Of a stretch of 64,000 bases of DNA, positions 1-64,000 are shown piece after piece. The notes under the pieces were generated by a model, which saw only the letters and a program-made list of their open reading frames with translations, was not told the origin of the DNA and searched no databases. The position numbers and the translations under genes were made by a program. Location of the stretch: assembly GCF_902859645.1 (NCBI RefSeq), contig NZ_CADIJR010000032.1, positions 1 to 64,000 of the forward strand. The letters are read 5' to 3'. Position 1 is the first letter of the stretch. The number at the start of each line of letters is the position of its first letter. Origin of the DNA: Achromobacter insuavis. Lineage in GTDB: Bacteria; Pseudomonadota; Gammaproteobacteria; Burkholderiales; Burkholderiaceae_B.

Positions 1-1129
1 CCTGCGTCAGCTGGCGCGAGACGGCGGCCAGGCGCTCGGCGCCGCGGCGGGTGTCGGGCACGCGGTGCGCCAGGCGCTGCGCCAGCAGATTGACGCGGGC
101 GCCGCGCCGGGCCTGCGGACCGGTCCAGGCCGAGGCCAGCCGGTAACTCAGGCTGTTCAGGCGCTCGCGCTGGTGCTCCAGGCGCTGGGCCGGCGACACC
201 AGTTGCGCGGCGGCGCGATCCAGCCGCTGCGCCGCGCGTTCCAGGCGGCGCTGCTGGCCGCGCACCAGGGTCTCGGCCGCGTACATGACGCGGCCCAGCA
301 GTTCCGAGCGCGGCACGCAGGCCAGCTCGGCGGCCGCGGTCGGCGTGGGCGCGCGCACGTCGGCGACGAAGTCGGCGATGGTGAAGTCGGTTTCATGGCC
401 GACGCCGCTGATGGTGGTGATGGCGCTGGCGTCGATCTCGCGGGCCAGGGCTTCGTCGTTGAAGCTCCAGAGGTCCTCGATGCTGCCGCCGCCGCGCACC
501 AGCAGCAGCGTATCGACCTCGCCACGGCCGTTCGCCAGGCGGACCTGCGCGGCCAGCCGGCCGGCCGCGTCGGCGCCCTGCACCGGCGCCGGATAGATGA
601 TGACCGGCACCTGCGGCGCGCGCCGCGCCAGCGCCGACAGCACGTCGCGCAGCGCGGCGGCATGCAGCGAGGTGATCACGCCGATGGCGCGCGGCATCGG
701 CGCCGGTTCGCGCTTGCGCGCCGGATCGAACAGGCCTTCCGCGTTCAACTGCTCTTTCAGGCGCAGGAAGGCTTCGTACAGATTGCCCAGGCCGGCGCGG
801 CGCATGGCGTCGACCTGCAGCTGGTAGTCGCCGCGCGGTTCGTACAGCGACACCCTGACCCTGATTTCGACCTGGTCGCCCGCGCGCGGCACGAAGCCGA
901 CCGCGCTGGCGCGGCCCCGGAACATGACGGCGCGCACGGCGGCGCGGCTGTCCTTGAGCGTGAAGTACCAATGCCCGGAAGCCGCCTGCGTGAAGTTGGA
1001 AACCTCGCCGCGAACCCACAGTGCCGGGATGCTGCGCTCCAACAACTGCCCCACCGCTTGGTTCAGCTGGGCAACTGTCAGGATATCCCGCGCAAATACG
1101 TTGTTTGTGACTGCAAGTTCAATTGTCAT
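1..1129 (-). CDS. xseA: Exodeoxyribonuclease VII large subunit (3' end outside window)
   Basis: The large subunit of exonuclease VII, which with XseB degrades single-stranded DNA into acid-soluble oligonucleotides in the cytoplasm. The start ATG at 1129 opens with [19 protein letters not shown]. The OB-fold part ([23 protein letters not shown]) follows from about residue 30, then the catalytic domain with [36 protein letters not shown] and [29 protein letters not shown], all typical of XseA. The coiled-coil C-terminal region begins near residue 280 and the frame is still open at base 1, so about 376 codons are present and the end lies outside. It is divergent from the exbB-like gene, with a 330 bp gap between them. 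Confidence 0.95.
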
Positions 1130-1461
1130 AAGGCTTTCCGATGCGTACCTGTCCACAGGGCATACGTAGCGGGCCGCCATGATACCGCGTCCGGGCATTT
1201 TTGCCGCGGCTGGCCCGAAAGCTAGCAAATTCGACCTAAGAACATGATTTTTATGGAATTTCCGACCATACACGGCTGCTCGAATTTGAAGCAAACAAGC
1301 GCAAGCCCTGTGCCCGCAAGCGTTCCGGCGAAGTTTTGCACAGAATTATCCACAAATTCTGTGGATAGTTTTGGCGGCCGGCCGCCCTTGCCACATCCCC
1401 GCCGCGCCGTTACAGTTTCGGCTTGATCAGATGCCGGTGCGTGGCCCTCCCCCGCCCCCCG
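1130..1461. promoter_or_regulatory. Divergent intergenic region with DnaA-box-like inverted repeat
   Basis: This gap of about 330 bp separates xseA from the exbB-like gene and holds no convincing gene; the short frames that cross it have no recognisable product. It contains a perfect TTATCCACA (1346-1354), the classic DnaA-box sequence, and facing it TGTGGATAG (1360-1368), which reads CTATCCACA on the other strand. Around them CACAGAATT (1339-1347) and AATTCTGTG (1355-1363) form a second, overlapping perfect 9 bp inverted repeat. Promoters for both flanking genes are expected here, but I could not place their -10 and -35 boxes with confidence. Confidence 0.55.
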
Positions 1462-2106
1462 GTGCACCTGGAGTTGACCGCTTTGCTTTCCATCTTGCGC
1501 GAGGCCGGCTGGCCGATCTGGCCCCTGCTGGCGACGTCCGTGCTGGGTCTTGCGCTGATCTTCGAGCGCTTCCTGTCGCTGCGCCGCAGCCAGGTCATGC
1601 CGCGTGGCCTGAACGAACAAGTGGCCGAGATGCTGCGCAACCGCCAGGATTCGCCCGAATCGCTGAGCCGCCTGGAACGCAATTCCCCCCTCGGCCGCGT
1701 GCTGGCCGAGGTCATGCGCCACCGCCACCTGCCGCGCGAGGAATTGCGCAGCGTGGTCGAGGACACCGGCCGCGCCGTGGCCCATGACCTGAGCCGCTAC
1801 ATCCCCGCCATCGGCACCATCGCGGTGGTCGCGCCGCTGATGGGCCTGTTCGGCACCGTGGTCGGCATGATCGAGATCTTCGGCTCGTACACGCCCGGCG
1901 GCGGCGACCCCGCCCAGCTGGCGCGCGGCATCTCGATCGCGCTGTACAACACCGGCTTCGGCATCCTCATCGCCATCCCCGCCATGATCGCGCACCGCTA
2001 TCTGCGCGGCCGCGTCGACGGCTACCTGAACGCGATGGAGCTGTCGGCCGCGCGGCTGGCGCGCGCCGTGTCGCACGCGCCCGCCCCGCGCGAGGACCGT
2101 CCATGA
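1462..2106 (+). CDS. exbB: MotA/TolQ/ExbB proton-channel family protein
   Basis: An inner-membrane subunit of a proton-driven energy-transducing complex (ExbB/TolQ family), about 214 residues. A membrane segment lies near the N-terminus ([18 protein letters not shown]). The family core follows: a cytoplasmic stretch, then [21 protein letters not shown] and the third segment [18 protein letters not shown]. The start is uncertain: the frame is open from a TTG at 1423, and GTG 1462 and TTG 1474 also fit; none has a strong ribosome-binding site. I chose 1462 because it places the first membrane helix normally. Its stop overlaps the exbD start by 4 bp (ATGA), so the two are translationally coupled. 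No tonB or tolA gene is in view. Confidence 0.85.
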
Positions 2107-2516
2107 ATTTCCGGGGCTCCCGGGGCGACCGCGACGAGCTGGACATCAACCTGATTCCGCTCATCGACGTCCTGCTGGTCATCCTCATCTTCCTGGCGGC
2201 GACCACCTCGTTCGCCCGCTTCACGCAGCTAAAGGTCACGCTGCCGCAGGCCTCCGCCGAACAGGAAACCCCGCCGGCGCTGGAAGTGGCGATCAGCCAG
2301 GACGGGCGCTATGCCCTGAACGGCACCCTGATCGACGTCTCCACGCCGCCCGAGATCGCCGACGTGCTGCGCCAGGCCGCCGCCGGCAAGACCGAACCGC
2401 TGGTGGTCATCAACGCCGACGCCCAGGCCACCCACCAGTCCGTGATCAACGTGATGGAAGCGGCCCGCCTGGCCGGCATCGGCCGCGTCAACTTCGCCGC
2501 CCAGACCACCCGGTGA
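2103..2516 (+). CDS. exbD: Biopolymer transport protein ExbD/TolR family
   Basis: The partner of the preceding proton-channel subunit. The single membrane helix near the N-terminus carries the family signature, [20 protein letters not shown], in which the Asp of PLIDVLL corresponds to the residue that couples proton flow. A periplasmic domain follows (residues 45-137: [19 protein letters not shown], then [20 protein letters not shown]). The length of 137 residues is normal for ExbD. The gene overlaps its neighbours by 4 bp on each side, so exbB, exbD and lpxK form one operon. That linkage suggests an outer-membrane or lipid A related job rather than classical siderophore uptake, but this is inference. 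Confidence 0.9.
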
Positions 2517-3565
2517 GCGCGTCCCGCCCCAAGGCCTCGCTGCTTGCGCGCCAATGGCAGCACGGCGGCTGGCTCTCCACCCTGCTGCGCCCCCTGTCCG
2601 CGCTGACCGCGCGCGTGGTGGCGCGCAAGCGCGCGCGCTATCGCGACGGCCGCGCCACGGCCTACCGGGCGCCGGTGCCGGTGGTGGTGATCGGCAACAT
2701 CTTCGTCGGCGGCACCGGCAAGACGCCAATGGTCATCGCCACGGTCCAGGCGCTGCGCGCCCGCGGCTACACGCCGGGCGTGGTCAGCCGCGGCTACGGC
2801 GTGAAGCTGGGACCGCAGCCGCGCGTCGGCCAGGGGGAACTTGAAGCGGCGCAATTCGGCGACGAGCCGGCGCTGATCGCGCGCGCCACCGGCGCCCCGG
2901 TGTCGGTGCACCCGCGCCGCGCGCTGGCCGCCCAGGCGCTGCTGGCCGCGCATCCGCGTGTCGATGTGATCGTGTCCGATGACGGCCTGCAACACCTGGC
3001 GCTGGCACGCGACGTGGAAATCGTGGTGCAGGACCCGCGCGGCATCGGCAATGGCCGGCTGCTGCCCGCCGGCCCCCTGCGCGAGCCGGCCAGCCGACTG
3101 CGCGAGGTGGATGCGGTGATCACCAACATCGGCGTGCCCGACGGCCGCGCGGCGCCGCCAGCCGACGCGCGGCCGCGCCAGGTCGCCATGTGGCTGGAAC
3201 CCGATGACGCCCGCCAGATCGAGGGCGGCGCGCGCCGGCCGCTGGCGGCCTTCGCCGGCCAGCCGGACGTGGCCGCGGCCGCCGGCATCGGCAACCCGGA
3301 ACGCTTCTTCGCCACGCTGCGGGCCCAGGGCATCGCGCTGGCGGCCACCCTGCCCCTGCCCGACCACCACGACTACGCGCGTTCACCGTTCCAGGAATTG
3401 GCCGCGCCCATCATCCTGGTCACGTCCAAGGACGCGATCAAATGCGCCGCCTTGCACGACGCGCGCCTGTGGGAAGTGCCGGTGCGGGCCGGCTTTTCCG
3501 ACCCGCAACTGTTCGACTGGCTGGCGCAGGCATTGCGCCAGCGCGCCCCGCGCCAACCGGCCTAG
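2513..3565 (+). CDS. lpxK: Tetraacyldisaccharide 4'-kinase (lipid A synthesis)
   Basis: LpxK phosphorylates the 4' position of the lipid A disaccharide precursor at the cytoplasmic face of the inner membrane. The 350-residue product has a hydrophobic N-terminus ([17 protein letters not shown]), the P-loop [20 protein letters not shown] (about residues 59-78) and the characteristic [17 protein letters not shown] and [21 protein letters not shown] blocks. Translation starts at a GTG inside the end of exbD (overlap GTGA). It converges on the IgaA-like gene; their stop codons share the CTAG at 3562-3565. Confidence 0.96.
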
Positions 3566-5799
3566 AAGAACGCCGGACGCGCCGCGACCGGACGCCGGGC
3601 GTACTCCGCCAGGCCGCGCTTGCGCGCCGCCGCCGCGCGCAGCCGCAGCGCCGCCAGGACGCCGTGCACGATCACCAGCAACAGCGCCGCCGCCAGCCAG
3701 ATCACGCGCGCCAGCGAAGGCCACGGATCGTCCAGCGAACGGCGCGCATCGACGTCCACGACCGTGTCGCCCGAGGCCTCGCGCTCGACCGCCGTGACCA
3801 CGCCCGCGGCCTGGAACGGCTGGGCGCCATCGGCCGCCAGCATCGCGACCTGGCGGCTCCAGGACTGCAGCATGTCCGGCATTTCCTCGCGCGCCATCAA
3901 GGACGACAGATCGGCATAACGGCCGGGCCACACCTGCAGGACGACGCCGCCGCGCTGACGCGCCATCAGGTCGTTGCCGGCGCGCGCCAACACCTCGCGC
4001 AGCTGCGGCTCCATGCTGCTCTTGGCCAGGCCGCGCAGCTGGTTGGCGGCGCGCGTGATGATGACGCCCTCGTCGGCATTGCCCCGCTGCTTGAAGGCGC
4101 CGCCCTGCGCCAGCTGCAACAGCGCCAGCCAGTTGTCGGGTTCGTCGCGCGCCAGCATCAGGCTGTCGACGGTCTCGGCCTTGAGGCGATCGCACTCGGC
4201 GATGGCCTGGCCGGTGGCGCTCTCGCACGCCAGCTCGATGGTCAGCACCAGATCGGTCACGCGGCTCACCGTCACGGCCGACACGTTGCGGGCGTTGTAG
4301 GCGGCCAGCGGATTGCCGGCCAGGCTGCCGTAGACCTGATTGCGGACCAGCATGTCCATCATCGGGTTGGGCCGGGTCTTCAGAAAAGCGCCCGAATACA
4401 GTTGCAGCGCGGCCGGCGCCACGCGCAGTTCGTCGGCGCGGATCGCCTCGCCCTGCCAGCGGATGCGCTCGCAATCGAAGCGCACCTCGCCCTGGCGGTA
4501 CGCGTCCGGCTGGAACTGGCAGCGGCCCGCGCCCTTCAAGGACACCAGGTCGCCGGGCGCGGGCGGATCCTGGACCAGCGCCGCGGCCGAGTCGTAGACG
4601 CGCGGCTGCGCGCCGCGCGCCCAGGCCGACGCAAGCGCGATGTCGCCGCGCAGGTCGGCGCCATCGATCAGGCCCAGCGCCACGCCGGCGATCAGGCCGG
4701 CCAGCGCCAGCGTCACGTGGCGACCCCAGGCCACGCTCGGAAACAGGCGCTGCTCCTCGTCCACCGAAAAGCGGTTGCCCAGGCGCAGCACGGCGTAGTC
4801 TTCCACCCGCAGGTCCACGTCGACGCGGCCGTCGTCCGGCAGCTCCAGGTTGGCGCGCCAATGGTCGGGCAGCGTCACCGGCAGCTTGTCGCCCAGGAAC
4901 AGCTGGGTCGACACCGCCTGCGCGTTGGCCGGATTGGTCAGCACGATCGCGTTCAATTCGCCCCGCACCCGGTTCACCTTCTGCGCCGCGCCCAGCGGCC
5001 GCCGGCGCCAGGTCAGCCAGACGGCCAGCAGCGCCGGCGCGGCGGCCGAGGCCAGCCACGCCAGGCCGCCGCCCGCCGCGGCCACGCCCAGGCAGACGAA
5101 GGCCGCCAGCCACAGCAGGGCGGGCCAGAAGGCGATGCCGGACGGACGGCGCCAGGCGATCTCGGCGGGCGTTTCCTCGCGCTGGCTCAGGATCTCGACC
5201 CGCATGGCGTCGGCGAACTCGCGTTCGGCGTGGGCATCGGACGCATTGCCGGCGTCCTGCGCGGCGGCCGCGTCGGCGTCGACCACGTTCTGCATCTCGC
5301 CCAGCTTGCCGCTGGACCATTGCTGGTTCTGCTTCTGCCGGCGCGCCTCGCGCTCGCGGCCGCCGGCCAGGTCGAATTCGCCGTTCAGCGCCACCACGAT
5401 GGCGAATTTCTCCGTCATCACCACTTCGGCCTGGTTGTCCTCGCGCAGATAGTCGCGCGCATCGTAGGGCAGCACCACGTCGACGCCGCCCAGCGTGTCG
5501 TGCATGGTGGCCGCGCCATGGCCCGATTCCAGCCCGTGGCGCACGAAGGCGCCGCGCAGCGGGAACACACCGTCATTCAGGAGCGCGACGCGTTGGGTCG
5601 GCTTGGCGGGCCGCACCAGGAACGGCTGCACCAGCGCCTGTTCCTCCGCGCTCAGCCGCCGCAGCGGCTGGCCTTCCTGCTTGAGTTCGCGCAGCGCGCC
5701 CTTGTTGTCACTGCGGCGCGCCATGTAGGTGATGGCGCTGATGACCGACCAGACCAGGATGATGAGCATCAGCCCGATGCGAAGGGTGTTGGCATCCAT
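3562..5799 (-). CDS. IgaA/UmoB-family intracellular growth attenuator-like membrane protein
   Basis: A 745-residue polytopic membrane protein that I assign to the IgaA (YrfF/UmoB) family from its architecture. There is one membrane helix at about 6-26, a cytoplasmic domain, a hairpin of two helices at about 224-264, a second cytoplasmic domain, a helix at about 361-379, a large periplasmic domain (380-700) and a C-terminal helix (about 703-726) followed by a basic tail. Salmonella IgaA has the same five-helix plan. The periplasmic domain contains four cysteines, C427, C443, C525 and C536, in two close pairs, as known for IgaA. In enterobacteria IgaA restrains the Rcs phosphorelay by contacting RcsD; no rcs gene is in this window, so the partner here is unknown. 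The gene stands alone on the minus strand between lpxK and the Trm112-like gene. Confidence 0.72.
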
Positions 5800-5994
5800 T
5801 GTTCTGTTTTTCCTCTTTCCTCACGTCGCGACGGATCATAGCCACCATCCGTCCCGGAATTTCTAGCGCGAGCGTCAAAACATGACAATAATTAACAGAA
5901 CCACCCATCCGGCGGCCCCGTTCACCGCCTCGCGCCGCGCGCCGGGCGGCCGATCGCGGGCTGCGCGCGCCCAAACTGTTTTAGAATCCCGGTC

Positions 5995-6177
5995 ATGGAA
6001 TCCCGCCTTCTCGACATCCTCGTCTGCCCCCTGTGCAAGGGCCGCCTCGAACACGACCGGACCCAGGCCGAACTGGTCTGCCGCGCCGACCGCCTGGCGT
6101 TCCCGCTGCGCGACGGCATTCCCGTCATGCTTGAATCGGAAGCGCGCTCGCTGGACGACGCCCCCGTTTCTTCCTGA
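5995..6177 (+). CDS. Trm112-family small zinc-ribbon-like protein
   Basis: A 60-residue protein beginning [20 protein letters not shown] and ending after [16 protein letters not shown], which is the Trm112/YcaR pattern (a CPLC knuckle, a second cysteine in [12 protein letters not shown], and the GIPVML strand). Bacterial members are commonly encoded next to lpxK or kdsB, as here, and their exact role is not settled; eukaryotic Trm112 activates methyltransferases. The gene is 12 bp upstream of kdsB and probably co-transcribed. A TAGAAT hexamer at 5982-5987 lies only 7 bp before the ATG, so the message may be nearly leaderless. Confidence 0.88.
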
Positions 6178-6189
6178 CCCGCCCGCATC

Positions 6190-7703
<1,514 letters not shown>

Positions 7704-7723
7704 CCGGGCGCTTCGATGGCTCC

Positions 7724-7776
7724 AGGCCTTCGGCGCCGGCCGGACGCGATGCGTCCCGGCCCCGGCCCGAAGGCCT
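7724..7776. repeat. Nested inverted repeat between adk and the SDR gene
   Basis: The arms AGGCCTTCGG (7724-7733) and CCGAAGGCCT (7767-7776) are perfect 10 bp complements. Between them GGACGC (7742-7747) and GCGTCC (7751-7756) form an inner hairpin with a 3-base loop. The transcript should fold into a long GC-rich stem. No T-run follows, so it is not a standard intrinsic terminator. It may stabilise the adk 3' end or act as a Rho-dependent or processing signal. Confidence 0.6.
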
Positions 7777-7836
7777 TGTCGCATCCGGCGCCCGCCGCGC
7801 CGCTTTCATCCCTTGAATTGATCTGGTGGTAGAGAC

Positions 7837-8595
7837 ATGGAAATCGCGAACAAGGTATTCATCGTTACCGGTGGCGCATCCGGCCTGGGCGCCGGCACCG
7901 TGCGCATGCTGGTGGCCAACGGCGCCAAGGTCGTCATCGCCGACCTGCAGGACGGCCCTGGCGAGGAACTGGCCAAGGAACTGGGCCAGCGCTACGTGCA
8001 CTGCGACGTGACGCAAGAGGCCGACGGCCAGCGCGCCGTCGCCGCGGCCAAGGAACTGGGCGCCCTGTTCGGCCTGGTCAACTGCGCCGGCGTGGCGCCC
8101 GCCGCCAAGATCGTCGGCAAGAACGGCGCGCACCCGCTGGACCTGTTCCAGAAGGTCGTGTCGATCAACCTGATCGGCAGCTTCAACATGATGCGCCTGG
8201 CCGCCGAGGCCATGAGCGGCAACACGCCCGAGCCCACCGGCGAGCGCGGCGTGATGATCAACACGGCCTCGGTCGCCGCGTTCGACGGCCAGATCGGCCA
8301 GGCGGCCTACGCCGCCTCCAAGGCCGGCGTGGCCGGCATGACCCTGCCGATCGCCCGCGACCTGGCCAAGACCGGCATCCGCTGCATGACCATCGCCCCC
8401 GGCATCTTCGGCACCCCGATGATCTTCGGCATGCCGCAGGAAGTGCAGGACTCGCTGGCCGCCAGCATCCCCTTCCCCGCCCGCCTGGGCCGCCCGGAGG
8501 ACTACGCCAAGCTGGTGCAGAGCATCATCACCAATGACATGCTGAACGGCGAGACGATCCGCCTGGATGGCGCCATCCGGATGCCCCCGAAATAA
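7837..8595 (+). CDS. Short-chain dehydrogenase, 3-hydroxyacyl-CoA dehydrogenase type II-like
   Basis: A 252-residue classical SDR enzyme. The NAD-binding motif [15 protein letters not shown] is near residue 10, [11 protein letters not shown] follows, and the catalytic Ser and Tyr-Lys lie in [10 protein letters not shown] and [11 protein letters not shown]. The C-terminal region [19 protein letters not shown] closely resembles the HSD10 / 3-hydroxy-2-methylbutyryl-CoA dehydrogenase branch, which oxidises 3-hydroxyacyl-CoA in branched-chain amino acid or fatty acid breakdown. The substrate is inferred from this resemblance alone. It follows adk after a long hairpin and ends at a strong intrinsic terminator, so it is probably monocistronic. 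Confidence 0.88.
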
Positions 8596-8607
8596 AAATG
8601 CCCCCAC

Positions 8608-8636
8608 GCCCCCCCAATTTCCCGGGGGGCTTTTTT
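8608..8636 (+). terminator. Intrinsic terminator after the SDR gene
   Basis: GCCCCCC (8608-8614) pairs with GGGGGGC (8624-8630) and a run of six T follows immediately. It ends the SDR transcript 12 bp after its stop and lies 18 bp before the murJ start. Confidence 0.88.
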
Positions 8637-8653
8637 CTTTTGCAGTCACCTCA

Positions 8654-10213
8654 ATGAGCCTGTTCCGTTCCGCGGCCACCGTCAGCAGCCTGACCCTGCT
8701 GTCCCGTATTTCCGGCCTGGTCCGCGACGTCCTGGTGGCGCGCGCTTTCGGCGCCGGCCCCATCACCGACGCCTTCTGGGTCGCCTTCCGCATTCCCAAC
8801 CTGCTGCGGCGGCTGTTCGCCGAGGGCGCCTTCGCCCAGGCCTTCGTGCCGATCCTGGGCCATGCCCGCAACAACCGCTCCGAGGCCGAAGTCCGCACGC
8901 TGCTGGACCGCGTGGCGCTGCTGCTGACCATGGCGCTGATGACGGTCACGCTGATCGGCATCATCGCCGCGCCGTGGGTGGTGTCGGCCATGGCCAGCGG
9001 CCTGCGCGGCGCGGCCCGCGATACCGAATTCGGCGCCGCCGTCTGGATGACGCGGATGATGTTCCCCTACATCTTCTGCATGTCGCTGATCGCGTTCGCC
9101 TCCGGCGTGCTCAATACCTGGCGCCGCTTCGCCGTGCCGGCGTTCACGCCGGTGCTGCTGAACCTGGCCATGATCGCCGCCTGCCTGTGGCTGGCGCCGC
9201 GCATGGACGTGCCGGTCTACGCGCTGGCCATCGGCGTCATGGCCGGCGGCGTGGCGCAACTGGCGGTGCAATGGGTCGCGCTGGCGCGGCTGGGCATGAC
9301 GCCGCGCTTTTCGCTGCGCTTTCGCGAGGCCTGGGCCGACCCCACCGTGCAGCGCATCCTCAAGCAGATGGCCCCGGCCACGCTGGGCGTGTCGGTGGCG
9401 CAGATCTCGCTGCTGATCAACACCAACATCGCCACCTGGCTCACGCCCGGCAGCGTCACCTGGCTGTCGTTCGCCGACCGCCTGATGGAATTCCCGACCG
9501 CCCTGCTGGGCGTGGCCCTGGGCACCGTGCTGCTGCCCAGCCTGTCGGCGGCCCACGCCCGCGACGACCACGACGGCTACAGCGCCCTGCTCGACTGGGG
9601 CCTGCGGCTGGTGCTGCTGCTGGGCCTGCCCGCGGCGGTGGGCATGGCGCTGCTGTCGGACGGCCTGGTGGCCACGCTGTTCCACTACGGCGCGTTCTCG
9701 TCCCAGGACGTGCTGCAGACCCGGCTGGCGGTCATGTCCTATTCGGCCGGCCTGATCGGCCTGCTGGCGGTGAAGATCCTGGCGCCCGGCTTCTACGCCA
9801 AGCAGGACATCCGCACCCCGGTGAAGATCGCCATCGGCGTGTTGATCCTGACCCAGCTGATGAACGTCGCGCTGGTGCCGCTGATGGCCCACGCCGGCCT
9901 GGCGCTGGCGATCGGCCTGGGCGCCTGCCTGAACGCGCTGGCGCTGCTGATCGGCCTGCGCCGCCGCGGCGTCTACCGGCCCGGCGCCGGCTGGGGCCGC
10001 TTCGCCCTGCGCCTGGTTCCGGCCCTGGCGGCCCTGGCCGCGCTGCTGGTGTACGCAGATGGTCGTATTGACTGGATCGCCCTGCAGGCCCATGCCGGCC
10101 ATCGCGCGCTCTGGCTGACGGGCGTATTGGCGGCCAGCGCGGCCGTCTACTTCGGCATGTTGTTACTGTTTGGGTTCCGTCCCCGGGACTTCGGACGCCG
10201 GTCCGCCCGCTAA
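8654..10213 (+). CDS. murJ: Lipid II flippase MurJ (MviN)
   Basis: Flips the peptidoglycan precursor lipid II across the inner membrane; it belongs to the MOP exporter superfamily. The ATG at 8654 gives 519 residues beginning MSLFRSAATVSSLTLLSRIS, with the conserved GLVRDVLVARAFGAG and DAFWVAFRIPNLLRRLFAEG, in which the Arg and Asp residues are needed for flippase function. About 14 hydrophobic segments follow. An earlier in-frame start at 8567 would read through the upstream terminator and SDR stop, so I rejected it. No strong Shine-Dalgarno is visible. A terminator lies 30 bp after the stop. Confidence 0.96.
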   Translation: MSLFRSAATVSSLTLLSRISGLVRDVLVARAFGAGPITDAFWVAFRIPNLLRRLFAEGAFAQAFVPILGHARNNRSEAEVRTLLDRVALLLTMALMTVTLIGIIAAPWVVSAMASGLRGAARDTEFGAAVWMTRMMFPYIFCMSLIAFASGVLNTWRRFAVPAFTPVLLNLAMIAACLWLAPRMDVPVYALAIGVMAGGVAQLAVQWVALARLGMTPRFSLRFREAWADPTVQRILKQMAPATLGVSVAQISLLINTNIATWLTPGSVTWLSFADRLMEFPTALLGVALGTVLLPSLSAAHARDDHDGYSALLDWGLRLVLLLGLPAAVGMALLSDGLVATLFHYGAFSSQDVLQTRLAVMSYSAGLIGLLAVKILAPGFYAKQDIRTPVKIAIGVLILTQLMNVALVPLMAHAGLALAIGLGACLNALALLIGLRRRGVYRPGAGWGRFALRLVPALAALAALLVYADGRIDWIALQAHAGHRALWLTGVLAASAAVYFGMLLLFGFRPRDFGRRSAR

Positions 10214-10241
10214 TTTCCGGGGTTCGCACCCCAATCTCCGC

Positions 10242-10271
10242 AAAAAGCCGGCTACCCGCCGGCTTTTTTTT
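10242..10271 (+). terminator. Intrinsic terminator after murJ
   Basis: AAAAAGCCGGC and GCCGGCTTTTTTTT form a stem (GCCGGC 10247-10252 with 10258-10263) followed by eight T. The A-run upstream makes it potentially bidirectional. Confidence 0.92.
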
Positions 10272-10357
10272 GCATTTGATTCGTCAAGAATTGACAAGCG
10301 GCCGGTAATCTTTGGTAAAAAACCTTTATTATTTACAAATTGCCATCGAAAGGATTC

Positions 10358-10377
10358 CCGCCTGGCTACCCAGGCGG
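10358..10377 (+). repeat. Perfect hairpin in the leader of the FecR-like gene
   Basis: CCGCCTGG (10358-10365) and CCAGGCGG (10370-10377) are perfect complements with a 4-base loop, 33 bp before the ATG at 10411. A TTGACA at 10291-10296 could be a -35 box, so the hairpin probably lies in the 5' leader. Its role is unknown. Confidence 0.5.
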
Positions 10378-10410
10378 CAGCTTGAAGTGAAGTACGCCCA
10401 AGGACAACCC

Positions 10411-11394
10411 ATGGCGGACCAAGTCATCAATTGGTTACTGCTGCTACGCTCCGGTAAAGCGACGGCGCAGGACTACAACGATTTCCTGGCGTGGCGCGCG
10501 GCCGACCCCCTGCATGAGAATGCCTGGCAACAATTGACGGGCACTCTGGCGGGTTCAGGCTTTGGCCGGCTGGGCGACGCCTATCCTGCCGGTTACGCCA
10601 CGACCGCCTCGCCGCCGCCCCCACCGCAGGTGGCGCCCGCGCCTGCCGTCACGCCCCCCGTCGTCGTGCCGCCGCGCCGGCGCTTCCTGACGGGTTCGCT
10701 CGCGCTCGCCAGCGCGGGCGCCTGCGCCGCTTACGTCGGCAATGCCTTCTACCCCTTGAGCAACGTCGCGGCGGATGCCGCCACGGCCACCGGCGAGCGC
10801 CGCCGCTACCAGCTTTCCGACGGCAGCCAGTTGCTGCTGGACGCGCGCAGCCGCGTCAACCTGGACTTCACCCCCGCCTACCGCCAGGTGCGGCTGCTGG
10901 ACGGCGCCGTCACCGTGTCGGTGGCGCCGGACGCCCGCCGGCCCTTCCTGGTGCAGACCGCCGAGGGCACCGTGCGCGCCCTGGGCACCCGCTACATGGT
11001 GCGCCAGCAGGCCCAGCGCACGGTGGTCGTGGTGCACGAGCACGAGGTGGTGGTGGAGACCATGGCCGGCGCCCACGGCATCGTGCGGGCCGGCACCGGA
11101 GCGCGCTTCGACGCCTCGCGCATCGACACCCCGCGCGCCGAGCTCATGGCCGAGGCCGCCTGGGAATCGGGCTGGGTCGACGCCCGCGGCCGCCCGCTGG
11201 CCGAGATCATCGCCGCCCTGCGCCCCTATCGCAGCGGGTCCCTGCGCGTCTCCATGGCCGCCGGCGGCCTGCCGGTGTCCGGCCATTTCCCGCTCGACGA
11301 CACCGACGCGGCGCTGACCGCGCTCGAAGACATGATGCCCATCCACGTGCGGCGCTATACGCCCTGGTTCGTCTCGATCAACGTCGCGGCCTGA
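10411..11394 (+). CDS. Orphan FecR-family anti-sigma/sigma-regulator-like protein
   Basis: A FecR-like membrane protein of 327 residues. The cytoplasmic N-terminal part (DUF4880-like) reads VINWLLLLRSGKATAQDYND and FLAWRAADPLHENAWQQL. A proline-rich linker follows (about 68-92), then a membrane segment around residues 95-115 (FLTGSLALASAGACAAYVG) and the periplasmic FecR domain with RYQLSDGSQLLLDARSRVNL. FecR proteins normally transmit a signal from a TonB-dependent receptor to an ECF sigma factor encoded beside them; neither partner is here (murJ upstream, rpsT downstream). I chose ATG 10411, with AGGA upstream, over earlier in-frame codons because it starts the family domain directly. Confidence 0.83.
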   Translation: MADQVINWLLLLRSGKATAQDYNDFLAWRAADPLHENAWQQLTGTLAGSGFGRLGDAYPAGYATTASPPPPPQVAPAPAVTPPVVVPPRRRFLTGSLALASAGACAAYVGNAFYPLSNVAADAATATGERRRYQLSDGSQLLLDARSRVNLDFTPAYRQVRLLDGAVTVSVAPDARRPFLVQTAEGTVRALGTRYMVRQQAQRTVVVVHEHEVVVETMAGAHGIVRAGTGARFDASRIDTPRAELMAEAAWESGWVDARGRPLAEIIAALRPYRSGSLRVSMAAGGLPVSGHFPLDDTDAALTALEDMMPIHVRRYTPWFVSINVAA

Positions 11395-11474
11395 CCACGC
11401 CCGCTGACACGGGGCTGTAACGAAAAGCCGCTTCCGTTGTATACTCAGCACGGTGTTTTTATCCAGTAGGCGCA

Positions 11475-11595
11475 GCAGGGCCCACCAGGCGTTGATTCCT
11501 TCGATGCCCGCGCGGTCTGAAGCCCGGGTCAAGCTACCCGGGCCCTGCAGTCCGAGGCTTTCCTCGCAGCGCCCCCCGCCCGGTTGACGGGCGCT
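11475..11595 (+). ncRNA. Candidate structured leader RNA upstream of rpsT
   Basis: Several stable stems occur in a row: GCCCGGGT/ACCCGGGC (11522-11529 with 11536-11543), CGAGG/CCTCG (11553-11557 with 11562-11566), and GCCCG/CGGGC (11578-11582 with 11588-11592) inside an outer AGC/GCT. GCAGGGCCC (11475-11483) can instead pair perfectly over 9 bp with GGGCCCTGC (11540-11548), which would break the first stem, so two exclusive folds are possible. A TATACT at 11440-11445 may be the -10 box that starts this RNA. It could be an rpsT leader or a separate small RNA; I know of no matching family. Confidence 0.45.
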
Positions 11596-11621
11596 CCATC
11601 GGCAGACACGGCATTTAAAGC

Positions 11622-11649
11622 TTGCAATCCCCCGGGGACTTGCTAAAAT
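11622..11649 (+). promoter_or_regulatory. Predicted rpsT promoter (sigma-70, extended -10)
   Basis: TTGCAA (11622-11627), a 16 bp spacer, then TAAAAT (11644-11649) preceded by TGC, an extended -10. The start of transcription would be about 30 bp before the rpsT ATG at 11684. It lies downstream of the structured leader, so rpsT may have two transcripts. Confidence 0.65.
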
Positions 11650-11683
11650 GTTCGACTTTGCCGAATTCAACTTACATAGCAAC

Positions 11684-11947
11684 ATGGCCAATACCGCCCA
11701 AGCCCGCAAGCGCGCTCGCCAATCCGTTGAGCGCAACAAGCACAATTCCAGCCTGCGCTCGATGCTGCGCACCGCCATCAAGCGCGTTCGCCAATCCATC
11801 GCCGCCGGCGACAAGGCTGCGGCTGGCGAAGTGTTCCAGAAGGCGTCGAGCGTGATCGATCGCGTGGCTGACAAGAACATCATCCACAAGAACAAGGCCG
11901 CTCGCCACAAGAGCCGCCTGGCTGCCGCCATCAAGGCGCTGGCCTAA
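11684..11947 (+). CDS. rpsT: Small ribosomal subunit protein bS20
   Basis: Binds 16S rRNA in the 30S subunit. The 87-residue product begins [21 protein letters not shown] and is rich in Lys, Arg and Ala, with the conserved [15 protein letters not shown] and [19 protein letters not shown]. An in-frame ATG at 11648 would add 12 residues that are foreign to the family and overlap the predicted -10 box, so the start is 11684. In enterobacteria S20 represses its own translation; a regulatory leader is plausible here too. Confidence 0.98.
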
Positions 11948-11999
11948 GCCATTATGCCGCCCTGCCTTGCAGGGCGTCATGAATACGGCAAATGAAGAA

Positions 12000-12023
12000 G
12001 GATGCCCGCGGGCATCCTTTTTT
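12000..12023 (+). terminator. Intrinsic terminator after rpsT
   Basis: A perfect GGATGCCC-GC-GGGCATCC stem (12000-12017) is followed by six T. It ends rpsT transcription and separates it from the convergent lysR. Confidence 0.92.
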
Positions 12024-12108
12024 GTTGCCTGGCGTTGCCTGCCGCCATGGCCATGGACCATGACGCCACTGCCGAGTGACAGTGGCCCACGGCAACTGTA
12101 TCCGCCCG

Positions 12109-13023
12109 TCAGTCCTGCCGGGCCGCGAGGCGGGCGCGGATCTGCTGGGCCTCGTCGCGCAGGGTCGCGGTGAAGGCGTCCACCAGCGGATTCTTGGGCC
12201 GGTGCTCCGGAAACACCAGGTTGACCCGGAACGGGAACGACCGCCGCAATGGCCGGATATGCAGGCCGCGGCCGATGAAATCCAGCGCCGTCAGCGGGTT
12301 GACGATGGCCAGGCCCAGCCCCTGGCGCACGAAGGCGCACACCGAGACCGCCGTCGGCGTCTCGATGATCGCGCGCCGCAGCACGCCCTCGGCCGCGAAG
12401 GCCTCGTCGATCTGGATCCGGTAGGGATCGCTGGACGACAGGCTGACGAACGGTTCGCCGGCGAAATCGGCCAGTTCCAGCGCCGGCCGCGCCAGCAGGC
12501 GATGGCCGTCGGGCAGCACGCAGACCTCGTCCACTTCCAGCAATAATTCCAGCCGGGTGCCGGCCGGCTCCAGCTCGTGCTCGGTCAGGCCCAGGTCATA
12601 GCGCTGGGCCGTGAGCCATTCCTCCAGGAACGGCGATTCCTGCGCCTCCAGCGCCAGGCTCACGCCCGGGTAGTCCTGGCTGAAGCGCCGGAAGGCGCCC
12701 GGCAGCAGCGAATGGGAAAACGCCGGCAGCGCGATCACCGCCAGCTGCCCATCCTGGAACGCGCGCAGGCGCGCCGCCGTGGACGCCACGCGCTCCAGCC
12801 CGGCGTATGACTGCCGCACCTCGTCGTACAGCGCCAGCGCCGGCATGGTGGGCCGCAGGCGGCCGCGCACACGCTCGAACAGGGCGAAGCCGATGGTCTG
12901 CTCCATGCGCGCCAGCTCGCGGCTGACGGTGGGCTGCGAGGTGAACAGCAGGTCGGCGGCCTTGGTCACGCTGCCGGCGATCATGAGGGCGCGGAAGACT
13001 TCGATGTGCCGATGCGTCAACAT
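12109..13023 (-). CDS. lysR: LysR, transcriptional activator of lysA
   Basis: A LysR-family regulator of 304 residues. The N-terminal winged helix-turn-helix reads LTHRHIEVFRALMIAGSVTKAA and SQPTVSRELARMEQTIGFALFERVRGRL. The effector domain contains QESPFLEEWLTAQRYDLGLTE, EVCVLPDGH and VNPLTALD, which match E. coli LysR closely rather than a generic family member. In E. coli LysR activates lysA when diaminopimelate is present. Here too it is divergent from lysA with a 121 bp gap, which supports the same regulation. Confidence 0.9.
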   Translation of the reverse strand: MLTHRHIEVFRALMIAGSVTKAADLLFTSQPTVSRELARMEQTIGFALFERVRGRLRPTMPALALYDEVRQSYAGLERVASTAARLRAFQDGQLAVIALPAFSHSLLPGAFRRFSQDYPGVSLALEAQESPFLEEWLTAQRYDLGLTEHELEPAGTRLELLLEVDEVCVLPDGHRLLARPALELADFAGEPFVSLSSSDPYRIQIDEAFAAEGVLRRAIIETPTAVSVCAFVRQGLGLAIVNPLTALDFIGRGLHIRPLRRSFPFRVNLVFPEHRPKNPLVDAFTATLRDEAQQIRARLAARQD

Positions 13024-13144
13024 GCCAAACCCATATCAGGAATGAATCGATGTGGAAAATCTAAGCATTTTACTGGATGACCCGGCGCAGGCATGATGCT
13101 GCCCTGATTCCCTACCCCGTCACCGCTACAAGGTTCACCCCGCA

Positions 13145-14374
13145 ATGGCTTTCGATCCGCGCCAACTCACCCAACTCGCCGCCGAGCACGGCACCCCGCT
13201 GTGGGTCTACGATGCCGCCGTCATCCGCGAGCGCATCGCCCAGCTGCGCCGATTCGATGTCATCCGCTACGCGCAGAAGGCCTGCTCCAACCTGCACATC
13301 CTGCGCCTGATGCGCGCCGAGGGCGTGATGGTGGACGCGGTGTCGCTGGGCGAGATCGAACGCAGCCTGGCCGCCGGCTTCGAGCCCGCGGGCGAGCCGG
13401 CCGGCGTGGTGTTCACGGCCGACCTGATCGACCACGCCACCCTGGCCACCGTCATCAAGCACGGCATCACCGTCAATGCCGGCTCGCTCGACATGCTCGA
13501 ACGCGTTGGCCAGCACGCGCCGGGGCACCGGGTGTGGCTGCGCATCAACCCGGGCTTCGGCCACGGCCACAGCAACAAGACCAACACCGGCGGCCCGCAA
13601 AGCAAGCACGGCATCTGGATCGACGACGTCGCGGCCGCCATCGGCATTGTGCGCCGCTACGGCCTGAAGCTGGTCGGCATCCACATGCACATCGGCTCGG
13701 GCGTGGACTACGGCCACCTGTCGAGCGTGTGCGACGCGATGGTCGACGTGGTCGCGTCGCTGGACCACGACATCGAGGCCATTTCGGCCGGCGGCGGCCT
13801 GTCGATTCCGTATCGCGAGGGCGAGCCGCGCATCGACTGCGACCACTACTTCGAGCAATGGGACGCGGCCCGCAAGCGCATCGAGCAGCGCCTCGGCCAT
13901 GAGGTGCGCCTGGAGATCGAACCGGGCCGCTTCCTGGTGGCCGAGGCCGGCGCGCTGGTGGCCGAAGTGCACGCGATCAACCGCCGCCCCGAGCGCGATT
14001 TCGCGCTGGTGGACGCCGGCTTCAACGACCTGATGCGCCCGGCTATGTACGGCAGCTACCACCGCATCTCGGTGCACGCGCCGGACGGCGCCACGCCGCC
14101 GACGGCCGAGACCCGCGTCGCCGTGGCCGGCCCGCTGTGCGAATCGGGCGACGTCTTCACGCAGGACGCCGGCGGCGTGGTCTCGGATCAGTCGCTGCCG
14201 CAGCCGCGCATCGGCGACTTCCTGGTGTTCCACAATGCCGGCGCCTATGGCGCGTCGATGTCCTCGAACTACAACACCCGGCCGCTGGCGGCCGAAGTGC
14301 TGCTGGACCGCAACGAGGCGCGCCTGATCCGCCGCCGCCAGACGGTCGCCGACCTGCTGGCGCTGGAGCAATAA
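13145..14374 (+). CDS. lysA: Diaminopimelate decarboxylase
   Basis: A PLP enzyme that makes L-lysine from meso-diaminopimelate, the last step of lysine synthesis. The product is 409 residues. The PLP lysine is K45 in RYAQKACSNLHILRLM, the phosphate-binding glycine loop is SAGGGLSIPY, and EPGRFLVAEAGALV, PAMYGSYHRI and GPLCESGDVF (active-site Cys) follow. The sequence is of the E. coli LysA type. An AAGG stands 9 bp before the ATG. The LysR activator is transcribed away from it, so the 13024-13144 gap should hold the shared control region. Confidence 0.94.
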   Translation: MAFDPRQLTQLAAEHGTPLWVYDAAVIRERIAQLRRFDVIRYAQKACSNLHILRLMRAEGVMVDAVSLGEIERSLAAGFEPAGEPAGVVFTADLIDHATLATVIKHGITVNAGSLDMLERVGQHAPGHRVWLRINPGFGHGHSNKTNTGGPQSKHGIWIDDVAAAIGIVRRYGLKLVGIHMHIGSGVDYGHLSSVCDAMVDVVASLDHDIEAISAGGGLSIPYREGEPRIDCDHYFEQWDAARKRIEQRLGHEVRLEIEPGRFLVAEAGALVAEVHAINRRPERDFALVDAGFNDLMRPAMYGSYHRISVHAPDGATPPTAETRVAVAGPLCESGDVFTQDAGGVVSDQSLPQPRIGDFLVFHNAGAYGASMSSNYNTRPLAAEVLLDRNEARLIRRRQTVADLLALEQ

Positions 14375-14422
14375 GGCAAGGCGCGGCCGTGGCGAACGCG
14401 ACGGCCGCGCGATCAGGCAGGA

Positions 14423-15190
14423 TCAGGTGGGAAAGGCTTCGCGCAAGGCGAAGGTGGCCTGCTTGAACACGCCCAGGTCGGTGCCGACCGCGACGAAGTG
14501 CATGCCCATGTCCAGGTAGCGGCGCGCATCGGCCTGCACCGGCGCCAGGATGCCCACCGCCTTGCCCTGCGCGCTGACGCGCTGGTACAGGTGGCGAATC
14601 GCTTCCTGCACTTCCGGGTGGCCCGGATTGCCCAGGTGGCCCAGGGCCGCGGCCAGGTCCGACGGGCCGATGAAGACGCCATCCACGCCCTCGACCGAGG
14701 CGATCGCGTCGACCGCCTCGATGCCGGGGCGGCTCTCGATCTGCAGCAGCACGCAGATGTTGTCGTTGATGGTCTTCAAGTAATCCGGCACGGTGCCGTA
14801 GCGGTTGCTGCGCTGCATGCCGGCCACGCCGCGGATGCCCTGCGGCGGATAGCGCGTGGCGGCCACGGCGCGGCGCGCGTCGTCCTCGGATTCGATGAAG
14901 GGGATCAGCAGGTTGTAGAAGCCGATATCGAGCAGGCGCTTGATCTCGACCGGATCGTTCCAGGTCGGCCGGCCGATGGCGGCGCTGGCGCTGCCCTGCA
15001 GGGCCTGCAGCTGCTGCAGGAACATCGGCACGGTGTTGGGCGAATGCTCGCCGTCCAGCAGCAGCCAGTCGAAGTCGGCCAGGCCCGCGACTTCCGCGGT
15101 GATGTGGCTGGACATGCACATCCAGAAACCGATCAGGCGCTCGCGCGCCAGGATGCGTTGGCGAAAGCGGTTGGGCAAGGGTGAAGTCAT
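14423..15190 (-). CDS. garL: HpcH/HpaI-family aldolase, 2-dehydro-3-deoxyglucarate aldolase-like
   Basis: A class II pyruvate aldolase that should cleave 5-keto-4-deoxy-D-glucarate (or a similar 2-keto-3-deoxy acid) to pyruvate and tartronate semialdehyde. The 255-residue protein has [16 protein letters not shown] (catalytic His), [41 protein letters not shown] (metal-binding Glu) and [19 protein letters not shown] (metal-binding Asp). This is much closer to GarL than to HpaI, a paralogue of which is encoded at 32279 in this window. It heads a run of minus-strand genes with a solute receptor and Ldh-type oxidoreductase upstream, which fits sugar-diacid breakdown. Confidence 0.82.
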
Positions 15191-15260
15191 CGCTGCGGGT
15201 TTCCCATCGTATTGAACCCCCGGCGCCGCCCGGCGCGCGGGGGGGAGTTGATACCGGACG

Positions 15261-16256
15261 CTAGTCCATGCGGGCGCCGGAGGCCTTGGCCGCCGCGCCC
15301 CACTTGGTGATTTCGGATTGGACGAAGGCCGAGAACGCCTTGGGGTCGTCGCCCACCACCACGAAGCCTACGCTTTCCAGCTTCTGCCGGATATCCGGTG
15401 AAGCCAGGGCCTTGACGGTCGCCTGGTTCAGGCGCTGGATGACCGCGGGCGGGGTCTTGGCCGGCGCCGACAGGCCGAACCAGGACTCGGCGGCAAACCC
15501 CGGATAGCCCGATTCCGCCACCGTGGGCGTGTCCGGATAGGCCGGGTTGCGCTGGGCGCTGGCCACCGCCAGGGCGCGCAGCTTGCCCGACCTGACCTGC
15601 GGCAGCAGCGAATCCTGGTTCAGGAACATCACCGAGACACGGCCGCCGATCATGTCGGTGATGGCGGCCGCGCCGCCCTTGTAGGGCACGTGCACCAGGT
15701 CGAGCTTGGCGGCCTGCTTGAGCATTTCCATGGCCAGATGGCCGGACGAGCCGTTGCCCGAGCTGGCGTGGGTGTACTTGCCCGGATTGGCGCGCACCAG
15801 CTTGATGAAGTCGGCGAAGTTGGTGGCCGGGAATTCCATGTTGGCCACCAGCACATTGGGGCCGGTGGCCAGCAGCGAGATGTGGGCGAAGTCGCTGTCG
15901 CGGTACGGCATGCTCTGGTAGAGCGAATAGCTGATGGCGTTCGAGCCCACGCCCGACAGCAGCAGCGTGTAGCCGTCGGGCTCGGCCTTGGCGACCACAT
16001 CGGAACCGATGTTGCCGTTGGCGCCGCCCTTGTTCTCGACCACGACGCTCTGGCCCAGTTCCTTGGACAGCTCGGCGGCCAGCAGGCGTCCGACCGCGTC
16101 GGTGCTGCCGCCCGCGGGGAACGGCACGATCAGCTTGACCGGCCGCGTCGGCCAGTCCTGCGCCAGCAGCAGCCCCGGCGCGACCGCCGCGGCCGCGCCC
16201 AATGCCAGCGCGGCCAGCCCCAGCCGGCGGCGCGCCGGCGATGTCTTGTGTTGCAT
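15261..16256 (-). CDS. Bug-family tripartite tricarboxylate transporter substrate-binding protein
   Basis: A periplasmic solute receptor of 331 residues with a signal peptide (about 1-33, ending [11 protein letters not shown]). Diagnostic blocks are [82 protein letters not shown] and [22 protein letters not shown]. Members bind carboxylates for TctAB permeases, but many, especially in Bordetella, are orphans. No tctA or tctB is in view. A strong aaggaga precedes the ATG. It lies between the garL-like and Ldh-like genes, so its ligand may be a sugar acid or hydroxyacid. Confidence 0.92.
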
Positions 16257-16370
16257 GGTTGTCTCCTTGTGGTGTTTTTCTAATGCTTGCCGCCCGGTGG
16301 CCGGGTCGGTGGATCAACGCGCGGGCAGGCCCGCGCGGCGGGAAAAACGTCATGCGACCGGACGGAGCGC

Positions 16371-17477
16371 TCAGTCCAGCAGATAAGGCACCGCGGCGCG
16401 CGCGCAGATCTCGCGCAGGCGCGTCGCCAGTGCCGTAGGGATCGGGATGCCCTGTTCGCGGCGGCGCGCGCGCTCGGCGGCCTCGGGCTCGCCGGCCACC
16501 AGCACCGGCTCGTCGGGCCGCGCGGGCGGCGTGTCGTGCAGCGTGTCGATCAGGTCGTCCATGTCAGACTCGAACGAGCCGCTGGCGCGGAACGCGTCGG
16601 GATTGAGCGCCAGGAAGAAGTGGCCGACGTCATCGGGCTCGCCGGGGCGGCGCGTGACATTGCGGCGCGCCGCCAGCGCGCTGCCGCTGAGCGTGCCGCC
16701 CAGGATCTGCGCCATCATCGCCAGGCCGTAGCCCTTGTGGCTGCTCATGGCCGGCGTGCCGCCCAGCGGCGTCAGCCCGCCCTCGGGATGCTTGAAGATG
16801 AACTGCATGGCGCTGTCGGCCGCGGTGACCGGCTCGCCCTGTCCGTCCACCGCCCAGCCCGGCGGCAGCGGCTTGCCCAGGAAGTCATAGACCTTGACCT
16901 TGTTGGCCGCGACGGTGGTGGTGGCCATGTCGAGCACGAACGGCTCGTTGTGCGCGGCCGGCGCGCCGAAGGCGATGGGGTTGGTGCCCAGCATGGGCAT
17001 GGCGCCGCGCGTGGGCACCATGATGACGCCGTTGGCGCTGCTGGTGACCAGCCCGACCACGCCGCGCTCGACGGCGATGCGCGCATAGACGCCGGCCGCG
17101 CCGAAGTGATGCGAATTGCACACCGAGACGGCGCCCACGCCATGCTCCAGCGCCTTGTCGACGGCCAGGTTCATGGCCTGCGCCGATACCGGATAGCCCA
17201 GTCCGCCCATGCCGTCGAGCAGCGCGCTGGCGCCGCCGTCGCGCACCACGCGCGGGCGCGCATCGAGCTTGAGCGAGCCGGCGCGCAGTTTGTCCTCGTA
17301 CGCGGGCAGCATCGAGATGCCGTGCGAATCGATGCCCAGCAGATCCGTCTCGGCCATCAGGCCCGCGGTGATGGCGGCCAGGTCCGGCGCCATGCCCCAT
17401 GCCTGCAACACAATCAGAATCTGCTCCCGCACCTGCCCCGCCGATGCCGCTGTTCCTGCCGAACCATTGCCTTGCAC
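16371..17477 (-). CDS. Ldh-family (malate/L-lactate/ureidoglycolate dehydrogenase-type) oxidoreductase
   Basis: An NAD(P)-dependent 2-hydroxyacid oxidoreductase of the LDH2/MDH2 fold, about 368 residues. Typical blocks are MAETDLLGIDSHGISMLPAY, VCNSHHFGAAGVYARIAVE (catalytic His), GVIMVPTRGAMPMLGTNPIAFGAP, FVLDMATTTVAANKV and SSHKGYGLAMMAQILGGTLSG. I chose the GTG at 17477, 7 bp after aggag; the longer frame to 17534 adds unrelated residues. Substrate unknown; a plant-type or sugar-derived hydroxyacid fits the neighbours. The gap to the receptor gene is about 115 bp. Confidence 0.87.
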   Translation of the reverse strand: MQGNGSAGTAASAGQVREQILIVLQAWGMAPDLAAITAGLMAETDLLGIDSHGISMLPAYEDKLRAGSLKLDARPRVVRDGGASALLDGMGGLGYPVSAQAMNLAVDKALEHGVGAVSVCNSHHFGAAGVYARIAVERGVVGLVTSSANGVIMVPTRGAMPMLGTNPIAFGAPAAHNEPFVLDMATTTVAANKVKVYDFLGKPLPPGWAVDGQGEPVTAADSAMQFIFKHPEGGLTPLGGTPAMSSHKGYGLAMMAQILGGTLSGSALAARRNVTRRPGEPDDVGHFFLALNPDAFRASGSFESDMDDLIDTLHDTPPARPDEPVLVAGEPEAAERARRREQGIPIPTALATRLREICARAAVPYLLD

Positions 17478-17530
17478 GCGATCTCTCCTGCTGTTGTCAG
17501 TGTGAAGCTCCCGGACGGCGCGCGGGCCGG

Positions 17531-18304
17531 TCAATCGCGTTCGCGGTCGACCAGCCGGTGGCGGGCCTGGCCCAGGTGGAATTGCATGGCGACCCGGGCG
17601 CGCTCGCCGTCCTGGGCGCGGATCGCCTCGAGGATGGTGGCGTGCTCGTCCAGGACGCGCTGGGCGCGCTGGCGCGACCCGGTGCGGGTCAGATTGAGCG
17701 TCAGGCGCATGAAGCCGTTGATGGACTCGTGGATGCTTTCCAGCACGCCGAGATAGAAGTCGTTGCCGGTGGCCTCGGTGATGCTGGCATGGAACGCCAG
17801 ATCGGCCTCGGCCGACATCTGGCCGCGCGCCAGGCTGTCGGCGAAGGCGGCGTGCGCGGCCTCGATCTTCTGCAATTGCTCGTCGGTGCGGCGCAGCGCC
17901 GCCAGCCGCGCGGCGTCGCCTTCCAGCGCCACGCGCAGTTCCTGCGCGCGCAGGTAGGCGCCGACGTTGCCGACGTCGCTGAAGGCGGTCAGGCGCGGCG
18001 CCGGCTGGTGGCTGACGAAGGTGCCCAGGCCCTGGTGCGCGGTGATGAGGCCGTCGGCGCGCAGCCGCAGCAGGGCTTCGCGCACCACTGGCCGCGATAC
18101 GCCGAAGCGCTCGGAGATCTCGTTCTCGGAAGGCAGCTTGTCGCCGACGTTGAGATTGCCGGCGACGATCTGCTCGAAGATCTGGCCGTACAGCTGATCC
18201 GCCAGCCGCACGCGGTGGCCGCGTTCCAGCACCAGCGCGCCCATGGCGTCCGGCTCGGCGGACGCGGACGGCGCGGACGGGGGCGATGCTTTGGGTCGGG
18301 CCAC
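17531..18304 (-). CDS. GntR-family (FadR subfamily) transcriptional regulator
   Basis: A one-component regulator of 257 residues. The winged helix spans about residues 33-100 with LADQLYGQIFEQIVAGNLNVG, LPSENEISERFGVSRPVVREAL and LRADGLITAHQGLGTFV. The C-terminal FCD ligand domain follows, with ELRVALEGDAARLAAL, DLAFHASITEATGNDFY and DEHATILEAI; its His and Asp residues are those that usually bind a metal and a carboxylic acid. It starts with GTG preceded by aggagg. It probably controls the surrounding hydroxyacid genes; a palindrome at 19360-19376 is a candidate operator. Confidence 0.9.
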   Translation of the reverse strand: MARPKASPPSAPSASAEPDAMGALVLERGHRVRLADQLYGQIFEQIVAGNLNVGDKLPSENEISERFGVSRPVVREALLRLRADGLITAHQGLGTFVSHQPAPRLTAFSDVGNVGAYLRAQELRVALEGDAARLAALRRTDEQLQKIEAAHAAFADSLARGQMSAEADLAFHASITEATGNDFYLGVLESIHESINGFMRLTLNLTRTGSRQRAQRVLDEHATILEAIRAQDGERARVAMQFHLGQARHRLVDRERD

Positions 18305-18364
18305 GGAGCCTCCTAGGGCCTATTAACAGCGCTCATCGTACCGTCAATGCCGCGCGCGCGGCCA

Positions 18365-19294
18365 TCAGGCCGTGACGGTTTCGCGGTCCCACTCGGCCAG
18401 CGCGCGCGCCACCGGCGCGACCCGTTCGCGCTCGGCGCTGGAGATGCCGGTCAGCAGCGGCAGCATCGGACCCATGTCGGCCACGCCGGACAGGGTCACG
18501 GCGTCGTGCAGCACGCGGATCGGGCTGATCGCGTCGCGGCAATCCTCCAGGCCCAGGTAGTGGGCGCGCACCGTTTCGGCCTCGTCGTAGCGGCCTTCCT
18601 TGAGCAGATGCAGCAGGCGCATCGAGCCGCGCGGGGCGACGCAGACCGAGCCGGAGGTGAAGCTCTTCAGGCCGAAGTCGCGATAGTGGACGATGGCCGG
18701 GCGTTCGCCGATGCCGCTGACCACGCGGTTGGCGTCCACGCTTTGCAGCAGCGCCGACAGATAGGCGTCGCGCGCCGGCTCCTCGCGCACCACCGCGTAC
18801 TTGAACGCGACGATGCGGCCTTCCTCGACCAGGCGCGCCGCCGTGGCCGGCGCGAGGTAATCGGCGGACTTGATGTAGACCACCGCGGGCTTGCCCAGCG
18901 CGTCGGTGAAGCGGCGCACGCCATCGGCCAGGCCGGCGTCGGTGTAGGGAAACGACATCGGCAGCAGCATCGCGGTGGGAAAGGCGCGCGAACGCAGCAG
19001 CGCGGCCTGGTCCATCATCTTGCCGAAATCGGGGCCGACCGAGGGCAGGATCCAGGTGTCCGGCCCGGCCAGCGCGGCCAGCATATCGACGATGCGGGCG
19101 TATTCGCCCACGCCGACGTTGTAGAAGTTGGCGTTGCCGCCGTACATCACGTTGCGCACGCCGCCCGCCTCCAGGTGCCGCAACAGCTGCTGGTTGGCGG
19201 CTTCGTTCAGGGACAGGTCGGCATGGCGCGCCAGCGGCGGCACCGCGATGACGGAACGCTGCAGGTCCTGGACGGTGACCGGGGAGGTTTTCAT
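18365..19294 (-). CDS. Dihydrodipicolinate synthase-family lyase/dehydratase
   Basis: A DapA-superfamily TIM barrel of 309 residues. The substrate loop reads GGVRNVMYGGNANFYNVGVGEY, the region with the usual active-site Tyr reads KPAVVYIKSADYL, and the Schiff-base lysine is most likely in IVAFKYAVV (about residue 178). It is not a biosynthetic DapA: the match is loose and the neighbours are catabolic. Family members act on 2-keto-3-deoxy sugar acids, 5-keto-4-deoxyglucarate or hydroxyproline-derived acids. A good aggaga precedes the ATG. It is divergent from the next solute-receptor gene. Confidence 0.8.
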   Translation of the reverse strand: MKTSPVTVQDLQRSVIAVPPLARHADLSLNEAANQQLLRHLEAGGVRNVMYGGNANFYNVGVGEYARIVDMLAALAGPDTWILPSVGPDFGKMMDQAALLRSRAFPTAMLLPMSFPYTDAGLADGVRRFTDALGKPAVVYIKSADYLAPATAARLVEEGRIVAFKYAVVREEPARDAYLSALLQSVDANRVVSGIGERPAIVHYRDFGLKSFTSGSVCVAPRGSMRLLHLLKEGRYDEAETVRAHYLGLEDCRDAISPIRVLHDAVTLSGVADMGPMLPLLTGISSAERERVAPVARALAEWDRETVTA

Positions 19295-19359
19295 GGCGGG
19301 GTCTCCTGGCGGATTCCGAGGCGGAATCCAGTTGTTAGATGACTGGTTCGCAAAAAGTA

Positions 19360-19376
19360 TACTTGGTTGACAAGTA
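19360..19376. promoter_or_regulatory. Candidate GntR/FadR-type operator
   Basis: TACTTG-GTTGA-CAAGTA is a perfect inverted repeat with 6 bp arms and a 5 bp centre. Inside it TGGT-TG-ACAA fits the loose GntR/FadR pattern TNGT-N-ACNA. It lies in the 232 bp region between the divergent DapA-like gene and the solute-receptor gene, 65 bp from one start and 150 bp from the other. The GntR regulator at 17531-18304 is the natural candidate to bind it. Confidence 0.6.
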
Positions 19377-19526
19377 GACCCTCAATACCTATATTCGTTT
19401 TACAAGTCATCGGTAGCACGACGGCGAGGCGCGACAGACGCCGGCAGCATTCAGACCCGGGCCCCGGCCCGGCAGGAACACCCCACAAACGATGCGCGGC
19501 CACGCGCACACGAGGAGACGACTTCC

Positions 19527-20525
19527 ATGCTTGCAGCCCCCTTGCGCGGCCGCCTGGCCCTTGCCGCCTGTCTGGCCGCGGCGGCCCTGTTGCCCGCCGC
19601 CGCGCGCGCCGCCGACTATCCGGCGCGCGACGTCAGGATCATCGTGCCCTTCCCCGCCGGCGGCACCGCCGACATCGCCGCGCGCGTGGTCGCGGCCGAA
19701 CTGGGCAAGGCCTGGGGCAAGGCGGTGGTGGTGGACAACAAGGCCGGCGCGGGCGGCAACGTCGGCACCGCCGAGGCGGCGCGCGCCGCCGCCGACGGCT
19801 ACACCCTGCTGATGGGCACCGTCAGCACCCACGCCATCAACCAGTCCGTCTACGCCAAGCTGCCCTACGATCCGGTCAAGGACTTCACTCCGGTGACGCT
19901 GGTGATCCCGGTGCCCAACGTGCTCGAACTGAATCCGGGCTTTGCCGACAAGCACGGCATCCGCAACGTGGCGGACCTGATCAAGTACCTGAAGGCCAAT
20001 CCCGGCAGCGTCAACATGGCCTCGACCGGCAACGGCACCTCGACCCACCTGTCGGGCGAACTGTTCCAGACCATGACCGGCACCCGCATGACGCACGTGC
20101 CCTACAAGGGCAGCAGCCCCGCGCTGACCGACGTGATGGCGGGCTCCTCGGATCTGATCTTCGACAACCTGCCGTCGTCGATGGGCTTCATCAAGAGCGG
20201 CAAGCTGCGGCCGCTGGCGGTCACCACCGCCACGCGTTCGCCGGCGCTGCCGGACGTGCCGACGCTGGCCGAGGCCGGCGTGCAAGGGTACGAGGCATCC
20301 AGCTGGTTCGGCCTGCTGGCCCCGGCCGGCACGCCGCCGGCGATCGTCGACAAGATCCAGCGCGATGTCGCCGCGGCGCTGCAACAGGCGCCGGTGCGCG
20401 AACAGCTGCAGGCCCAGGGCGCCACGCCGTCGGGCAACACGCCGGCGCAGTTCACCCAGTTCATGGCGCGGGAAACCGTCAAATGGGCCGCGGTCGTGAA
20501 GCAATCGGGCGCCAAGGTCGACTGA
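19527..20525 (+). CDS. Bug-family solute-binding receptor (second of the cluster)
   Basis: A second exported solute receptor, 332 residues, with a signal peptide ending near [10 protein letters not shown]. It keeps the family elements [49 protein letters not shown] and [16 protein letters not shown]. Its binding-loop residues differ from those of the receptor at 15261 (STHAINQS against VGSNAISYS), so a different ligand is likely. Ribosome-binding site gaggaga. It follows the candidate GntR operator and is the first gene of a rightward run with a third receptor and a dehydrogenase. Confidence 0.92.
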
Positions 20526-20598
20526 CCCGCGCCGATCCGGACCCGGCCGCCACGCGTGGGCGCCGGGTTCTTCATCATCACGCGAACCAGGAGACACC

Positions 20599-21570
20599 AT
20601 GAACAAATCGATGGGCGCGATCGCGCTGTCCGCCGCCGCGCTGCTTGCCGGGCCGGCGGTCCATGCCGCCGGCTATCCCACCAAGCCCGTCACGATGATC
20701 GTGCCGTTCGTGCCGGGCGGCTCGTCCGACATCACGGCGCGCAGCGTCACGCCGGGGCTGACCAAGGCGCTGGGCCAGACCTTCGTGGTCGAGAACAAGC
20801 CGGGCGCCAACAGCGCCATCGGCGCGCAGGCGCTGGCCCGCTCGACCGCCGACGGCTACACCATGATGGTCGGCTCGATCGGCACCTTCGCCATCAACGA
20901 GGCGCTGTACAAGAACCTCTCGTACAACCCGAGCAAGGACTTCGAGTACCTGACCCAGGCGGTGCGCAATCCCAACGTGCTGGTGGCCTCGCCGTCGTTC
21001 CCGGCCAACACGGTGGCCGAACTGGTCGACTACGCCAACAAGAATCCGGGCAAGGTGTCGTACGCCTCGTCCGGCACGGGCTCGTCCGACCACCTGTCGG
21101 CGGTGATGTTCCGCCAGCGCACCCAGACCTCGGGCGTGGACGTGCCGTACCGCGGCGGCGGCGCCGCCATCGCCGACCTGATGGGCGGCCAGGTCAACGT
21201 GTCGTTCCAGAATCTGGGCGCGGTGCAGACCCACATCAAGGCCGGCAAGCTCAAGGCGCTGGCCATCACCGGCGATGCGCGCGCGGCGGACCTGCCGGAC
21301 GTGCCGACGCTGGCCGAGGCCGGCGTCAAGGACATGGTGGTGTATTCGTGGCAGGGCTTCGCCGTGCCCAAGGGCACGCCGCCGGCCGTGGTGCAGCAGC
21401 TGACGCAGGCGCTGCAGACCGCCCTGCGCGATCCGCAGACCGAGAAGACGCTGCAGGGGCTGGGCTTCGAAGTGGTGGCCAACACGCCGCAGCAGTTCAG
21501 CGCGTTCCAGCAGGCCGAGGTCAAGCGCTGGAAGGACGTGATCCAGAAGGCCGACATCCAGCTGGAATAA
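20599..21570 (+). CDS. Bug-family solute-binding receptor (third of the cluster)
   Basis: A third receptor of the same family, 323 residues, immediately downstream of the second with a 73 bp gap and its own caggaga. The signal peptide ends near VHA-AGYPTKP. Core motifs: MIVPFVPGGSSDITARSV, VVENKPGANSAIGAQAL, DVPYRGGGAAIADLMGG and VVYSWQGFAVPKGTPP. Tandem receptors with diverged ligand loops suggest that this locus takes up several related acids. Confidence 0.92.
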   Translation: MNKSMGAIALSAAALLAGPAVHAAGYPTKPVTMIVPFVPGGSSDITARSVTPGLTKALGQTFVVENKPGANSAIGAQALARSTADGYTMMVGSIGTFAINEALYKNLSYNPSKDFEYLTQAVRNPNVLVASPSFPANTVAELVDYANKNPGKVSYASSGTGSSDHLSAVMFRQRTQTSGVDVPYRGGGAAIADLMGGQVNVSFQNLGAVQTHIKAGKLKALAITGDARAADLPDVPTLAEAGVKDMVVYSWQGFAVPKGTPPAVVQQLTQALQTALRDPQTEKTLQGLGFEVVANTPQQFSAFQQAEVKRWKDVIQKADIQLE

Positions 21571-21680
21571 GGCCGCCAGGCGGTGCGGCCCGGGGATGCT
21601 CCCGCGGCCCGCGCCCTCTCAGCCGGATTCAAGGCCGGATCAAGTAGCATGAAGGTTTCGCCACCCACCTGTACGACAAC

Positions 21681-22637
21681 ATGACCACCAAGCATCGCAT
21701 CATCCAGGTCGGCTCGCTGGCCGGCTCGCCCTCCGCCAACCAGCGCCTCGCCGAGCGCTATGACGTCATCGAGCTCTGGAAGCAGCCGGATCGCAAGGCG
21801 GCCCTGGCCGAACTCGGCAAGGGCGTCACCGCCGTCGTCACCTCGGCCAACTTCGGCGCCAACGCCGAACTCATCAACGCCCTGCCCGACCTGAAGGCCA
21901 TCTGCAGCTGGGGCGTGGGCTACGAGACCATCGACGTGCAGGCGGCGCACGCGCGCGGCGTGCAAGTCAGCAACACGCCCGACGTGCTGACCGATTGCGT
22001 GGCGGACCTGGCCTGGGGCCTGCTGATCGCCGGCGCCCGCCGCATGGGCCAGGGCGAACGCTTCGTGCGCGCCGGCCAGTGGGGCCAGGTGCACGGCAGC
22101 ATTCCGCTGGGCCAGCGCGTCAGCGGCAAGAAGCTCGGCATCGTGGGCCTGGGCCGCATCGGCGAGGCCATCGCCCGCCGCGGCGTCGGTTTCGACATGC
22201 AGGTGCGCTATCACAACCGCAGGAAGCGCGACGACATCGATTACGGCTACGAGGCCTCGCTGACCGACCTGGCGGCCTGGGCCGACTTCCTGATCGTGGC
22301 CACCGTGGGCGGCCCCGCCACGCGCCACCTGGTCAACCGCGAAGTGCTGGAGGCACTCGGTCCGCGCGGCATCATCGTCAACATCGCGCGCGGTCCGGTC
22401 ATCGACGAGGCCGCGCTGGTGGCCGCGCTGGAAGCCGGCAAGCTCGGCTGCGCCGCGCTCGACGTGTTCGAGCACGAGCCCAAGGTGCCCGAGGCCCTGA
22501 TCAAGAGCGACCAGGCGGTGCTGCTGCCTCACATCGGCAGCGCCACGCTGGAAACGCGCCAGTCGATGGAAGACCTGATGCTGGAGAACCTCGCGGCGTA
22601 TTTCGATACGGGCCGCGTGATCACGCCGGTGGATTGA
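21681..22637 (+). CDS. D-2-hydroxyacid dehydrogenase (glyoxylate/hydroxypyruvate reductase-like)
   Basis: An NAD(P)H-dependent reductase of 2-oxoacids, 318 residues. The catalytic domain has ICSWGVGYETIDVQAAHARG and VSNTPDVLTDCVADLAWGLL. The nucleotide-binding domain has GKKLGIVGLGRIGEAIARR with NRRKR after the second strand, which favours NADP. The catalytic triad is Arg in VNIARGPVIDEAAL, Glu in FEHEPKVPEAL and His in LLPHIGSATLETR. Tartronate semialdehyde, hydroxypyruvate or glyoxylate are likely substrates and would fit downstream of a GarL-type aldolase; this is inference. Confidence 0.88.
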   Translation: MTTKHRIIQVGSLAGSPSANQRLAERYDVIELWKQPDRKAALAELGKGVTAVVTSANFGANAELINALPDLKAICSWGVGYETIDVQAAHARGVQVSNTPDVLTDCVADLAWGLLIAGARRMGQGERFVRAGQWGQVHGSIPLGQRVSGKKLGIVGLGRIGEAIARRGVGFDMQVRYHNRRKRDDIDYGYEASLTDLAAWADFLIVATVGGPATRHLVNREVLEALGPRGIIVNIARGPVIDEAALVAALEAGKLGCAALDVFEHEPKVPEALIKSDQAVLLPHIGSATLETRQSMEDLMLENLAAYFDTGRVITPVD

Positions 22638-22697
22638 GGCGGACGGGAACGACGGCGCGGTCAGCGCCGTCGGCTCCCGTGCACGTGACGCGAATAC

Positions 22698-22740
22698 CGG
22701 CAACACAAACGCGTCCGGCACAAACGCGGCCGGCACAAAC
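22698..22740. repeat. Three imperfect tandem copies of an ACAAACG-containing unit
   Basis: Three consecutive units share CCGGCA...CACAAACGCG: CCGGCAACACAAACGCG, then TCCGGCACAAACGCG, then GCCGGCACAAACGA. They sit between the dehydrogenase stop and a bidirectional terminator. Too few and too short for a CRISPR; origin by local slippage is likely. Confidence 0.6.
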
Positions 22741-22741
22741 G

Positions 22742-22777
22742 AAAAAGCCTCTCGGCGCCCATACCGAGAGGCTTTCG
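22742..22777. terminator. Bidirectional intrinsic terminator
   Basis: AAAAAGCCTCTCGG ... CCGAGAGGCTTT: a 9 bp perfect stem (22747-22755 with 22764-22772) with A and T runs on either side. It serves the rightward dehydrogenase and the leftward small secreted protein. Confidence 0.85.
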
Positions 22778-22850
22778 ACTTTCAGGCCCGAAGACCCGTC
22801 CGCCGTGCAAAGGAACTACGGGATCCTGCGATCCGGCACTGCGCAACGCC

Positions 22851-23090
22851 TTACTTGGCAGGCGTCGTGGCGGTGCCCGATTTGTCCATCTTGGAAGCGC
22901 CCGATTTCTCGGCGCCTTGTTTGGCGGACGTCTTGTCGGACTTGTGATGCTTGTGCTGCGCCTGGGTCTTGGTGTCGCCCGCCTTGGTCGTGGCATCGGC
23001 GCCCGCCGCGAACGCCGAAGGCGCGGCAGCGAGACCGAGGCACAAGGCCGAAGTGGACAGGAACGCAGCGATACGGGAGTGAGTCGTCAT
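22851..23090 (-). CDS. Small exported lysine/alanine-rich protein
   Basis: A 79-residue protein starting MTTHSRIAAFLSTSALCLGLAAA, with a clear signal peptide cleaved near FA-AGADATT. The mature part of about 50 residues is low-complexity and basic (QAQHKHHKSDKTSAKQG), with Lys, Thr, Ser and Ala dominant, and ends TATTPAK. Composition resembles acid-shock-type or other small periplasmic basic proteins, but I see no specific family. An AGGAG lies 8 bp before the ATG, so it is very likely expressed. A longer frame to 23159 lacks a ribosome-binding site. Confidence 0.75.
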   Translation of the reverse strand: MTTHSRIAAFLSTSALCLGLAAAPSAFAAGADATTKAGDTKTQAQHKHHKSDKTSAKQGAEKSGASKMDKSGTATTPAK

Positions 23091-23292
23091 TACATGAACT
23101 CCTAATGGTGAAGGCCGCGGGGCTGCCCCCTTGGCCTTTCCGACACGGGGCGGCAACATCGCCGCATGACCCGTACTCCGTTGGAACCCGCGCCCCGCCG
23201 AAGGTTCAGCCCGATGCGCGGAATTTTCGCGTCCTTTCCGACGTTAACGCTTCGTCATGGGATCGTGACAATCGACGCGCGCCCTGCGACGC

Positions 23293-24066
23293 TCAGCTTT
23301 CAAATATCAGCAGCGCCACGGTGGCGAACAGCATCGCCGCGAAACAGGCTCTCAGCTTTCGTTCAGGCAGGCGATAGGCCAGGCGCACGCCCACCGGCAC
23401 GAACAGCAGGCTGCCCGCGGCCAGCGGCAGGCCCACCAGCCAGGCGGCCTGGCCGGCCCATGAATACGTCGCCAGCGCCACCGCCGAACCGGGAATCACC
23501 ATGCACAGGGCCAGCGCCTGCGCGGTGGTCTGCGGCAGCCGGAACACCGTGGTGATGATGGGCACCGCCAGCACCGCGCCGCCCACGCCGAAGAAACCGC
23601 CCAGCGTGCCGCACAGCATGCCCAGCACGCTGGCGCGGCGCGGCGTGAAGACCGGCGCGTTGCCGCTGGCCCTGGGCGCGCGCCGGGCCAGGCCGGCGCG
23701 CCAGGTCTGCCAGGCATAGAACAGCGCGATGAAGAACAGGAACACGGCGAAGCTCAGGCGCAGCACGCCCGACTCGATGCCCAGCGCCAGCCGCGCGCCG
23801 ACCCAGGTGAACACCACCGCGCCGCCCGCGCCGGCCAGCGCCACGCGGCGGTCGATGCGGGTCTGCTGGTTGTACTTGCGCACCGCCATGATGATGGTGG
23901 GCAGCACCATGATCAGCGCGGTGCCCTGCGCCAGCTGCTGGGACATGCCCATCAGCAGCACCAGCGCCGGAATCGCGATCATGCCGCCGCCGATGCCCAG
24001 CACGCCGCCCATGAAGCCAATGAGGCACCCCGCGCCCAGGCACAGGGCGATCAGCAACAGACTCAC
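23293..24066 (-). CDS. Sulfite exporter TauE/SafE-family permease
   Basis: A TSUP-family inner-membrane protein of 257 residues with about eight hydrophobic segments in two related halves. Each half carries the glycine motif: GFMGGVLGIGGGMIAIPAL near residue 20 and GTLGGFFGVGGAVLAVPII near 160. Members export or import sulfite, sulfoacetate or other small anions; the substrate here is unknown. It starts with a GTG preceded by GGGAG, 12 bp after the radA stop, so it is probably co-transcribed with radA. Confidence 0.9.
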   Translation of the reverse strand: MSLLLIALCLGAGCLIGFMGGVLGIGGGMIAIPALVLLMGMSQQLAQGTALIMVLPTIIMAVRKYNQQTRIDRRVALAGAGGAVVFTWVGARLALGIESGVLRLSFAVFLFFIALFYAWQTWRAGLARRAPRASGNAPVFTPRRASVLGMLCGTLGGFFGVGGAVLAVPIITTVFRLPQTTAQALALCMVIPGSAVALATYSWAGQAAWLVGLPLAAGSLLFVPVGVRLAYRLPERKLRACFAAMLFATVALLIFES

Positions 24067-24078
24067 GTGGGGCTCCCG

Positions 24079-25443
24079 TCAGCGCAGTTTGTCGAGCGCG
24101 GCGTCGAGCCGGTCCATCGCCCAGATCTCCAGCCCTTCGATGGGCTGGCGCGGCGCGTTGGCCTTGGGGATGAGCGCGATCGAGAAGCCCAGCTTGGCGG
24201 CTTCGCGCAGGCGTTCCTGGCCGCGCGGCGCGGGCCGGATCTCGCCCGCCAGGCCGACTTCGCCGAAGGCGATCAGGCCGCGCGGCAGGGGTCGGTCGCG
24301 CAGCGACGACATGATGGCCAGCAGCACCGGCAGGTCGGCCGCCGGCTCGGTGATCCGCACCCCGCCCACGGCGTTGACGAACACGTCCTGGTCGAAGGTC
24401 GAGACGCCCGCATGGCGGTGCAGCACCGCCAGCAGCATTGCCAGGCGGTTGCCCTCCAGGCCTACCGTCAGGCGGCGCGGATTGGGCGCGTGGGAACTGT
24501 CCACCAGCGCCTGGATCTCGACCAGCAGCGGGCGGGTGCCTTCCTGCGTGGCCATCACGCAGGAGCCGGCCACCTGCTGCTCGTGCTGCGACAGGAACAG
24601 CGCGGAGGGATTGGCGACGCCGCGCAGGCCGCGGTCGGTCATGGCGAACACGCCCAGCTCGTTGACCGCGCCGAAGCGGTTCTTGAAGGCCCGCACCAGG
24701 CGGAACGACGAATGCGTGTCGCCCTCGAAGTACAGCACCGTGTCGACGATGTGCTCGAGCACGCGCGGGCCGGCCAGCGCGCCGTCCTTGGTGACGTGGC
24801 CGATCATGACGATGGCGATGCCGGTCTGCTTGGCCAGGCGCGTCAGCTGCGCGGCGCACTCGCGCACCTGCGACACCGAGCCGGGCGCGGCGGTCAGCTC
24901 GCCGCTGTACAGGGTCTGGATCGAGTCGATGACGGCCACGCTGGGCTTCTGCTCGGACACCGCGGCCTGGATGGCTTCCAGGCGGATTTCCGCCAGCAGA
25001 TTGACATTGCCGGTCTGCAGCCCCAGCCGGCGCGCGCGCAGCGCCACCTGCTCGGCCGATTCCTCGCCGGTGACGTAGAGCACGTTGGTGCTTTCCGACA
25101 GCGAGGCCAGCGCCTGCAGCAGCAGGGTCGACTTGCCGATGCCGGGGTCGCCGCCGATCAGCACCACGGCGCCGGCCACCAGGCCGCCGCCCAGCACGCG
25201 GTCGAATTCCTCCAGCCCGGTGGGGGTGCGCGGCGTTTCACGCGCCTCGATCTCGGACAGGCTGCGCACCGGGCTGCTGGAGGCCAGCGGCGCATAGCGG
25301 TGCGAGGCCGCGGCGGCCGGCGCGGCCGACTCCACGGTTTCTTCCAGGGTGTTCCAGGCGTTGCAGTGCGGACACTTGCCTTGCCATTTCGGGGTGGTGC
25401 CGCCGCATTCGGCGCACACATAGACGGTTCGGGTTTTGGCCAT
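24079..25443 (-). CDS. radA: DNA repair protein RadA (branch-migration ATPase)
   Basis: A RecA-related ATPase that processes recombination intermediates. The 454-residue product starts MAKTRTVYVCAECGG with the four-cysteine zinc finger CAEC...CPHC. Walker A is GGDPGIGKSTLLLQ (about residue 93), the RadA signature KNRFG occurs in FKNRFGAVNELG, and the C-terminal Lon-protease-like domain begins near residue 290. I chose the ATG at 25443 because the zinc finger must follow it directly; the longer frame to 25548 adds unrelated residues. Confidence 0.97.
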   Translation of the reverse strand: MAKTRTVYVCAECGGTTPKWQGKCPHCNAWNTLEETVESAAPAAAASHRYAPLASSSPVRSLSEIEARETPRTPTGLEEFDRVLGGGLVAGAVVLIGGDPGIGKSTLLLQALASLSESTNVLYVTGEESAEQVALRARRLGLQTGNVNLLAEIRLEAIQAAVSEQKPSVAVIDSIQTLYSGELTAAPGSVSQVRECAAQLTRLAKQTGIAIVMIGHVTKDGALAGPRVLEHIVDTVLYFEGDTHSSFRLVRAFKNRFGAVNELGVFAMTDRGLRGVANPSALFLSQHEQQVAGSCVMATQEGTRPLLVEIQALVDSSHAPNPRRLTVGLEGNRLAMLLAVLHRHAGVSTFDQDVFVNAVGGVRITEPAADLPVLLAIMSSLRDRPLPRGLIAFGEVGLAGEIRPAPRGQERLREAAKLGFSIALIPKANAPRQPIEGLEIWAMDRLDAALDKLR

Positions 25444-25874
25444 GGGCGCAAGTTTACCGGCACACGGCGGCGCCCGGGAGCCGCGGATGCGTCGCCGCGG
25501 CGCGCCGGACCGGCGGTTTTGCCCCGCCCTGGTGCAGCCAGCTTTCAATTCGCTTGCATAAACAGGGACGTGTCACAGTTACACCATGCAAACAGAAGAA
25601 ATTCGCTGGCAGATTTCTGCAAATCGCGCATAATCACCGGGTGATGCGCAATGTTGAACCGTCGGTTATGTGGCGGCATACCCGGCGCCGCCGTCCGACA
25701 GGACGGCACGACGGGAATCGCGGCGCATCGCGAGACGCTTGGGCCGCAGACACGGCCACCTAAACCGGAACACGACCCGCCCCTGGACGAGACCGCCGGA
25801 CCACCGGCGCAGCACAGGCCAAGGTCAGACGCGAATACGCCTTGCCACCAGGCGTATGCGCGAGGAGTACGCGC
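25444..25874. promoter_or_regulatory. 431 bp intergenic region with several inverted repeats
   Basis: It separates the divergent radA and the unknown membrane-protein gene. No credible gene is visible; the frames crossing it lack ribosome-binding sites and recognisable products. It contains ATCACC-G-GGTGAT (25633-25645), itself flanked by GCGCA and TGCGC; AACCG-T-CGGTT (25657-25667); and a hairpin ATACGCCT...AGGCGTAT (25835-25857) just before the ribosome-binding site of the next gene. The first repeat overlaps a CATAAT that could be a -10 box. These look like regulatory sites for the downstream gene; the protein that binds them is unknown. Confidence 0.45.
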
Positions 25875-26510
25875 ATGAGCATTACCTATCGCCCCCCCTT
25901 CGACGAAGACGACGAACTGGATTTGCGCGCCCTGTATCGCAAGCCCAGGGCTGGCGGCAGCCCCGAACTGGACGCGGCCGTGCGCCGCACCTGGCATCCC
26001 GGCCGCAGCTGGCACCCGGGCTGGGCGGCCGCCGCCTGCGCCGCGCTGGTCGCCGGCCTGTTCGTCTGGACCGACATGCGTGAAAGCGCCGAGCATGCCG
26101 ACGCGGCGCCGCAACTGGCCGTGTCGCACGAGCCGGCCATCAATATCGAACGCGGTCCCGCGCCCCGGCCCGCGGTCGCCGAAGCGCCCGCGCCGCAGCC
26201 GACGTCCGCGCCGGTGCAGCGCGCCGCGGTGCAGACGCCCGCCGACGCGCCCGCCGCCGTTCCCGCCCAGCAGGCGGCCACGGAAGCCGCGCCGGCCACC
26301 GCCGAACAACCCGCCGAGGCCGCCAGCAGCGAGCCGGTCGCCTTCAGCGAGCAGGACATCGAGGCCCGCGTGGCGCACATCCGCGCGCTGATGCAGGACG
26401 ACCAGCAGGAAGACGCCGTGACGGCGCTGCACGAATTGCAGCAAGGCGCCCCCGACCTGACCCTGCCCGACGACCTGCAGGAACTGGCGCAGCAGAACCC
26501 TGCTTCCTGA
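25875..26510 (+). CDS. Unknown single-pass membrane protein with Ala/Pro-rich linker
   Basis: A 211-residue protein I do not recognise. The cytoplasmic N-terminus (MSITYRPPFDEDDELDLRAL) is acidic and then basic; a membrane helix spans about 47-64 (AAAACAALVAGLFVWTDM). A linker rich in Ala, Pro, Glu and Gln runs from about 75 to 155, and a helical C-terminal domain (SEQDIEARVAHIRALMQDDQQE, DLTLPDDLQELAQQ) would be periplasmic. This plan resembles small anti-sigma-like or TonB-like proteins, but no motif decides it. Gaggag precedes the ATG by 7 bp. The unusual upstream region carries several inverted repeats. Confidence 0.7.
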   Translation: MSITYRPPFDEDDELDLRALYRKPRAGGSPELDAAVRRTWHPGRSWHPGWAAAACAALVAGLFVWTDMRESAEHADAAPQLAVSHEPAINIERGPAPRPAVAEAPAPQPTSAPVQRAAVQTPADAPAAVPAQQAATEAAPATAEQPAEAASSEPVAFSEQDIEARVAHIRALMQDDQQEDAVTALHELQQGAPDLTLPDDLQELAQQNPAS

Positions 26511-26536
26511 CCCCGTTTCCGCTTTCCGCTTTACCC

Positions 26537-26567
26537 GTCCAGGCCCGCCTTCGTTGCGGGCCTGGAC
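26537..26567. terminator. Long perfect hairpin, possible terminator
   Basis: GTCCAGGCCCGC (26537-26548) and GCGGGCCTGGAC (26556-26567) are perfectly complementary over 12 bp with a 7-base loop. The stem lies 26 bp after the unknown membrane-protein stop. There is no T-run, so termination would be inefficient or Rho-assisted. Confidence 0.55.
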
Positions 26568-26615
26568 GTTGATACCCCCGAGATCCGGTCAGAAACTGAT
26601 CGGCTTCTTGCTAAC

Positions 26616-27068
26616 ATGGCCAACATGAGTCCGAGCTTCCACCACCGCAACCTCCCCCACCTGCTGCTCTACGCGCGCGAAACCCTGATGGCGCACTTCC
26701 GGCCGATCCTGCACGCGGCCGGCGTCACCGAACAGCAATGGCGGGTGTTGCGCACGCTGAGCGAAGTCGGCGCGATGGAACCCAACCAGATCGCCCGCAG
26801 CTGCCAGATCCTCAGCCCCAGCCTGACCCGCATGCTGGCCGGCATGGAGGAACAGGGCCTGATCAAGCGGGTGCGCTCGAACGCCGACCAGCGGCGCCAG
26901 GAAATCTCGCTGACGCCCAAGAGCAACAAGCTGATCGACCGCATGCGGCCGCAGGTGGATGCCAAGTATCAGGAAATCGAGGACCGGATCGGCAAGGAAT
27001 TGCTCGACCGCCTGTACGCCGACGTCGACGCGATGGTCGACCTGATCAAGCGCGATCAGGCCGAATGA
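26616..27068 (+). CDS. hpaR: HpaR, MarR-family repressor of homoprotocatechuate degradation
   Basis: A MarR-family repressor of 150 residues. The N-terminus SFHHRNLPHLLLYARETLMAHFR and the winged helix-turn-helix GAMEPNQIARSCQILSPSLTRML with the wing VRSNADQRRQEISLTPKSNKL match HpaR of the hpa operon. It should release the operators in the presence of 4-hydroxyphenylacetate or homoprotocatechuate derivatives. It is tail-to-tail with hpaD (1 bp between the stops). An ATG three codons downstream is an alternative start. A GCTAACATG next to the start resembles part of the operator at 29592-29608, so autoregulation is possible. Confidence 0.9.
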   Translation: MANMSPSFHHRNLPHLLLYARETLMAHFRPILHAAGVTEQQWRVLRTLSEVGAMEPNQIARSCQILSPSLTRMLAGMEEQGLIKRVRSNADQRRQEISLTPKSNKLIDRMRPQVDAKYQEIEDRIGKELLDRLYADVDAMVDLIKRDQAE

Positions 27069-27069
27069 C

Positions 27070-27921
27070 TCAGTCCGGCACGGGCAGGATCGCGTTGATC
27101 TGGCCCGTGCCCGAACTGGTGAAGTAGTCCGTGACGATCTCGGCCGGCCGGTCGTAGGCGTCCCAGCCCAGCAGTCCCAGCAACATGGCGGTGTCGTGCA
27201 TGCCGCCCTCGCCCACGCACAGGTCGGCGTATTCCGGCAGCATGGCGCAGAACGTCTTCCAGTCGCCCTGGCGCCACAGGTCCACCACCCGCAGGTCGAC
27301 CTGGCGGTAGAACTCGCGGCTGATCTGGTGCATGGCGGCCTCGGGGCTGCCGTTGTCGTTGAAGCGGTGCGACAGCGAACCGCTGGCCAGCACCGCGACG
27401 CGGCTGTCGCTCTGCTCGATGGCCTGGCGCAGCGCCGCGCCGAAGCGGCGGCTGTCTTCCAAAGCATGCCAGGCGCACCAGGCCGCCACCGACACCACCT
27501 TGAAGCGGTCGTCGCCATTCATGTAGCGCATGGGCACCAGCGTGCCGTATTCCAGCTCCAGGCTGGCGATCTCGTGCGCGCGGGTGGCCACGCCGGCGGC
27601 GCTGGCGCACTCGGCGATGCGCCGGCCCAGCGCCGGATCGCCGCGATAGGCATAGTCCATGTCCTTGATGAAATGCGGCAGCTCGTTGCTGGTGTAGCGG
27701 CCGGCGAAGCGCTCGTTGCAATTGACGTGATAGCCGGCGTTCACCAGCCAGTGCACGTCCAGCACCACCAGCGTGTCCACGTCCAGGTCGCGGCAGCGCT
27801 GGCCGATGGCGCGGTGCCCCTGGATCGCGGCTTCACGGCAGCCATGGTGGCGGCCGGGCATTTCGGATAGGTACATCGACGGCACGTGCGTTACCTTGGC
27901 CGCCAGCGCGAGCTTGCCCAT
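27070..27921 (-). CDS. hpaD: 3,4-dihydroxyphenylacetate 2,3-dioxygenase
   Basis: A class III (LigB-type) extradiol dioxygenase that opens the homoprotocatechuate ring to 5-carboxymethyl-2-hydroxymuconate semialdehyde. The 283-residue product shows LALAAKVTHVPSMYLSEMPGRHHGCREAA near the start (with a metal-binding His), DTLVVLDVHWLVNAGYHVN, and ASGSLSHRFNDNG. I chose the ATG at 27921 because it follows aggaga by 9 bp and fits the family; a longer frame to 27969 overlaps the hpaE stop. It is 35 bp downstream of hpaE in the same operon. Confidence 0.92.
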   Translation of the reverse strand: MGKLALAAKVTHVPSMYLSEMPGRHHGCREAAIQGHRAIGQRCRDLDVDTLVVLDVHWLVNAGYHVNCNERFAGRYTSNELPHFIKDMDYAYRGDPALGRRIAECASAAGVATRAHEIASLELEYGTLVPMRYMNGDDRFKVVSVAAWCAWHALEDSRRFGAALRQAIEQSDSRVAVLASGSLSHRFNDNGSPEAAMHQISREFYRQVDLRVVDLWRQGDWKTFCAMLPEYADLCVGEGGMHDTAMLLGLLGWDAYDRPAEIVTDYFTSSGTGQINAILPVPD

Positions 27922-27956
27922 GGTGTTTGTCTCCTGGTTGTCTTGCCGGATGGGGT

Positions 27957-29423
27957 TCAGACGCCCCACTTCGGGATGTGATGGCTGCCCATCGAGACGC
28001 AGACGTTTTTGATCTCGGCGAACACTTCGTAGCTGTATTCCCCGCCCTCGCGGCCGGTGCCGGATTCCTTGGTGCCGCCGAACGGCTGGCGCAGGTCGCG
28101 CACGTTCTGGCTGTTGATGAACACCATGCCGGCCTCGATGCCGCGCGCCAGCCGATGGGCGCGGCCGATATCGCTAGTCCAGATGTACGACGCCAGGCCG
28201 TACTTGACGTCGTTGGCCAGCGCCAGGCCGTGGGCCTCGTCCTTGAACGGGATCAGGCAGGCGACCGGGCCGAAGATCTCTTCCTGGGCGCAGCGCATGC
28301 GGTTGTCGACGTCGGCCAGCACCGTGGGCCGCACGAAGTTGCCGCCCGCCAGGCGCGCCGGCAGGCCCGACGGCGCCTCGGCGCCGCCAGCCAGGATGCG
28401 CGCGCCCTCTTCCTTGGCCAGGCGGATGTAGCCGGTGACCTTCTCCCAATGCTGGCGCGTGATCATCGCGCCCACGTGGGTCTGTTCGTCGAAGGGATCG
28501 CCCACCGCCAGGCGGTTGGCGCGCTCGGCGAAGCGGCGCACGAAATCATCGTAGATCGATTCCTGCACGAAGATGCGCGAACCCGCGGTGCAGCGCTCGC
28601 CGTTGAGCGAGAAGATGGTGAACAGCGCCGCGTCCAGCGCGCGCTCGACGTCGGCGTCGTCGAACACCAGCACCGGCGACTTGCCGCCCAGTTCCATCGA
28701 ATATTTCTTGATGCCGCCCGCGCTCGCCAGGATCTTCTTGCCGGTGACGGTGCCGCCGGTGAACGAGATCGCGCGCACGCCGGGATGGCGCACCAGCGCG
28801 TCGCCAGCGGTGGCGCCATAACCCTGCACCACGTTGAGCACGCCGGGCGGAATGCCGGCCTCCAGCGCCAGCAGGCCGAGCTGGTCGGCCGTCAGCGGCG
28901 ACAGCTCCGACATCTTCAGCACCGCGGTGTTGCCCAGCGCCAGGCAGGGCGCGGTCTTCCAGGTGGCGGTCATGAAGGGCACGTTCCACGGCGACACCAG
29001 CGCGCACACGCCGACCGGCTGGTACAGCGTGTAGTTCAGCATCTGGTCGTCCACCGGATAGGTGTGGCCGTTCATGCGGGTGCAGACTTCGGCGAAGAAG
29101 GTGAAGTTCTCGGAAGCGCGCGGGATCAGCTGCTTGCGCGTCTGCGAGATCGGCAGGCCGGTGTCCCGCGTTTCCAGCTCGGCCAGCTGCGGCACGTTGC
29201 GGTCGATCAGTTCGCCCAGGCGGCGCATCAGCCGCGCGCGCTCCTTGGCGGGCGTGCCGGCCCACTTGGGGAAGGCCTCGGCCGCGGCGGCCACGGCGGC
29301 GTCGATCTCGGCCTGGCCGCCGGCGGCGACTTCGTCGATGGCCTCGCCCGTGGCCGGGTTGAAGGTGGTGAAGCGGTCGGCGCTGTCGACCTGCCTGCCA
29401 TTGATCCAGTGCTTGATGCTCAC
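27957..29423 (-). CDS. hpaE: 5-carboxymethyl-2-hydroxymuconate semialdehyde dehydrogenase
   Basis: An NAD-dependent aldehyde dehydrogenase of 488 residues, the usual length of HpaE. It oxidises the ring-cleavage aldehyde to 5-carboxymethyl-2-hydroxymuconate. It contains PVGVCALVSPWNVPFMTATWK, the NAD-binding SFTGGTVTGKKI, the catalytic Glu in YSMELGGKSPVLVFDDAD and the catalytic Cys in SLNGERCTAGSR. The start is a GTG preceded by gaggag. It is the first gene of the leftward hpa arm; its promoter overlaps a perfect palindrome. Confidence 0.95.
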   Translation of the reverse strand: MSIKHWINGRQVDSADRFTTFNPATGEAIDEVAAGGQAEIDAAVAAAAEAFPKWAGTPAKERARLMRRLGELIDRNVPQLAELETRDTGLPISQTRKQLIPRASENFTFFAEVCTRMNGHTYPVDDQMLNYTLYQPVGVCALVSPWNVPFMTATWKTAPCLALGNTAVLKMSELSPLTADQLGLLALEAGIPPGVLNVVQGYGATAGDALVRHPGVRAISFTGGTVTGKKILASAGGIKKYSMELGGKSPVLVFDDADVERALDAALFTIFSLNGERCTAGSRIFVQESIYDDFVRRFAERANRLAVGDPFDEQTHVGAMITRQHWEKVTGYIRLAKEEGARILAGGAEAPSGLPARLAGGNFVRPTVLADVDNRMRCAQEEIFGPVACLIPFKDEAHGLALANDVKYGLASYIWTSDIGRAHRLARGIEAGMVFINSQNVRDLRQPFGGTKESGTGREGGEYSYEVFAEIKNVCVSMGSHHIPKWGV

Positions 29424-29483
29424 GTGCGTCTCCTCGCCTTGGGCGGACGGCCGGCGCCAATGCGGCGGGCGGCTCGAGAATTT

Positions 29484-29499
29484 AGTTAACGCGTTAACT
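29484..29499. promoter_or_regulatory. Predicted HpaR operator 1
   Basis: AGTTAACGCGTTAACT is a perfect 16 bp palindrome. It overlaps the predicted -10 box of the leftward hpaE promoter, the normal position for a repressor site. Together with the second site at 29592 it gives one operator per arm of the divergent hpa operon, matching the two-operator layout known for E. coli HpaR. Confidence 0.75.
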
Positions 29500-29525
29500 T
29501 TATGCGCCGGCGATGGCCCTGTCAA
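29497..29525 (-). promoter_or_regulatory. Predicted hpaE-hpaD promoter
   Basis: Read on the minus strand: TTGACA (29525-29520), a 17 bp spacer, then TAAAGT (29502-29497). The -35 box is perfect, the -10 box is partial and overlaps the palindromic operator. Confidence 0.6.
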
Positions 29526-29561
29526 CGGCGGGAAACCCCTGCCGCGCGGGCGCGCCGGCGA

Positions 29562-29590
29562 TTGCCGCGGCCCCGCTTTTTCACTATGAT
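29562..29590 (+). promoter_or_regulatory. Predicted hpaF-G1 promoter
   Basis: TTGCCG (29562-29567), a 17 bp spacer and TATGAT (29585-29590). Transcription would start near 29597, inside the second candidate HpaR operator. Confidence 0.6.
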
Positions 29591-29591
29591 A

Positions 29592-29608
29592 ATTAACATG
29601 CTAACAAT
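29592..29608. promoter_or_regulatory. Predicted HpaR operator 2
   Basis: ATTAACATGCTAACAAT is an imperfect palindrome around CATG that shares TTAAC with operator 1. It covers the expected transcription start of the rightward arm. Confidence 0.6.
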
Positions 29609-29638
29609 ATGCCGGAGAGGGCTGGTCCCGCGCCTGTC

Positions 29639-30667
29639 ATGCCACATATCTGGATTGAGTGCTCCGCCAACCTGGACCTGGACACCCGCGCCCTGATGCG
29701 CGCGGTGCAGGACGCCGCCGTCGGCGACGGCAGCCTGTATCCGCTGGCCGGGGCGCGCACCCGCGCCGTGCGGGTGGACGACTACCTGATCGCCGACGGC
29801 CATCCCGACAACGCCTTCGTGCACGTGCTGCTGCGCATCGGCCACGGCCGCAGCGCCGCGCAGCAGGCGGCACTGGGCGAACGCGCGTTCCAGGCCTTGC
29901 GCGACGCGCTGGCGCCGGAAATGGCGCGCCGGCCGCTGGGCCTGTCGCTGCAGGTCGAGGAGGCCGACGCGGTGCTCAACTACAAGCACAGCAACTACCG
30001 CGACTACCTGGCGGCGCGCGCCGCCGCGCTGCCGCGCACCGTGGCGGGCGCCGCGCTCAACACGCGCCAGGCGCTCGCCGCGCTGGGCGAGGCGATGAAC
30101 GCGCCGCCCTACCAGGCCGCGCCGCGCGCGCCGGTGCTGTACATCAAGCCGGCCAACACCCATGCCGCCGATGGCGACGCGATCACGCTGCCGGCCGACG
30201 TGCCCGAGGTGCGCATCGGCGCCACCCTGGGCATCGTGTTCGGCCGGCGCGCCAGCCGCGTCAGCGAAGCCGAGGCGCTGGCCCACGTGGCCGGCTATCG
30301 CGTGGTGGCCGACCTGTCGGCGCCGCACGACAGCTACTTCCGCCCCGCGCTCAAGCAGCAATGCCGCGACGGCTTCTGCCCCATCGGCCGCGACCTCGCG
30401 CCGGTGACGGCGGTGCCGGATCCGGACGCGCTCGGCATCGAGACCTGGATCGACGGCGAGCTGGCGCAGCGCGCCAGCACCGCCGACCTGGTGCGCCCGG
30501 TGGCCCGCCTGATCGCCGACGTCACCGCCTTCATGAGTTTCGAGCCCGGCGACATCCTGCTGGCCGGGGCCCGCGCCGATGCGCCGCTGGCGCGCGCGGG
30601 CCAACGCTACGAGATCCGCATCGCCCAGGTCGGCACGCTCGGCAACACGCTCATCGCCGGCGCCTGA
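29639..30667 (+). CDS. Fused 5-carboxymethyl-2-hydroxymuconate delta-isomerase (HpaF) and HpaG N-terminal domain
   Basis: A 342-residue protein made of two domains. Residues 1-126 are HpaF: it starts MPHIWIECSANLDLDTRAL, so the catalytic Pro-1 of the tautomerase superfamily follows the initiator Met, with FVHVLLRIGHGRS and NYKHSNYRDYL later. Residues about 135-342 are the HpaG1 half of the HpaG/HpcE decarboxylase-isomerase (FAH fold): APVLYIKPANTH, DSYFRPALKQQCRDGFCPIG and FEPGDILLAG. In E. coli HpaF is a separate protein and HpaG1 is fused to HpaG2. The metal-binding Glu positions are lost (IGATLGIVFG), as in other G1 halves. ATG 29639 was preferred to 29609 because it gives the family N-terminus. 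Confidence 0.88.
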   Translation: MPHIWIECSANLDLDTRALMRAVQDAAVGDGSLYPLAGARTRAVRVDDYLIADGHPDNAFVHVLLRIGHGRSAAQQAALGERAFQALRDALAPEMARRPLGLSLQVEEADAVLNYKHSNYRDYLAARAAALPRTVAGAALNTRQALAALGEAMNAPPYQAAPRAPVLYIKPANTHAADGDAITLPADVPEVRIGATLGIVFGRRASRVSEAEALAHVAGYRVVADLSAPHDSYFRPALKQQCRDGFCPIGRDLAPVTAVPDPDALGIETWIDGELAQRASTADLVRPVARLIADVTAFMSFEPGDILLAGARADAPLARAGQRYEIRIAQVGTLGNTLIAGA

Positions 30668-30687
30668 GGCGCCCCACGGAACCCGCC

Positions 30688-31437
30688 ATGAAACACGCAC
30701 GCATCGCCTACGAAGGCGCCCTTCACGCCGCCACCGACGCCGGCCACGGCCGCATCCGCCTGGCCGACGGCCGCGAGCTGGCCGAGGACGCCGTGACCTG
30801 GCTGCCGCCGATCGAGCCGCGCACCACCTTCACGCTGGCCATCAACTACGCCGACCACGCCAAGGAACTGGCGTTCAAGGCGCCGGCCGAGCCGCTGGGC
30901 TTTCTCAAGGCGGCCAACACCTTCGTCGGCCACCGGGCGCAGACGCTGCGGCCGGCCGACGTGGGCTTCATGCACTACGAATGCGAGCTGGCCGTGGTGA
31001 TCGGCAAGACCGCCCGCAACGTGACGCGCGAGCAGGCCTATGAGTACGTGGCCGGCTACACCGTGGCCAATGACTACGCGCTGCGCGACTACCTGGAAAA
31101 CTGGTATCGCCCCAACCTGCGCGTCAAGAGCCGCGACACCTGCACCCCGCTGGGGCCGTGGCTGGTGGACCGCGACGACGTGCCCGATCCCATGAACCTG
31201 GACCTGCGCACCACCGTCAACGGCGTCGAGACGCAGCGCGGCAACACCCGCGACATGGTGTTCGACATCCCCGCCCTGATCGCGTACTTCAGCGGCTTCA
31301 TGACGCTGTCGCCGGGCGACCTGATCCTGACCGGCACCCCCGACGGCATCGTCAACGTGCAGCCGGGCGACGAAGTCGTGACCGAGATCGACGGCATCGG
31401 CCGGCTGGTCAACACGCTGGCGCCCTGCCCCGACTGA
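30688..31437 (+). CDS. hpaG: HpaG2: 5-oxopent-3-ene-1,2,5-tricarboxylate decarboxylase, C-terminal-type subunit
   Basis: An FAH-family protein of 249 residues matching the C-terminal half of E. coli HpaG. It decarboxylates 5-oxopent-3-ene-1,2,5-tricarboxylate and isomerises the product to 2-oxohept-3-ene-1,7-dioate. The metal ligands are present in FMHYECELAVVIGK (Glu-x-Glu) and ANDYALRDYLENWYRPNLRVK (Asp); SPGDLILTGTPDGI closes the fold. Spacing from the fusion gene is 20 bp, so a G1/G2 heteromer with the preceding product is likely. Confidence 0.92.
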   Translation: MKHARIAYEGALHAATDAGHGRIRLADGRELAEDAVTWLPPIEPRTTFTLAINYADHAKELAFKAPAEPLGFLKAANTFVGHRAQTLRPADVGFMHYECELAVVIGKTARNVTREQAYEYVAGYTVANDYALRDYLENWYRPNLRVKSRDTCTPLGPWLVDRDDVPDPMNLDLRTTVNGVETQRGNTRDMVFDIPALIAYFSGFMTLSPGDLILTGTPDGIVNVQPGDEVVTEIDGIGRLVNTLAPCPD

Positions 31438-31460
31438 TTTCCCCCACCTGGATACCCCGC

Positions 31461-32264
31461 ATGCTCGATTCCACCACCGTGCGCGCGCTGGCCGCGCGCC
31501 TGCACGACGCCGAACGCACCCGCCAGCAGATCCGCCAGATCTCGCTGGAGCATCCCGACATCACCATCGCCGACGCCTACGCCATCCAGCGCGCCTGGAT
31601 GGACATCAAGCTGGGCGAAGGCCGCGTCAAGCGCGGCCACAAGATCGGCCTGACCTCGCGCGCCATGCAGCTGTCGTCGCAGATCGACGAACCCGATTTC
31701 GGCATGCTGCTGGACGACATGTTCTTCGAGGACGGCGGCGATATTCCCGCCAGCCGCTTCATCCTGCCGCGGCTGGAAGTGGAGCTGGCCTTCGTGCTGG
31801 GCAAGCGCCTGCAGGGCCCGAACGTGACCCTGTTCCAGGTGTACGACGCGGTCGAGTACGTGGTCCCGGCGCTGGAGATCATCGATGCCCGCTCGCACGG
31901 CATCGACCCCGACAGCAAGCGTCCGCGCAAGGTGTTCGACACCATCGCCGACAACGCCGCCAATGCCGGCGTGGTGATGGGCGGGCGGCCGGTGAAGATC
32001 GGCGAGCTGGACCTGCGCTGGATCGGCGCGATCCTGTCGCGCAACGCGGTGATCGAGGAGACCGGCGTGGCCGCCGGCGTCTTGAACCATCCCGCCAATG
32101 GCGTAGTATGGCTGGCGAACAAGCTGGCCGCGCATGAGGTGGCGCTGGAAGCGGGCGAGATCATCCTGTCGGGTTCCTTCACCCGTCCGGTGGCCGCGCG
32201 CCCCGGCGACACCTTCAACGTCGACTACGGCGTGCTCGGCTCCGTCAACTGCCACTTCATCTGA
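31461..32264 (+). CDS. hpaH: 2-oxo-hept-4-ene-1,7-dioate hydratase
   Basis: Adds water to 2-oxohept-4-ene-1,7-dioate to give 4-hydroxy-2-oxoheptane-1,7-dioate. The 267-residue protein (usual length) has [33 protein letters not shown], the metal-binding [17 protein letters not shown], and [14 protein letters not shown], as in HpaH/MhpD hydratases. It is 23 bp after hpaG2 and 14 bp before hpaI. Confidence 0.95.
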
Positions 32265-32278
32265 TCCCCACGCGGCCC

Positions 32279-33079
32279 ATGGATATCCTGACCAATCAAT
32301 TCAAACGCGCGCTGCGCGCCGGCACGCCCCAGATCGGCCTGTGGGCCGGCCTGGCCAGCGCCTATACCTCCGAGATCATCGCCGGCGCCGGCTTCGACTG
32401 GCTGCTGATCGACGGCGAGCACGCCCCCAACACGCTGCAGACCACGCTGGCGCAGCTGCAATCGGTAGCGGCCTATCCGGTCGCGCCGGTGGTGCGCCCG
32501 GCCTGGAACGACCCGGTGCAGATCAAGCAGATCCTCGACACCGGCGCCCAGACGCTGCTGGTGCCGATGGTGCAGTCGGCCGAGGAAGCCGCCGCCGCCG
32601 TGGCCGCGGTGCGCTATCCGCCGACGGGCATCCGCGGCGTGGGCAGCGCGCTGGCGCGTTCGTCGCGCTGGAACCGCATCCCCAACTACCTGGAGCGCGC
32701 CAACGACGAGATGTGCGTGCTGGTGCAGATCGAGACGCCGCGCGGCGTGGACGCGCTGGAAGCCATCCTGGCCGTGGACGGCGTCGACGGCGCCTTCATC
32801 GGCCCTGCCGACCTGTCGGCCAGCATGGGCTACCTGGGCCAGCCCGAGCATCCCGAAGTCACCCGCACCATCGACGCGGCCATCGGCCGCATCGTCAAGT
32901 CGGGCAAGGCCGCCGGCATCCTGCACAGCGGCGTGGCGCAGGCCAAACACTATCTGTCGCTGGGCGCGACCTTCGTGGCGGTGGGCGTGGACGCGGTGCT
33001 GCTGGCGCGCGCGGCCGAAAAGCTGGCCGGCGAGTTCAAGGACCTCAAGCCGGTCGGCAAGGCCGGCGGGCCGTACTGA
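32279..33079 (+). CDS. hpaI: 4-hydroxy-2-oxoheptane-1,7-dioate aldolase
   Basis: A class II pyruvate aldolase that splits 4-hydroxy-2-oxoheptane-1,7-dioate to pyruvate and succinate semialdehyde, the last step of the pathway. 266 residues. [18 protein letters not shown] carries the catalytic His, [57 protein letters not shown] (Glu ligand) and [19 protein letters not shown] (Asp ligand) all match HpaI. The operon ends 25 bp later at a terminator. Confidence 0.95.
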
Positions 33080-33103
33080 GTTCCCCCCGGGAAACCGCGG
33101 CAA

Positions 33104-33134
33104 GAAAAACGGCGCCCGCGGGCGCCGTTTTTTT
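33104..33134 (+). terminator. Intrinsic terminator of the rightward hpa operon
   Basis: ACGGCGCCCG-CGGGCGCCGT (33109-33128) is a perfect self-complementary stem followed by seven T, with an A-run before it. Confidence 0.9.
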
Positions 33135-33194
33135 ATCGAAGGCCAGGAGCGGCGTAGCCACGATGGGCCGCGCCGCCTGGCCCGATCCGGGCGG

Positions 33195-33914
33195 TCAGGA
33201 GCGGCCGCCCAGGCTGCCGCCGCCGTCCACGCCCAGCACCTGGCCGGTGATGAAGCCGGCGTCGTCCGACAGCAGGAAGGCGATGGCGGCGGCCACTTCG
33301 GCCGGCGTGCCCAGGCGCTTCATCGGCACCGAGGCCAGCGCGCGTTTTTCGCCCTCGCTGCCCGCGGGACGGGTGGCGCGGAACATTTCGGTTTCGATCG
33401 GGCCCGGCGCCACCGCGTTGGCGGTCACGCCGTATTCGGCCAGTTCCAGCGCCCAGGTGCGGGTGCAGCCCACCAGCGCGCTCTTGGCGGCGGAATAGGC
33501 GGTGCGCTCGAGGCCGCCGTGGATGGCGCGGCTGCAGACGTTGACGATGCGGCCGGCGCGGCGCACCTTCATCGATTCGATGAAGGCCTGCGTCACCTGC
33601 ACGGCGACGCGCACGTTCAGGTCCAGCACGTTGTACAGGGTGGCCAGGTCGATTTCGCCCAGCGGCTGCGGCGAGGCGATGCCGACGTTGTTGACCACGG
33701 CGTCGACCGGGAATTTCTCGCGGATCTCGCGCAGCACTTCCTCGGTGCGGCCGGCGTCGGCCAGGTCACAGGCATAGAGATAGCCGGGGAAATCGACGTC
33801 TCCGGTGTTGCGCGCGATACCGACCACATGACAACCCATGTCGGACAGCCGTTGCGTAAGGGCCCAGCCTATGCCTTTGGTGGCGCCCGTGATGAGCACG
33901 CATTTGTCCTTCAT
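33195..33914 (-). CDS. Short-chain dehydrogenase/reductase
   Basis: A classical SDR of 239 residues: LITGATKGIGWAL (NAD(P) binding), VVNNVGIASPQP (structural NNxG), catalytic Ser in NVCSRAIHGG and Tyr-Lys in TAYSAAKSALVGC, and AVAPGPIETEMF. The substrate is not predictable; the FabG-like motifs suggest a 3-oxoacyl or small ketone substrate. It lies downstream of alr and shares no obvious operon with hpa, which ends at a terminator on the other strand. An ATG at 33914 has only a weak ribosome-binding site. Confidence 0.86.
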   Translation of the reverse strand: MKDKCVLITGATKGIGWALTQRLSDMGCHVVGIARNTGDVDFPGYLYACDLADAGRTEEVLREIREKFPVDAVVNNVGIASPQPLGEIDLATLYNVLDLNVRVAVQVTQAFIESMKVRRAGRIVNVCSRAIHGGLERTAYSAAKSALVGCTRTWALELAEYGVTANAVAPGPIETEMFRATRPAGSEGEKRALASVPMKRLGTPAEVAAAIAFLLSDDAGFITGQVLGVDGGGSLGGRS

Positions 33915-33946
33915 GGATCGAAACCTCGTCGTTCGTTACTGGGGCG

Positions 33947-33974
33947 AAAACGGGCGCCTGGGCGCCCGGTTTTT
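33947..33974. terminator. Bidirectional terminator between alr and the SDR gene
   Basis: CGGGCGCC-TG-GGCGCCCG (33951-33968) is perfect; AAAA precedes and five T follow, so it can end the leftward alr transcript as well as rightward ones. Confidence 0.8.
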
Positions 33975-34138
33975 CAAGTAGACACCATCCGGCGTTGGCT
34001 GTCTTGTAAATTGCGTAGCAATTCTTGCATGCTGGACGCTCGCCGCCGAGGGCGGAAGTATCCGGCGAAAAAACGGACGCCATCAGGCATCCGACAGGCC
34101 GGGGCCGGAAAAGTGCCCCAGGGTTGATCAAAAAAGGA

Positions 34139-35266
34139 TCAGGCGTCCCGGGTGACCGGCACGCGCGGCGCCAGGGCGCACAGCAGCTCGTAACCGATGG
34201 TGCCGGCCGCCAGGGCGACTTCGTCCACCGACGGGCCCTCTTCGCCCCACAGCGACACCGGAGCGCCGACGCCGGCGGCCGGAATCGGGTCCAGGTCGAC
34301 GATCAGCATGTCCATCGACACCCGCCCGACCAGCCGGGTGCGGATGCCGGCCACGACCACCGGGGTGCCGGTGGCGGCGTGGCGCGGGTAGCCGTCGGCG
34401 TAGCCGCAGGCGACGATGCCGACGCGCATGGCGCGGTCGGCGCGGAACAGCGCGCCGTAGCCGACCGAGTCGCCGGCCTTCAGTTCCTGCACCGCGATGA
34501 TCTCGGAGCGCAGCGACATGGCCGGCTTGAGGCCGAAGGCGCTGGCCTCGGCGTCGGCGAAGGGCGAGGCGCCGTACAGGCAGATGCCGGGACGGACCCA
34601 GTGGGCCTGGGTCTCGGAGCCGACGGCGACCTCGGCGAAGCGCAGCGTGGCCGCCGAGTTGCAGACGCTGACGGGGCCCGTCATCTTATGCGTCACCGAA
34701 TTGAACACGGCCATCTGCTCGGTGATGCCCTGGGGGCCGTCGGCGCAGGCGAAATGGGTCATCCGGCCGATCGAGCCGATCACGCCCTGCTGCTGCTGCA
34801 GCGTCGCGCGCTCGTGGGCGGCGACATAGGCGGCGGGCGAGAAGCCCAGCCGGTTCATGCCGCTGTTGAGCTTGAGCATGATGTCCACGCGGCGCGTCAG
34901 GCGGGCGCGGGCCAGCATGTCGAGCTGTTCGCGCTGGTGCACGGTGATGCTCAGGTGGTAGCGGTCGACGATCTCGAGGTCGGACGGATTGAAAAAGCCT
35001 TCGAGCAGCAGGATCGGGCCGCCCCAGCCGGCCTCGCGGCAGCGCACGGCCTCGTCCAGATCCAGCATGGCCAGCCCCTGCGCCTTGGAAAACCCGGCGA
35101 CGGCCTGTTCGATGCCGTGGCCGTAGGCGTTGGCCTTGATGACCGCCCAGATCGACGGCGGCAGGCCGGCGGCCGCGGCGGCGGTCTGGTCGAGGTGGCT
35201 GCGCACGGCGGCCAGGTTGTGGGCCAGGGCGGAAACGGAAACGGTGGCTGAAATTGGGCGGGGCAT
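34139..35266 (-). CDS. alr: Alanine racemase
   Basis: A PLP enzyme that interconverts L- and D-alanine for peptidoglycan, 375 residues. The PLP lysine sits in WAVIKANAYGHGIEQ (about residue 44), the second catalytic residue in GDSVGYGALFRAD (Tyr), and LKLNSGMNRLGF, THFACADGP, RPGICLYGASPF and RVSMDMLIVDL are all family blocks. Its ATG is at 35266; downstream is a bidirectional terminator. In many betaproteobacteria alr and radA are adjacent; here the hpa cluster and others separate them. Confidence 0.96.
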   Translation of the reverse strand: MPRPISATVSVSALAHNLAAVRSHLDQTAAAAAGLPPSIWAVIKANAYGHGIEQAVAGFSKAQGLAMLDLDEAVRCREAGWGGPILLLEGFFNPSDLEIVDRYHLSITVHQREQLDMLARARLTRRVDIMLKLNSGMNRLGFSPAAYVAAHERATLQQQQGVIGSIGRMTHFACADGPQGITEQMAVFNSVTHKMTGPVSVCNSAATLRFAEVAVGSETQAHWVRPGICLYGASPFADAEASAFGLKPAMSLRSEIIAVQELKAGDSVGYGALFRADRAMRVGIVACGYADGYPRHAATGTPVVVAGIRTRLVGRVSMDMLIVDLDPIPAAGVGAPVSLWGEEGPSVDEVALAAGTIGYELLCALAPRVPVTRDA

Positions 35267-35401
35267 GGTGTGAGATCCTGTGGCGCTTAAGTCTAACTGA
35301 TCGGCGTGTCGGCGGCGCGGGGCCGCGACGGCGCGCGTACTCTAAAATGACCGTAATCCGGCCCGCGCGGCCAGACCGCAGTCAGAAAGCAGGACCAGAC
35401 C

Positions 35402-36232
35402 ATGCCCATCGATCACTACGAGAATTTTCCCGTCGCCTCGCTGCTGCTGCCGCGCAGGCTGCGCGGCGCCGTGACCGATCTGTACCGGTTCGCCCGGGCG
35501 GCGGACGACATCGCCGACGAAGGCAGCGCCAGCGACGACGAGCGGCTGGCCCAACTGGCGGCGTTCCGCGCCGAACTGCACCGCATCGGCGCCGAACCGG
35601 GCGCCGTGCCCGCGCCCGGCGCGCCCGAACTGGCCGGCATCTTCGTGCCGCTGGCCGCCACCATCGCCCGCCACCAGTTGCCCATCACGCCGTTCTACGA
35701 CCTGTTGTCGGCCTTCGAGCAGGACATCGGCGTCAAGCGCTACGACGACTACGCCACGCTGGCCGACTACTGCACCCGCTCGGCCAACCCGGTCGGGCGG
35801 CTGATGCTGCACCTGTTCGAGGCCGCCGATCCACAGAACGTGGAGCAGTCGGACGCCATCTGCACCGGGCTGCAGCTGGTGAACTTCTGGCAGGATGTGC
35901 GGGTCGATTGGCACAAGCACCGCGTCTACCTGCCGCAGGAAGACCTGCGCCGCTTCGACATCTCGGAAGAGGACCTGGCGGCCTGCCGCCTGACGCCGGC
36001 CTGGCGCGCGCTGATGGCGTTCCAGGTCGAACGCACCCGCGCGCTGCTACACTTCGGCGCTCCGCTGGCGCGCCGCCTGCCGGGCCGTATCGGCCTGGAG
36101 CTGCGCCTGGTGGTGCAAGGCGGGCTGCGCGTGCTGGAGCGGATCGAGGCGAGCGGCTACGATGTATTCATGAACCGACCCGAATTGGGCGCCAAGGACT
36201 GGGCCATCATGCTGTGGCGCTCCATCAAGTAA
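35402..36232 (+). CDS. hpnC: Hydroxysqualene synthase HpnC
   Basis: A trans-isoprenyl diphosphate synthase-like (squalene/phytoene synthase fold) enzyme, 276 residues, that converts presqualene diphosphate to hydroxysqualene. The first aspartate-rich motif is YRFARAADDIADEG and the second region is LQLVNFWQDVRVDWHKHRVYLPQED. The N-terminus HYENFPVASLLLPRRLR is typical of HpnC. It is the first gene of the hpnCDE squalene operon. A TAAAAT at 35343-35348 may be the -10 box. Confidence 0.94.
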   Translation: MPIDHYENFPVASLLLPRRLRGAVTDLYRFARAADDIADEGSASDDERLAQLAAFRAELHRIGAEPGAVPAPGAPELAGIFVPLAATIARHQLPITPFYDLLSAFEQDIGVKRYDDYATLADYCTRSANPVGRLMLHLFEAADPQNVEQSDAICTGLQLVNFWQDVRVDWHKHRVYLPQEDLRRFDISEEDLAACRLTPAWRALMAFQVERTRALLHFGAPLARRLPGRIGLELRLVVQGGLRVLERIEASGYDVFMNRPELGAKDWAIMLWRSIK

Positions 36233-36251
36233 GTAAACGGCCCTGCCAACT

Positions 36252-37115
36252 ATGACCCCTGACGAGTACTGCCAGGAGAAAGCCGCCAAGAGCGGTTCCA
36301 GCTTCTACTATTCCTTCCTGTTCCTGCCGCCCGAGCGGCGTCGCGCCATCACGGCGCTGTACGCCTATTGCCGCGAGGTCGACGACGTGGTCGACGAATG
36401 CACCGATCCGTCGCTGGCGCGCATCAAGCTGGCGTGGTGGCGCACGCAGGTCGACCAGATGTTCGACGGCAAGCCCGACCATCCCGTGACCCGCGCGCTG
36501 CTGCCGCACCTGCAGAGCTGTTCGATCACGCGCGAACGCCTGCTGGCGGTGATCGACGGCATGGAAATGGACCTCGACCAGACCCGCTACCTGGACTGGC
36601 CCGGCCTGCGCAAATATTGCTGGCACGCCGCCGGCGTGGTGGGCGAGCTGTCGGCCGGCGTGTTCGGCTATACCGATCCGGCCACGCTGGTCTACGCCGA
36701 AAAGCTCGGCCTGGCGTTCCAGATGACCAACATCATCCGCGACGTGGGCGACGACGCCCGCCGCGGCCGCATCTACATCCCGGTCAACGACATGCAGCAG
36801 TTCGAGGTCAAGGCCTCGGACATCCTGAATGGCGAATATTCCGAGCGCTTCTCGGCCCTGATGAAGTTCCAGGCCGAACGCGCCCGCGAGCTGTACCGCG
36901 AGGCGATGCGCAGCCTGCCCGAGGTCGACCGGCGCGCGCAGCGCCCCGGCCTGATGATGGCGGCGATCTATCACGCGCTGCTCGACGAGATCGAGCGCGA
37001 CAACTGGCAGGTGCTGCACCAGCGCATCTCGCTGACCCCGCTGCGCAAGCTGTGGCTGGCGTGGAAGACCTGGGTGGGCGGCGGACGCGGACTGGTCCGC
37101 CGGTTGGCACGGTGA
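36252..37115 (+). CDS. hpnD: Presqualene diphosphate synthase HpnD
   Basis: Condenses two farnesyl diphosphates to presqualene diphosphate. 287 residues. It shows SGSSFYYSFLFLPPERRRAI, ALYAYCREVDDVVDEC (first DxxxD), and AFQMTNIIRDVGDDARRGRIYIP (second DxxxD). It follows hpnC after 19 bp and overlaps hpnE by 4 bp (GTGA), so translation is coupled. Confidence 0.95.
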   Translation: MTPDEYCQEKAAKSGSSFYYSFLFLPPERRRAITALYAYCREVDDVVDECTDPSLARIKLAWWRTQVDQMFDGKPDHPVTRALLPHLQSCSITRERLLAVIDGMEMDLDQTRYLDWPGLRKYCWHAAGVVGELSAGVFGYTDPATLVYAEKLGLAFQMTNIIRDVGDDARRGRIYIPVNDMQQFEVKASDILNGEYSERFSALMKFQAERARELYREAMRSLPEVDRRAQRPGLMMAAIYHALLDEIERDNWQVLHQRISLTPLRKLWLAWKTWVGGGRGLVRRLAR

Positions 37116-38443
37116 AGGCGGCGGTCATCGGCGCCGGCTGGGCGGGCCTGGCGGCCAGCGTCGCCCTGCGCGAGGCCGGCGCCAAGGTCACCGTCTTCGA
37201 AGCCGGCCACACGCCCGGCGGCCGCGCCCGGCGCGTGTTCCACGATGGCTTCGAATCGCCGCTGGACAACGGCCAGCACCTGCTGTCCGGCGCCTACAAA
37301 CACACCCTGGCGCTGATGCGCCGAGTGGGCCGCAACCCGGATGCCCTGCTGATGCGCCGGTCGCTGCGGCTGGCCAGCCTGGACGGCCGTTTCCGGCTGT
37401 CGGCGCCGCGCCTGCCCGCGCCCCTGCACATGGCGGTGGCGATCCTGGGCGCGCGCGGCCTGTCGTGGTCCGACCGCTTCGCCACGCTGCGCCTGATGCG
37501 CGGCCTGCGCGCCATGTCCTGGACGCCGCCGCGCGACTGGACCGTGCAGCAGCTGCTGCACTACCACGGCCAGTCCGACGCCCTGATCCGCCAGGTCTGG
37601 GAACCGCTCTGCCTGGCCGCCCTGAACACGCCCGTGGCCAGCGCCAGCGCCGGCCTGTTCGCCCGCGTGCTGCGCGACAGCCTGGCCGGCAGCCGCGAGG
37701 ACAGCGACCTGCTGCTGCCCTGCACCGACCTGTCGGCGCTGTGGCCGGACGCCGCCGCGCGCCAGGTCACCATGCGCTATGGCAGCACGGTGCGCCAGTT
37801 GCGGCCGTCCGAAGACGGCATCGACATCAACCAGGAACGCTTCGACGCCGCCGTGCTGGCGGTGCCGCCGACCTTCGCCGCGCGCCTGCTGGAAGCGCCG
37901 CTGCGGGCGGCCGGCGCGACCGGCCTGCTGGACGCGCTGCGCGCCTTCGACTACCTGCCGATCGCGACGCTCAACCTGCGCCTGGCCGGCCCCTGGCGGC
38001 TGCCCGAGCCCATGATGATGCTGCGCGAGGAACCGGCCCGCGGCCACGTCGGCCAATGGCTGTTCGACCGCGCGCAGCTGGCCGGCGATGCCCAGGCCGG
38101 CGAACTGGCGGTGGTCGCCAGCGTCGCCACCAGCCTGGCCGACCGCAACCGCCAGCAGGCCATCGAGGCCCTGATCGACCAGGTGGCCGAACAGGCCGCC
38201 GGCCATCCGCAGCGGCTGCCGCCGATGCCGGAAGTGACCTCGGCGGAATTGTTCATCGAGAAGCGAGCCACCTTCGCGGCGGTGCCGGGCCTGACCCGGC
38301 CGTTGAACAGCACCCCCTGGCCCACGCTGGCCCTGGCGGGAGACTGGACCGACACCGGCTACCCCGGGGTGCTGGAAGGCGCCGTGCGCAGCGGCCTGGA
38401 AGCGGCGCGGGTGCTGAATCCGCGCGTCAGCGCAGCACGCTGA
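37112..38443 (+). CDS. hpnE: Hydroxysqualene dehydroxylase HpnE
   Basis: A FAD-dependent amine-oxidase-like enzyme of 443 residues that reduces hydroxysqualene to squalene. The dinucleotide-binding motif is KAAVIGAGWAGLAASVALREAGAKVTVFEA, followed by GGRARRVFHDGFESPLDNGQH. The C-terminal LALAGDWTDTGYPGVLEGAVRSG completes the FAD site. It starts with a GTG overlapping hpnD. Its 3' end overlaps that of the convergent crcB by 17 bp. No squalene-hopene cyclase is encoded in the window. Confidence 0.95.
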   Translation: MKAAVIGAGWAGLAASVALREAGAKVTVFEAGHTPGGRARRVFHDGFESPLDNGQHLLSGAYKHTLALMRRVGRNPDALLMRRSLRLASLDGRFRLSAPRLPAPLHMAVAILGARGLSWSDRFATLRLMRGLRAMSWTPPRDWTVQQLLHYHGQSDALIRQVWEPLCLAALNTPVASASAGLFARVLRDSLAGSREDSDLLLPCTDLSALWPDAAARQVTMRYGSTVRQLRPSEDGIDINQERFDAAVLAVPPTFAARLLEAPLRAAGATGLLDALRAFDYLPIATLNLRLAGPWRLPEPMMMLREEPARGHVGQWLFDRAQLAGDAQAGELAVVASVATSLADRNRQQAIEALIDQVAEQAAGHPQRLPPMPEVTSAELFIEKRATFAAVPGLTRPLNSTPWPTLALAGDWTDTGYPGVLEGAVRSGLEAARVLNPRVSAAR

Positions 38444-38819
38444 CGGTGGCCAGCCCCAGGCCGGTCAGCAACAACGATCCGATCAGGCTGATGCCGGCGT
38501 AGCCCAGCGCGCCGGCGTACGCGCCGCGCTCCAGCATGGCCACGGTCTCGGCCGAGAAGGTCGAGAACGTGGTCAAGCCGCCCATGAAGCCGGTGACGGC
38601 CGCCAGCCGCACCCAGGCCGGCCATTCGGGATGGCCGGCCACCAGCGCCAGCACCAGGCCGACCAGGTAGCCGCCCGCCAGATTGGCCGCCAGCGTGCCC
38701 CAGGGCCAGGCCTCGGTGTTGAGCCACAGGCTGACGAGCCAGCGGGCCCACGCGCCGCACATGGCGCCCAGGCCCACGGCCAGGAAATTCAGGGGGATCA
38801 GGGTCTGGTAGGCGGACAT
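38427..38819 (-). CDS. crcB: Fluoride ion channel CrcB/Fluc
   Basis: A small dual-topology fluoride exporter of 130 residues with four membrane helices. The conserved residues occur in GLGAMCGAWARWLVSLWLN, WGTLAANLAGGYLVGL (channel Asn) and TGFMGGLTTFSTFSAETV (the sodium-site Thr/Ser and Phe box). The ATG at 38819 begins MSAYQTLIPLN; the longer frame to 38891 lies in the upstream hdeD-like gene. No fluoride riboswitch is seen upstream, since only 4 bp separates it from that gene, so it is probably co-transcribed with it. Confidence 0.93.
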   Translation of the reverse strand: MSAYQTLIPLNFLAVGLGAMCGAWARWLVSLWLNTEAWPWGTLAANLAGGYLVGLVLALVAGHPEWPAWVRLAAVTGFMGGLTTFSTFSAETVAMLERGAYAGALGYAGISLIGSLLLTGLGLATVSVLR

Positions 38820-38823
38820 GGGC

Positions 38824-39378
38824 TCAGGGCGCGCGGTGCTGCTTGAGGCGCAAGGAAAAGACCAGCAGCAGTATGCCAAAGAACACGGCATAGATACCGA
38901 TGACCCAGACCAGCGCCAGCGCGCCCGCTCCCGGCTGCATGATCAGCATGGCGCCGAACAGGATCGACACCAGCCCCGACAGCCCCAGGAACCATTCGTT
39001 GCGGATGTCCTTGCGGAAGCGTATCGCGGCGGCGATCTGGAACACGCCGGCCACCAGCGCCCAGATGGCGATGATGTAGAGCAGGATCAGCGCCGTCAGG
39101 CCCGGCCACAGGAACGTCACGATGCCGGCCGCCACCCCCAGCAGGCCGACGATGATCAAGGCCCACAACGGTTTGCCCTGGTCGCGGATGCGGATACCGG
39201 CGATCAGCGCCAGCACGCCATCGGCCAGCGCGAACGCGCCCCACACCAGCACCAGCGCCGACAGCGTGATCGCCGGCATGAACATGGCCATCAGGCCGAA
39301 CAGGATGGCGACGACGCCGCGCAATGCCACCCAACCCCAGTGACGACCGATCTGATCCACGACTTGCGAGTCAAGCAT
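38824..39378 (-). CDS. HdeD-family acid-resistance membrane protein
   Basis: An inner-membrane protein of 184 residues with six hydrophobic segments arranged as three similar pairs (LRGVVAILFGLMAMFMPAITL, ALIIVGLLGVAAGIVTFLWPGL, LGLSGLVSILFGAMLIMQPG), the pattern of HdeD/DUF308. E. coli HdeD is linked to acid resistance at high density; the function here is inferred. It is immediately upstream of crcB, and both may protect the cytoplasm against weak acids or HF. The promoter region 39379-39533 is shared with the divergent PepSY operon. Confidence 0.85.
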   Translation of the reverse strand: MLDSQVVDQIGRHWGWVALRGVVAILFGLMAMFMPAITLSALVLVWGAFALADGVLALIAGIRIRDQGKPLWALIIVGLLGVAAGIVTFLWPGLTALILLYIIAIWALVAGVFQIAAAIRFRKDIRNEWFLGLSGLVSILFGAMLIMQPGAGALALVWVIGIYAVFFGILLLVFSLRLKQHRAP

Positions 39379-39479
39379 GACGACCTCCGGTGGTGTGTAA
39401 CGGGTGACCTATCTTATCCCCGCCCGCGACCAGTCCGAAACTGATTGAAATTTCCTTCCCACATTAACGATGTGTTTTA

Positions 39480-39494
39480 TAAGATTCATTCTCA
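39480..39494. promoter_or_regulatory. Candidate Fur box upstream of the PepSY operon
   Basis: TAAGATTCATTCTCA reads TGAGAATGAATCTTA on the other strand and matches the 7-1-7 Fur consensus (TGATAATGATTATCA) at 11 of 15 positions. It lies about 40 bp before the PepSY gene start, a usual place for repression. It suggests that the five-gene operon is induced when iron is scarce. Confidence 0.6.
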
Positions 39495-39533
39495 TTGAGT
39501 GTTAGACTCCGGCCCTTGTATTTTCCCCCCACC

Positions 39534-40160
39534 ATGGACAGTCACGCCTCCCCCCGCCGCCGGGCCTACTGGCTCAAGACGCTGCACCAATGGCACTGGA
39601 TCAGCTCGGCGCTGTGCCTGCTGGGCATGCTGCTGTTCGCGGTGACCGGGCTGACCCTGAACAACGCCTCCCACATCGAAGCCAGGGCCCGCGTCACCAA
39701 CCGCGAAGCGCGCCTGCCCGAGCCCGTGCTGGCCCAGCTGGCGGCGCCCGCCGGCCAGAAGAAAGGCCCCCTGCCCGCCGCGGTCGTCCAATGGCTCGAC
39801 CGCGAACTGGACACCGCCACCGGCGGCAAGCCGGCCGAATGGTCGGCCGACGAGGTCTACCTGTCGCTGCCGCGCGCCGGCGGCGACGCCTGGCTGTCCA
39901 TCGACCGCGCCAGCGGCGATATCGAATACGAACGCACCGACCGCGGCTGGATCGCCTATCTCAATGACCTGCACAAGGGCCGCAATACCGGCCAGGCCTG
40001 GAGCTGGTTCCTCGATATCTTCGCCATCGCCTGTCTGGTCTTTGCCCTGACCGGGCTGGTGCTGCTCAAGATGCACGCGGGCAACCGCGGCGCCACCTGG
40101 CCCATGGTCGGCCTCGGCGTCGTCATCCCGCTGGTGCTGGCGCTGCTTTTCATTCACTGA
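39534..40160 (+). CDS. PepSY-associated transmembrane helix-domain protein
   Basis: A membrane protein of 208 residues in the PepSY_TM family. The N-terminal helix (WHWISSALCLLGMLLFAVTGLTL, about 19-42) has His in LHQWHWIS; a periplasmic region (45-150) with PepSY character (WLSIDRASGDIEYERTDRG) follows. Helices at about 160-180 (WFLDIFAIACLVFALTGLVLL) and 190-207 complete the fold; a His lies in LNDLHKG. The conserved histidines could bind heme. Family members pass electrons through the membrane in flavin-dependent reductases. It is the first gene of a five-gene operon behind a candidate Fur box. Confidence 0.88.
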   Translation: MDSHASPRRRAYWLKTLHQWHWISSALCLLGMLLFAVTGLTLNNASHIEARARVTNREARLPEPVLAQLAAPAGQKKGPLPAAVVQWLDRELDTATGGKPAEWSADEVYLSLPRAGGDAWLSIDRASGDIEYERTDRGWIAYLNDLHKGRNTGQAWSWFLDIFAIACLVFALTGLVLLKMHAGNRGATWPMVGLGVVIPLVLALLFIH

Positions 40161-40187
40161 TCCATTCGATCCGCCCTGGAGATATCC

Positions 40188-40703
40188 ATGCGCAAGCTGT
40201 TGTTGTCGGCCATGCTGGCCGGCCTGATCGCCCGAACGGCCCATGCCGCCGACATCGGCCTGTCCATCGAGGTGCCGCGCCTGGACGTGGCCGAATACCA
40301 CCGCCCCTACGTCGCGATCTGGATCGAGAATCCCGACCAGAGCGTGGCCGCCGACCTGGCGGTCTGGTACGACGTGGCCAAGAAGAACAACGAAGGCACC
40401 GAGTGGCTCAAGGACATGCGCCAGTGGTGGCGCCGCAGCGGCCGCAACCAGACCTTCCCGGTGGACGGCGTCAGCGGCGCCACCAAGCCGGTCGGCAAGC
40501 ACGCCCTGCAATTCGACGCCGCCGCCAAGCCGCTGGCCAGCCTGAAGCCGGGCCAGTACGCGGTGGTGGTGGAAGCGGCGCGCGAAGTCGGCGGCCGCGA
40601 GCTGCTGCGCATTCCCTTCCAGTGGCCGCCGCAGAAGGCCGAGCAATTGACCGCGCGCGGCGAACACGAACTGGGCGCCATCGCCCTGGACCTGAAACCC
40701 TGA
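40188..40703 (+). CDS. DUF2271 protein with a flavinylation motif (predicted FMN-bearing)
   Basis: An exported protein of 171 residues (signal peptide about 1-21, cleaved AHA-ADIGLS). The DUF2271 domain has AIWIENPDQ and LAVWYDVAKKNNEG. The stretch VDGVSGATKPVG (residues 92-103) fits the ApbE acceptor consensus D-x-x-S/T-G-A-T, so Thr99 is the likely site of covalent FMN attachment. ApbE is encoded two genes downstream. DUF2271 proteins have been reported among predicted flavinylated extracytosolic redox proteins. The Trp-rich helix (WLKDMRQWWRR) could pack against the flavin. It sits 27 bp after the PepSY gene. Confidence 0.85.
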   Translation: MRKLLLSAMLAGLIARTAHAADIGLSIEVPRLDVAEYHRPYVAIWIENPDQSVAADLAVWYDVAKKNNEGTEWLKDMRQWWRRSGRNQTFPVDGVSGATKPVGKHALQFDAAAKPLASLKPGQYAVVVEAAREVGGRELLRIPFQWPPQKAEQLTARGEHELGAIALDLKP

Positions 40704-40720
40704 CCCTGAGGAAAGCCACC

Positions 40721-41521
40721 ATGAAATCCGCCGCCAAACTGGCCGCCGCCCTGGCCCTGAGCCTGCCTTTCGCCGCGCAGGCCCATGACGTCTGGATGGT
40801 GCCGTCCTCGACGGTGCTGTCCGGCACCGACAGCTGGATCACCGTGGACGCCGCCGTCGGCAACGACAAGTTCTACTTCAACCACGCGCCGCTGCGCCTG
40901 GACGGCCTGGCCGTGGTGGCACCGGACGGCTCCGCCGCCGAGGCCGAGAACCTGAACCGCGGCAAGCTGCGCAGCACCTTCGACCTGCAGCTCAAGCAGA
41001 GCGGCACCTACCGCATCGCCATGGTCAACGACGGCGTGTTCGCGCGCTGGAAGGAAGACGGCAAGCCCAAGCGCTACTTCGGCAAGCCCGAGGGCCTGGC
41101 GCAGGCCGTGCCGGCCAACGCCGCCGACCTGGAAGTCACGCAGAGCCTGGGCCGCGTCGAAACCTTCGTCACCGCCGGCAAGCCCAGCGCCGTCAAGCCC
41201 GTGGGCCGCGGCCTGGAGCTGGCGCCGGTGACGCACCCGAACGACCTGTACAGCGGCGAATCCGCCAGCTTCCAGATGCTGCTGGACGGCAAGCCCGCCG
41301 CCGACCTCGACGTGACCCTCGTGCCGGGCGGCGCCCGCTACCGCGACAAGGTCGGCGAGATCGCCGTCAAGACCGACAAGGACGGCAAGTTCTCGGTCAA
41401 GTGGCCGCAGCCGGGCCTGTACTGGGTGGAAGCCGGCACCGAAGACGCCAAGGTGACGGTGGCGCAGGCCAAGAAGCGCCGCCTGTCGTACGCCGGCACC
41501 GTCGAAGTGCTGCAACCCTGA
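40721..41521 (+). CDS. DUF4198 periplasmic protein
   Basis: An exported protein of 266 residues of the DUF4198 family (sometimes labelled cobalt/nickel-transport periplasmic component). The signal peptide ends near AQA-HDVWMVPS; the new N-terminal His is typical of this family and could bind a metal through the free amino group and the imidazole. Later blocks are FYFNHAPLRLDGL, GTYRIAMVNDGVFARWKEDGK and ELAPVTHPNDLYSGE, followed by an Ig-like domain. The metal, if any, is not determined. It is 17 bp after the DUF2271 gene. Confidence 0.85.
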   Translation: MKSAAKLAAALALSLPFAAQAHDVWMVPSSTVLSGTDSWITVDAAVGNDKFYFNHAPLRLDGLAVVAPDGSAAEAENLNRGKLRSTFDLQLKQSGTYRIAMVNDGVFARWKEDGKPKRYFGKPEGLAQAVPANAADLEVTQSLGRVETFVTAGKPSAVKPVGRGLELAPVTHPNDLYSGESASFQMLLDGKPAADLDVTLVPGGARYRDKVGEIAVKTDKDGKFSVKWPQPGLYWVEAGTEDAKVTVAQAKKRRLSYAGTVEVLQP

Positions 41522-41535
41522 CGGTTGCCGCCGGC

Positions 41536-42552
41536 ATGTCGGACACGCCTTCCTATGCGCCGCGCGGCGCGGTCATGGCCGCGCCGCGCGTGAGCTTCGG
41601 TGGCCTGCCGGCGCGCGCCGCCGCGCTGGCGGGCGCCACCATGGGCACCACCTGGTCGGCGCGGCTGGCGCTGCCGGCCGGCCGCGACGAAGCGGCCGCG
41701 CGCCAGGCGATCCAGGCCGCGCTGGACGAGGTGGTGGCGCAGATGAGCACCTGGGAAGCCGAATCCGACATCAGCCGCTACAACCGCGCCGGCCCCGGCT
41801 GGCGCGAACTGCCGGCCGCCTTCTTCCACGTGCTGCGCCACGCGCTGGCGTTGGCCGAAGACAGCGATGGCGCCTATGACCCGACGGTCGGCCCGCTGGT
41901 CAACGCCTGGGGCTTCGGCCCGTGGCAGCGCGGCTTCGAGCCGCCCTCGCCGGCCGCGATCGACGCCGCCCGCGCGCGTTGCGGCTGGCGCCGCGTGGCC
42001 CTGGACCCCGCGCGCCAGGCCGCGCACCAGCCGGGCGGCATCTATCTCGATCTGTCTTCCATCGCCAAGGGCTATGGCGTGGACCGCGCCGCGCAGGCGC
42101 TGGACGCGCTCGGCCTGACCGATTACCTGGTCGAGGTGGGCGGCGAGCTGCGCGCGCGCGGCCAGCGCCCCGACGGCCAGCCCTGGCGCGTCGCGGTGGA
42201 AGTGCCCGACGGCAGCGACGCCCACGCGCTGGCCCTGCCGCTGCGCGACCTGGCCATCGCCACCTCGGGCGACTACCGCCGCTATGCCGGCGAAGGCGAT
42301 GCCCGCTATGCCCACACCATCGACCCGCGCAGCGGCCAGCCGGTGCGCAACGGCGTCGCCTCGGCCACCGTGCTGCACGCCTACTGCATGCAGGCCGATG
42401 CGCTGGCCACCGCGCTGACGGTGCTCGGCGAACGCGATGGGCTGGCCTACGCCGAACGCCACCGCCTGGCGGCGCTGTTCATCATGCGCGACGCCGACGG
42501 CTACCGCGTCGATGCCAGCGCGGCCTTCCAGGCCCTGGCCGTCGCGCGCTGA
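41536..42552 (+). CDS. apbE: FAD:protein FMN transferase (ApbE family)
   Basis: Transfers FMN from FAD to a Thr in an acceptor protein. 338 residues. Motifs: LAGATMGTTWSARLAL, STWEAESDISRYNR, YDPTVGPLVNAWGFG, LDLSSIAKGYGVDRAAQAL, EVGGELRARG and YAHTIDPRSGQPVRNGVASATV. It starts MSDTPSYAPRG without a clear signal peptide or lipobox, so it may be membrane-peripheral, or the true start may differ. The likely acceptor is the DUF2271 protein encoded upstream (Thr99). Confidence 0.93.
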   Translation: MSDTPSYAPRGAVMAAPRVSFGGLPARAAALAGATMGTTWSARLALPAGRDEAAARQAIQAALDEVVAQMSTWEAESDISRYNRAGPGWRELPAAFFHVLRHALALAEDSDGAYDPTVGPLVNAWGFGPWQRGFEPPSPAAIDAARARCGWRRVALDPARQAAHQPGGIYLDLSSIAKGYGVDRAAQALDALGLTDYLVEVGGELRARGQRPDGQPWRVAVEVPDGSDAHALALPLRDLAIATSGDYRRYAGEGDARYAHTIDPRSGQPVRNGVASATVLHAYCMQADALATALTVLGERDGLAYAERHRLAALFIMRDADGYRVDASAAFQALAVAR

Positions 42553-42555
42553 ATC

Positions 42556-43926
42556 ATGACGTCCCGCTGGATCGCCGCCGCGTGCGTGGTGCTGGCCTGG
42601 CTGCTGCTGTGCGGCTGGGCGTGGCATCGTGCGCGGCGGCGCCAGGCCCTGGCGGCGCGGGCCCTGCGCGAGCTGGACGCGCCCCAGGGAGACGACGCCA
42701 TCCTGGTGGCCTACGCCAGCCAGACCGGCTATGCCGAAGCGCTGGCGGCGCAGACCGCGCAGTCGCTCCAGGCCGGCGGCCTGGCCGTGCGCGTCGCGCC
42801 GCTGGCGCAACTGGATGGCGCGCGCCTGGCCGCCAGCCGGCGCATCCTGTTCATCGCCAGCACCTACGGCGAAGGCGATCCCCCCGACGCGGCCGCGGCC
42901 TTCGCCAGCCAGACGATGCAGGCCGCGACGCCGTCGCTGGGCGGCCTGCGATACGCGGTGCTGGCGCTGGGAGACAGCGAATACGCCCATTTCTGCGGCT
43001 TCGGCCGCCGCCTCGACGAATGGCTGCGGCGGCACGGCGCCACGCCGCTGTTCGACCGGGTCGAGGTCGACGACGGCAATCCGGCGGACCTGCGCCACTG
43101 GCAGCATCACCTGGGCCTGCTGGCCGGCCGCGGCGACCTGCCCGATTGGGAAGCGCCGGCCTATGCGTCCTGGCGGCTCGCCGGCCGCGAACTGCTCAAC
43201 CCCGGCAGCCAGGGCGGCCCGTGCTACCTGCTGACGCTGGCGCCGCCCGCCGCCGGCGCGCCGGTCTGGCTGGCCGGCGATATCGCCGAAATCGGCCCGC
43301 GCCTGACGCGCGACGGCGCGCCGCAGCCGCACCGCGAATATTCGATCGCCTCGCTGCCGGCCGACGGCGCGCTGCAACTGCTGGTGCGCCAGATGCGCGG
43401 CGCCGATGGCGCGCTGGGCGTGGGCAGCGGCTGGCTGACCGAGATCGCGCAAGTGGGCGATCCGATCGACTTGCGGATCCGCGGCAACCGCAATTTCCAC
43501 GCGCCGGCCGACAGCCGGCCTCTGATCCTGATCGGCAACGGCACCGGGCTCGCCGGCCTGCGCGCCCTGATCAAGGCGCGCCGCGCCGCCGGGCACTCGC
43601 GCAACTGGCTGTTGTTCGGCGAACGCAACGCCGCGCATGACCGCTTCTGCGGCGCCGAACTCGACGCCTGGCGCGAGGACGGCACGCTGGCCCGCCTGGA
43701 CCGGGTGTATTCGCGCGACCAGCCCGAGCGCCGCTATGTGCAGCACCGCCTGCTGGAGCAGGCCGGCGCTGTGCGCGCCTGGATCGCCGCAGGCGCGGCG
43801 ATCTACGTCTGCGGCAGCCTGCAAGGCATGGCCGGCGGCGTCGATGCCGCGCTGCGCGACATCCTCGGCGACGAGCCGCTGCAGGCGCTGCGGCACGACG
43901 GCCGCTACCGCCGCGACGTGTACTGA
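42556..43926 (+). CDS. Membrane-anchored diflavin (sulfite-reductase-flavoprotein-like) reductase
   Basis: A 456-residue protein with one N-terminal membrane helix (about 6-23, IAAACVVLAWLLLCGWAWH), a flavodoxin domain (LVAYASQTGYAEALA, FIASTYGEGDPPDAA, LGDSEYAHFCGFGRRLDEWL) and a ferredoxin-NADP-reductase-like domain (PHREYSIASLP for FAD, LIGNGTGLAGLRALI and IYVCGSLQGMAGGV for NADPH). It ends RRDVY, as CysJ-type reductases do. NAD(P)H electrons would pass via FAD and FMN to the membrane. It is the last gene of the PepSY-DUF2271-DUF4198-ApbE operon. Confidence 0.92.
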   Translation: MTSRWIAAACVVLAWLLLCGWAWHRARRRQALAARALRELDAPQGDDAILVAYASQTGYAEALAAQTAQSLQAGGLAVRVAPLAQLDGARLAASRRILFIASTYGEGDPPDAAAAFASQTMQAATPSLGGLRYAVLALGDSEYAHFCGFGRRLDEWLRRHGATPLFDRVEVDDGNPADLRHWQHHLGLLAGRGDLPDWEAPAYASWRLAGRELLNPGSQGGPCYLLTLAPPAAGAPVWLAGDIAEIGPRLTRDGAPQPHREYSIASLPADGALQLLVRQMRGADGALGVGSGWLTEIAQVGDPIDLRIRGNRNFHAPADSRPLILIGNGTGLAGLRALIKARRAAGHSRNWLLFGERNAAHDRFCGAELDAWREDGTLARLDRVYSRDQPERRYVQHRLLEQAGAVRAWIAAGAAIYVCGSLQGMAGGVDAALRDILGDEPLQALRHDGRYRRDVY

Positions 43927-43964
43927 GGCCGCCGGCCCAGGGGCCGGCCGCGCCGCGCTCCAGC

Positions 43965-44924
43965 CTATTGCAGCTTGATCTGCGCCTGGTCGATCACGGT
44001 CTTCCAGCGATCGCGCTCGGCGCGGATCTGCGCGCCGAATTCGGCCGGCGTGTTGCCCAGCGGGAACGCGCCGGTTTCCTCCATCTTGGCCGCGGTGGCG
44101 GGGTCGCGCACCGCCTTGGCGAAGGCCTGCGCCAGCTTGTCGCGCACGTCGGCCGGCATGCCGGCCGGCCCCACCACGCCATACCAGGCGGTGACGTCGT
44201 AGTCCTTGTAGCCCTGCTCGGCGAAGGTCGGCACGTCCGGCAGGCGCGGATTGCGCGCCGCGCCGGTAATCGCCAGCGGACGCAGGTGCTTGCTCTTGAT
44301 GTACGGCAGCGACGACGGGAAGTTGTCGAAGATCACCGGCACCACCCCGCCCACCGTGTCGGTCAGCGCCGGCGCCGACCCGCGGTAGGAGATGCTGTTC
44401 ATCTTGCCGCCCGTGATCTGCAGGAACCAGATCATGCCCAGGTCGTTGATGCCGCCGGCGCCGGCATTGGCGTAGCCGTCCTTGCCCGGATTGGCGCGCA
44501 CGTGCGAGACGAATTCCGCCAGGGTCTTGGCCGGGTATTGAGGATTGACGCTGAGGATGTTGGGGCTGGTCACCAGGTTGCTGACCGGCGTGAAGTCCTT
44601 GACCGGGTCGTAGGCCAGGTTCGGGAACAGGTGCGGCGCGGTGCCGTGGGTGCTGACGGTCGCCAGGCCCACGGTGTAGCCATCCGGCTTGGCGCGCGCG
44701 GTGGCGGCCATGCCGATGGTGCCGGACGCCCCGGTGCGGTTCTCCACCACGATCTGCTGCCCCAGGATCTCGCCGGCCTTGGCCGCGGCCAGCCGACCGA
44801 CGATGTCGGTGGGACCGCCGGCCGGGAACGGCACGATCAAGGTGATGGGACGGTCGGGGAATTCGGCGTGGGCCGCCGGCAACAGGGCGGCCAGCGCCAG
44901 GGCGACGCAAGTCTTGCGGATCAT
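43965..44924 (-). CDS. Bug-family solute-binding receptor (linked to D-aminoacylase)
   Basis: A fourth solute receptor, 319 residues, with a short signal peptide (MIRKTCVALALAALLPAAHA). Core blocks: [59 protein letters not shown], and VTAWYGVVGPAGMPA. Because it is next to the D-acylamino acid deacylase gene on the same strand, N-acyl-amino acids or related carboxylates are possible ligands. The ATG at 44924 is preferred to a longer frame up to 44996, which lacks a signal sequence at its start. Confidence 0.92.
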   Translation of the reverse strand: MIRKTCVALALAALLPAAHAEFPDRPITLIVPFPAGGPTDIVGRLAAAKAGEILGQQIVVENRTGASGTIGMAATARAKPDGYTVGLATVSTHGTAPHLFPNLAYDPVKDFTPVSNLVTSPNILSVNPQYPAKTLAEFVSHVRANPGKDGYANAGAGGINDLGMIWFLQITGGKMNSISYRGSAPALTDTVGGVVPVIFDNFPSSLPYIKSKHLRPLAITGAARNPRLPDVPTFAEQGYKDYDVTAWYGVVGPAGMPADVRDKLAQAFAKAVRDPATAAKMEETGAFPLGNTPAEFGAQIRAERDRWKTVIDQAQIKLQ

Positions 44925-44958
44925 GGGGGTTGTCTCCTGTGGGGATCGGTTCTGCTTG

Positions 44959-46425
44959 TTATGGGGAAATCGGGGGCGCGCCCGCGATGCTGGCATCGCG
45001 GCGCAATATCCTGCCGGGGCGCTGCGTCTCGGGCGCCGCCGGAAACACCGGGCAGCCGTTGACCAGCACGTGCTCGATGCCGGCCGAGGCCAGCGTCGGC
45101 GCGTCCCAGGTGGCGCGGTCGCGCACCGTGTCGGCGTCGAACACCACCACGTCGGCCCAGGCGCCGACGGCCAGCCGGCCCCGGTCCGCCAGGCCGAACA
45201 CGCGCGCCGGCAGCGCCGTCATCTTGGCCACCGCCGCCTCCAGCGTCAGCAGCTCGGCCTCGCGCACATAGCGGCCCAGCACGCGCGTGAAGCTGCCCCA
45301 CAGGCGCGGATGCGGATGCGCGTCGTTGGGCAGGCCGTCGGAGCCCACCATGCAGCACTCGTGCTGGAAGATGCGGCGCACCTCGTTTTCATCCATGGCG
45401 AAGTAGATCGCGCCGGCGGGACACAGGCGGCGCGCGGCCGTGACCGGGTCGCAGTCCCAGCGCGCGGCGATCTCGGCCAGCGACTGGCCGCCGCATTCCG
45501 GATGCGGGGTCGACCAGGTGATGCGGATGTCGTCGATCTGGTCGGCGCGCTCCGGAATCAGGATGGTGGAGCTGCCGGGATAGGGATAGATGTCCAGCGC
45601 CACGTCCACGCCGTCGGCGCGGGCGCGGTCGATGTTGGCCAGCGTGGCCGCGCTCTTGCCCCAGTTGGCGGGCATCATGCATTTGTGGTGCGACAGCACC
45701 GTGGCGCAGCCGGTGCGGCGGCCGACCGACAGCACCTCGTCGACCGCGGCCTCGACCGCGTCGCCTTCGTTGCGGATGTGGCTGGTATGCAGCGCGCCGC
45801 GCGCCGCGGCCACCCGCGCCAGGCCGTCCAGCTCGGCGGCCTCGGCGACGCCGCCGGGCTGGTAGGCCAGGCCCGTGCTGAAGCCCGCCGCGCCGGCCGC
45901 CAGCGCCTCGGCCAGCATGCGCTCCATGGCCTGCTGTTCCGCTTCGGTGGGCTGGGCCGCCGGATCGCGCATGGCGGCCAGGCGCAGATTGGCGTGGCCC
46001 ACCAGCGCGGCCACGTTGATCATCGGCCGCTGCGCCTGCAGCGCGCCGAAGTACGCGGCCATGTCCGTGAACAGCGGCGAATCGCCCAGCAGCGCCAGCG
46101 CCGCGGCGGTATTGCCGGGCAAGGGCGCCGGCGCGCCGCTGATGCCGCAGTTGCCGACCACCACCGAGGTGATGCCCTGGCTGGTCTTCCATTCCAGGCC
46201 CGGCTTTTCCACGAACATCAGGTCGTCGTGGCCGTGGGTGTCGATGAAGCCGGGGGCGACGATCTTGCCGCCGGCGTCGATGCGCCGGCCGGCCGGCATG
46301 GCCGACAGATCGCCGATGGCGGCGATGCGCTCGCCGCGGATGCCGACGTCGGCGCGCCGGCGCGGTCCGCCCAGGCCGTCGATCAGCCAGCCGCCCTCAA
46401 TCACCAGATCCAGATTTTCCTGCAT
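44959..46425 (-). CDS. N-acyl-D-amino-acid deacylase (D-aminoacylase family)
   Basis: An amidohydrolase-superfamily enzyme of 488 residues. It should hydrolyse N-acyl-D-amino acids to a D-amino acid and an acid, using zinc. The metal site begins APGFIDTHGHDDLMF, followed by TSVVVGNCGISGAP (Cys ligand), GLAYQPGG, HTSHIRNEGDAVEAAVDE, LSHHKCMMPANWG and CCMVGSDGLPNDAHPHPRLWGSFTRVLGRYV. The C-terminal adaptor strand is GRLAVGAWADVVVFDADTVRD. ATG 46425 has a ggaag upstream. It is divergent from a LysR regulator with a 147 bp gap. Confidence 0.92.
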   Translation of the reverse strand: MQENLDLVIEGGWLIDGLGGPRRRADVGIRGERIAAIGDLSAMPAGRRIDAGGKIVAPGFIDTHGHDDLMFVEKPGLEWKTSQGITSVVVGNCGISGAPAPLPGNTAAALALLGDSPLFTDMAAYFGALQAQRPMINVAALVGHANLRLAAMRDPAAQPTEAEQQAMERMLAEALAAGAAGFSTGLAYQPGGVAEAAELDGLARVAAARGALHTSHIRNEGDAVEAAVDEVLSVGRRTGCATVLSHHKCMMPANWGKSAATLANIDRARADGVDVALDIYPYPGSSTILIPERADQIDDIRITWSTPHPECGGQSLAEIAARWDCDPVTAARRLCPAGAIYFAMDENEVRRIFQHECCMVGSDGLPNDAHPHPRLWGSFTRVLGRYVREAELLTLEAAVAKMTALPARVFGLADRGRLAVGAWADVVVFDADTVRDRATWDAPTLASAGIEHVLVNGCPVFPAAPETQRPGRILRRDASIAGAPPISP

Positions 46426-46572
46426 GCAACTTCCGCCTTGATGGGGCCGGTTTGGACGCCGGCCGCTCGCGGGACGCCCGCGGGCGCCCCTGTGCTTGAT
46501 GAAGCCCCTAGTATCGTCCGCCGGATCAATCTGCAAAAATTGTTTTTACTGATCCATCTATCTCATTTTGAA

Positions 46573-47541
46573 ATGCATCGCCTGCCCAAGCACGTCACCC
46601 TCAAGCACCTGACCGCGTTCGTCGCCGTGGCGCAGGAGTCCAGCTTCACGCACGCGGGCAAGCGCCTGTTCCAGACCCAGTCGTCCGTGACCAGCCTGGT
46701 GCGGCAGCTGGAAGAGGCGCTGGCCACGCAGCTGTTCGCGCGCACCAGCCGGCGCGTGCTGCTGACCGCGGCGGGCGAGGAATTCCTGCCGCGCGTGATG
46801 CGCCTGCTGGCCGATTTCGATGGCGTGATCGAGGACGTGGTGCGCTTTGGCGCGCTGGAGCGCGGCCGCGTCGGCGTGGCCGCCGCGCCGTCGGCCATCA
46901 CGCAGCTCATCGCGCCGGCGGCGGCGGTGTTCTCGGCGCAGTATCCCGCCATCCGCCTGTATCTCAGCGACGACAATTCCGGCCGCATCCAGCGCAAGGT
47001 GAGCACGCGCGAGGTCGACTTCGGCCTGACCAGCCGCTGGGCCGACGCGCCCGGCCTGCATTTCGATCCGCTGCTGGAAGACCGCTTCGGCGTGCTGTAC
47101 CGGCGCGACGACGCCAGCCTGCGGCCGGGCCGCGACGGCGCCATGCGCTGGGCCGACCTGGCCGGCCGCAAGCTGGTGGGCGTGGTGGACGAGACCGGCA
47201 TCATGGCGCTGCTGCGCGCCCGGGCCGATCTGCCGATCGAGGCGGCGGCGCCCTTCTATGAGGCCTCCAGCACCACCTCGCAGGCGGCGCTGGTGAAGGC
47301 CGGCATGGGCGTGGCGCTGCTGCCCGCGCTGGCGGCGCAGCGCGTGATGGAGCCGGAACTGGCCTACGCGCTGCTGGCGCGGCCGACGGTGGTGCGCACG
47401 ATGTGCATCATCCGCCACAAGGAATACGCGCTGAGCCCGGCGGCCGAGGCGCTGATCCGCGCCATCCGCGATTATCTGCGCGGCGCGGCGCTGCCGGCCG
47501 GTTGCCGGCTGGCGGCGGGCGCGGCGCGCAGGCGCGGTTGA
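46573..47541 (+). CDS. LysR-family transcriptional regulator
   Basis: 322 residues. The helix-turn-helix is in VTLKHLTAFVAVAQESSFTHAGKRLFQTQSSVTSLVRQLEEALATQLFARTSRRVLLT; the effector domain runs from about 90 with VGVAAAPSAITQLIAPAA and ends in a low-complexity Ala/Arg tail. It probably controls the divergent D-aminoacylase and solute-receptor genes; an acylamino acid could be its inducer. The very long upstream open frame (to 44689) crosses the D-aminoacylase in antisense and is not real, so I start at the ATG 46573. Confidence 0.88.
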   Translation: MHRLPKHVTLKHLTAFVAVAQESSFTHAGKRLFQTQSSVTSLVRQLEEALATQLFARTSRRVLLTAAGEEFLPRVMRLLADFDGVIEDVVRFGALERGRVGVAAAPSAITQLIAPAAAVFSAQYPAIRLYLSDDNSGRIQRKVSTREVDFGLTSRWADAPGLHFDPLLEDRFGVLYRRDDASLRPGRDGAMRWADLAGRKLVGVVDETGIMALLRARADLPIEAAAPFYEASSTTSQAALVKAGMGVALLPALAAQRVMEPELAYALLARPTVVRTMCIIRHKEYALSPAAEALIRAIRDYLRGAALPAGCRLAAGAARRRG

Positions 47542-47587
47542 GCGGAGGCGGCAACGCCGTGCTGGCCTCCGTGGCGGCAGGCGCCGT

Positions 47588-48031
47588 TCAGCCGCGCAGC
47601 TTCTCGTCCAGCGCGGCCAGGCCGGCGGCGAACACGCCCTGCCCCACGGCGGTGGCCACCGCCTGCAGGTCGGCGCCGTCCTCGACGCGGAAATCGGCCC
47701 ACCATTCCACCAGCGTGGCGCCGCTCTCGGTGATCGCCGTCAGGGTGACGCCGGCGACGTAGTCGCGCATCGGCAGGTCGGTCTCGATGATCGAGTAGCG
47801 CAGCGCCGTGCCGGGGTCGTCCAGCATCAGCAGCTGCTCGCGCACGAAGCCCGAGGGCTTGAGCGACAGATAGCGCACCGAGCCGACCGCATCGTGGCGG
47901 CCGCCCTCTTCCAGGCGGCTCTGGGCGATGCCGGGATGCCATCCCGCCAGGCCATTGAAATCACGGAACTGCGGCCAGACCTTGGCCAGCGGCGCCTGGA
48001 CGATGGCGCTGGTGTAGACGGTATGCGGCAT
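47588..48031 (-). CDS. SRPBCC-family (START-like) protein
   Basis: A 147-residue polyketide-cyclase/START-like fold protein: VYTSAIVQAPLAKVWPQFRDFNGLAGWHPGIAQSRLEEGG, then VGSVRYLSL and LVEWWADFRVEDGADLQAVAT. Such proteins bind hydrophobic ligands or act as cyclases or hydrolases. It is the last gene of the operon with the TIM-barrel and Tm-1-like proteins (11 bp gaps), each with its own Shine-Dalgarno. Function unknown. Confidence 0.85.
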   Translation of the reverse strand: MPHTVYTSAIVQAPLAKVWPQFRDFNGLAGWHPGIAQSRLEEGGRHDAVGSVRYLSLKPSGFVREQLLMLDDPGTALRYSIIETDLPMRDYVAGVTLTAITESGATLVEWWADFRVEDGADLQAVATAVGQGVFAAGLAALDEKLRG

Positions 48032-48042
48032 GCGGACTCCTG

Positions 48043-48873
48043 TCAGAAAGTCAGTTGCTTGAACTCGCGGGTGGCGGCGGTCAGCGCCTGTTCGGTGGGC
48101 AGGCGCTCCATCGAGCTGGCGCCGTAGAAACCATGGCAATGCCGGCAATGGCGCAGGACGTGGGCGGCGTCCTCGGGCGTGGCGATGGGGCCGCCGTGGC
48201 ACAGCACGATCACGTCCGGACGCACGGCCAGCGCGGCCGCGGCGATGCGGTCGATGGCGGCCACGCAATCGTCCAGCGTCAGCGCGGTCTCGGCGCCGAT
48301 CGAACCGCCGGTGGTCAGGCCCATGTGCGCCACGATGATGTCGGCGCCGGCCTGCGTCATGGCCACGGCGTCGTCCTCGTTGAAGACGTACGGCGTGGTC
48401 AGCATGCCTTTTTCGTGCGCCAGGCGGATCATGTCCACTTCCAGCGCATAGCCCATGCCGGTCTCTTCCAGGTTGGCGCGGAAGGTGCCGTCGATCAGGC
48501 CGACGGTGGGAAAGTTCTGCACGCCGGCAAAGCCCTGGCGCTTGAGGTCGTCCAGGAACACGTCGAAGTCGCAGAACGGATCGGTGCCGTTGACGCCGGC
48601 CAGCACCGGCGTGTGCTTGACCACCGGCAGCACTTCGCGGCCCATGTCGACCACGATCTCGTTGGCGTTGCCGTAGGCCAGCAGGCCGGCCAGCGAGCCG
48701 CGCCCGGCCATGCGGTAGCGGCCCGAGTTGTAGATCACGATCAGGTCGATGCCGCCCGCTTCCTCGCACTTGGCGGACAGTCCGGTGCCGGCGCCGCCGC
48801 CCACGATGGGGGTGCGGGCGCGCACCATGGCGCGGAACTTGTCCAGCAGTTGGTTACGGTCGAAGCGCGGCAT
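48043..48873 (-). CDS. Phosphoenolpyruvate hydrolase-like TIM-barrel protein
   Basis: A 276-residue protein of the PEP-hydrolase/TIM-barrel signal-transduction family. Blocks: [104 protein letters not shown] and [22 protein letters not shown]. In plants, for example tomato Tm-1, this barrel is fused C-terminal to the Tm-1 ATP-binding domain, which here is the neighbouring gene (11 bp away). The biochemical reaction is not established. Confidence 0.88.
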
Positions 48874-48884
48874 GGCGGAAATCC

Positions 48885-50096
48885 TCAGTGTGTTGCGATG
48901 TCGAGAAACTGCTCGACCGCGGCGCGGGCGAACAGCGGGTCGTTGATGTGGCGCGGCACGCGCACCAGGCGGCGGTTGGCGGTCTGCACCAGCCGCGACT
49001 CCAGCGCGTCGAACAGCGCGGCGTCGGCCTGCGGGTCCCAGAACGCCTGGCCCGGCGCGTCCAGCGCCGACACGCCGCCTTCCGGAATCAGGAAACGCAC
49101 CGGACCGTCGCAGCGGTTCAGCCTGTCGGCGATCCACTCGCCCTGGCGGCGGTTTTCTTCCACGGTGGTGCGCATCAGCGTCACCTGCGGGTTGTGGGGG
49201 TAGAAGGTGCGGCCCTGGTAGCGCTCGGGCACCGAATCCATGGCGCCGAAATTGACCATGTCGAGCGCGCCGCAAGAGCCGACGTAGGGCGCGCGGGTGC
49301 GGGCCACGGCGCCGAAGCGGTCCTCGGTGCAGGCCAGCACGCCGCCGAACAGGAAGTCGCAGACCTCGGTGGTGGTCAGGTCCAGCACGCCGGACAGCAG
49401 ATGGCTGTCGAGCAGTTTTTCCATCGACTGGCCGCCGGTGCCGGTGGCGTGGAACACCAGGCAGTCATAGCGCGATTCGAGCAGCGGCGTGACCTGCTGC
49501 ACGCAGGCGGTGGTGACGCCGAACATGGTGATGCCGACGGCCGGCTGGCTGTCGCCGCCCATGGCCGTGGCGGCCAGGCGGAAGGCGCCGCCGATGGCGC
49601 CGGCGGCATTGGCCAGCACGCGGCGCGAGATGCGGTTCAGGCCGGCCACGTCGGTCACGGAGTACATCATCGCGATGTCGGACGGGCCAACGTAGGGCGC
49701 AACGTTGCCCGACGCCATGGTCGAGACCATCAGCTTGGGCACGCCGATGGGCAGCGCGCGCATGGCCGGGGTGATCAACGCGGTGCCGCCGGAGCCGCCC
49801 AGGCCCAGCAAGGCGCCGATATCGGGGTTGGCGGCGGCATAGCGCTCGAACGCCAGCGCCATGGCGGCGATGGCGCTGCCACGGTCGCCCGTGAACACGG
49901 CCTGCTCGCCCTGCGGGTGGCTGCGCGCCACCTCCCGCGCCTGCACCTGCGCCGCGCTGGCCGCGCCGGTGGTGGACACGTCCACCGAGACCACGTCCAG
50001 GCCGTCGCGCTTGAGCAGATCGACCACATACTCGGCCTCGTGGCCCTTGGTGTCGTAGGTGGCGGCCACGAAAACCCGCCGATTCGAATGCGTCAT
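48885..50096 (-). CDS. Tm-1-like ATP-binding (UPF0261) protein
   Basis: A 403-residue protein of the UPF0261/Tm-1 N-terminal family: [30 protein letters not shown] at the start, [43 protein letters not shown] (glycine-rich nucleotide site), [31 protein letters not shown] and [18 protein letters not shown]. It is the first gene of a leftward three-gene operon and divergent from a TetR regulator. Plant Tm-1 inhibits tomato mosaic virus replication, which is not informative for a bacterium. The natural substrate is unknown. Confidence 0.9.
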
Positions 50097-50172
50097 GACT
50101 CCTCCGCGGGCGGCTACACTCGGTGCGCGCCTCGATATATGTCCGGGGCGCGTGGCCCTGTAGAATCAAGAA

Positions 50173-50904
50173 ATGAGACGAAAGAATCATACTGAGACAC
50201 CTGTCTCACGTCAAACCACGACCGCCGCGCGCAAGCCGGCCTCCGCCCCGGCGCGCCTGATCGCGCCCGCCAGCCGGCAGGCCGCCGCCAGCGGCGAACC
50301 GCCGCACGGGCCGCGCGCGCGCATGCGCAAGATCCTGCTGGACGCGGCGCAGCGCCTGATGGCGCAAGGCATCACCCCGTCGGTGGCCGAACTGGCCGAG
50401 CACGCGCAGGTGTCGCGCGCCACCGCCTACCGCTACTTCCCGAGCCAGAGCGCGCTGATCGCCGCCGTGGTCGACGAAAGCCTGGGGCCGATCCTGGCCT
50501 GGGACTCGACCGCGCCCGACGCCGCCACCCGCGTCGACGAACTGCTGCGCTTCGCCTACCCGCGCCTGGCGGCCCACGAGGCGCCGCTGCGCGCGGCCAT
50601 CCAGGTGTCGCTGCAGCAGCACGCCGAAGCCAGCGCCGGCCGCGCCGGCAACGAACCGCGGCTGGTGCGCGGCCATCGCGTCGACATTCTCAAGCGCGCC
50701 ATCGCGCCGCTGGCGGACGCGCTGCCGCCGGCGCAGCAGGAACGCGTGGCGCAGGCGCTGTCGCTGGTCTACGGCACCGAAGTGTTCCTGGTGCTCAAGG
50801 ACATCTGGGGCCTGGAATTGCCGGCCGTCACCGACGTCGCGCGCTGGACCGCGCAGGCCATCATCCGCCAGGCGCTGGCCGATGCGGCGGACGGCGCCCG
50901 CTAA
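50173..50904 (+). CDS. TetR-family transcriptional regulator
   Basis: 243 residues if started at ATG 50173. The helix-turn-helix spans about residues 50-95: RMRKILLDAAQRLMAQGITPSVAELAEHAQVSRATAYRYFPSQSALI. The first 45 or so residues are basic, low-complexity and unlike TetR proteins. A TAGAAT at 50161-50166 lies 7 bp before the ATG, so the message may be leaderless. A perfect palindrome lies within the first codons, so the promoter and operator may sit inside the reading frame, or the true start could be internal (for example Met51). It probably represses the divergent Tm-1-like operon and itself. Confidence 0.85.
   Translation: MRRKNHTETPVSRQTTTAARKPASAPARLIAPASRQAAASGEPPHGPRARMRKILLDAAQRLMAQGITPSVAELAEHAQVSRATAYRYFPSQSALIAAVVDESLGPILAWDSTAPDAATRVDELLRFAYPRLAAHEAPLRAAIQVSLQQHAEASAGRAGNEPRLVRGHRVDILKRAIAPLADALPPAQQERVAQALSLVYGTEVFLVLKDIWGLELPAVTDVARWTAQAIIRQALADAADGAR
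50193..50208. promoter_or_regulatory. Predicted TetR operator
   Basis: TGAGACA-CC-TGTCTCA is a perfect inverted repeat with 7 bp arms. A half site TGAGAC occurs 19 bp upstream (50174-50179). The placement between the divergent genes, close to the TetR start, fits an autoregulated TetR site. Confidence 0.7.
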
Positions 50905-50998
50905 CGGCAAGCTGTCATTCCCGCGTCACTCGCGGCCCGCATAGTGCGGGCCTTCGCGGCGCCGCGCCGGTGCGGGCCGCATGACGCTGGAGTATGGA

Positions 50999-52642
50999 AT
51001 GCAGTTCGAAGTAACCCGCCTGCGGCGGGCCCTGATGCCGTTGTCGCTGGCTTGCGTAACCTTGCTGAGCGCCTGCGGCGGCAGCGACGACGATGACGAC
51101 ACGAGCGCGCCGCCGGTCGTGACCGAGCCCGCGCCGCCGGTGAAGACCGGCGCCTGGAGCGCCGGCGACCTGCACGTGCACACGATCCAGTCCGACGACG
51201 CCCAGACCACCCTGGAGAGCGTGCTGGACCAAGCCTTCGACCGCTACAAACTCGACTGGGCCGCGCTCTCGAATCACCTGCGCATGTCGGCGCGCGACAA
51301 CACCGGCGCCAACATCCCCGGCGGCTCGATCCCGTTCTCGACCGGCATGGCGCGCTACGAAGTGCCGTTCATCAAGCAGGCGCAGGCGGCGGGCCGCTAC
51401 GCCGGCAAGATCATCTTCTCGTCGTTCGAATGGGACATGCCCACGCACGACCACGTCAACATCGGCATCGGCATCGGCACCAACGACCCGATGTCCGCCA
51501 AGTCGCTGCGCGCCGTGGCGGAATTCGAATACCTGTACACCAACAAGGCCGCCAACCTGTTCGACGCGCAGCTGGTCGCCGACCTGGCCGGCCAGCCGCG
51601 CGCGTACACCACGCACGCCGACTCGCTGACGGCCCTGAAGTGGCTGCGCGACAAGCACCCCGACAGCTACATGCTGCTGAACCACCCGTCGCGCTATGCC
51701 GGCAAGTACACCATCGGCCAGCTGCGCGAAATGCATGATCTGGCGCCGTCGATCTTCTTCGCCATCGAAGGCATGGTCGGCAACCAGATGGAGCCGGACC
51801 GCGGCGGCTACGCCGAGGCCTACACGCCGGACAAGCTGCCCAACCGCACCTATGGCGGCGTCGACTACCTGGTGGCCAAGCTGGGCGGCACCTGGGACGC
51901 GCTGCTGGGCGAAGGCCGCCACATCTGGACCGTGGCCGATTCGGACTTCCACTTCCGCATCAACGCCACCGGCCAGTACAGCAGCGGCTACGCGCCGGGC
52001 GAATACGCCAAGACCTACGTCTGGAAAGACGGCAAGGACATGGCCGCGGTGGTCACGGGCCTCAAGAGCGGCCGCCTGTTCGGCGTCTTCGGCGACCTGA
52101 TCGACGCGCTCGAATTCCAGGCGCAGGGCGCGTCGGGCACGGCCCAGATGGGCGGCGAGCTGACGGCGGCCAAGGGCGAGCAGGTGGAAGTCACCATCCG
52201 CTTTCGCAGCCCCGCCAGCAACCACTACGAGTATCCGATCGAAAGCGGCAACCCCACCTACGTCAAGCCGACCGTGCACCACGTCGACCTGATCGTGGGC
52301 GATGTCGGCGCCCGCGCCGCCGCCGGCACGCCGGCATACGACAACGCCACCAATCCGAGCACCCGCGTGCTGGGCCGCTACACGAGCAAGGACTGGACCG
52401 TGGACAAGGACGGCTACAACGTCATCAAGATCAAGCTGACCGCCGACAAGAGCCAGTACCTGCGCCTGCGCGGCACCAACCTGGCGCCCGACGTGGCCGG
52501 CGAGACCGCCAACGGCGAACCGCTGCCGGACGCCAAGATCGACCTGACCGACAACGCCGCCCGCTTCAACGCCATCAATGCGCGCAACTACAACGACCTG
52601 TGGTTCTACTCGAATCCCGTGTTCGTGACGGTCAAGCAGTAA
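50999..52642 (+). CDS. PHP-type metallohydrolase lipoprotein (CehA/McbA-like)
   Basis: A 547-residue lipoprotein. The signal peptide (RRALMPLSLACVTLLSAC) ends in a lipobox LLSAC, followed by an acidic linker GGSDDDDDTSAP. The catalytic part begins GDLHVHTIQSDDA (His-x-His metal motif) and continues with WAALSNH, FSSFEWDMPTHDHVNI, NHPSR, EGMVGNQ and VADSDFHFR (Asp-x-His), all consistent with a PHP-fold metal centre; a beta-rich C-terminal domain follows from about residue 380. The substrate (a phosphate ester, amide or carbamate) is unknown. The start ATG 50999 follows GGAG; an ATG 18 bp upstream is also possible. Confidence 0.85.
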   Translation: MQFEVTRLRRALMPLSLACVTLLSACGGSDDDDDTSAPPVVTEPAPPVKTGAWSAGDLHVHTIQSDDAQTTLESVLDQAFDRYKLDWAALSNHLRMSARDNTGANIPGGSIPFSTGMARYEVPFIKQAQAAGRYAGKIIFSSFEWDMPTHDHVNIGIGIGTNDPMSAKSLRAVAEFEYLYTNKAANLFDAQLVADLAGQPRAYTTHADSLTALKWLRDKHPDSYMLLNHPSRYAGKYTIGQLREMHDLAPSIFFAIEGMVGNQMEPDRGGYAEAYTPDKLPNRTYGGVDYLVAKLGGTWDALLGEGRHIWTVADSDFHFRINATGQYSSGYAPGEYAKTYVWKDGKDMAAVVTGLKSGRLFGVFGDLIDALEFQAQGASGTAQMGGELTAAKGEQVEVTIRFRSPASNHYEYPIESGNPTYVKPTVHHVDLIVGDVGARAAAGTPAYDNATNPSTRVLGRYTSKDWTVDKDGYNVIKIKLTADKSQYLRLRGTNLAPDVAGETANGEPLPDAKIDLTDNAARFNAINARNYNDLWFYSNPVFVTVKQ

Positions 52643-52733
52643 GGCGCCACTGGATTGACCGACCCCTCCCCACTTGCTACATATAAGGGCGCAACTGCAC
52701 TTGGTTCCTGATTATTCTCATTGGAGGATTTTT

Positions 52734-53924
52734 ATGAGCAAGCGAATTGTTGTCGTGGGTGGCGGGGTCGGCGGCACCATGTTGGCCAACCAACTGGTCC
52801 ACAAGCTGTATCCCGAAGTGTCGGCCGGCAAGGTCAGCATCATGTTGCTGTCCGATTCGCCGGATCATTACTACAAACCGGCCTTCATGTATGTGGCGTT
52901 CAACCTGTTCTTCCAGGAAGAGCTCAAGCGCCCCGAATGTTCCCTGCTGCGGCCTGAAATCGAGTTCCGCGTCGACAAGGTGACGCGCTTCGATTTCAAC
53001 GCCCAGCAATTGCACACGCGCAGCGGCAAGCGCCATGGCTACGACTATCTCGTCATCGCCACCGGTTGTGTTCCCGCGCCCGAACGCATCGAGGGCCTGC
53101 GCGAGGCGGGCGACCATTTCTACCAGTACGAGCCGGCGCGGCAGCTGGCCGGCCGCCTGGCCACGATCGAACGCGGGCGCGTATTCGTCAGCGTCACCTT
53201 TCCCAAGACGCCCAATGTGCCGCACCAATGCGGCATCGCGCCGATCGAAACCACGCTGATGCTCGACGACTACCTGCGCCGCCGCGGCGTGCGCGACCGG
53301 GTCGAGATCGTCTACACCTACCCGACCACCTCGCAACTGCTGCGCAACTGCCTGTTCCTGCAAAAGCCTACGTGCGAGGTGCTGCCGGCCATCTTCGAAC
53401 AGCGCGGCATCCGGTTCCAGCGCGGCTTCACCCTCGCGAAGGTCGATCCCGACCAGCGCATCGCCTATTCGGAAGAAGGCATCGAGCAACCTTTCGACAT
53501 CCTCATGGCCACGCCGCCGATCCGCGCGGTCGACGCCGTGCTGGAATCCGGCGCTTCGCAGGCGCCGGACAACGAAGGCTGGCTGCCCACCGACCACGAG
53601 ACCATGCAGGTGTACGGCCTGGAGAACGTGTACGTGATCGGCGACACGGTCGACCTGCCCGTCAGCAAGGCCGGCGGTTCGTGCCACAACCAGGCCCCCG
53701 TCATCGCCAACAACATCGCCGGCGAAATCCGGCTGGGCCATCCCTGCAGCGTCTACGACGGGCGAGTCCAGGCGGTGGCGCAGATGGGCTTGAACGCCGG
53801 CATGCCGCTCTGGTACGACTACACCCACGACGTGCGGCCAACGCCGCCCACCAAACTGGGCGGATTGCTGCGGCACGGTTTCAACCGGGGCCTGTACTGG
53901 TCCGTCGCCAGGGGAATGCTATGA
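52734..53924 (+). CDS. Sulfide:quinone oxidoreductase-like FAD-dependent enzyme
   Basis: A 396-residue flavoprotein of the NDH-2/SQR superfamily. FAD binding is shown by MSKRIVVVGGGVGGTMLANQL and the later VYVIGDTVDLPVSKAGGS. Three cysteines occupy SQR-like positions: C112 in ATGCVPAPE, C166 in PHQCGIAP and C317 in GGSCHNQAP. SQR oxidises sulfide and reduces quinone at the cytoplasmic membrane; the exact type and specificity are not certain. A strong ttggagg lies before the ATG. It overlaps the following DUF1641 gene (ATGA), indicating a two-gene operon. Confidence 0.8.
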   Translation: MSKRIVVVGGGVGGTMLANQLVHKLYPEVSAGKVSIMLLSDSPDHYYKPAFMYVAFNLFFQEELKRPECSLLRPEIEFRVDKVTRFDFNAQQLHTRSGKRHGYDYLVIATGCVPAPERIEGLREAGDHFYQYEPARQLAGRLATIERGRVFVSVTFPKTPNVPHQCGIAPIETTLMLDDYLRRRGVRDRVEIVYTYPTTSQLLRNCLFLQKPTCEVLPAIFEQRGIRFQRGFTLAKVDPDQRIAYSEEGIEQPFDILMATPPIRAVDAVLESGASQAPDNEGWLPTDHETMQVYGLENVYVIGDTVDLPVSKAGGSCHNQAPVIANNIAGEIRLGHPCSVYDGRVQAVAQMGLNAGMPLWYDYTHDVRPTPPTKLGGLLRHGFNRGLYWSVARGML

Positions 53925-54352
53925 ACACACCGCAAGGCAACAGCCTGCCCACGGCCGGACAACGCACCGTCCCGTTCGATACGCCGCCCCCCGGCGATGC
54001 GCTGGCGCAATTGGCGGACAAGCTGCAACCGCTGGCCGATAGCGGCCGGCTGGACAACATCGTCGACCTGCTGGCGCTGGCGTCCGACCTGGTCGACCTG
54101 CTCGATGCGCCCATGGTGGAAAAACTGGGCACGCTGTCGGAACAGGCCACGGGCGCGGCCTGGACCCTCTCCAATGCCTGGCGCGCGGCCCAGGCGCAGG
54201 GGTTGCAAGAGGCGCGCCCGCCGGGCCTGGGCGGCTTGTTCCAGCTGTCGCGCGACGAGGACACCCGGCGCGGCCTGGCGCTGGTGCTGCGGACGCTGCA
54301 AGGCCTGGGCCGGCAATTGGGCAACCAGCGGCAGGATTACGCCACCCCGTGA
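53921..54352 (+). CDS. DUF1641-family protein
   Basis: A 143-residue acidic helical protein. The DUF1641-like core reads ALAQLADKLQPLADSGRLDNIVDLLALASDLVDLLDAPMVEKL, followed by a glycine-rich linker and RGLALVLRTLQGLGRQLG. DUF1641 proteins are commonly encoded next to SQR-like or formate-dehydrogenase genes; their role may be assembly or membrane attachment of the partner. The start overlaps the stop of the SQR-like gene. A terminator follows. Confidence 0.78.
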   Translation: MNTPQGNSLPTAGQRTVPFDTPPPGDALAQLADKLQPLADSGRLDNIVDLLALASDLVDLLDAPMVEKLGTLSEQATGAAWTLSNAWRAAQAQGLQEARPPGLGGLFQLSRDEDTRRGLALVLRTLQGLGRQLGNQRQDYATP

Positions 54353-54395
54353 AACCGTTGGCCGGCGCCGCATCCGCGGCGCCGACGCCCAAGAC

Positions 54396-54432
54396 AAAGC
54401 CCCGCAAGCAATTGCCTGCGGGGCTTCTTTTG
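54396..54432. terminator. Intrinsic terminator after the SQR/DUF1641 operon
   Basis: GCCCCGCA (54399-54406) and TGCGGGGC (54417-54424) form an 8 bp stem with a T-rich tail (TTCTTTT). It lies between the convergent DUF1641 and clpB genes. Confidence 0.85.
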
Positions 54433-54461
54433 TGCGCCCGAAAAGGGCGATGTGACCAGGT

Positions 54462-57068
<2,607 letters not shown>

Positions 57069-57131
57069 AATGGTCGTTTGTGGCTTGTTGGTGAGCCTGA
57101 CCGATACGCGCCGGCGGGCTCGATGACCTGA

Positions 57132-57160
57132 ATATGCGGCCGGATGCGAGAATTTCAATA
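57132..57160 (-). promoter_or_regulatory. Predicted sigma-32 heat-shock promoter of clpB
   Basis: On the minus strand: TATTGAAA (57160-57153), a 13 bp spacer, then CCGCATAT (57139-57132). The -10 box matches CCCCATnT at all but one defined position, and TTGAAA matches the core of the -35 box. The distance to the ATG at 57068 is about 60 bp. Confidence 0.75.
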
Positions 57161-57221
57161 CCTCGTCGGCCGCAGGGATTTGGGTCTGTTAACACATCCG
57201 CGTACAGCAACAATCTGCCCT

Positions 57222-57653
57222 ATGAGCATATACGTTTTTGTCTACGGCACGCTACGCGCCGGCGAAATCAATGACCTGGCGCAGGCCGCCGCGCGCCGCG
57301 GCCTGCCGCCGGCGCGCCACGTCGGCCCGGCCACGGTGCCCGGCATGCTGGTGGATTTCGGCGACTGGCCCGGATTGCTCCCGGTGGCCGACGGCCGGCG
57401 GGTGCTGGGCGACCTCTACGAGGTCGACCCGGCCCTGGTCGCCCTCATGGATGAGATCGAGGAATACGCCCCCGACCGCCCCGGCTGCTTCGTGCGCCGG
57501 CCGGTGCTGGCCCGGCCGCTGGCGCCCGATGCCGCCCCGGTGGCCTGCGAGTATTACCCCATCGACCCGGCGTGGCGCGGGACCGCGACGGACATCGACG
57601 GCGATGACTGGGTGACCTACCGCCAGGCCCGCCCGGGCCGGATGCCGCCGTAG
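57222..57653 (+). CDS. Gamma-glutamylcyclotransferase (GGCT)-like protein
   Basis: A 143-residue protein of the AIG2/GGCT fold. The signature YVFVYGTLRAGEINDL is at the start, followed by GDLYEVDPALVALMDEIEEY (the expected catalytic Glu) and CEYYPID. Members release 5-oxoproline from gamma-glutamyl amines or peptides; the substrate here is not known. ATG 57222 begins MSIYVFVYG; a longer frame to 57144 overlaps the clpB promoter. It is divergent from clpB. Confidence 0.85.
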   Translation: MSIYVFVYGTLRAGEINDLAQAAARRGLPPARHVGPATVPGMLVDFGDWPGLLPVADGRRVLGDLYEVDPALVALMDEIEEYAPDRPGCFVRRPVLARPLAPDAAPVACEYYPIDPAWRGTATDIDGDDWVTYRQARPGRMPP

Positions 57654-57776
57654 GAATGCGCTGCAAAACGCCCCGTAAGACACCCGTAGTAACAACGGAC
57701 TACAATGGGTACCTGTCTTCACGCTTTAAGCCCGTCCAGGCTACCCGCCGGGTCCGGGCACTATAAAGGTCATCGT

Positions 57777-58505
57777 ATGCAAAAACGGGTTCCCGTTGCC
57801 CCTGATGCCGCCCACTGTTCCACGTGTATGTTGGGCCACGTGTGTGTCCCGGTCGGGATGGCAGCCGCCGAAGTAGAAAAGCTGGACGAACTGGTGAAAG
57901 AGCGCGTGCGCCTCGAAAAGGGCAAGACGCTGTATTCGCTGGATCACCCCCTGGACGCCGTCTACGGCGTGCGCTTCGGCAGCCTGAAAACGCAGCTCGA
58001 AGACGCCACCGGCCAGATCCAGATCACCGGATTCCACCTGCCCGGCGAGATCGTCGGCATGGACGGCATGCTGGACGGCAAGCACGTCTCGGCCGCCGTG
58101 GCCCTGGAAGACTCCGAAGTCTGCGTGATCCGCCTGAACGAAGTCGACCGCGTGGCCACCCACCTGCCCTCGCTGCAGCAGCAGTTCCGCCGCCTGATGA
58201 GCCGCGAGATCACGCGCTCGCACCAGATGCTGGCGTCGCTGGGCTCGATGCGCTCCGAACAGCGCCTGGCCGCGTTCCTGCTCAACCTGTCGCAACGCTA
58301 TGCGTCGCTGGGCTACTCGTCGACCGAATTCGTGCTGCGCATGAGCCGCGAGGAAATCGGCAACTATCTCGGCCTGACGCTGGAAACGGTCAGCCGGCTG
58401 TTCTCGCGCTTCGCGCGCGACGGCCTGATCCGCATCAACCAGCGCGAAGTCCGCATCCTGGACCAGCCCGCGCTCAAGCAACTGCTGGGCCACGAGGGCT
58501 GCTGA
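57777..58505 (+). CDS. fnr: FNR-type oxygen-sensing transcriptional regulator
   Basis: A Crp/FNR-family regulator of 242 residues with a 4Fe-4S cluster. The N-terminal cysteines C14, C17 and C23 (HCSTCMLGHVC) and a central one in DSEVCVIRLNE (about residue 114) match the cluster ligands of FNR. The cyclic-nucleotide-binding-like domain follows, then the helix-turn-helix in MSREEIGNYLGLTLETVSRLFSRF. It should switch on anaerobic genes when oxygen falls. I chose ATG 57777 over a longer in-frame extension. A TATAAA at 57762-57767 is 10 bp before the ATG. Confidence 0.94.
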   Translation: MQKRVPVAPDAAHCSTCMLGHVCVPVGMAAAEVEKLDELVKERVRLEKGKTLYSLDHPLDAVYGVRFGSLKTQLEDATGQIQITGFHLPGEIVGMDGMLDGKHVSAAVALEDSEVCVIRLNEVDRVATHLPSLQQQFRRLMSREITRSHQMLASLGSMRSEQRLAAFLLNLSQRYASLGYSSTEFVLRMSREEIGNYLGLTLETVSRLFSRFARDGLIRINQREVRILDQPALKQLLGHEGC

Positions 58506-58519
58506 CGCCCGCCCGCGCC

Positions 58520-59722
58520 ATGCGCCGCATCGCCGCACCCGGCGCCGCACAGCCGTACCCGGCGCCGCGCCTGTTGCGCTCGCGCCGGGCCTGGAGCGCG
58601 GCGGCGCTGGCCCTGGCGGCCCTGCTGCCCCTGGCGGCGCGCGCGCAGACGCCGCTGCCCGATCCCTACGATTACGACGAACCCGTGCCCGCGCCCAAGC
58701 GGGTGGTGGTGCCGCGCTGGCAGACGCTCGAACTGGGCAAGCCCGGCCACCGCTACAAGGTACCGGTCTATGCTAACCGGAACCTGGCGCGCGGCGACCT
58801 GCGCGATATCAAGCAAATCGTGATCGTGTTCCACGGCGTCAAGCGCAACGCCGACGCCTATTACGAGACCGCCGCCACGGTGCTGGCCGCCAATCCGGCG
58901 CGGGCCAACGACACCCTGATCCTGGCGCCGCGCTTCGTCGGCGTGATCGATTCGGGCTTCGCCGGCATGGCGGCCTGGCGCAAATCCAGCTGGGAAGACG
59001 GCGACGACAGCGTGCAGGCCAACGGCCGGCCGGCGCCGGTCAGCGCGTTCCAGGTCATCGACGACCTGCTGCGCAGCCTGGACGACCGCAAGCGCCTGCC
59101 GACCCTGGCCGGCATCGTGCTGGCCGGCCATTCCGGCGGCGGCCAGCTGGTGCAGCGCTACGCCGTGCTGAACCAGATCGACGGCCCGCTGCGGCGCGAC
59201 GGCATCGCCGTGCGCTACGTGGTCGCCAATCCCTCCTCCTATCTGTACCTGACCCGCGAGCGCCCGCGCCCCGACGGCAAGGGCTACGCGCCCTACGAGC
59301 GCGGCATCTGCCCGACCTACAACCAGTACAAGTACGGCACCGACAAGCTGCCCCCGTTCGCGCAGGAAACCGACGACACGCGCCTGTTCATCCGCTACGC
59401 GGCGCGCGACGTCACCTACCTGCTGGGCGGCGCCGACAACAATCCCGAGCACCGTCTGCTGGACAAGACCTGCGGCGCCGAGGCCCAGGGCGCCACCCGG
59501 CTGGCGCGCGGCACCGCCTACCTGCAGTACGAACGCATCGTCGCCGCGCGCGGCAACCGGCCGGTGACGCTGCACCGCGCCGGCTTCGAAGTGACCGGCG
59601 TCGGCCACGAGTACAAGGGCATGTTCGGCTCGGTCTGCGGCGCGCGCGCGTTGCTCGGCGACGATGCGCTGGCGCCCGCCGGCGCGGCCGCCTGCACGGT
59701 GATCGAACCGCCGCGCAAGTAG
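58520..59722 (+). CDS. Exported alpha/beta-hydrolase (unknown substrate)
   Basis: A 400-residue protein with a signal peptide (about 1-42; hydrophobic core AWSAAALALAALLPLAARA). The alpha/beta hydrolase core shows QIVIVFHGVKRNADAYYE (oxyanion region) and a nucleophile elbow IVLAGHSGGGQLVQRYA (Gly-His-Ser-Gly-Gly), with a candidate His in TGVGHEYKGMFG. It is not a family I can name; it could be an esterase, a lipase or a polyester depolymerase. It begins 15 bp after fnr, so it may be co-transcribed. Confidence 0.82.
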   Translation: MRRIAAPGAAQPYPAPRLLRSRRAWSAAALALAALLPLAARAQTPLPDPYDYDEPVPAPKRVVVPRWQTLELGKPGHRYKVPVYANRNLARGDLRDIKQIVIVFHGVKRNADAYYETAATVLAANPARANDTLILAPRFVGVIDSGFAGMAAWRKSSWEDGDDSVQANGRPAPVSAFQVIDDLLRSLDDRKRLPTLAGIVLAGHSGGGQLVQRYAVLNQIDGPLRRDGIAVRYVVANPSSYLYLTRERPRPDGKGYAPYERGICPTYNQYKYGTDKLPPFAQETDDTRLFIRYAARDVTYLLGGADNNPEHRLLDKTCGAEAQGATRLARGTAYLQYERIVAARGNRPVTLHRAGFEVTGVGHEYKGMFGSVCGARALLGDDALAPAGAAACTVIEPPRK

Positions 59723-59925
59723 ACGCGCCCCAACCGCAACGCGACCGCGCAACCCGCCAGGAAATCCGCGCGGCCACACGCACAGCGCGAGGGGCTGCAA
59801 GCCGCATACCTGCGTCGCGGCGATTATTGACACCAAGCTGAACAGAATTCCCGGACAAGCGCAGGGGTGCATTTTTGCGCGGGCAGGCGCAAGATAAGCG
59901 GGTACCGTCTCCGTGGAAGACAGAT

Positions 59926-61227
59926 ATGAGCCAAGCGTATCTCGACATGCCCGACGCCAAGCGCCGCATCAAGGCGATCTTCGTCGGCTCCATGGGCAAC
60001 CTGGTCGAATGGTATGACTTCTACGCCTATACCGCCTTCGCCCTGTACTTCGCCCCCGCCTTCTTCCCCTCGCACGACCCGGTCGTGCAGCAGCTGAACG
60101 CCGCCACGCTGTTCGCCGCCGGCTTCATCGTGCGGCCGCTGGGCGGCTGGCTGTTCGGCCACCTGGCCGACCGCCACGGGCGACGATTGTCGCTGATGGT
60201 CTCGGTGGGCATGATGTGCGTGGGCTCGCTGATCATCGCGGTCACGCCCACCTACGCGTCCATCGGGCTGGCGGCGCCGGCGCTGCTGGCGCTGGCGCGG
60301 GTCATCGAGGGCCTGAGCCTGGGCGGCGAATACGGCGCCAGCGCCACCTATCTCACCGAGATCGCCGACCCGGAACACCGCGGCTTCTATTCCAGCTTCC
60401 AGTACGTCACGCTGATCGGCGGCCAGCTCTGCGCCATCCTGGTGCTGCTGTTGCTGCAGAACGTGTTCCTGACGCACGAGCAACTGGTGGAATGGGGCTG
60501 GCGCATTCCGTTCGTGATCGGCGCCATGCTGGCCATCATCACCGCCGTCATGCGCCGCGACATGCCCGAGACCGACTCCTACAAGCAGGCCAGCCAGACC
60601 AAGCCGCGGACCAGCTCGCTGCGCGGCCTGCTGCGCTACCCGCGCGAGGTCGCGATCGTGGTCGGCCTGACGGCCGGCGGCACGGCGGCGTTCTACACCT
60701 TCACCACCTACATGCAGACCTTCGTGCGGCAGACCGCCGGGTTCTCGGACATCGTCACCACCTACGTGATCGCCGCGTCGCTGATTTTCGCGCTGATCCT
60801 GCAGCCGCTGTACGGCGCGCTGTCCGACAGGATCGGGCGCAAGCCGCTGCTGGTGTTCTTCGGCATCGCGGGCGCGCTGCTCACCGTGCCACTGCTGATG
60901 ACGCTGTCGCAGACCCGCTCGCCATTCATCGCCTTCCTGCTGATCTGCGCGGCCTGGATCTTCACGGCCGGCTACACCTCGATCAACGCGGTGGTGAAGG
61001 CCGAACTGTTCCCCACCAACATCCGCGCCACCGGCGTGGCGGTGCCGTACGCCATCACCGTGTCGATCTTCGGCGGCACGGCGCCCGCCATCGCGCTGTG
61101 GTTCAAGCAGCAGGGCCACGAGCAGTGGTTCTACTACTACCTGGCGGGCGTCATCTTCATCTCGCTGCTGGTGTACGCGACCATGCGTGACACCAAACAC
61201 CAGTCGGCCATGCACCGGCACGATTGA
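59926..61227 (+). CDS. MHS-family major facilitator transporter (KgtP-like)
   Basis: A 433-residue inner-membrane proton symporter with 12 predicted helices. The family N-terminus is AIFVGSMGNLVEWYDFYAYTAFALYF, followed by RPLGGWLFGHLADRHGRR (MFS signature), RVIEGLSLGGEYGASATYL and the second signature ALSDRIGRKPLLVFFG. It resembles alpha-ketoglutarate and other dicarboxylate permeases of the metabolite:H+ symporter family; the substrate is unproven. ATG 59926 was preferred to an upstream in-frame start. The 59723-59925 gap should carry its promoter, which I could not place. Confidence 0.9.
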   Translation: MSQAYLDMPDAKRRIKAIFVGSMGNLVEWYDFYAYTAFALYFAPAFFPSHDPVVQQLNAATLFAAGFIVRPLGGWLFGHLADRHGRRLSLMVSVGMMCVGSLIIAVTPTYASIGLAAPALLALARVIEGLSLGGEYGASATYLTEIADPEHRGFYSSFQYVTLIGGQLCAILVLLLLQNVFLTHEQLVEWGWRIPFVIGAMLAIITAVMRRDMPETDSYKQASQTKPRTSSLRGLLRYPREVAIVVGLTAGGTAAFYTFTTYMQTFVRQTAGFSDIVTTYVIAASLIFALILQPLYGALSDRIGRKPLLVFFGIAGALLTVPLLMTLSQTRSPFIAFLLICAAWIFTAGYTSINAVVKAELFPTNIRATGVAVPYAITVSIFGGTAPAIALWFKQQGHEQWFYYYLAGVIFISLLVYATMRDTKHQSAMHRHD

Positions 61228-61243
61228 GGCCGGCGCATCCGCC

Positions 61244-61585
61244 TCAGCCCGGCTGGTGCGCGCTGACGGCGTCCAGCACGCGGGCCGAGTACACCATGGC
61301 CGCGCCGGCGTTCAACGCCACCGCCACGCCCAGCGCCTCGCCGATTTCCTCGCGGGTGGCGCCGTGCTTGAGCGCCTGCGCCGAGTGCACCGTGATGCAG
61401 CCGTCGCAACGCGTGGTCACGGCCACCGCCAGCGCGATCAGTTCGCGCGTCTTGGCGTCCAGATGCGCGGTCTTGGCGCCGGCCGCCGACAGCGCCTGGT
61501 AGCCCTTGAGCGTATCGGGCGTCAACGCGCCCAGCTCGCCAATGCGGCCCATCAGTTCCTTTTGGTAGTTCACCCAATCCAGCAT
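61244..61585 (-). CDS. Carboxymuconolactone decarboxylase/AhpD-like protein
   Basis: A 113-residue all-helical CMD-fold protein with the redox motif TRCDGCITVHSAQAL (Cys-x-x-Cys plus His), flanked by LDAKTRELIALAVAV and TREEIGEALGVAVALNAGAAMVY. The Cys pair points to an AhpD-like peroxidase or alkylhydroperoxidase-partner role rather than decarboxylation. It is convergent with the MHS transporter. Confidence 0.88.
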   Translation of the reverse strand: MLDWVNYQKELMGRIGELGALTPDTLKGYQALSAAGAKTAHLDAKTRELIALAVAVTTRCDGCITVHSAQALKHGATREEIGEALGVAVALNAGAAMVYSARVLDAVSAHQPG

Positions 61586-61748
61586 GTCCTGCTCCTGAAA
61601 ACCGGCGTGGCCCGATGCCTGACGCCATGGAGGCAGTATGCGCGGCTGGGCGGCGATTATTCAGCGGGAAAATCGCGCTTATATGCTGATTCGTATCAAC
61701 CACACCTCCAACGCGTGGCGCGCGGGGCAGCCGGCAAACCGGACGGCC

Positions 61749-62084
61749 CTAGCGCCGCGCGCCCGTCAGCGGCCGCGGCGGCGCCGGCGGCGCGGGTTCA
61801 AGGGGCGCGGCCTGGAGCGACTGGATTTCCAGTGGCGAACGGGCCTGCGCCACGCACGGCAGGATCCAGCCCTCTTCCTTCTCGTCGCGCGACAGGCCCG
61901 GCCATTCGATGCGGTAGGCGATCTCGCCTTCCAGCATCAGGCACATGCAGGCGCGACAGGTGCCGTTGCGGCAGGAACTGGGCAGCTTGATGCCGGCGGC
62001 CTGGGCGGCCGCCAGCAGGGTCGAATCGGCATCCGCCTCGAAGCGCAGGCCGGACGGTTGCACCAGGACGGGAAAGGCGGGCAT
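61749..62084 (-). CDS. 2Fe-2S ferredoxin
   Basis: A 111-residue plant-type ferredoxin: the cluster ligands are in LPSSCRNGTCRACMCLML (C-x4-C-x2-C) with the fourth Cys in WILPCVAQARSPLEI. A proline-rich tail follows. It would transfer electrons to an oxygenase or other partner not obvious here. It lies on the same strand downstream of a Nudix gene. Confidence 0.88.
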   Translation of the reverse strand: MPAFPVLVQPSGLRFEADADSTLLAAAQAAGIKLPSSCRNGTCRACMCLMLEGEIAYRIEWPGLSRDEKEEGWILPCVAQARSPLEIQSLQAAPLEPAPPAPPRPLTGARR

Positions 62085-62162
62085 GGTCGCGGGATCGTTC
62101 GTCTTGTGAAGACAGCGGCGCGGGCCGGCCTTCAGGGCAGGCCCTGGAAGGCCGCGGCCCGC

Positions 62163-62750
62163 TCAGGCGGGCTGCTCCTGCCAGTCCAGCTGCCAGGCGC
62201 CGGACAGCACGTTCTGCAGCCACAGCGAGCAGGTCAGGGTCTTGGCGTCAGTGACCTCGCCCTTGGCGCAGGCCGCGAACAGTTCGTCCGGATGGGCGCT
62301 GAAGACATCGAGGAATTCATCCTGGTCCAGCTGTTGCGGACCGGCGCGCAGGCCGCGCGCGAAGTAGATGTGGATGATCTCGGTGGAATAGGCGATGGCC
62401 AGGTGCAGCGCGCCGGCGCGGGCCCACTGGGTGGCGGTGTAGCCGGTTTCCTCGAGCAGTTCGCGCTTGCCGCAGGCCAGCGGGTCTTCGCCCGGATCGA
62501 GCTTGCCGGCGGGGAATTCGGTCATGACGCGGCCGATCGGATAGCGGTACTGGCGTTCGAGCAGCACGCGGCCGTCATCGAGCAGCGGAATCACCACCAC
62601 CGCGCCCGGATGCACCACGTATTCGCGCGTCGAGGTGTGGCCGTTGGGCAGGCGGACGGTGTCGTTGCGGATCTTGAGGAAGCGGCCGTCGTAGGCGGCC
62701 TCGCTGGAGACGCGTTCTTCGAACAGATGGGAATCGGGCTTGTCGGTCAT
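62163..62750 (-). CDS. Nudix hydrolase, ADP-ribose pyrophosphatase-like
   Basis: A 195-residue Nudix protein. The Nudix box is GKLDPGEDPLACGKRELLEETGYTA (fits Gx5Ex7REUxEExGU), preceded by VVIPLLDDGRVLLERQYRYPIGRVMTEFPA. Residues around the box match the ADP-ribose pyrophosphatase (NudF-like) group, which hydrolyses ADP-ribose to AMP and ribose-5-phosphate. ATG 62750 begins MTDKPDSHL; the longer frame to 62831 adds unrelated residues. The ferredoxin gene is 78 bp downstream. Confidence 0.9.
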   Translation of the reverse strand: MTDKPDSHLFEERVSSEAAYDGRFLKIRNDTVRLPNGHTSTREYVVHPGAVVVIPLLDDGRVLLERQYRYPIGRVMTEFPAGKLDPGEDPLACGKRELLEETGYTATQWARAGALHLAIAYSTEIIHIYFARGLRAGPQQLDQDEFLDVFSAHPDELFAACAKGEVTDAKTLTCSLWLQNVLSGAWQLDWQEQPA

Positions 62751-62876
62751 GGCGCGGCGTGGGAAGAGGCAGGCGCCGGCGCGCAAGGCGGCCGGCGCGA
62801 AGAGCTTGCAGCTTACCATCGGGCCCGTCATGACTGCGTCATGGGTGCCATGGCCGCGTTGATTGGCTGGCGGCGT

Positions 62877-63896
62877 TCAGCCGTCGACGCGGATCACGAT
62901 CTTGCCGAAGTGGCGGCCCGAGGCCAGGTGCTCGAACGCGGCCGGCGCCTCGTCGAATCCGTAGACGCGGTCGATCACCGGCGCGATGCGGGCGCGGTCG
63001 ACCAGCCGCGTCACGTCTTCCAGCATCTTGCGGCTGCCCACGAAAATGCCTTCCAGGCGCTTGTTGCCGGCGATCAGCGCCAGCGGCGACACCGGCACCG
63101 AAGCAAAGCCGCTGACGCCGCCAATGATGCCGACCGCGCCGCCATGACGCACCGCCGCGATCGAGCGTTGCAGCGTGCCTTCGCCGCCCACTTCCAGCAC
63201 CACGTGGGCGCCCTCGCCGCCGGTCGCGCGCAGCACTTCGTCCTGCCATTCCGGCGTTTCGCGGTAGTTGATCAGGTCATCCGCGCCCAGTTCGCGCGCC
63301 CGCGCCAGCTTGGCGGCGCTGGACGAGGTGATGATGGCGCGCAGGCCCGCCGCCTTGGCCAGTTGCAGGCCCCAGATCGAGACCCCGCCGGTGCCCAGCA
63401 ACAGCGCGGTCTGGCCGGCGCGGGCGCGGCCGGCGACGAACAGCGCGTTCCAGGCGGTGACGGCGGCGCACGGCAGGGTCGCGGCCTGCTCGTCCGACAG
63501 GGAATCGGGAATGGCCACCAGGGCGTGCTCGGAGAAGACGACTTCGCTGGCCAGCACGCCGTCGCTGGCGGCGCCGGGCGCCCGCGCGGTGTTGGCGGGC
63601 GTGGGCTCGCCGTCGATCCAGTCCGGCAGGAAGGCGCCCATGACGCGGTCGCCCGCCTTGAAGCGCGTGACGCCGGCGCCCACCGCCAGCACCTCGCCGG
63701 CGGCGTCGGAAGCGGGCACCACGGGGCTGCCGGCCACCTTCAGGTAATCGCCGCGGGCGACCATCAGGTCGCGGAAATTCAGCGAGACGGCCTTGATGCG
63801 CACGCGCACCTCGAAGGGGCCGGGTTCGCGCGCCGCTCGCTCCACGCGCTGCAGCGAGCCGATGCCTTGGCCGGCGGTGATCTGGTATGCCTGCAT
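62877..63896 (-). CDS. Zinc-independent alcohol dehydrogenase/quinone reductase-like MDR protein
   Basis: A medium-chain dehydrogenase/reductase of 339 residues. The substrate-binding half has VRIKAVSLNFRDLMVARGDY and VPASDAAGEVLAVGAGVTRFKAGDRV; the nucleotide fold has TALLLGTGGVSIWGLQLAKAAGLRAIITSSS and VVLEVGGEGTLQRSIAAVRHGG. It lacks the structural zinc cysteines, so it is probably an NADPH-dependent quinone reductase or enoyl reductase type. ATG 63896 begins MQAYQITAGQGI. It is the last gene in the window, and the remaining 104 bp hold no gene I can support. Confidence 0.86.
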   Translation of the reverse strand: MQAYQITAGQGIGSLQRVERAAREPGPFEVRVRIKAVSLNFRDLMVARGDYLKVAGSPVVPASDAAGEVLAVGAGVTRFKAGDRVMGAFLPDWIDGEPTPANTARAPGAASDGVLASEVVFSEHALVAIPDSLSDEQAATLPCAAVTAWNALFVAGRARAGQTALLLGTGGVSIWGLQLAKAAGLRAIITSSSAAKLARARELGADDLINYRETPEWQDEVLRATGGEGAHVVLEVGGEGTLQRSIAAVRHGGAVGIIGGVSGFASVPVSPLALIAGNKRLEGIFVGSRKMLEDVTRLVDRARIAPVIDRVYGFDEAPAAFEHLASGRHFGKIVIRVDG

Positions 63897-64000
63897 GATG
63901 ATGTCCTCTGGGTGATTCGGGAAACGCCGCCCAACACGAGACGGCGCGGTATGGGTACGATATAAGGGAATCAGACTACCCAGTGGTGGCATTTATTCAC

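Follow-up and report, generated by a model that had tools for sequence, protein, structure and literature searches.

A putative Fur-repressed PepSY-like flavinylation operon of Achromobacter insuavis with an ApbE lacking a recognisable export signal

An operon of the kind analysed here is known from Caulobacter crescentus, in which CC3059-CC3063 (CCNA_03155-03159) code in the same order for a membrane protein, a DUF2271 protein, a DUF4198 protein, an ApbE and a flavoprotein of the sulfite reductase type. These genes are reported to be Fur-regulated, with Fur sites over the -35 and -10 elements, and insertions in them lower fitness in EDTA. The PepSY-like flavinylated system described by Meheust 2021 likewise associates a PF16357/PF03929 protein with ApbE, DUF2271 and DUF4198, and its definition calls for at least one gene for ApbE, an FMN-binding protein, DUF3570 or DUF2271 with a signal peptide. 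In the same work, a DUF2271 protein of Amantichitinum ursilacus is reported to receive its flavin at the motif Thr from the cognate ApbE, both proteins being expressed in E. coli without signal peptides.

The window, a stretch of 64,000 nucleotides from Achromobacter insuavis, comes from a different class of bacteria than C. crescentus; its closest relatives likewise place it in Achromobacter or close by. We consider it likely that five of its genes make up a PepSY-like flavinylation operon which Fur represses and which serves reductive iron uptake, with FMN attached to the DUF2271 protein before its export by Sec. The original prediction of an iron-regulated, NAD(P)H-driven flavinylated electron chain gains support from its match to the Caulobacter and Meheust 2021 systems; it left out the haems that the PepSY-like protein probably carries.

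Gene families and conservation of the operon

The five genes of positions 39534-43926 each match a Pfam family, in agreement with the names first given to them (Table 1), and are tightly spaced with gaps of 27, 17, 14 and 3 bases. The first product passes the Pfam cut-off for both of its families and is encoded next to ApbE and DUF2271, as in the systems of Meheust 2021, and the DUF2271 protein supplies the signal peptide of that definition with a Sec-type start and no Tat-like motif (heuristic rules, not SignalP). The diflavin reductase, which among solved structures is closest in sequence to a sulfite reductase flavoprotein (6.4e-45), has a single N-terminal hydrophobic helix and a C-terminal RDVY found in all 64 aligned sequences.

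Table 1. Features of the putative operon and its upstream region (positions in the window).
Feature	Position	Strand	Evidence
Fur-like box TAAGATTCATTCTCATT	39480-39496	+	conservation upstream of the PepSY gene; in-genome company
PepSY-like membrane protein (PepSY_TM_like_2)	39534-40160	+	Pfam PF16357 3.6e-88; also PF03929 6.5e-11
DUF2271 protein	40188-40703	+	Pfam 1.2e-51
DUF4198 protein	40721-41521	+	Pfam 8.3e-62
ApbE, FAD:protein FMN transferase	41536-42552	+	Pfam PF02424 1.2e-88; matches solved ApbEs
CysJ-like diflavin reductase	42556-43926	+	Pfam and NCBIfam: flavodoxin 3.6e-29, NAD_binding_1 3.2e-8

Of 80 related loci, 60 have the complete set in this order, and none shows a different one. 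The ApbE gene is retained in 74 of them; four of the six loci without it also lack the diflavin gene and lie on contigs that end early. A diflavin gene beside the operon was not detected in 13/80 loci. Caulobacteraceae MAG loci (e.g. L052, L055, L057) have an ApbE without signal and no detected diflavin gene.

Predicted electron path and metal handling

The structure model of the PepSY-like protein (pLDDT 86.9) has predicted helices at residues 7-43, 154-182 and 188-207. H21, H147 and H208 are conserved in 80/80 sequences, H181 in 77/80 and H18 in 67/80, and the four nearly invariant His lie two at each predicted membrane face. Sequence and model together indicate that this protein is probably a di-haem electron conduit. 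The PepSY_TM reductases FoxB, HiuB and CrpH, whose haem pattern is proposed or solved, also have conserved His on both membrane faces, but are described as having four or more TM helices and large domains in the periplasm, against three predicted helices here. A partial PF03929 match and the His of both predicted faces are what our protein offers towards the FoxB type (fold 7ABW). Since Foldseek found no PDB fold match to the model at E <=0.001 and the sequence search no match, we do not claim the FoxB fold for it.

The DUF2271 protein bears the ApbE acceptor motif that had been predicted with Thr99 as acceptor. This is DGVSGAT at residues 93-99, which contains the [S/T]GA[S/T] expected of an ApbE substrate; the acceptor Thr is present in 81/81 relatives and the strict motif in 61/81. 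Thr99 is the predicted site of covalent FMN.

The signal peptide of the DUF4198 protein ends in AQA directly before a His (cleavage site by eye), so that the N-terminal His foreseen for the mature protein is borne out; His22 and His55 are conserved in 81/81 aligned sequences and His172 in 79/81 (mature positions 1, 34 and 151). Its model (pLDDT 91.8) gives Foldseek matches to Zcp (9MHM) and to Ni-bound IsDUF4198 (9GCB), and this likeness of fold to two solved metal-binding proteins makes DUF4198 more likely the metal-handling part of the system, probably as an exported metal-binding protein. IsDUF4198 (9GCB) and Zcp (9MHI-9MHO) have the same fold and a His at or near the N-terminus with metal bound, a binding that is predicted here, at 16-20 percent identity. 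The ligands are His1 and His18 in 9GCB and His29, His31 and His142 in Zcp (title of a triple mutant), against conserved His1, His34 and His151 here, and the sequence alignment pairs His151 with an Asn of Zcp. The ligand set of our protein differs from those of these two relatives, and the 9GCB or Zcp ligands are not transferred to it.

From these elements we propose that NAD(P)H would reduce the diflavin reductase, anchored in the membrane, on the cytosolic side. The electrons would go first to a haem that PepSY binds at its cytosolic face (H21, perhaps H18, with H181), then through the membrane to another bound at the periplasmic face (H147 with H208), and from there to the FMN on Thr99 of DUF2271. 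The flavinylated DUF2271 would then reduce ferric iron or ferric chelates. The N-terminal His of DUF4198 would probably serve to bind the Fe2+ so released, or a different divalent metal, which an importer encoded elsewhere would take up.

The Fur-like box and the nature of the metal

The candidate box lies between a poor -35 and a -10-like word, TGTTAGACT; the upstream region has no match to the sigma-70 consensus. A plain scan of the 200 bases upstream with the 19-base Fur consensus did not single out the box in the window, the best 19-mer lying elsewhere (12/19, reached in 12/100 shuffles); a shuffle fraction <=0.05 was obtained for 35 of 79 upstream regions. We then turned to conservation and to the company that the box keeps in the genome. 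ATTCTCATT followed by TGnTAGA is found in 34/34 Achromobacter and Bordetella upstream regions, window included, and a loose set of Fur-like words in 12 of 46 further loci. With up to two mismatches the box pattern gives seven rows in the whole genome, or six distinct places, and a control pattern none. Of the other five places, one precedes a sigma factor/FecR pair by about 30 bases and another precedes a Peripla_BP_2/FecCD pair by about 50; the remaining three have no obvious iron-uptake genes adjoining. The candidate Fur box of the original prediction is singled out by its conservation, though not by the plain consensus scan. The genome profile search, which gave no FeoB_C match and two FTR1 matches, was counted in favour of iron uptake. 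The three places without obvious iron-uptake neighbours are a gap between superoxide dismutase and chemotaxis receptor genes, a site near a LysR gene and one near a gene without clear family.

Could the substrate of the PepSY/DUF2271 chain be copper, some other metal or a ferric siderophore instead of free ferric iron? CrpH, a PepSY_TM protein of Bordetella, has a reported link with copper, ferrisiderophores are the substrates of FoxB and HiuB, the solved DUF4198 prefers Ni2+ in vitro, and structure titles report Zcp with copper, zinc or cobalt. CrpH is however of a different, longer PepSY_TM type, and the Fur control and EDTA phenotype in Caulobacter, together with the conserved box upstream of our operon, speak for iron. 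We hold this alternative to be unlikely.

ApbE and the place of flavinylation

The operon ApbE matches its family model, and its catalytic Ser244, His260 and Asp288, which correspond by order to the reviewed triad Ser241-His257-Asp285, are conserved in 75/75 aligned sequences. It shows no recognisable N-terminal signal peptide or lipobox of the kind that exported ApbEs have, and no hydrophobic core was recognised when the frame was scanned back to the previous stop (heuristic, not SignalP). This absence was missing from the original prediction and is not remarked on in the available text of Meheust 2021.

A first hydropathy cut-off passed 19 of 75 ApbEs, mostly by way of Ala-rich segments that directly precede the catalytic core. 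The rule that replaced it looks behind a basic residue for a window of 12 residues without charge and counts the large hydrophobic ones in it. With at least 5 of the 12 required, a threshold picked after the data were seen, the rule passes 6/75 ApbEs, 71/81 DUF2271 and 63/81 DUF4198 proteins; at 4 or more, 12/75, 75/81 and 79/81. Tat signals escape it (NosX scores 4), as do, by eye, several lipoprotein signals in the control set, which was taken from the 58 best-scoring ApbE loci plus L001 and L002, with L192 dropped (contig edge). An export signal was found in 7/107 stand-alone ApbEs beside DUF2271 in the phylum sample, whose species may overlap with the 80 related loci, against 39/55 other ApbEs (40/55 at the lower threshold), a comparison that ignores relatedness and in which 39/55 is rough owing to a few poorly found cores and to at least one control without signal, L217, that has a DUF2271 match at a distance of about 2.7 kb. 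The control set also held four ApbEs beside DUF2271, none with a signal; they include the window and an already sampled genome and were kept out of the 107. ApbEs without recognisable signal beside an exported DUF2271 are spread over ten or more families in the phylum sample. The signal is present in four Lysobacter and two Luteibacter loci and absent in four other Lysobacter loci (L050, L063, L064, L069).

Since the operon ApbE has no recognisable export signal, DUF2271 would most likely receive its FMN as a precursor, ahead of Sec export. For most stand-alone ApbE/DUF2271 pairs of Pseudomonadota we see an even chance that FMN is put on the precursor in the cytosol and that the flavinylated chain then passes through Sec. 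FAD would in that case not be needed in the periplasm, unlike in other ApbE systems, where flavinylation is described as periplasmic; a large group of ApbEs would act elsewhere than at the usual site, and the chain that Sec carries would bear FMN. The ApbE of the A. ursilacus experiment was described as signal peptide-truncated, which counts against attachment before export.

The same iron-reduction system could instead be flavinylated in the periplasm, either by the operon ApbE leaving the cell interior by an unrecognised route or by NosX, the sole other ApbE of the genome, which has a Tat-type start. A review places the action of most ApbEs in the periplasm and reports that a cytosolic ApbE failed to take over from the exported one in Salmonella, which also counts against pre-export attachment. 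A distant ApbE may serve in 22 of 60 sampled loci, where a stretch of about 10 kb showed DUF2271 but no ApbE, and six ApbE-DUF2271 fusions with an export signal (by eye) suggest that both domains can work outside. On the other side stand the retention of the operon's own ApbE in most related loci and the lack of a hydrophobic core in the frame before its catalytic core; a frameshift fusion with DUF4198 was rejected, as all three frames occur in the spacing between the DUF4198 stop and the ApbE core. Periplasmic flavinylation is a tentative alternative to the attachment before export that we favour.

The operon ApbE might also serve another, cytosolic substrate, DUF2271 being incidental. Such a case is described in a review for Klebsiella pneumoniae, whose cytosolic ApbE, likewise without signal peptide, modifies a soluble fumarate reductase and not an exported protein. 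Among the five operon proteins, however, D-x-x-[ST]-G-A-[ST] is found in DUF2271 alone, and the genome, searched for FMN_bind and DUF2271, has NosR as its sole FMN_bind match, which renders this role very improbable.

The kind of operon is already known, and the described Fur-regulated iron-reduction system gains a further member. To it the present locus adds a question, that of an exported flavoprotein whose dedicated flavin transferase carries no recognisable export signal.

Operon organisation, spread and candidate iron control

The five genes of the operon were originally predicted to be tightly spaced, and they indeed lie on one strand with intergenic gaps of 27, 17, 14 and 3 bases. The table includes their neighbours and a second set of flavinylation genes.

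Coordinates of the operon, its surroundings and related genes elsewhere in the genome
Feature	Position	Strand	Remarks
Operon	39534-43926	+	five genes
PepSY-like protein	operon gene 1	+	PF16357
DUF2271, DUF4198, ApbE, diflavin reductase	operon genes 2-5, in order	+	
Fur-like box	39480-39496		TAAGATTCATTCTCATT
HdeD-like DUF308 membrane protein	38824-39378	-	divergent from operon
Candidate CrcB-like fluoride channel	38427-38891	-	by eye
Three candidate squalene/hopanoid synthesis genes (HpnC, HpnD, HpnE)	35402-38443	+	by eye
Candidate Bug/TctC-type periplasmic binding protein	43965-44996	-	by eye; convergent with operon
NosX-like ApbE	L002 1450-2535, contig C76	-	genomic place and neighbours by eye; Tat-type start
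NosR-like FMN_bind protein	L120 1-2061, contig C76	-	DIISGAT motif

Related loci were gathered by DUF2271 similarity and the best 80 of 474 were kept; the 23 nearest are from Achromobacter (DUF2271 proteins 97 to 86 percent identical), followed by Bordetella, which places the window in Achromobacter or very close to it. The complete set is found in identical order and strand in 60 of these best 80 loci, none of the 80 having a deviating gene order. The diflavin gene is the only one not detected in 13, ApbE and the diflavin gene are both missing in four, all on short contigs, ApbE alone is missing in two and PepSY in one, at a contig edge. DUF2271 matches occur in 38/300 genomes of the order and 73/397 of the phylum.

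All 34 Achromobacter/Bordetella upstream regions, window included, contain ATTCTCATT and, after it, the -10-like word TGnTAGA. Scanning the genome for the box pattern with up to two mismatches gave seven rows, corresponding to six distinct places, and none for a control pattern. Among the five other places, one lies ~30 bases ahead of genes for a sigma factor and FecR and another ~50 bases ahead of a Peripla_BP_2/FecCD pair; the remaining three have no obvious iron-uptake genes beside them. A plain 19-base consensus scan of the window did not single out the box, which counts against it. The genome has no FeoB_C match and two FTR1 matches. Its PepSY_TM matches number eleven including that of the operon (eight full length), so the operon is one among several candidate periplasmic reductases.

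ApbE export signals and the possible place of flavin attachment

The window ApbE starts with MSDTPSYAPRGAVMAAPRVSFGG and has no hydrophobic core in open frame anywhere ahead of its catalytic core. Export signals were scored with a heuristic rule counting large hydrophobic residues in an uncharged 12-residue window after a basic residue. At 5/12, a signal is found in 6/75 ApbEs (four Lysobacter and two Luteibacter; 74 loci plus the window), 71/81 DUF2271 and 63/81 DUF4198 proteins, the loci coming from the best 80 of 474. The same 81 DUF2271 proteins have no Tat-like motif. In a phylum sample of 60 loci (58 of 71 DUF2271 places over cut-off and two from the order search), 32 have a stand-alone ApbE, with a signal in one; the DUF2271 proteins beside these 32 have one in 23 at 5/12 and 30 at 4/12. 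Six further loci (L157, L165, L166, L176, L179, L180) encode ApbE fused to DUF2271, and a signal can be seen by eye in every fusion; the rule picks up four of them at 5/12 and a fifth at 4/12, and misses the sixth. No ApbE was found within ~10 kb at the other 22 (among L121-L148, L175), where a distant ApbE may therefore modify DUF2271. Among 55 control ApbEs, the best-scoring from further genome searches and none seen beside operon-type genes, 39 pass at 5/12 and 40 at 4/12.

An R-[VIL]-[LAVF]-[IVL]-P motif (H also possible first) precedes the catalytic core in 26/75 ApbEs (L036-L081) and in ~1 percent of shuffled sequences; it may be a docking peptide. Achromobacter ApbEs have a PSYAPRGA-like start instead.

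The genome has two ApbE matches, the other being NosX-like, and its sole FMN_bind match is the NosR-like protein on the same contig. Together with the missing signal, this would leave an apparently cytosolic operon ApbE whose sole candidate substrate among the families searched is predicted to be exported. According to a review, ApbE recognises a seven-residue peptide, is active on tags at protein ends and less so in inserted loops, and has truncated forms active in the E. coli cytosol (PMC12052999). The DUF2271 precursor chain could therefore be modified by ApbE. SecYEG is able to pass small bulky attachments. The review also describes cytosolic ApbEs, with soluble fumarate reductase as bacterial substrate, and a Salmonella case in which cytosolic ApbE was unable to replace the exported one (PMC12052999). 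The ApbE of a 2021 DUF2271 flavinylation test is termed signal peptide-truncated, thus ApbE may be exported in at least one pair of this kind. We found no report in the open-licence literature of an exported protein that is modified by a cytosolic ApbE. The testable oddity of the operon is the cell compartment in which its flavin would be attached.

Probable metal binding and proposed electron path

The N-terminal histidine predicted for DUF4198 after cleavage is borne out: it and His34 are present in 81/81 proteins (best 80 of 474 loci, plus window), and His151 in 79/81, the exceptions being one shortened row and one Pro. The DUF4198 model (pLDDT 91.8) gives Foldseek matches to Zcp (9MHM and others, TM ~0.7) and to Ni-bound IsDUF4198 (9GCB, TM 0.62), which binds Ni2+ via His1 and His18 (PMC12537917). 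The histidine set conserved among the operon DUF4198 proteins differs from those named for these two relatives. The main text of PMC12537917 contains none of the words iron, PepSY, DUF2271 or ApbE. The Fur context would favour Fe2+ as candidate metal. The sequence file names Zcp chains 9MHI-9MHO phosphoribosylglycinamide formyltransferase whereas the titles announce metal-bound Zcp structures; the chain is probably misnamed.

PepSY histidines H21, H147 and H208 are found in 80/80 proteins, H181 in 77/80 and H18 in 67/80 (79 loci from the best 80 of 474, plus window). Based on the model helices (7-43, 154-182, 188-207; pLDDT 86.9, pTM 0.69) and the basic N-terminus, H18/H21 and H181 would lie on the cytosolic side of the membrane, and H147 and H208 on the periplasmic side. 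A fold search of the PDB with this model gave no match at E ≤ 0.001. The diflavin reductase (456 residues) is CysJ-like but short, its flavodoxin and NAD-binding halves matching sulfite reductase flavoprotein, and ends with RDVY in 64/64 cases (63 loci from the best 80 of 474, plus window). Basic residues come after its single hydrophobic helix at the N-terminus, indicating that the catalytic part should lie in the cytosol. We infer a chain in which electrons would pass from NAD(P)H to FAD/FMN, two haems, FMN-DUF2271 and Fe(III).

Relation to known systems

The idea of iron-linked flavinylated electron transfer in the original prediction is right and was already in print. Méheust et al. reported PepSY-like systems that include ApbE, DUF2271 and DUF4198, proposed iron reduction for them, and showed a DUF2271 protein to be flavinylated, its modification being abolished by a Thr-to-Ala change (PMC8238504). 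DUF4198/DUF2271 gene pairs are raised under low iron in Alteromonas (PMC7190382). Caulobacter crescentus CC3059-3063 have a gene order identical to that of the operon, with Fur sites reported covering the -35 and -10 elements and tabulated changes of ~12 to 51 in two columns (PMC3751524), taken to be iron limitation and a fur mutant; insertions in these genes reduce fitness in EDTA (PMC12004947). The pattern of two histidines per face in the operon PepSY is that described for FoxB and CrpH (PMC13038864). The operon is a sound, ordinary member of this known iron-linked flavinylation system.
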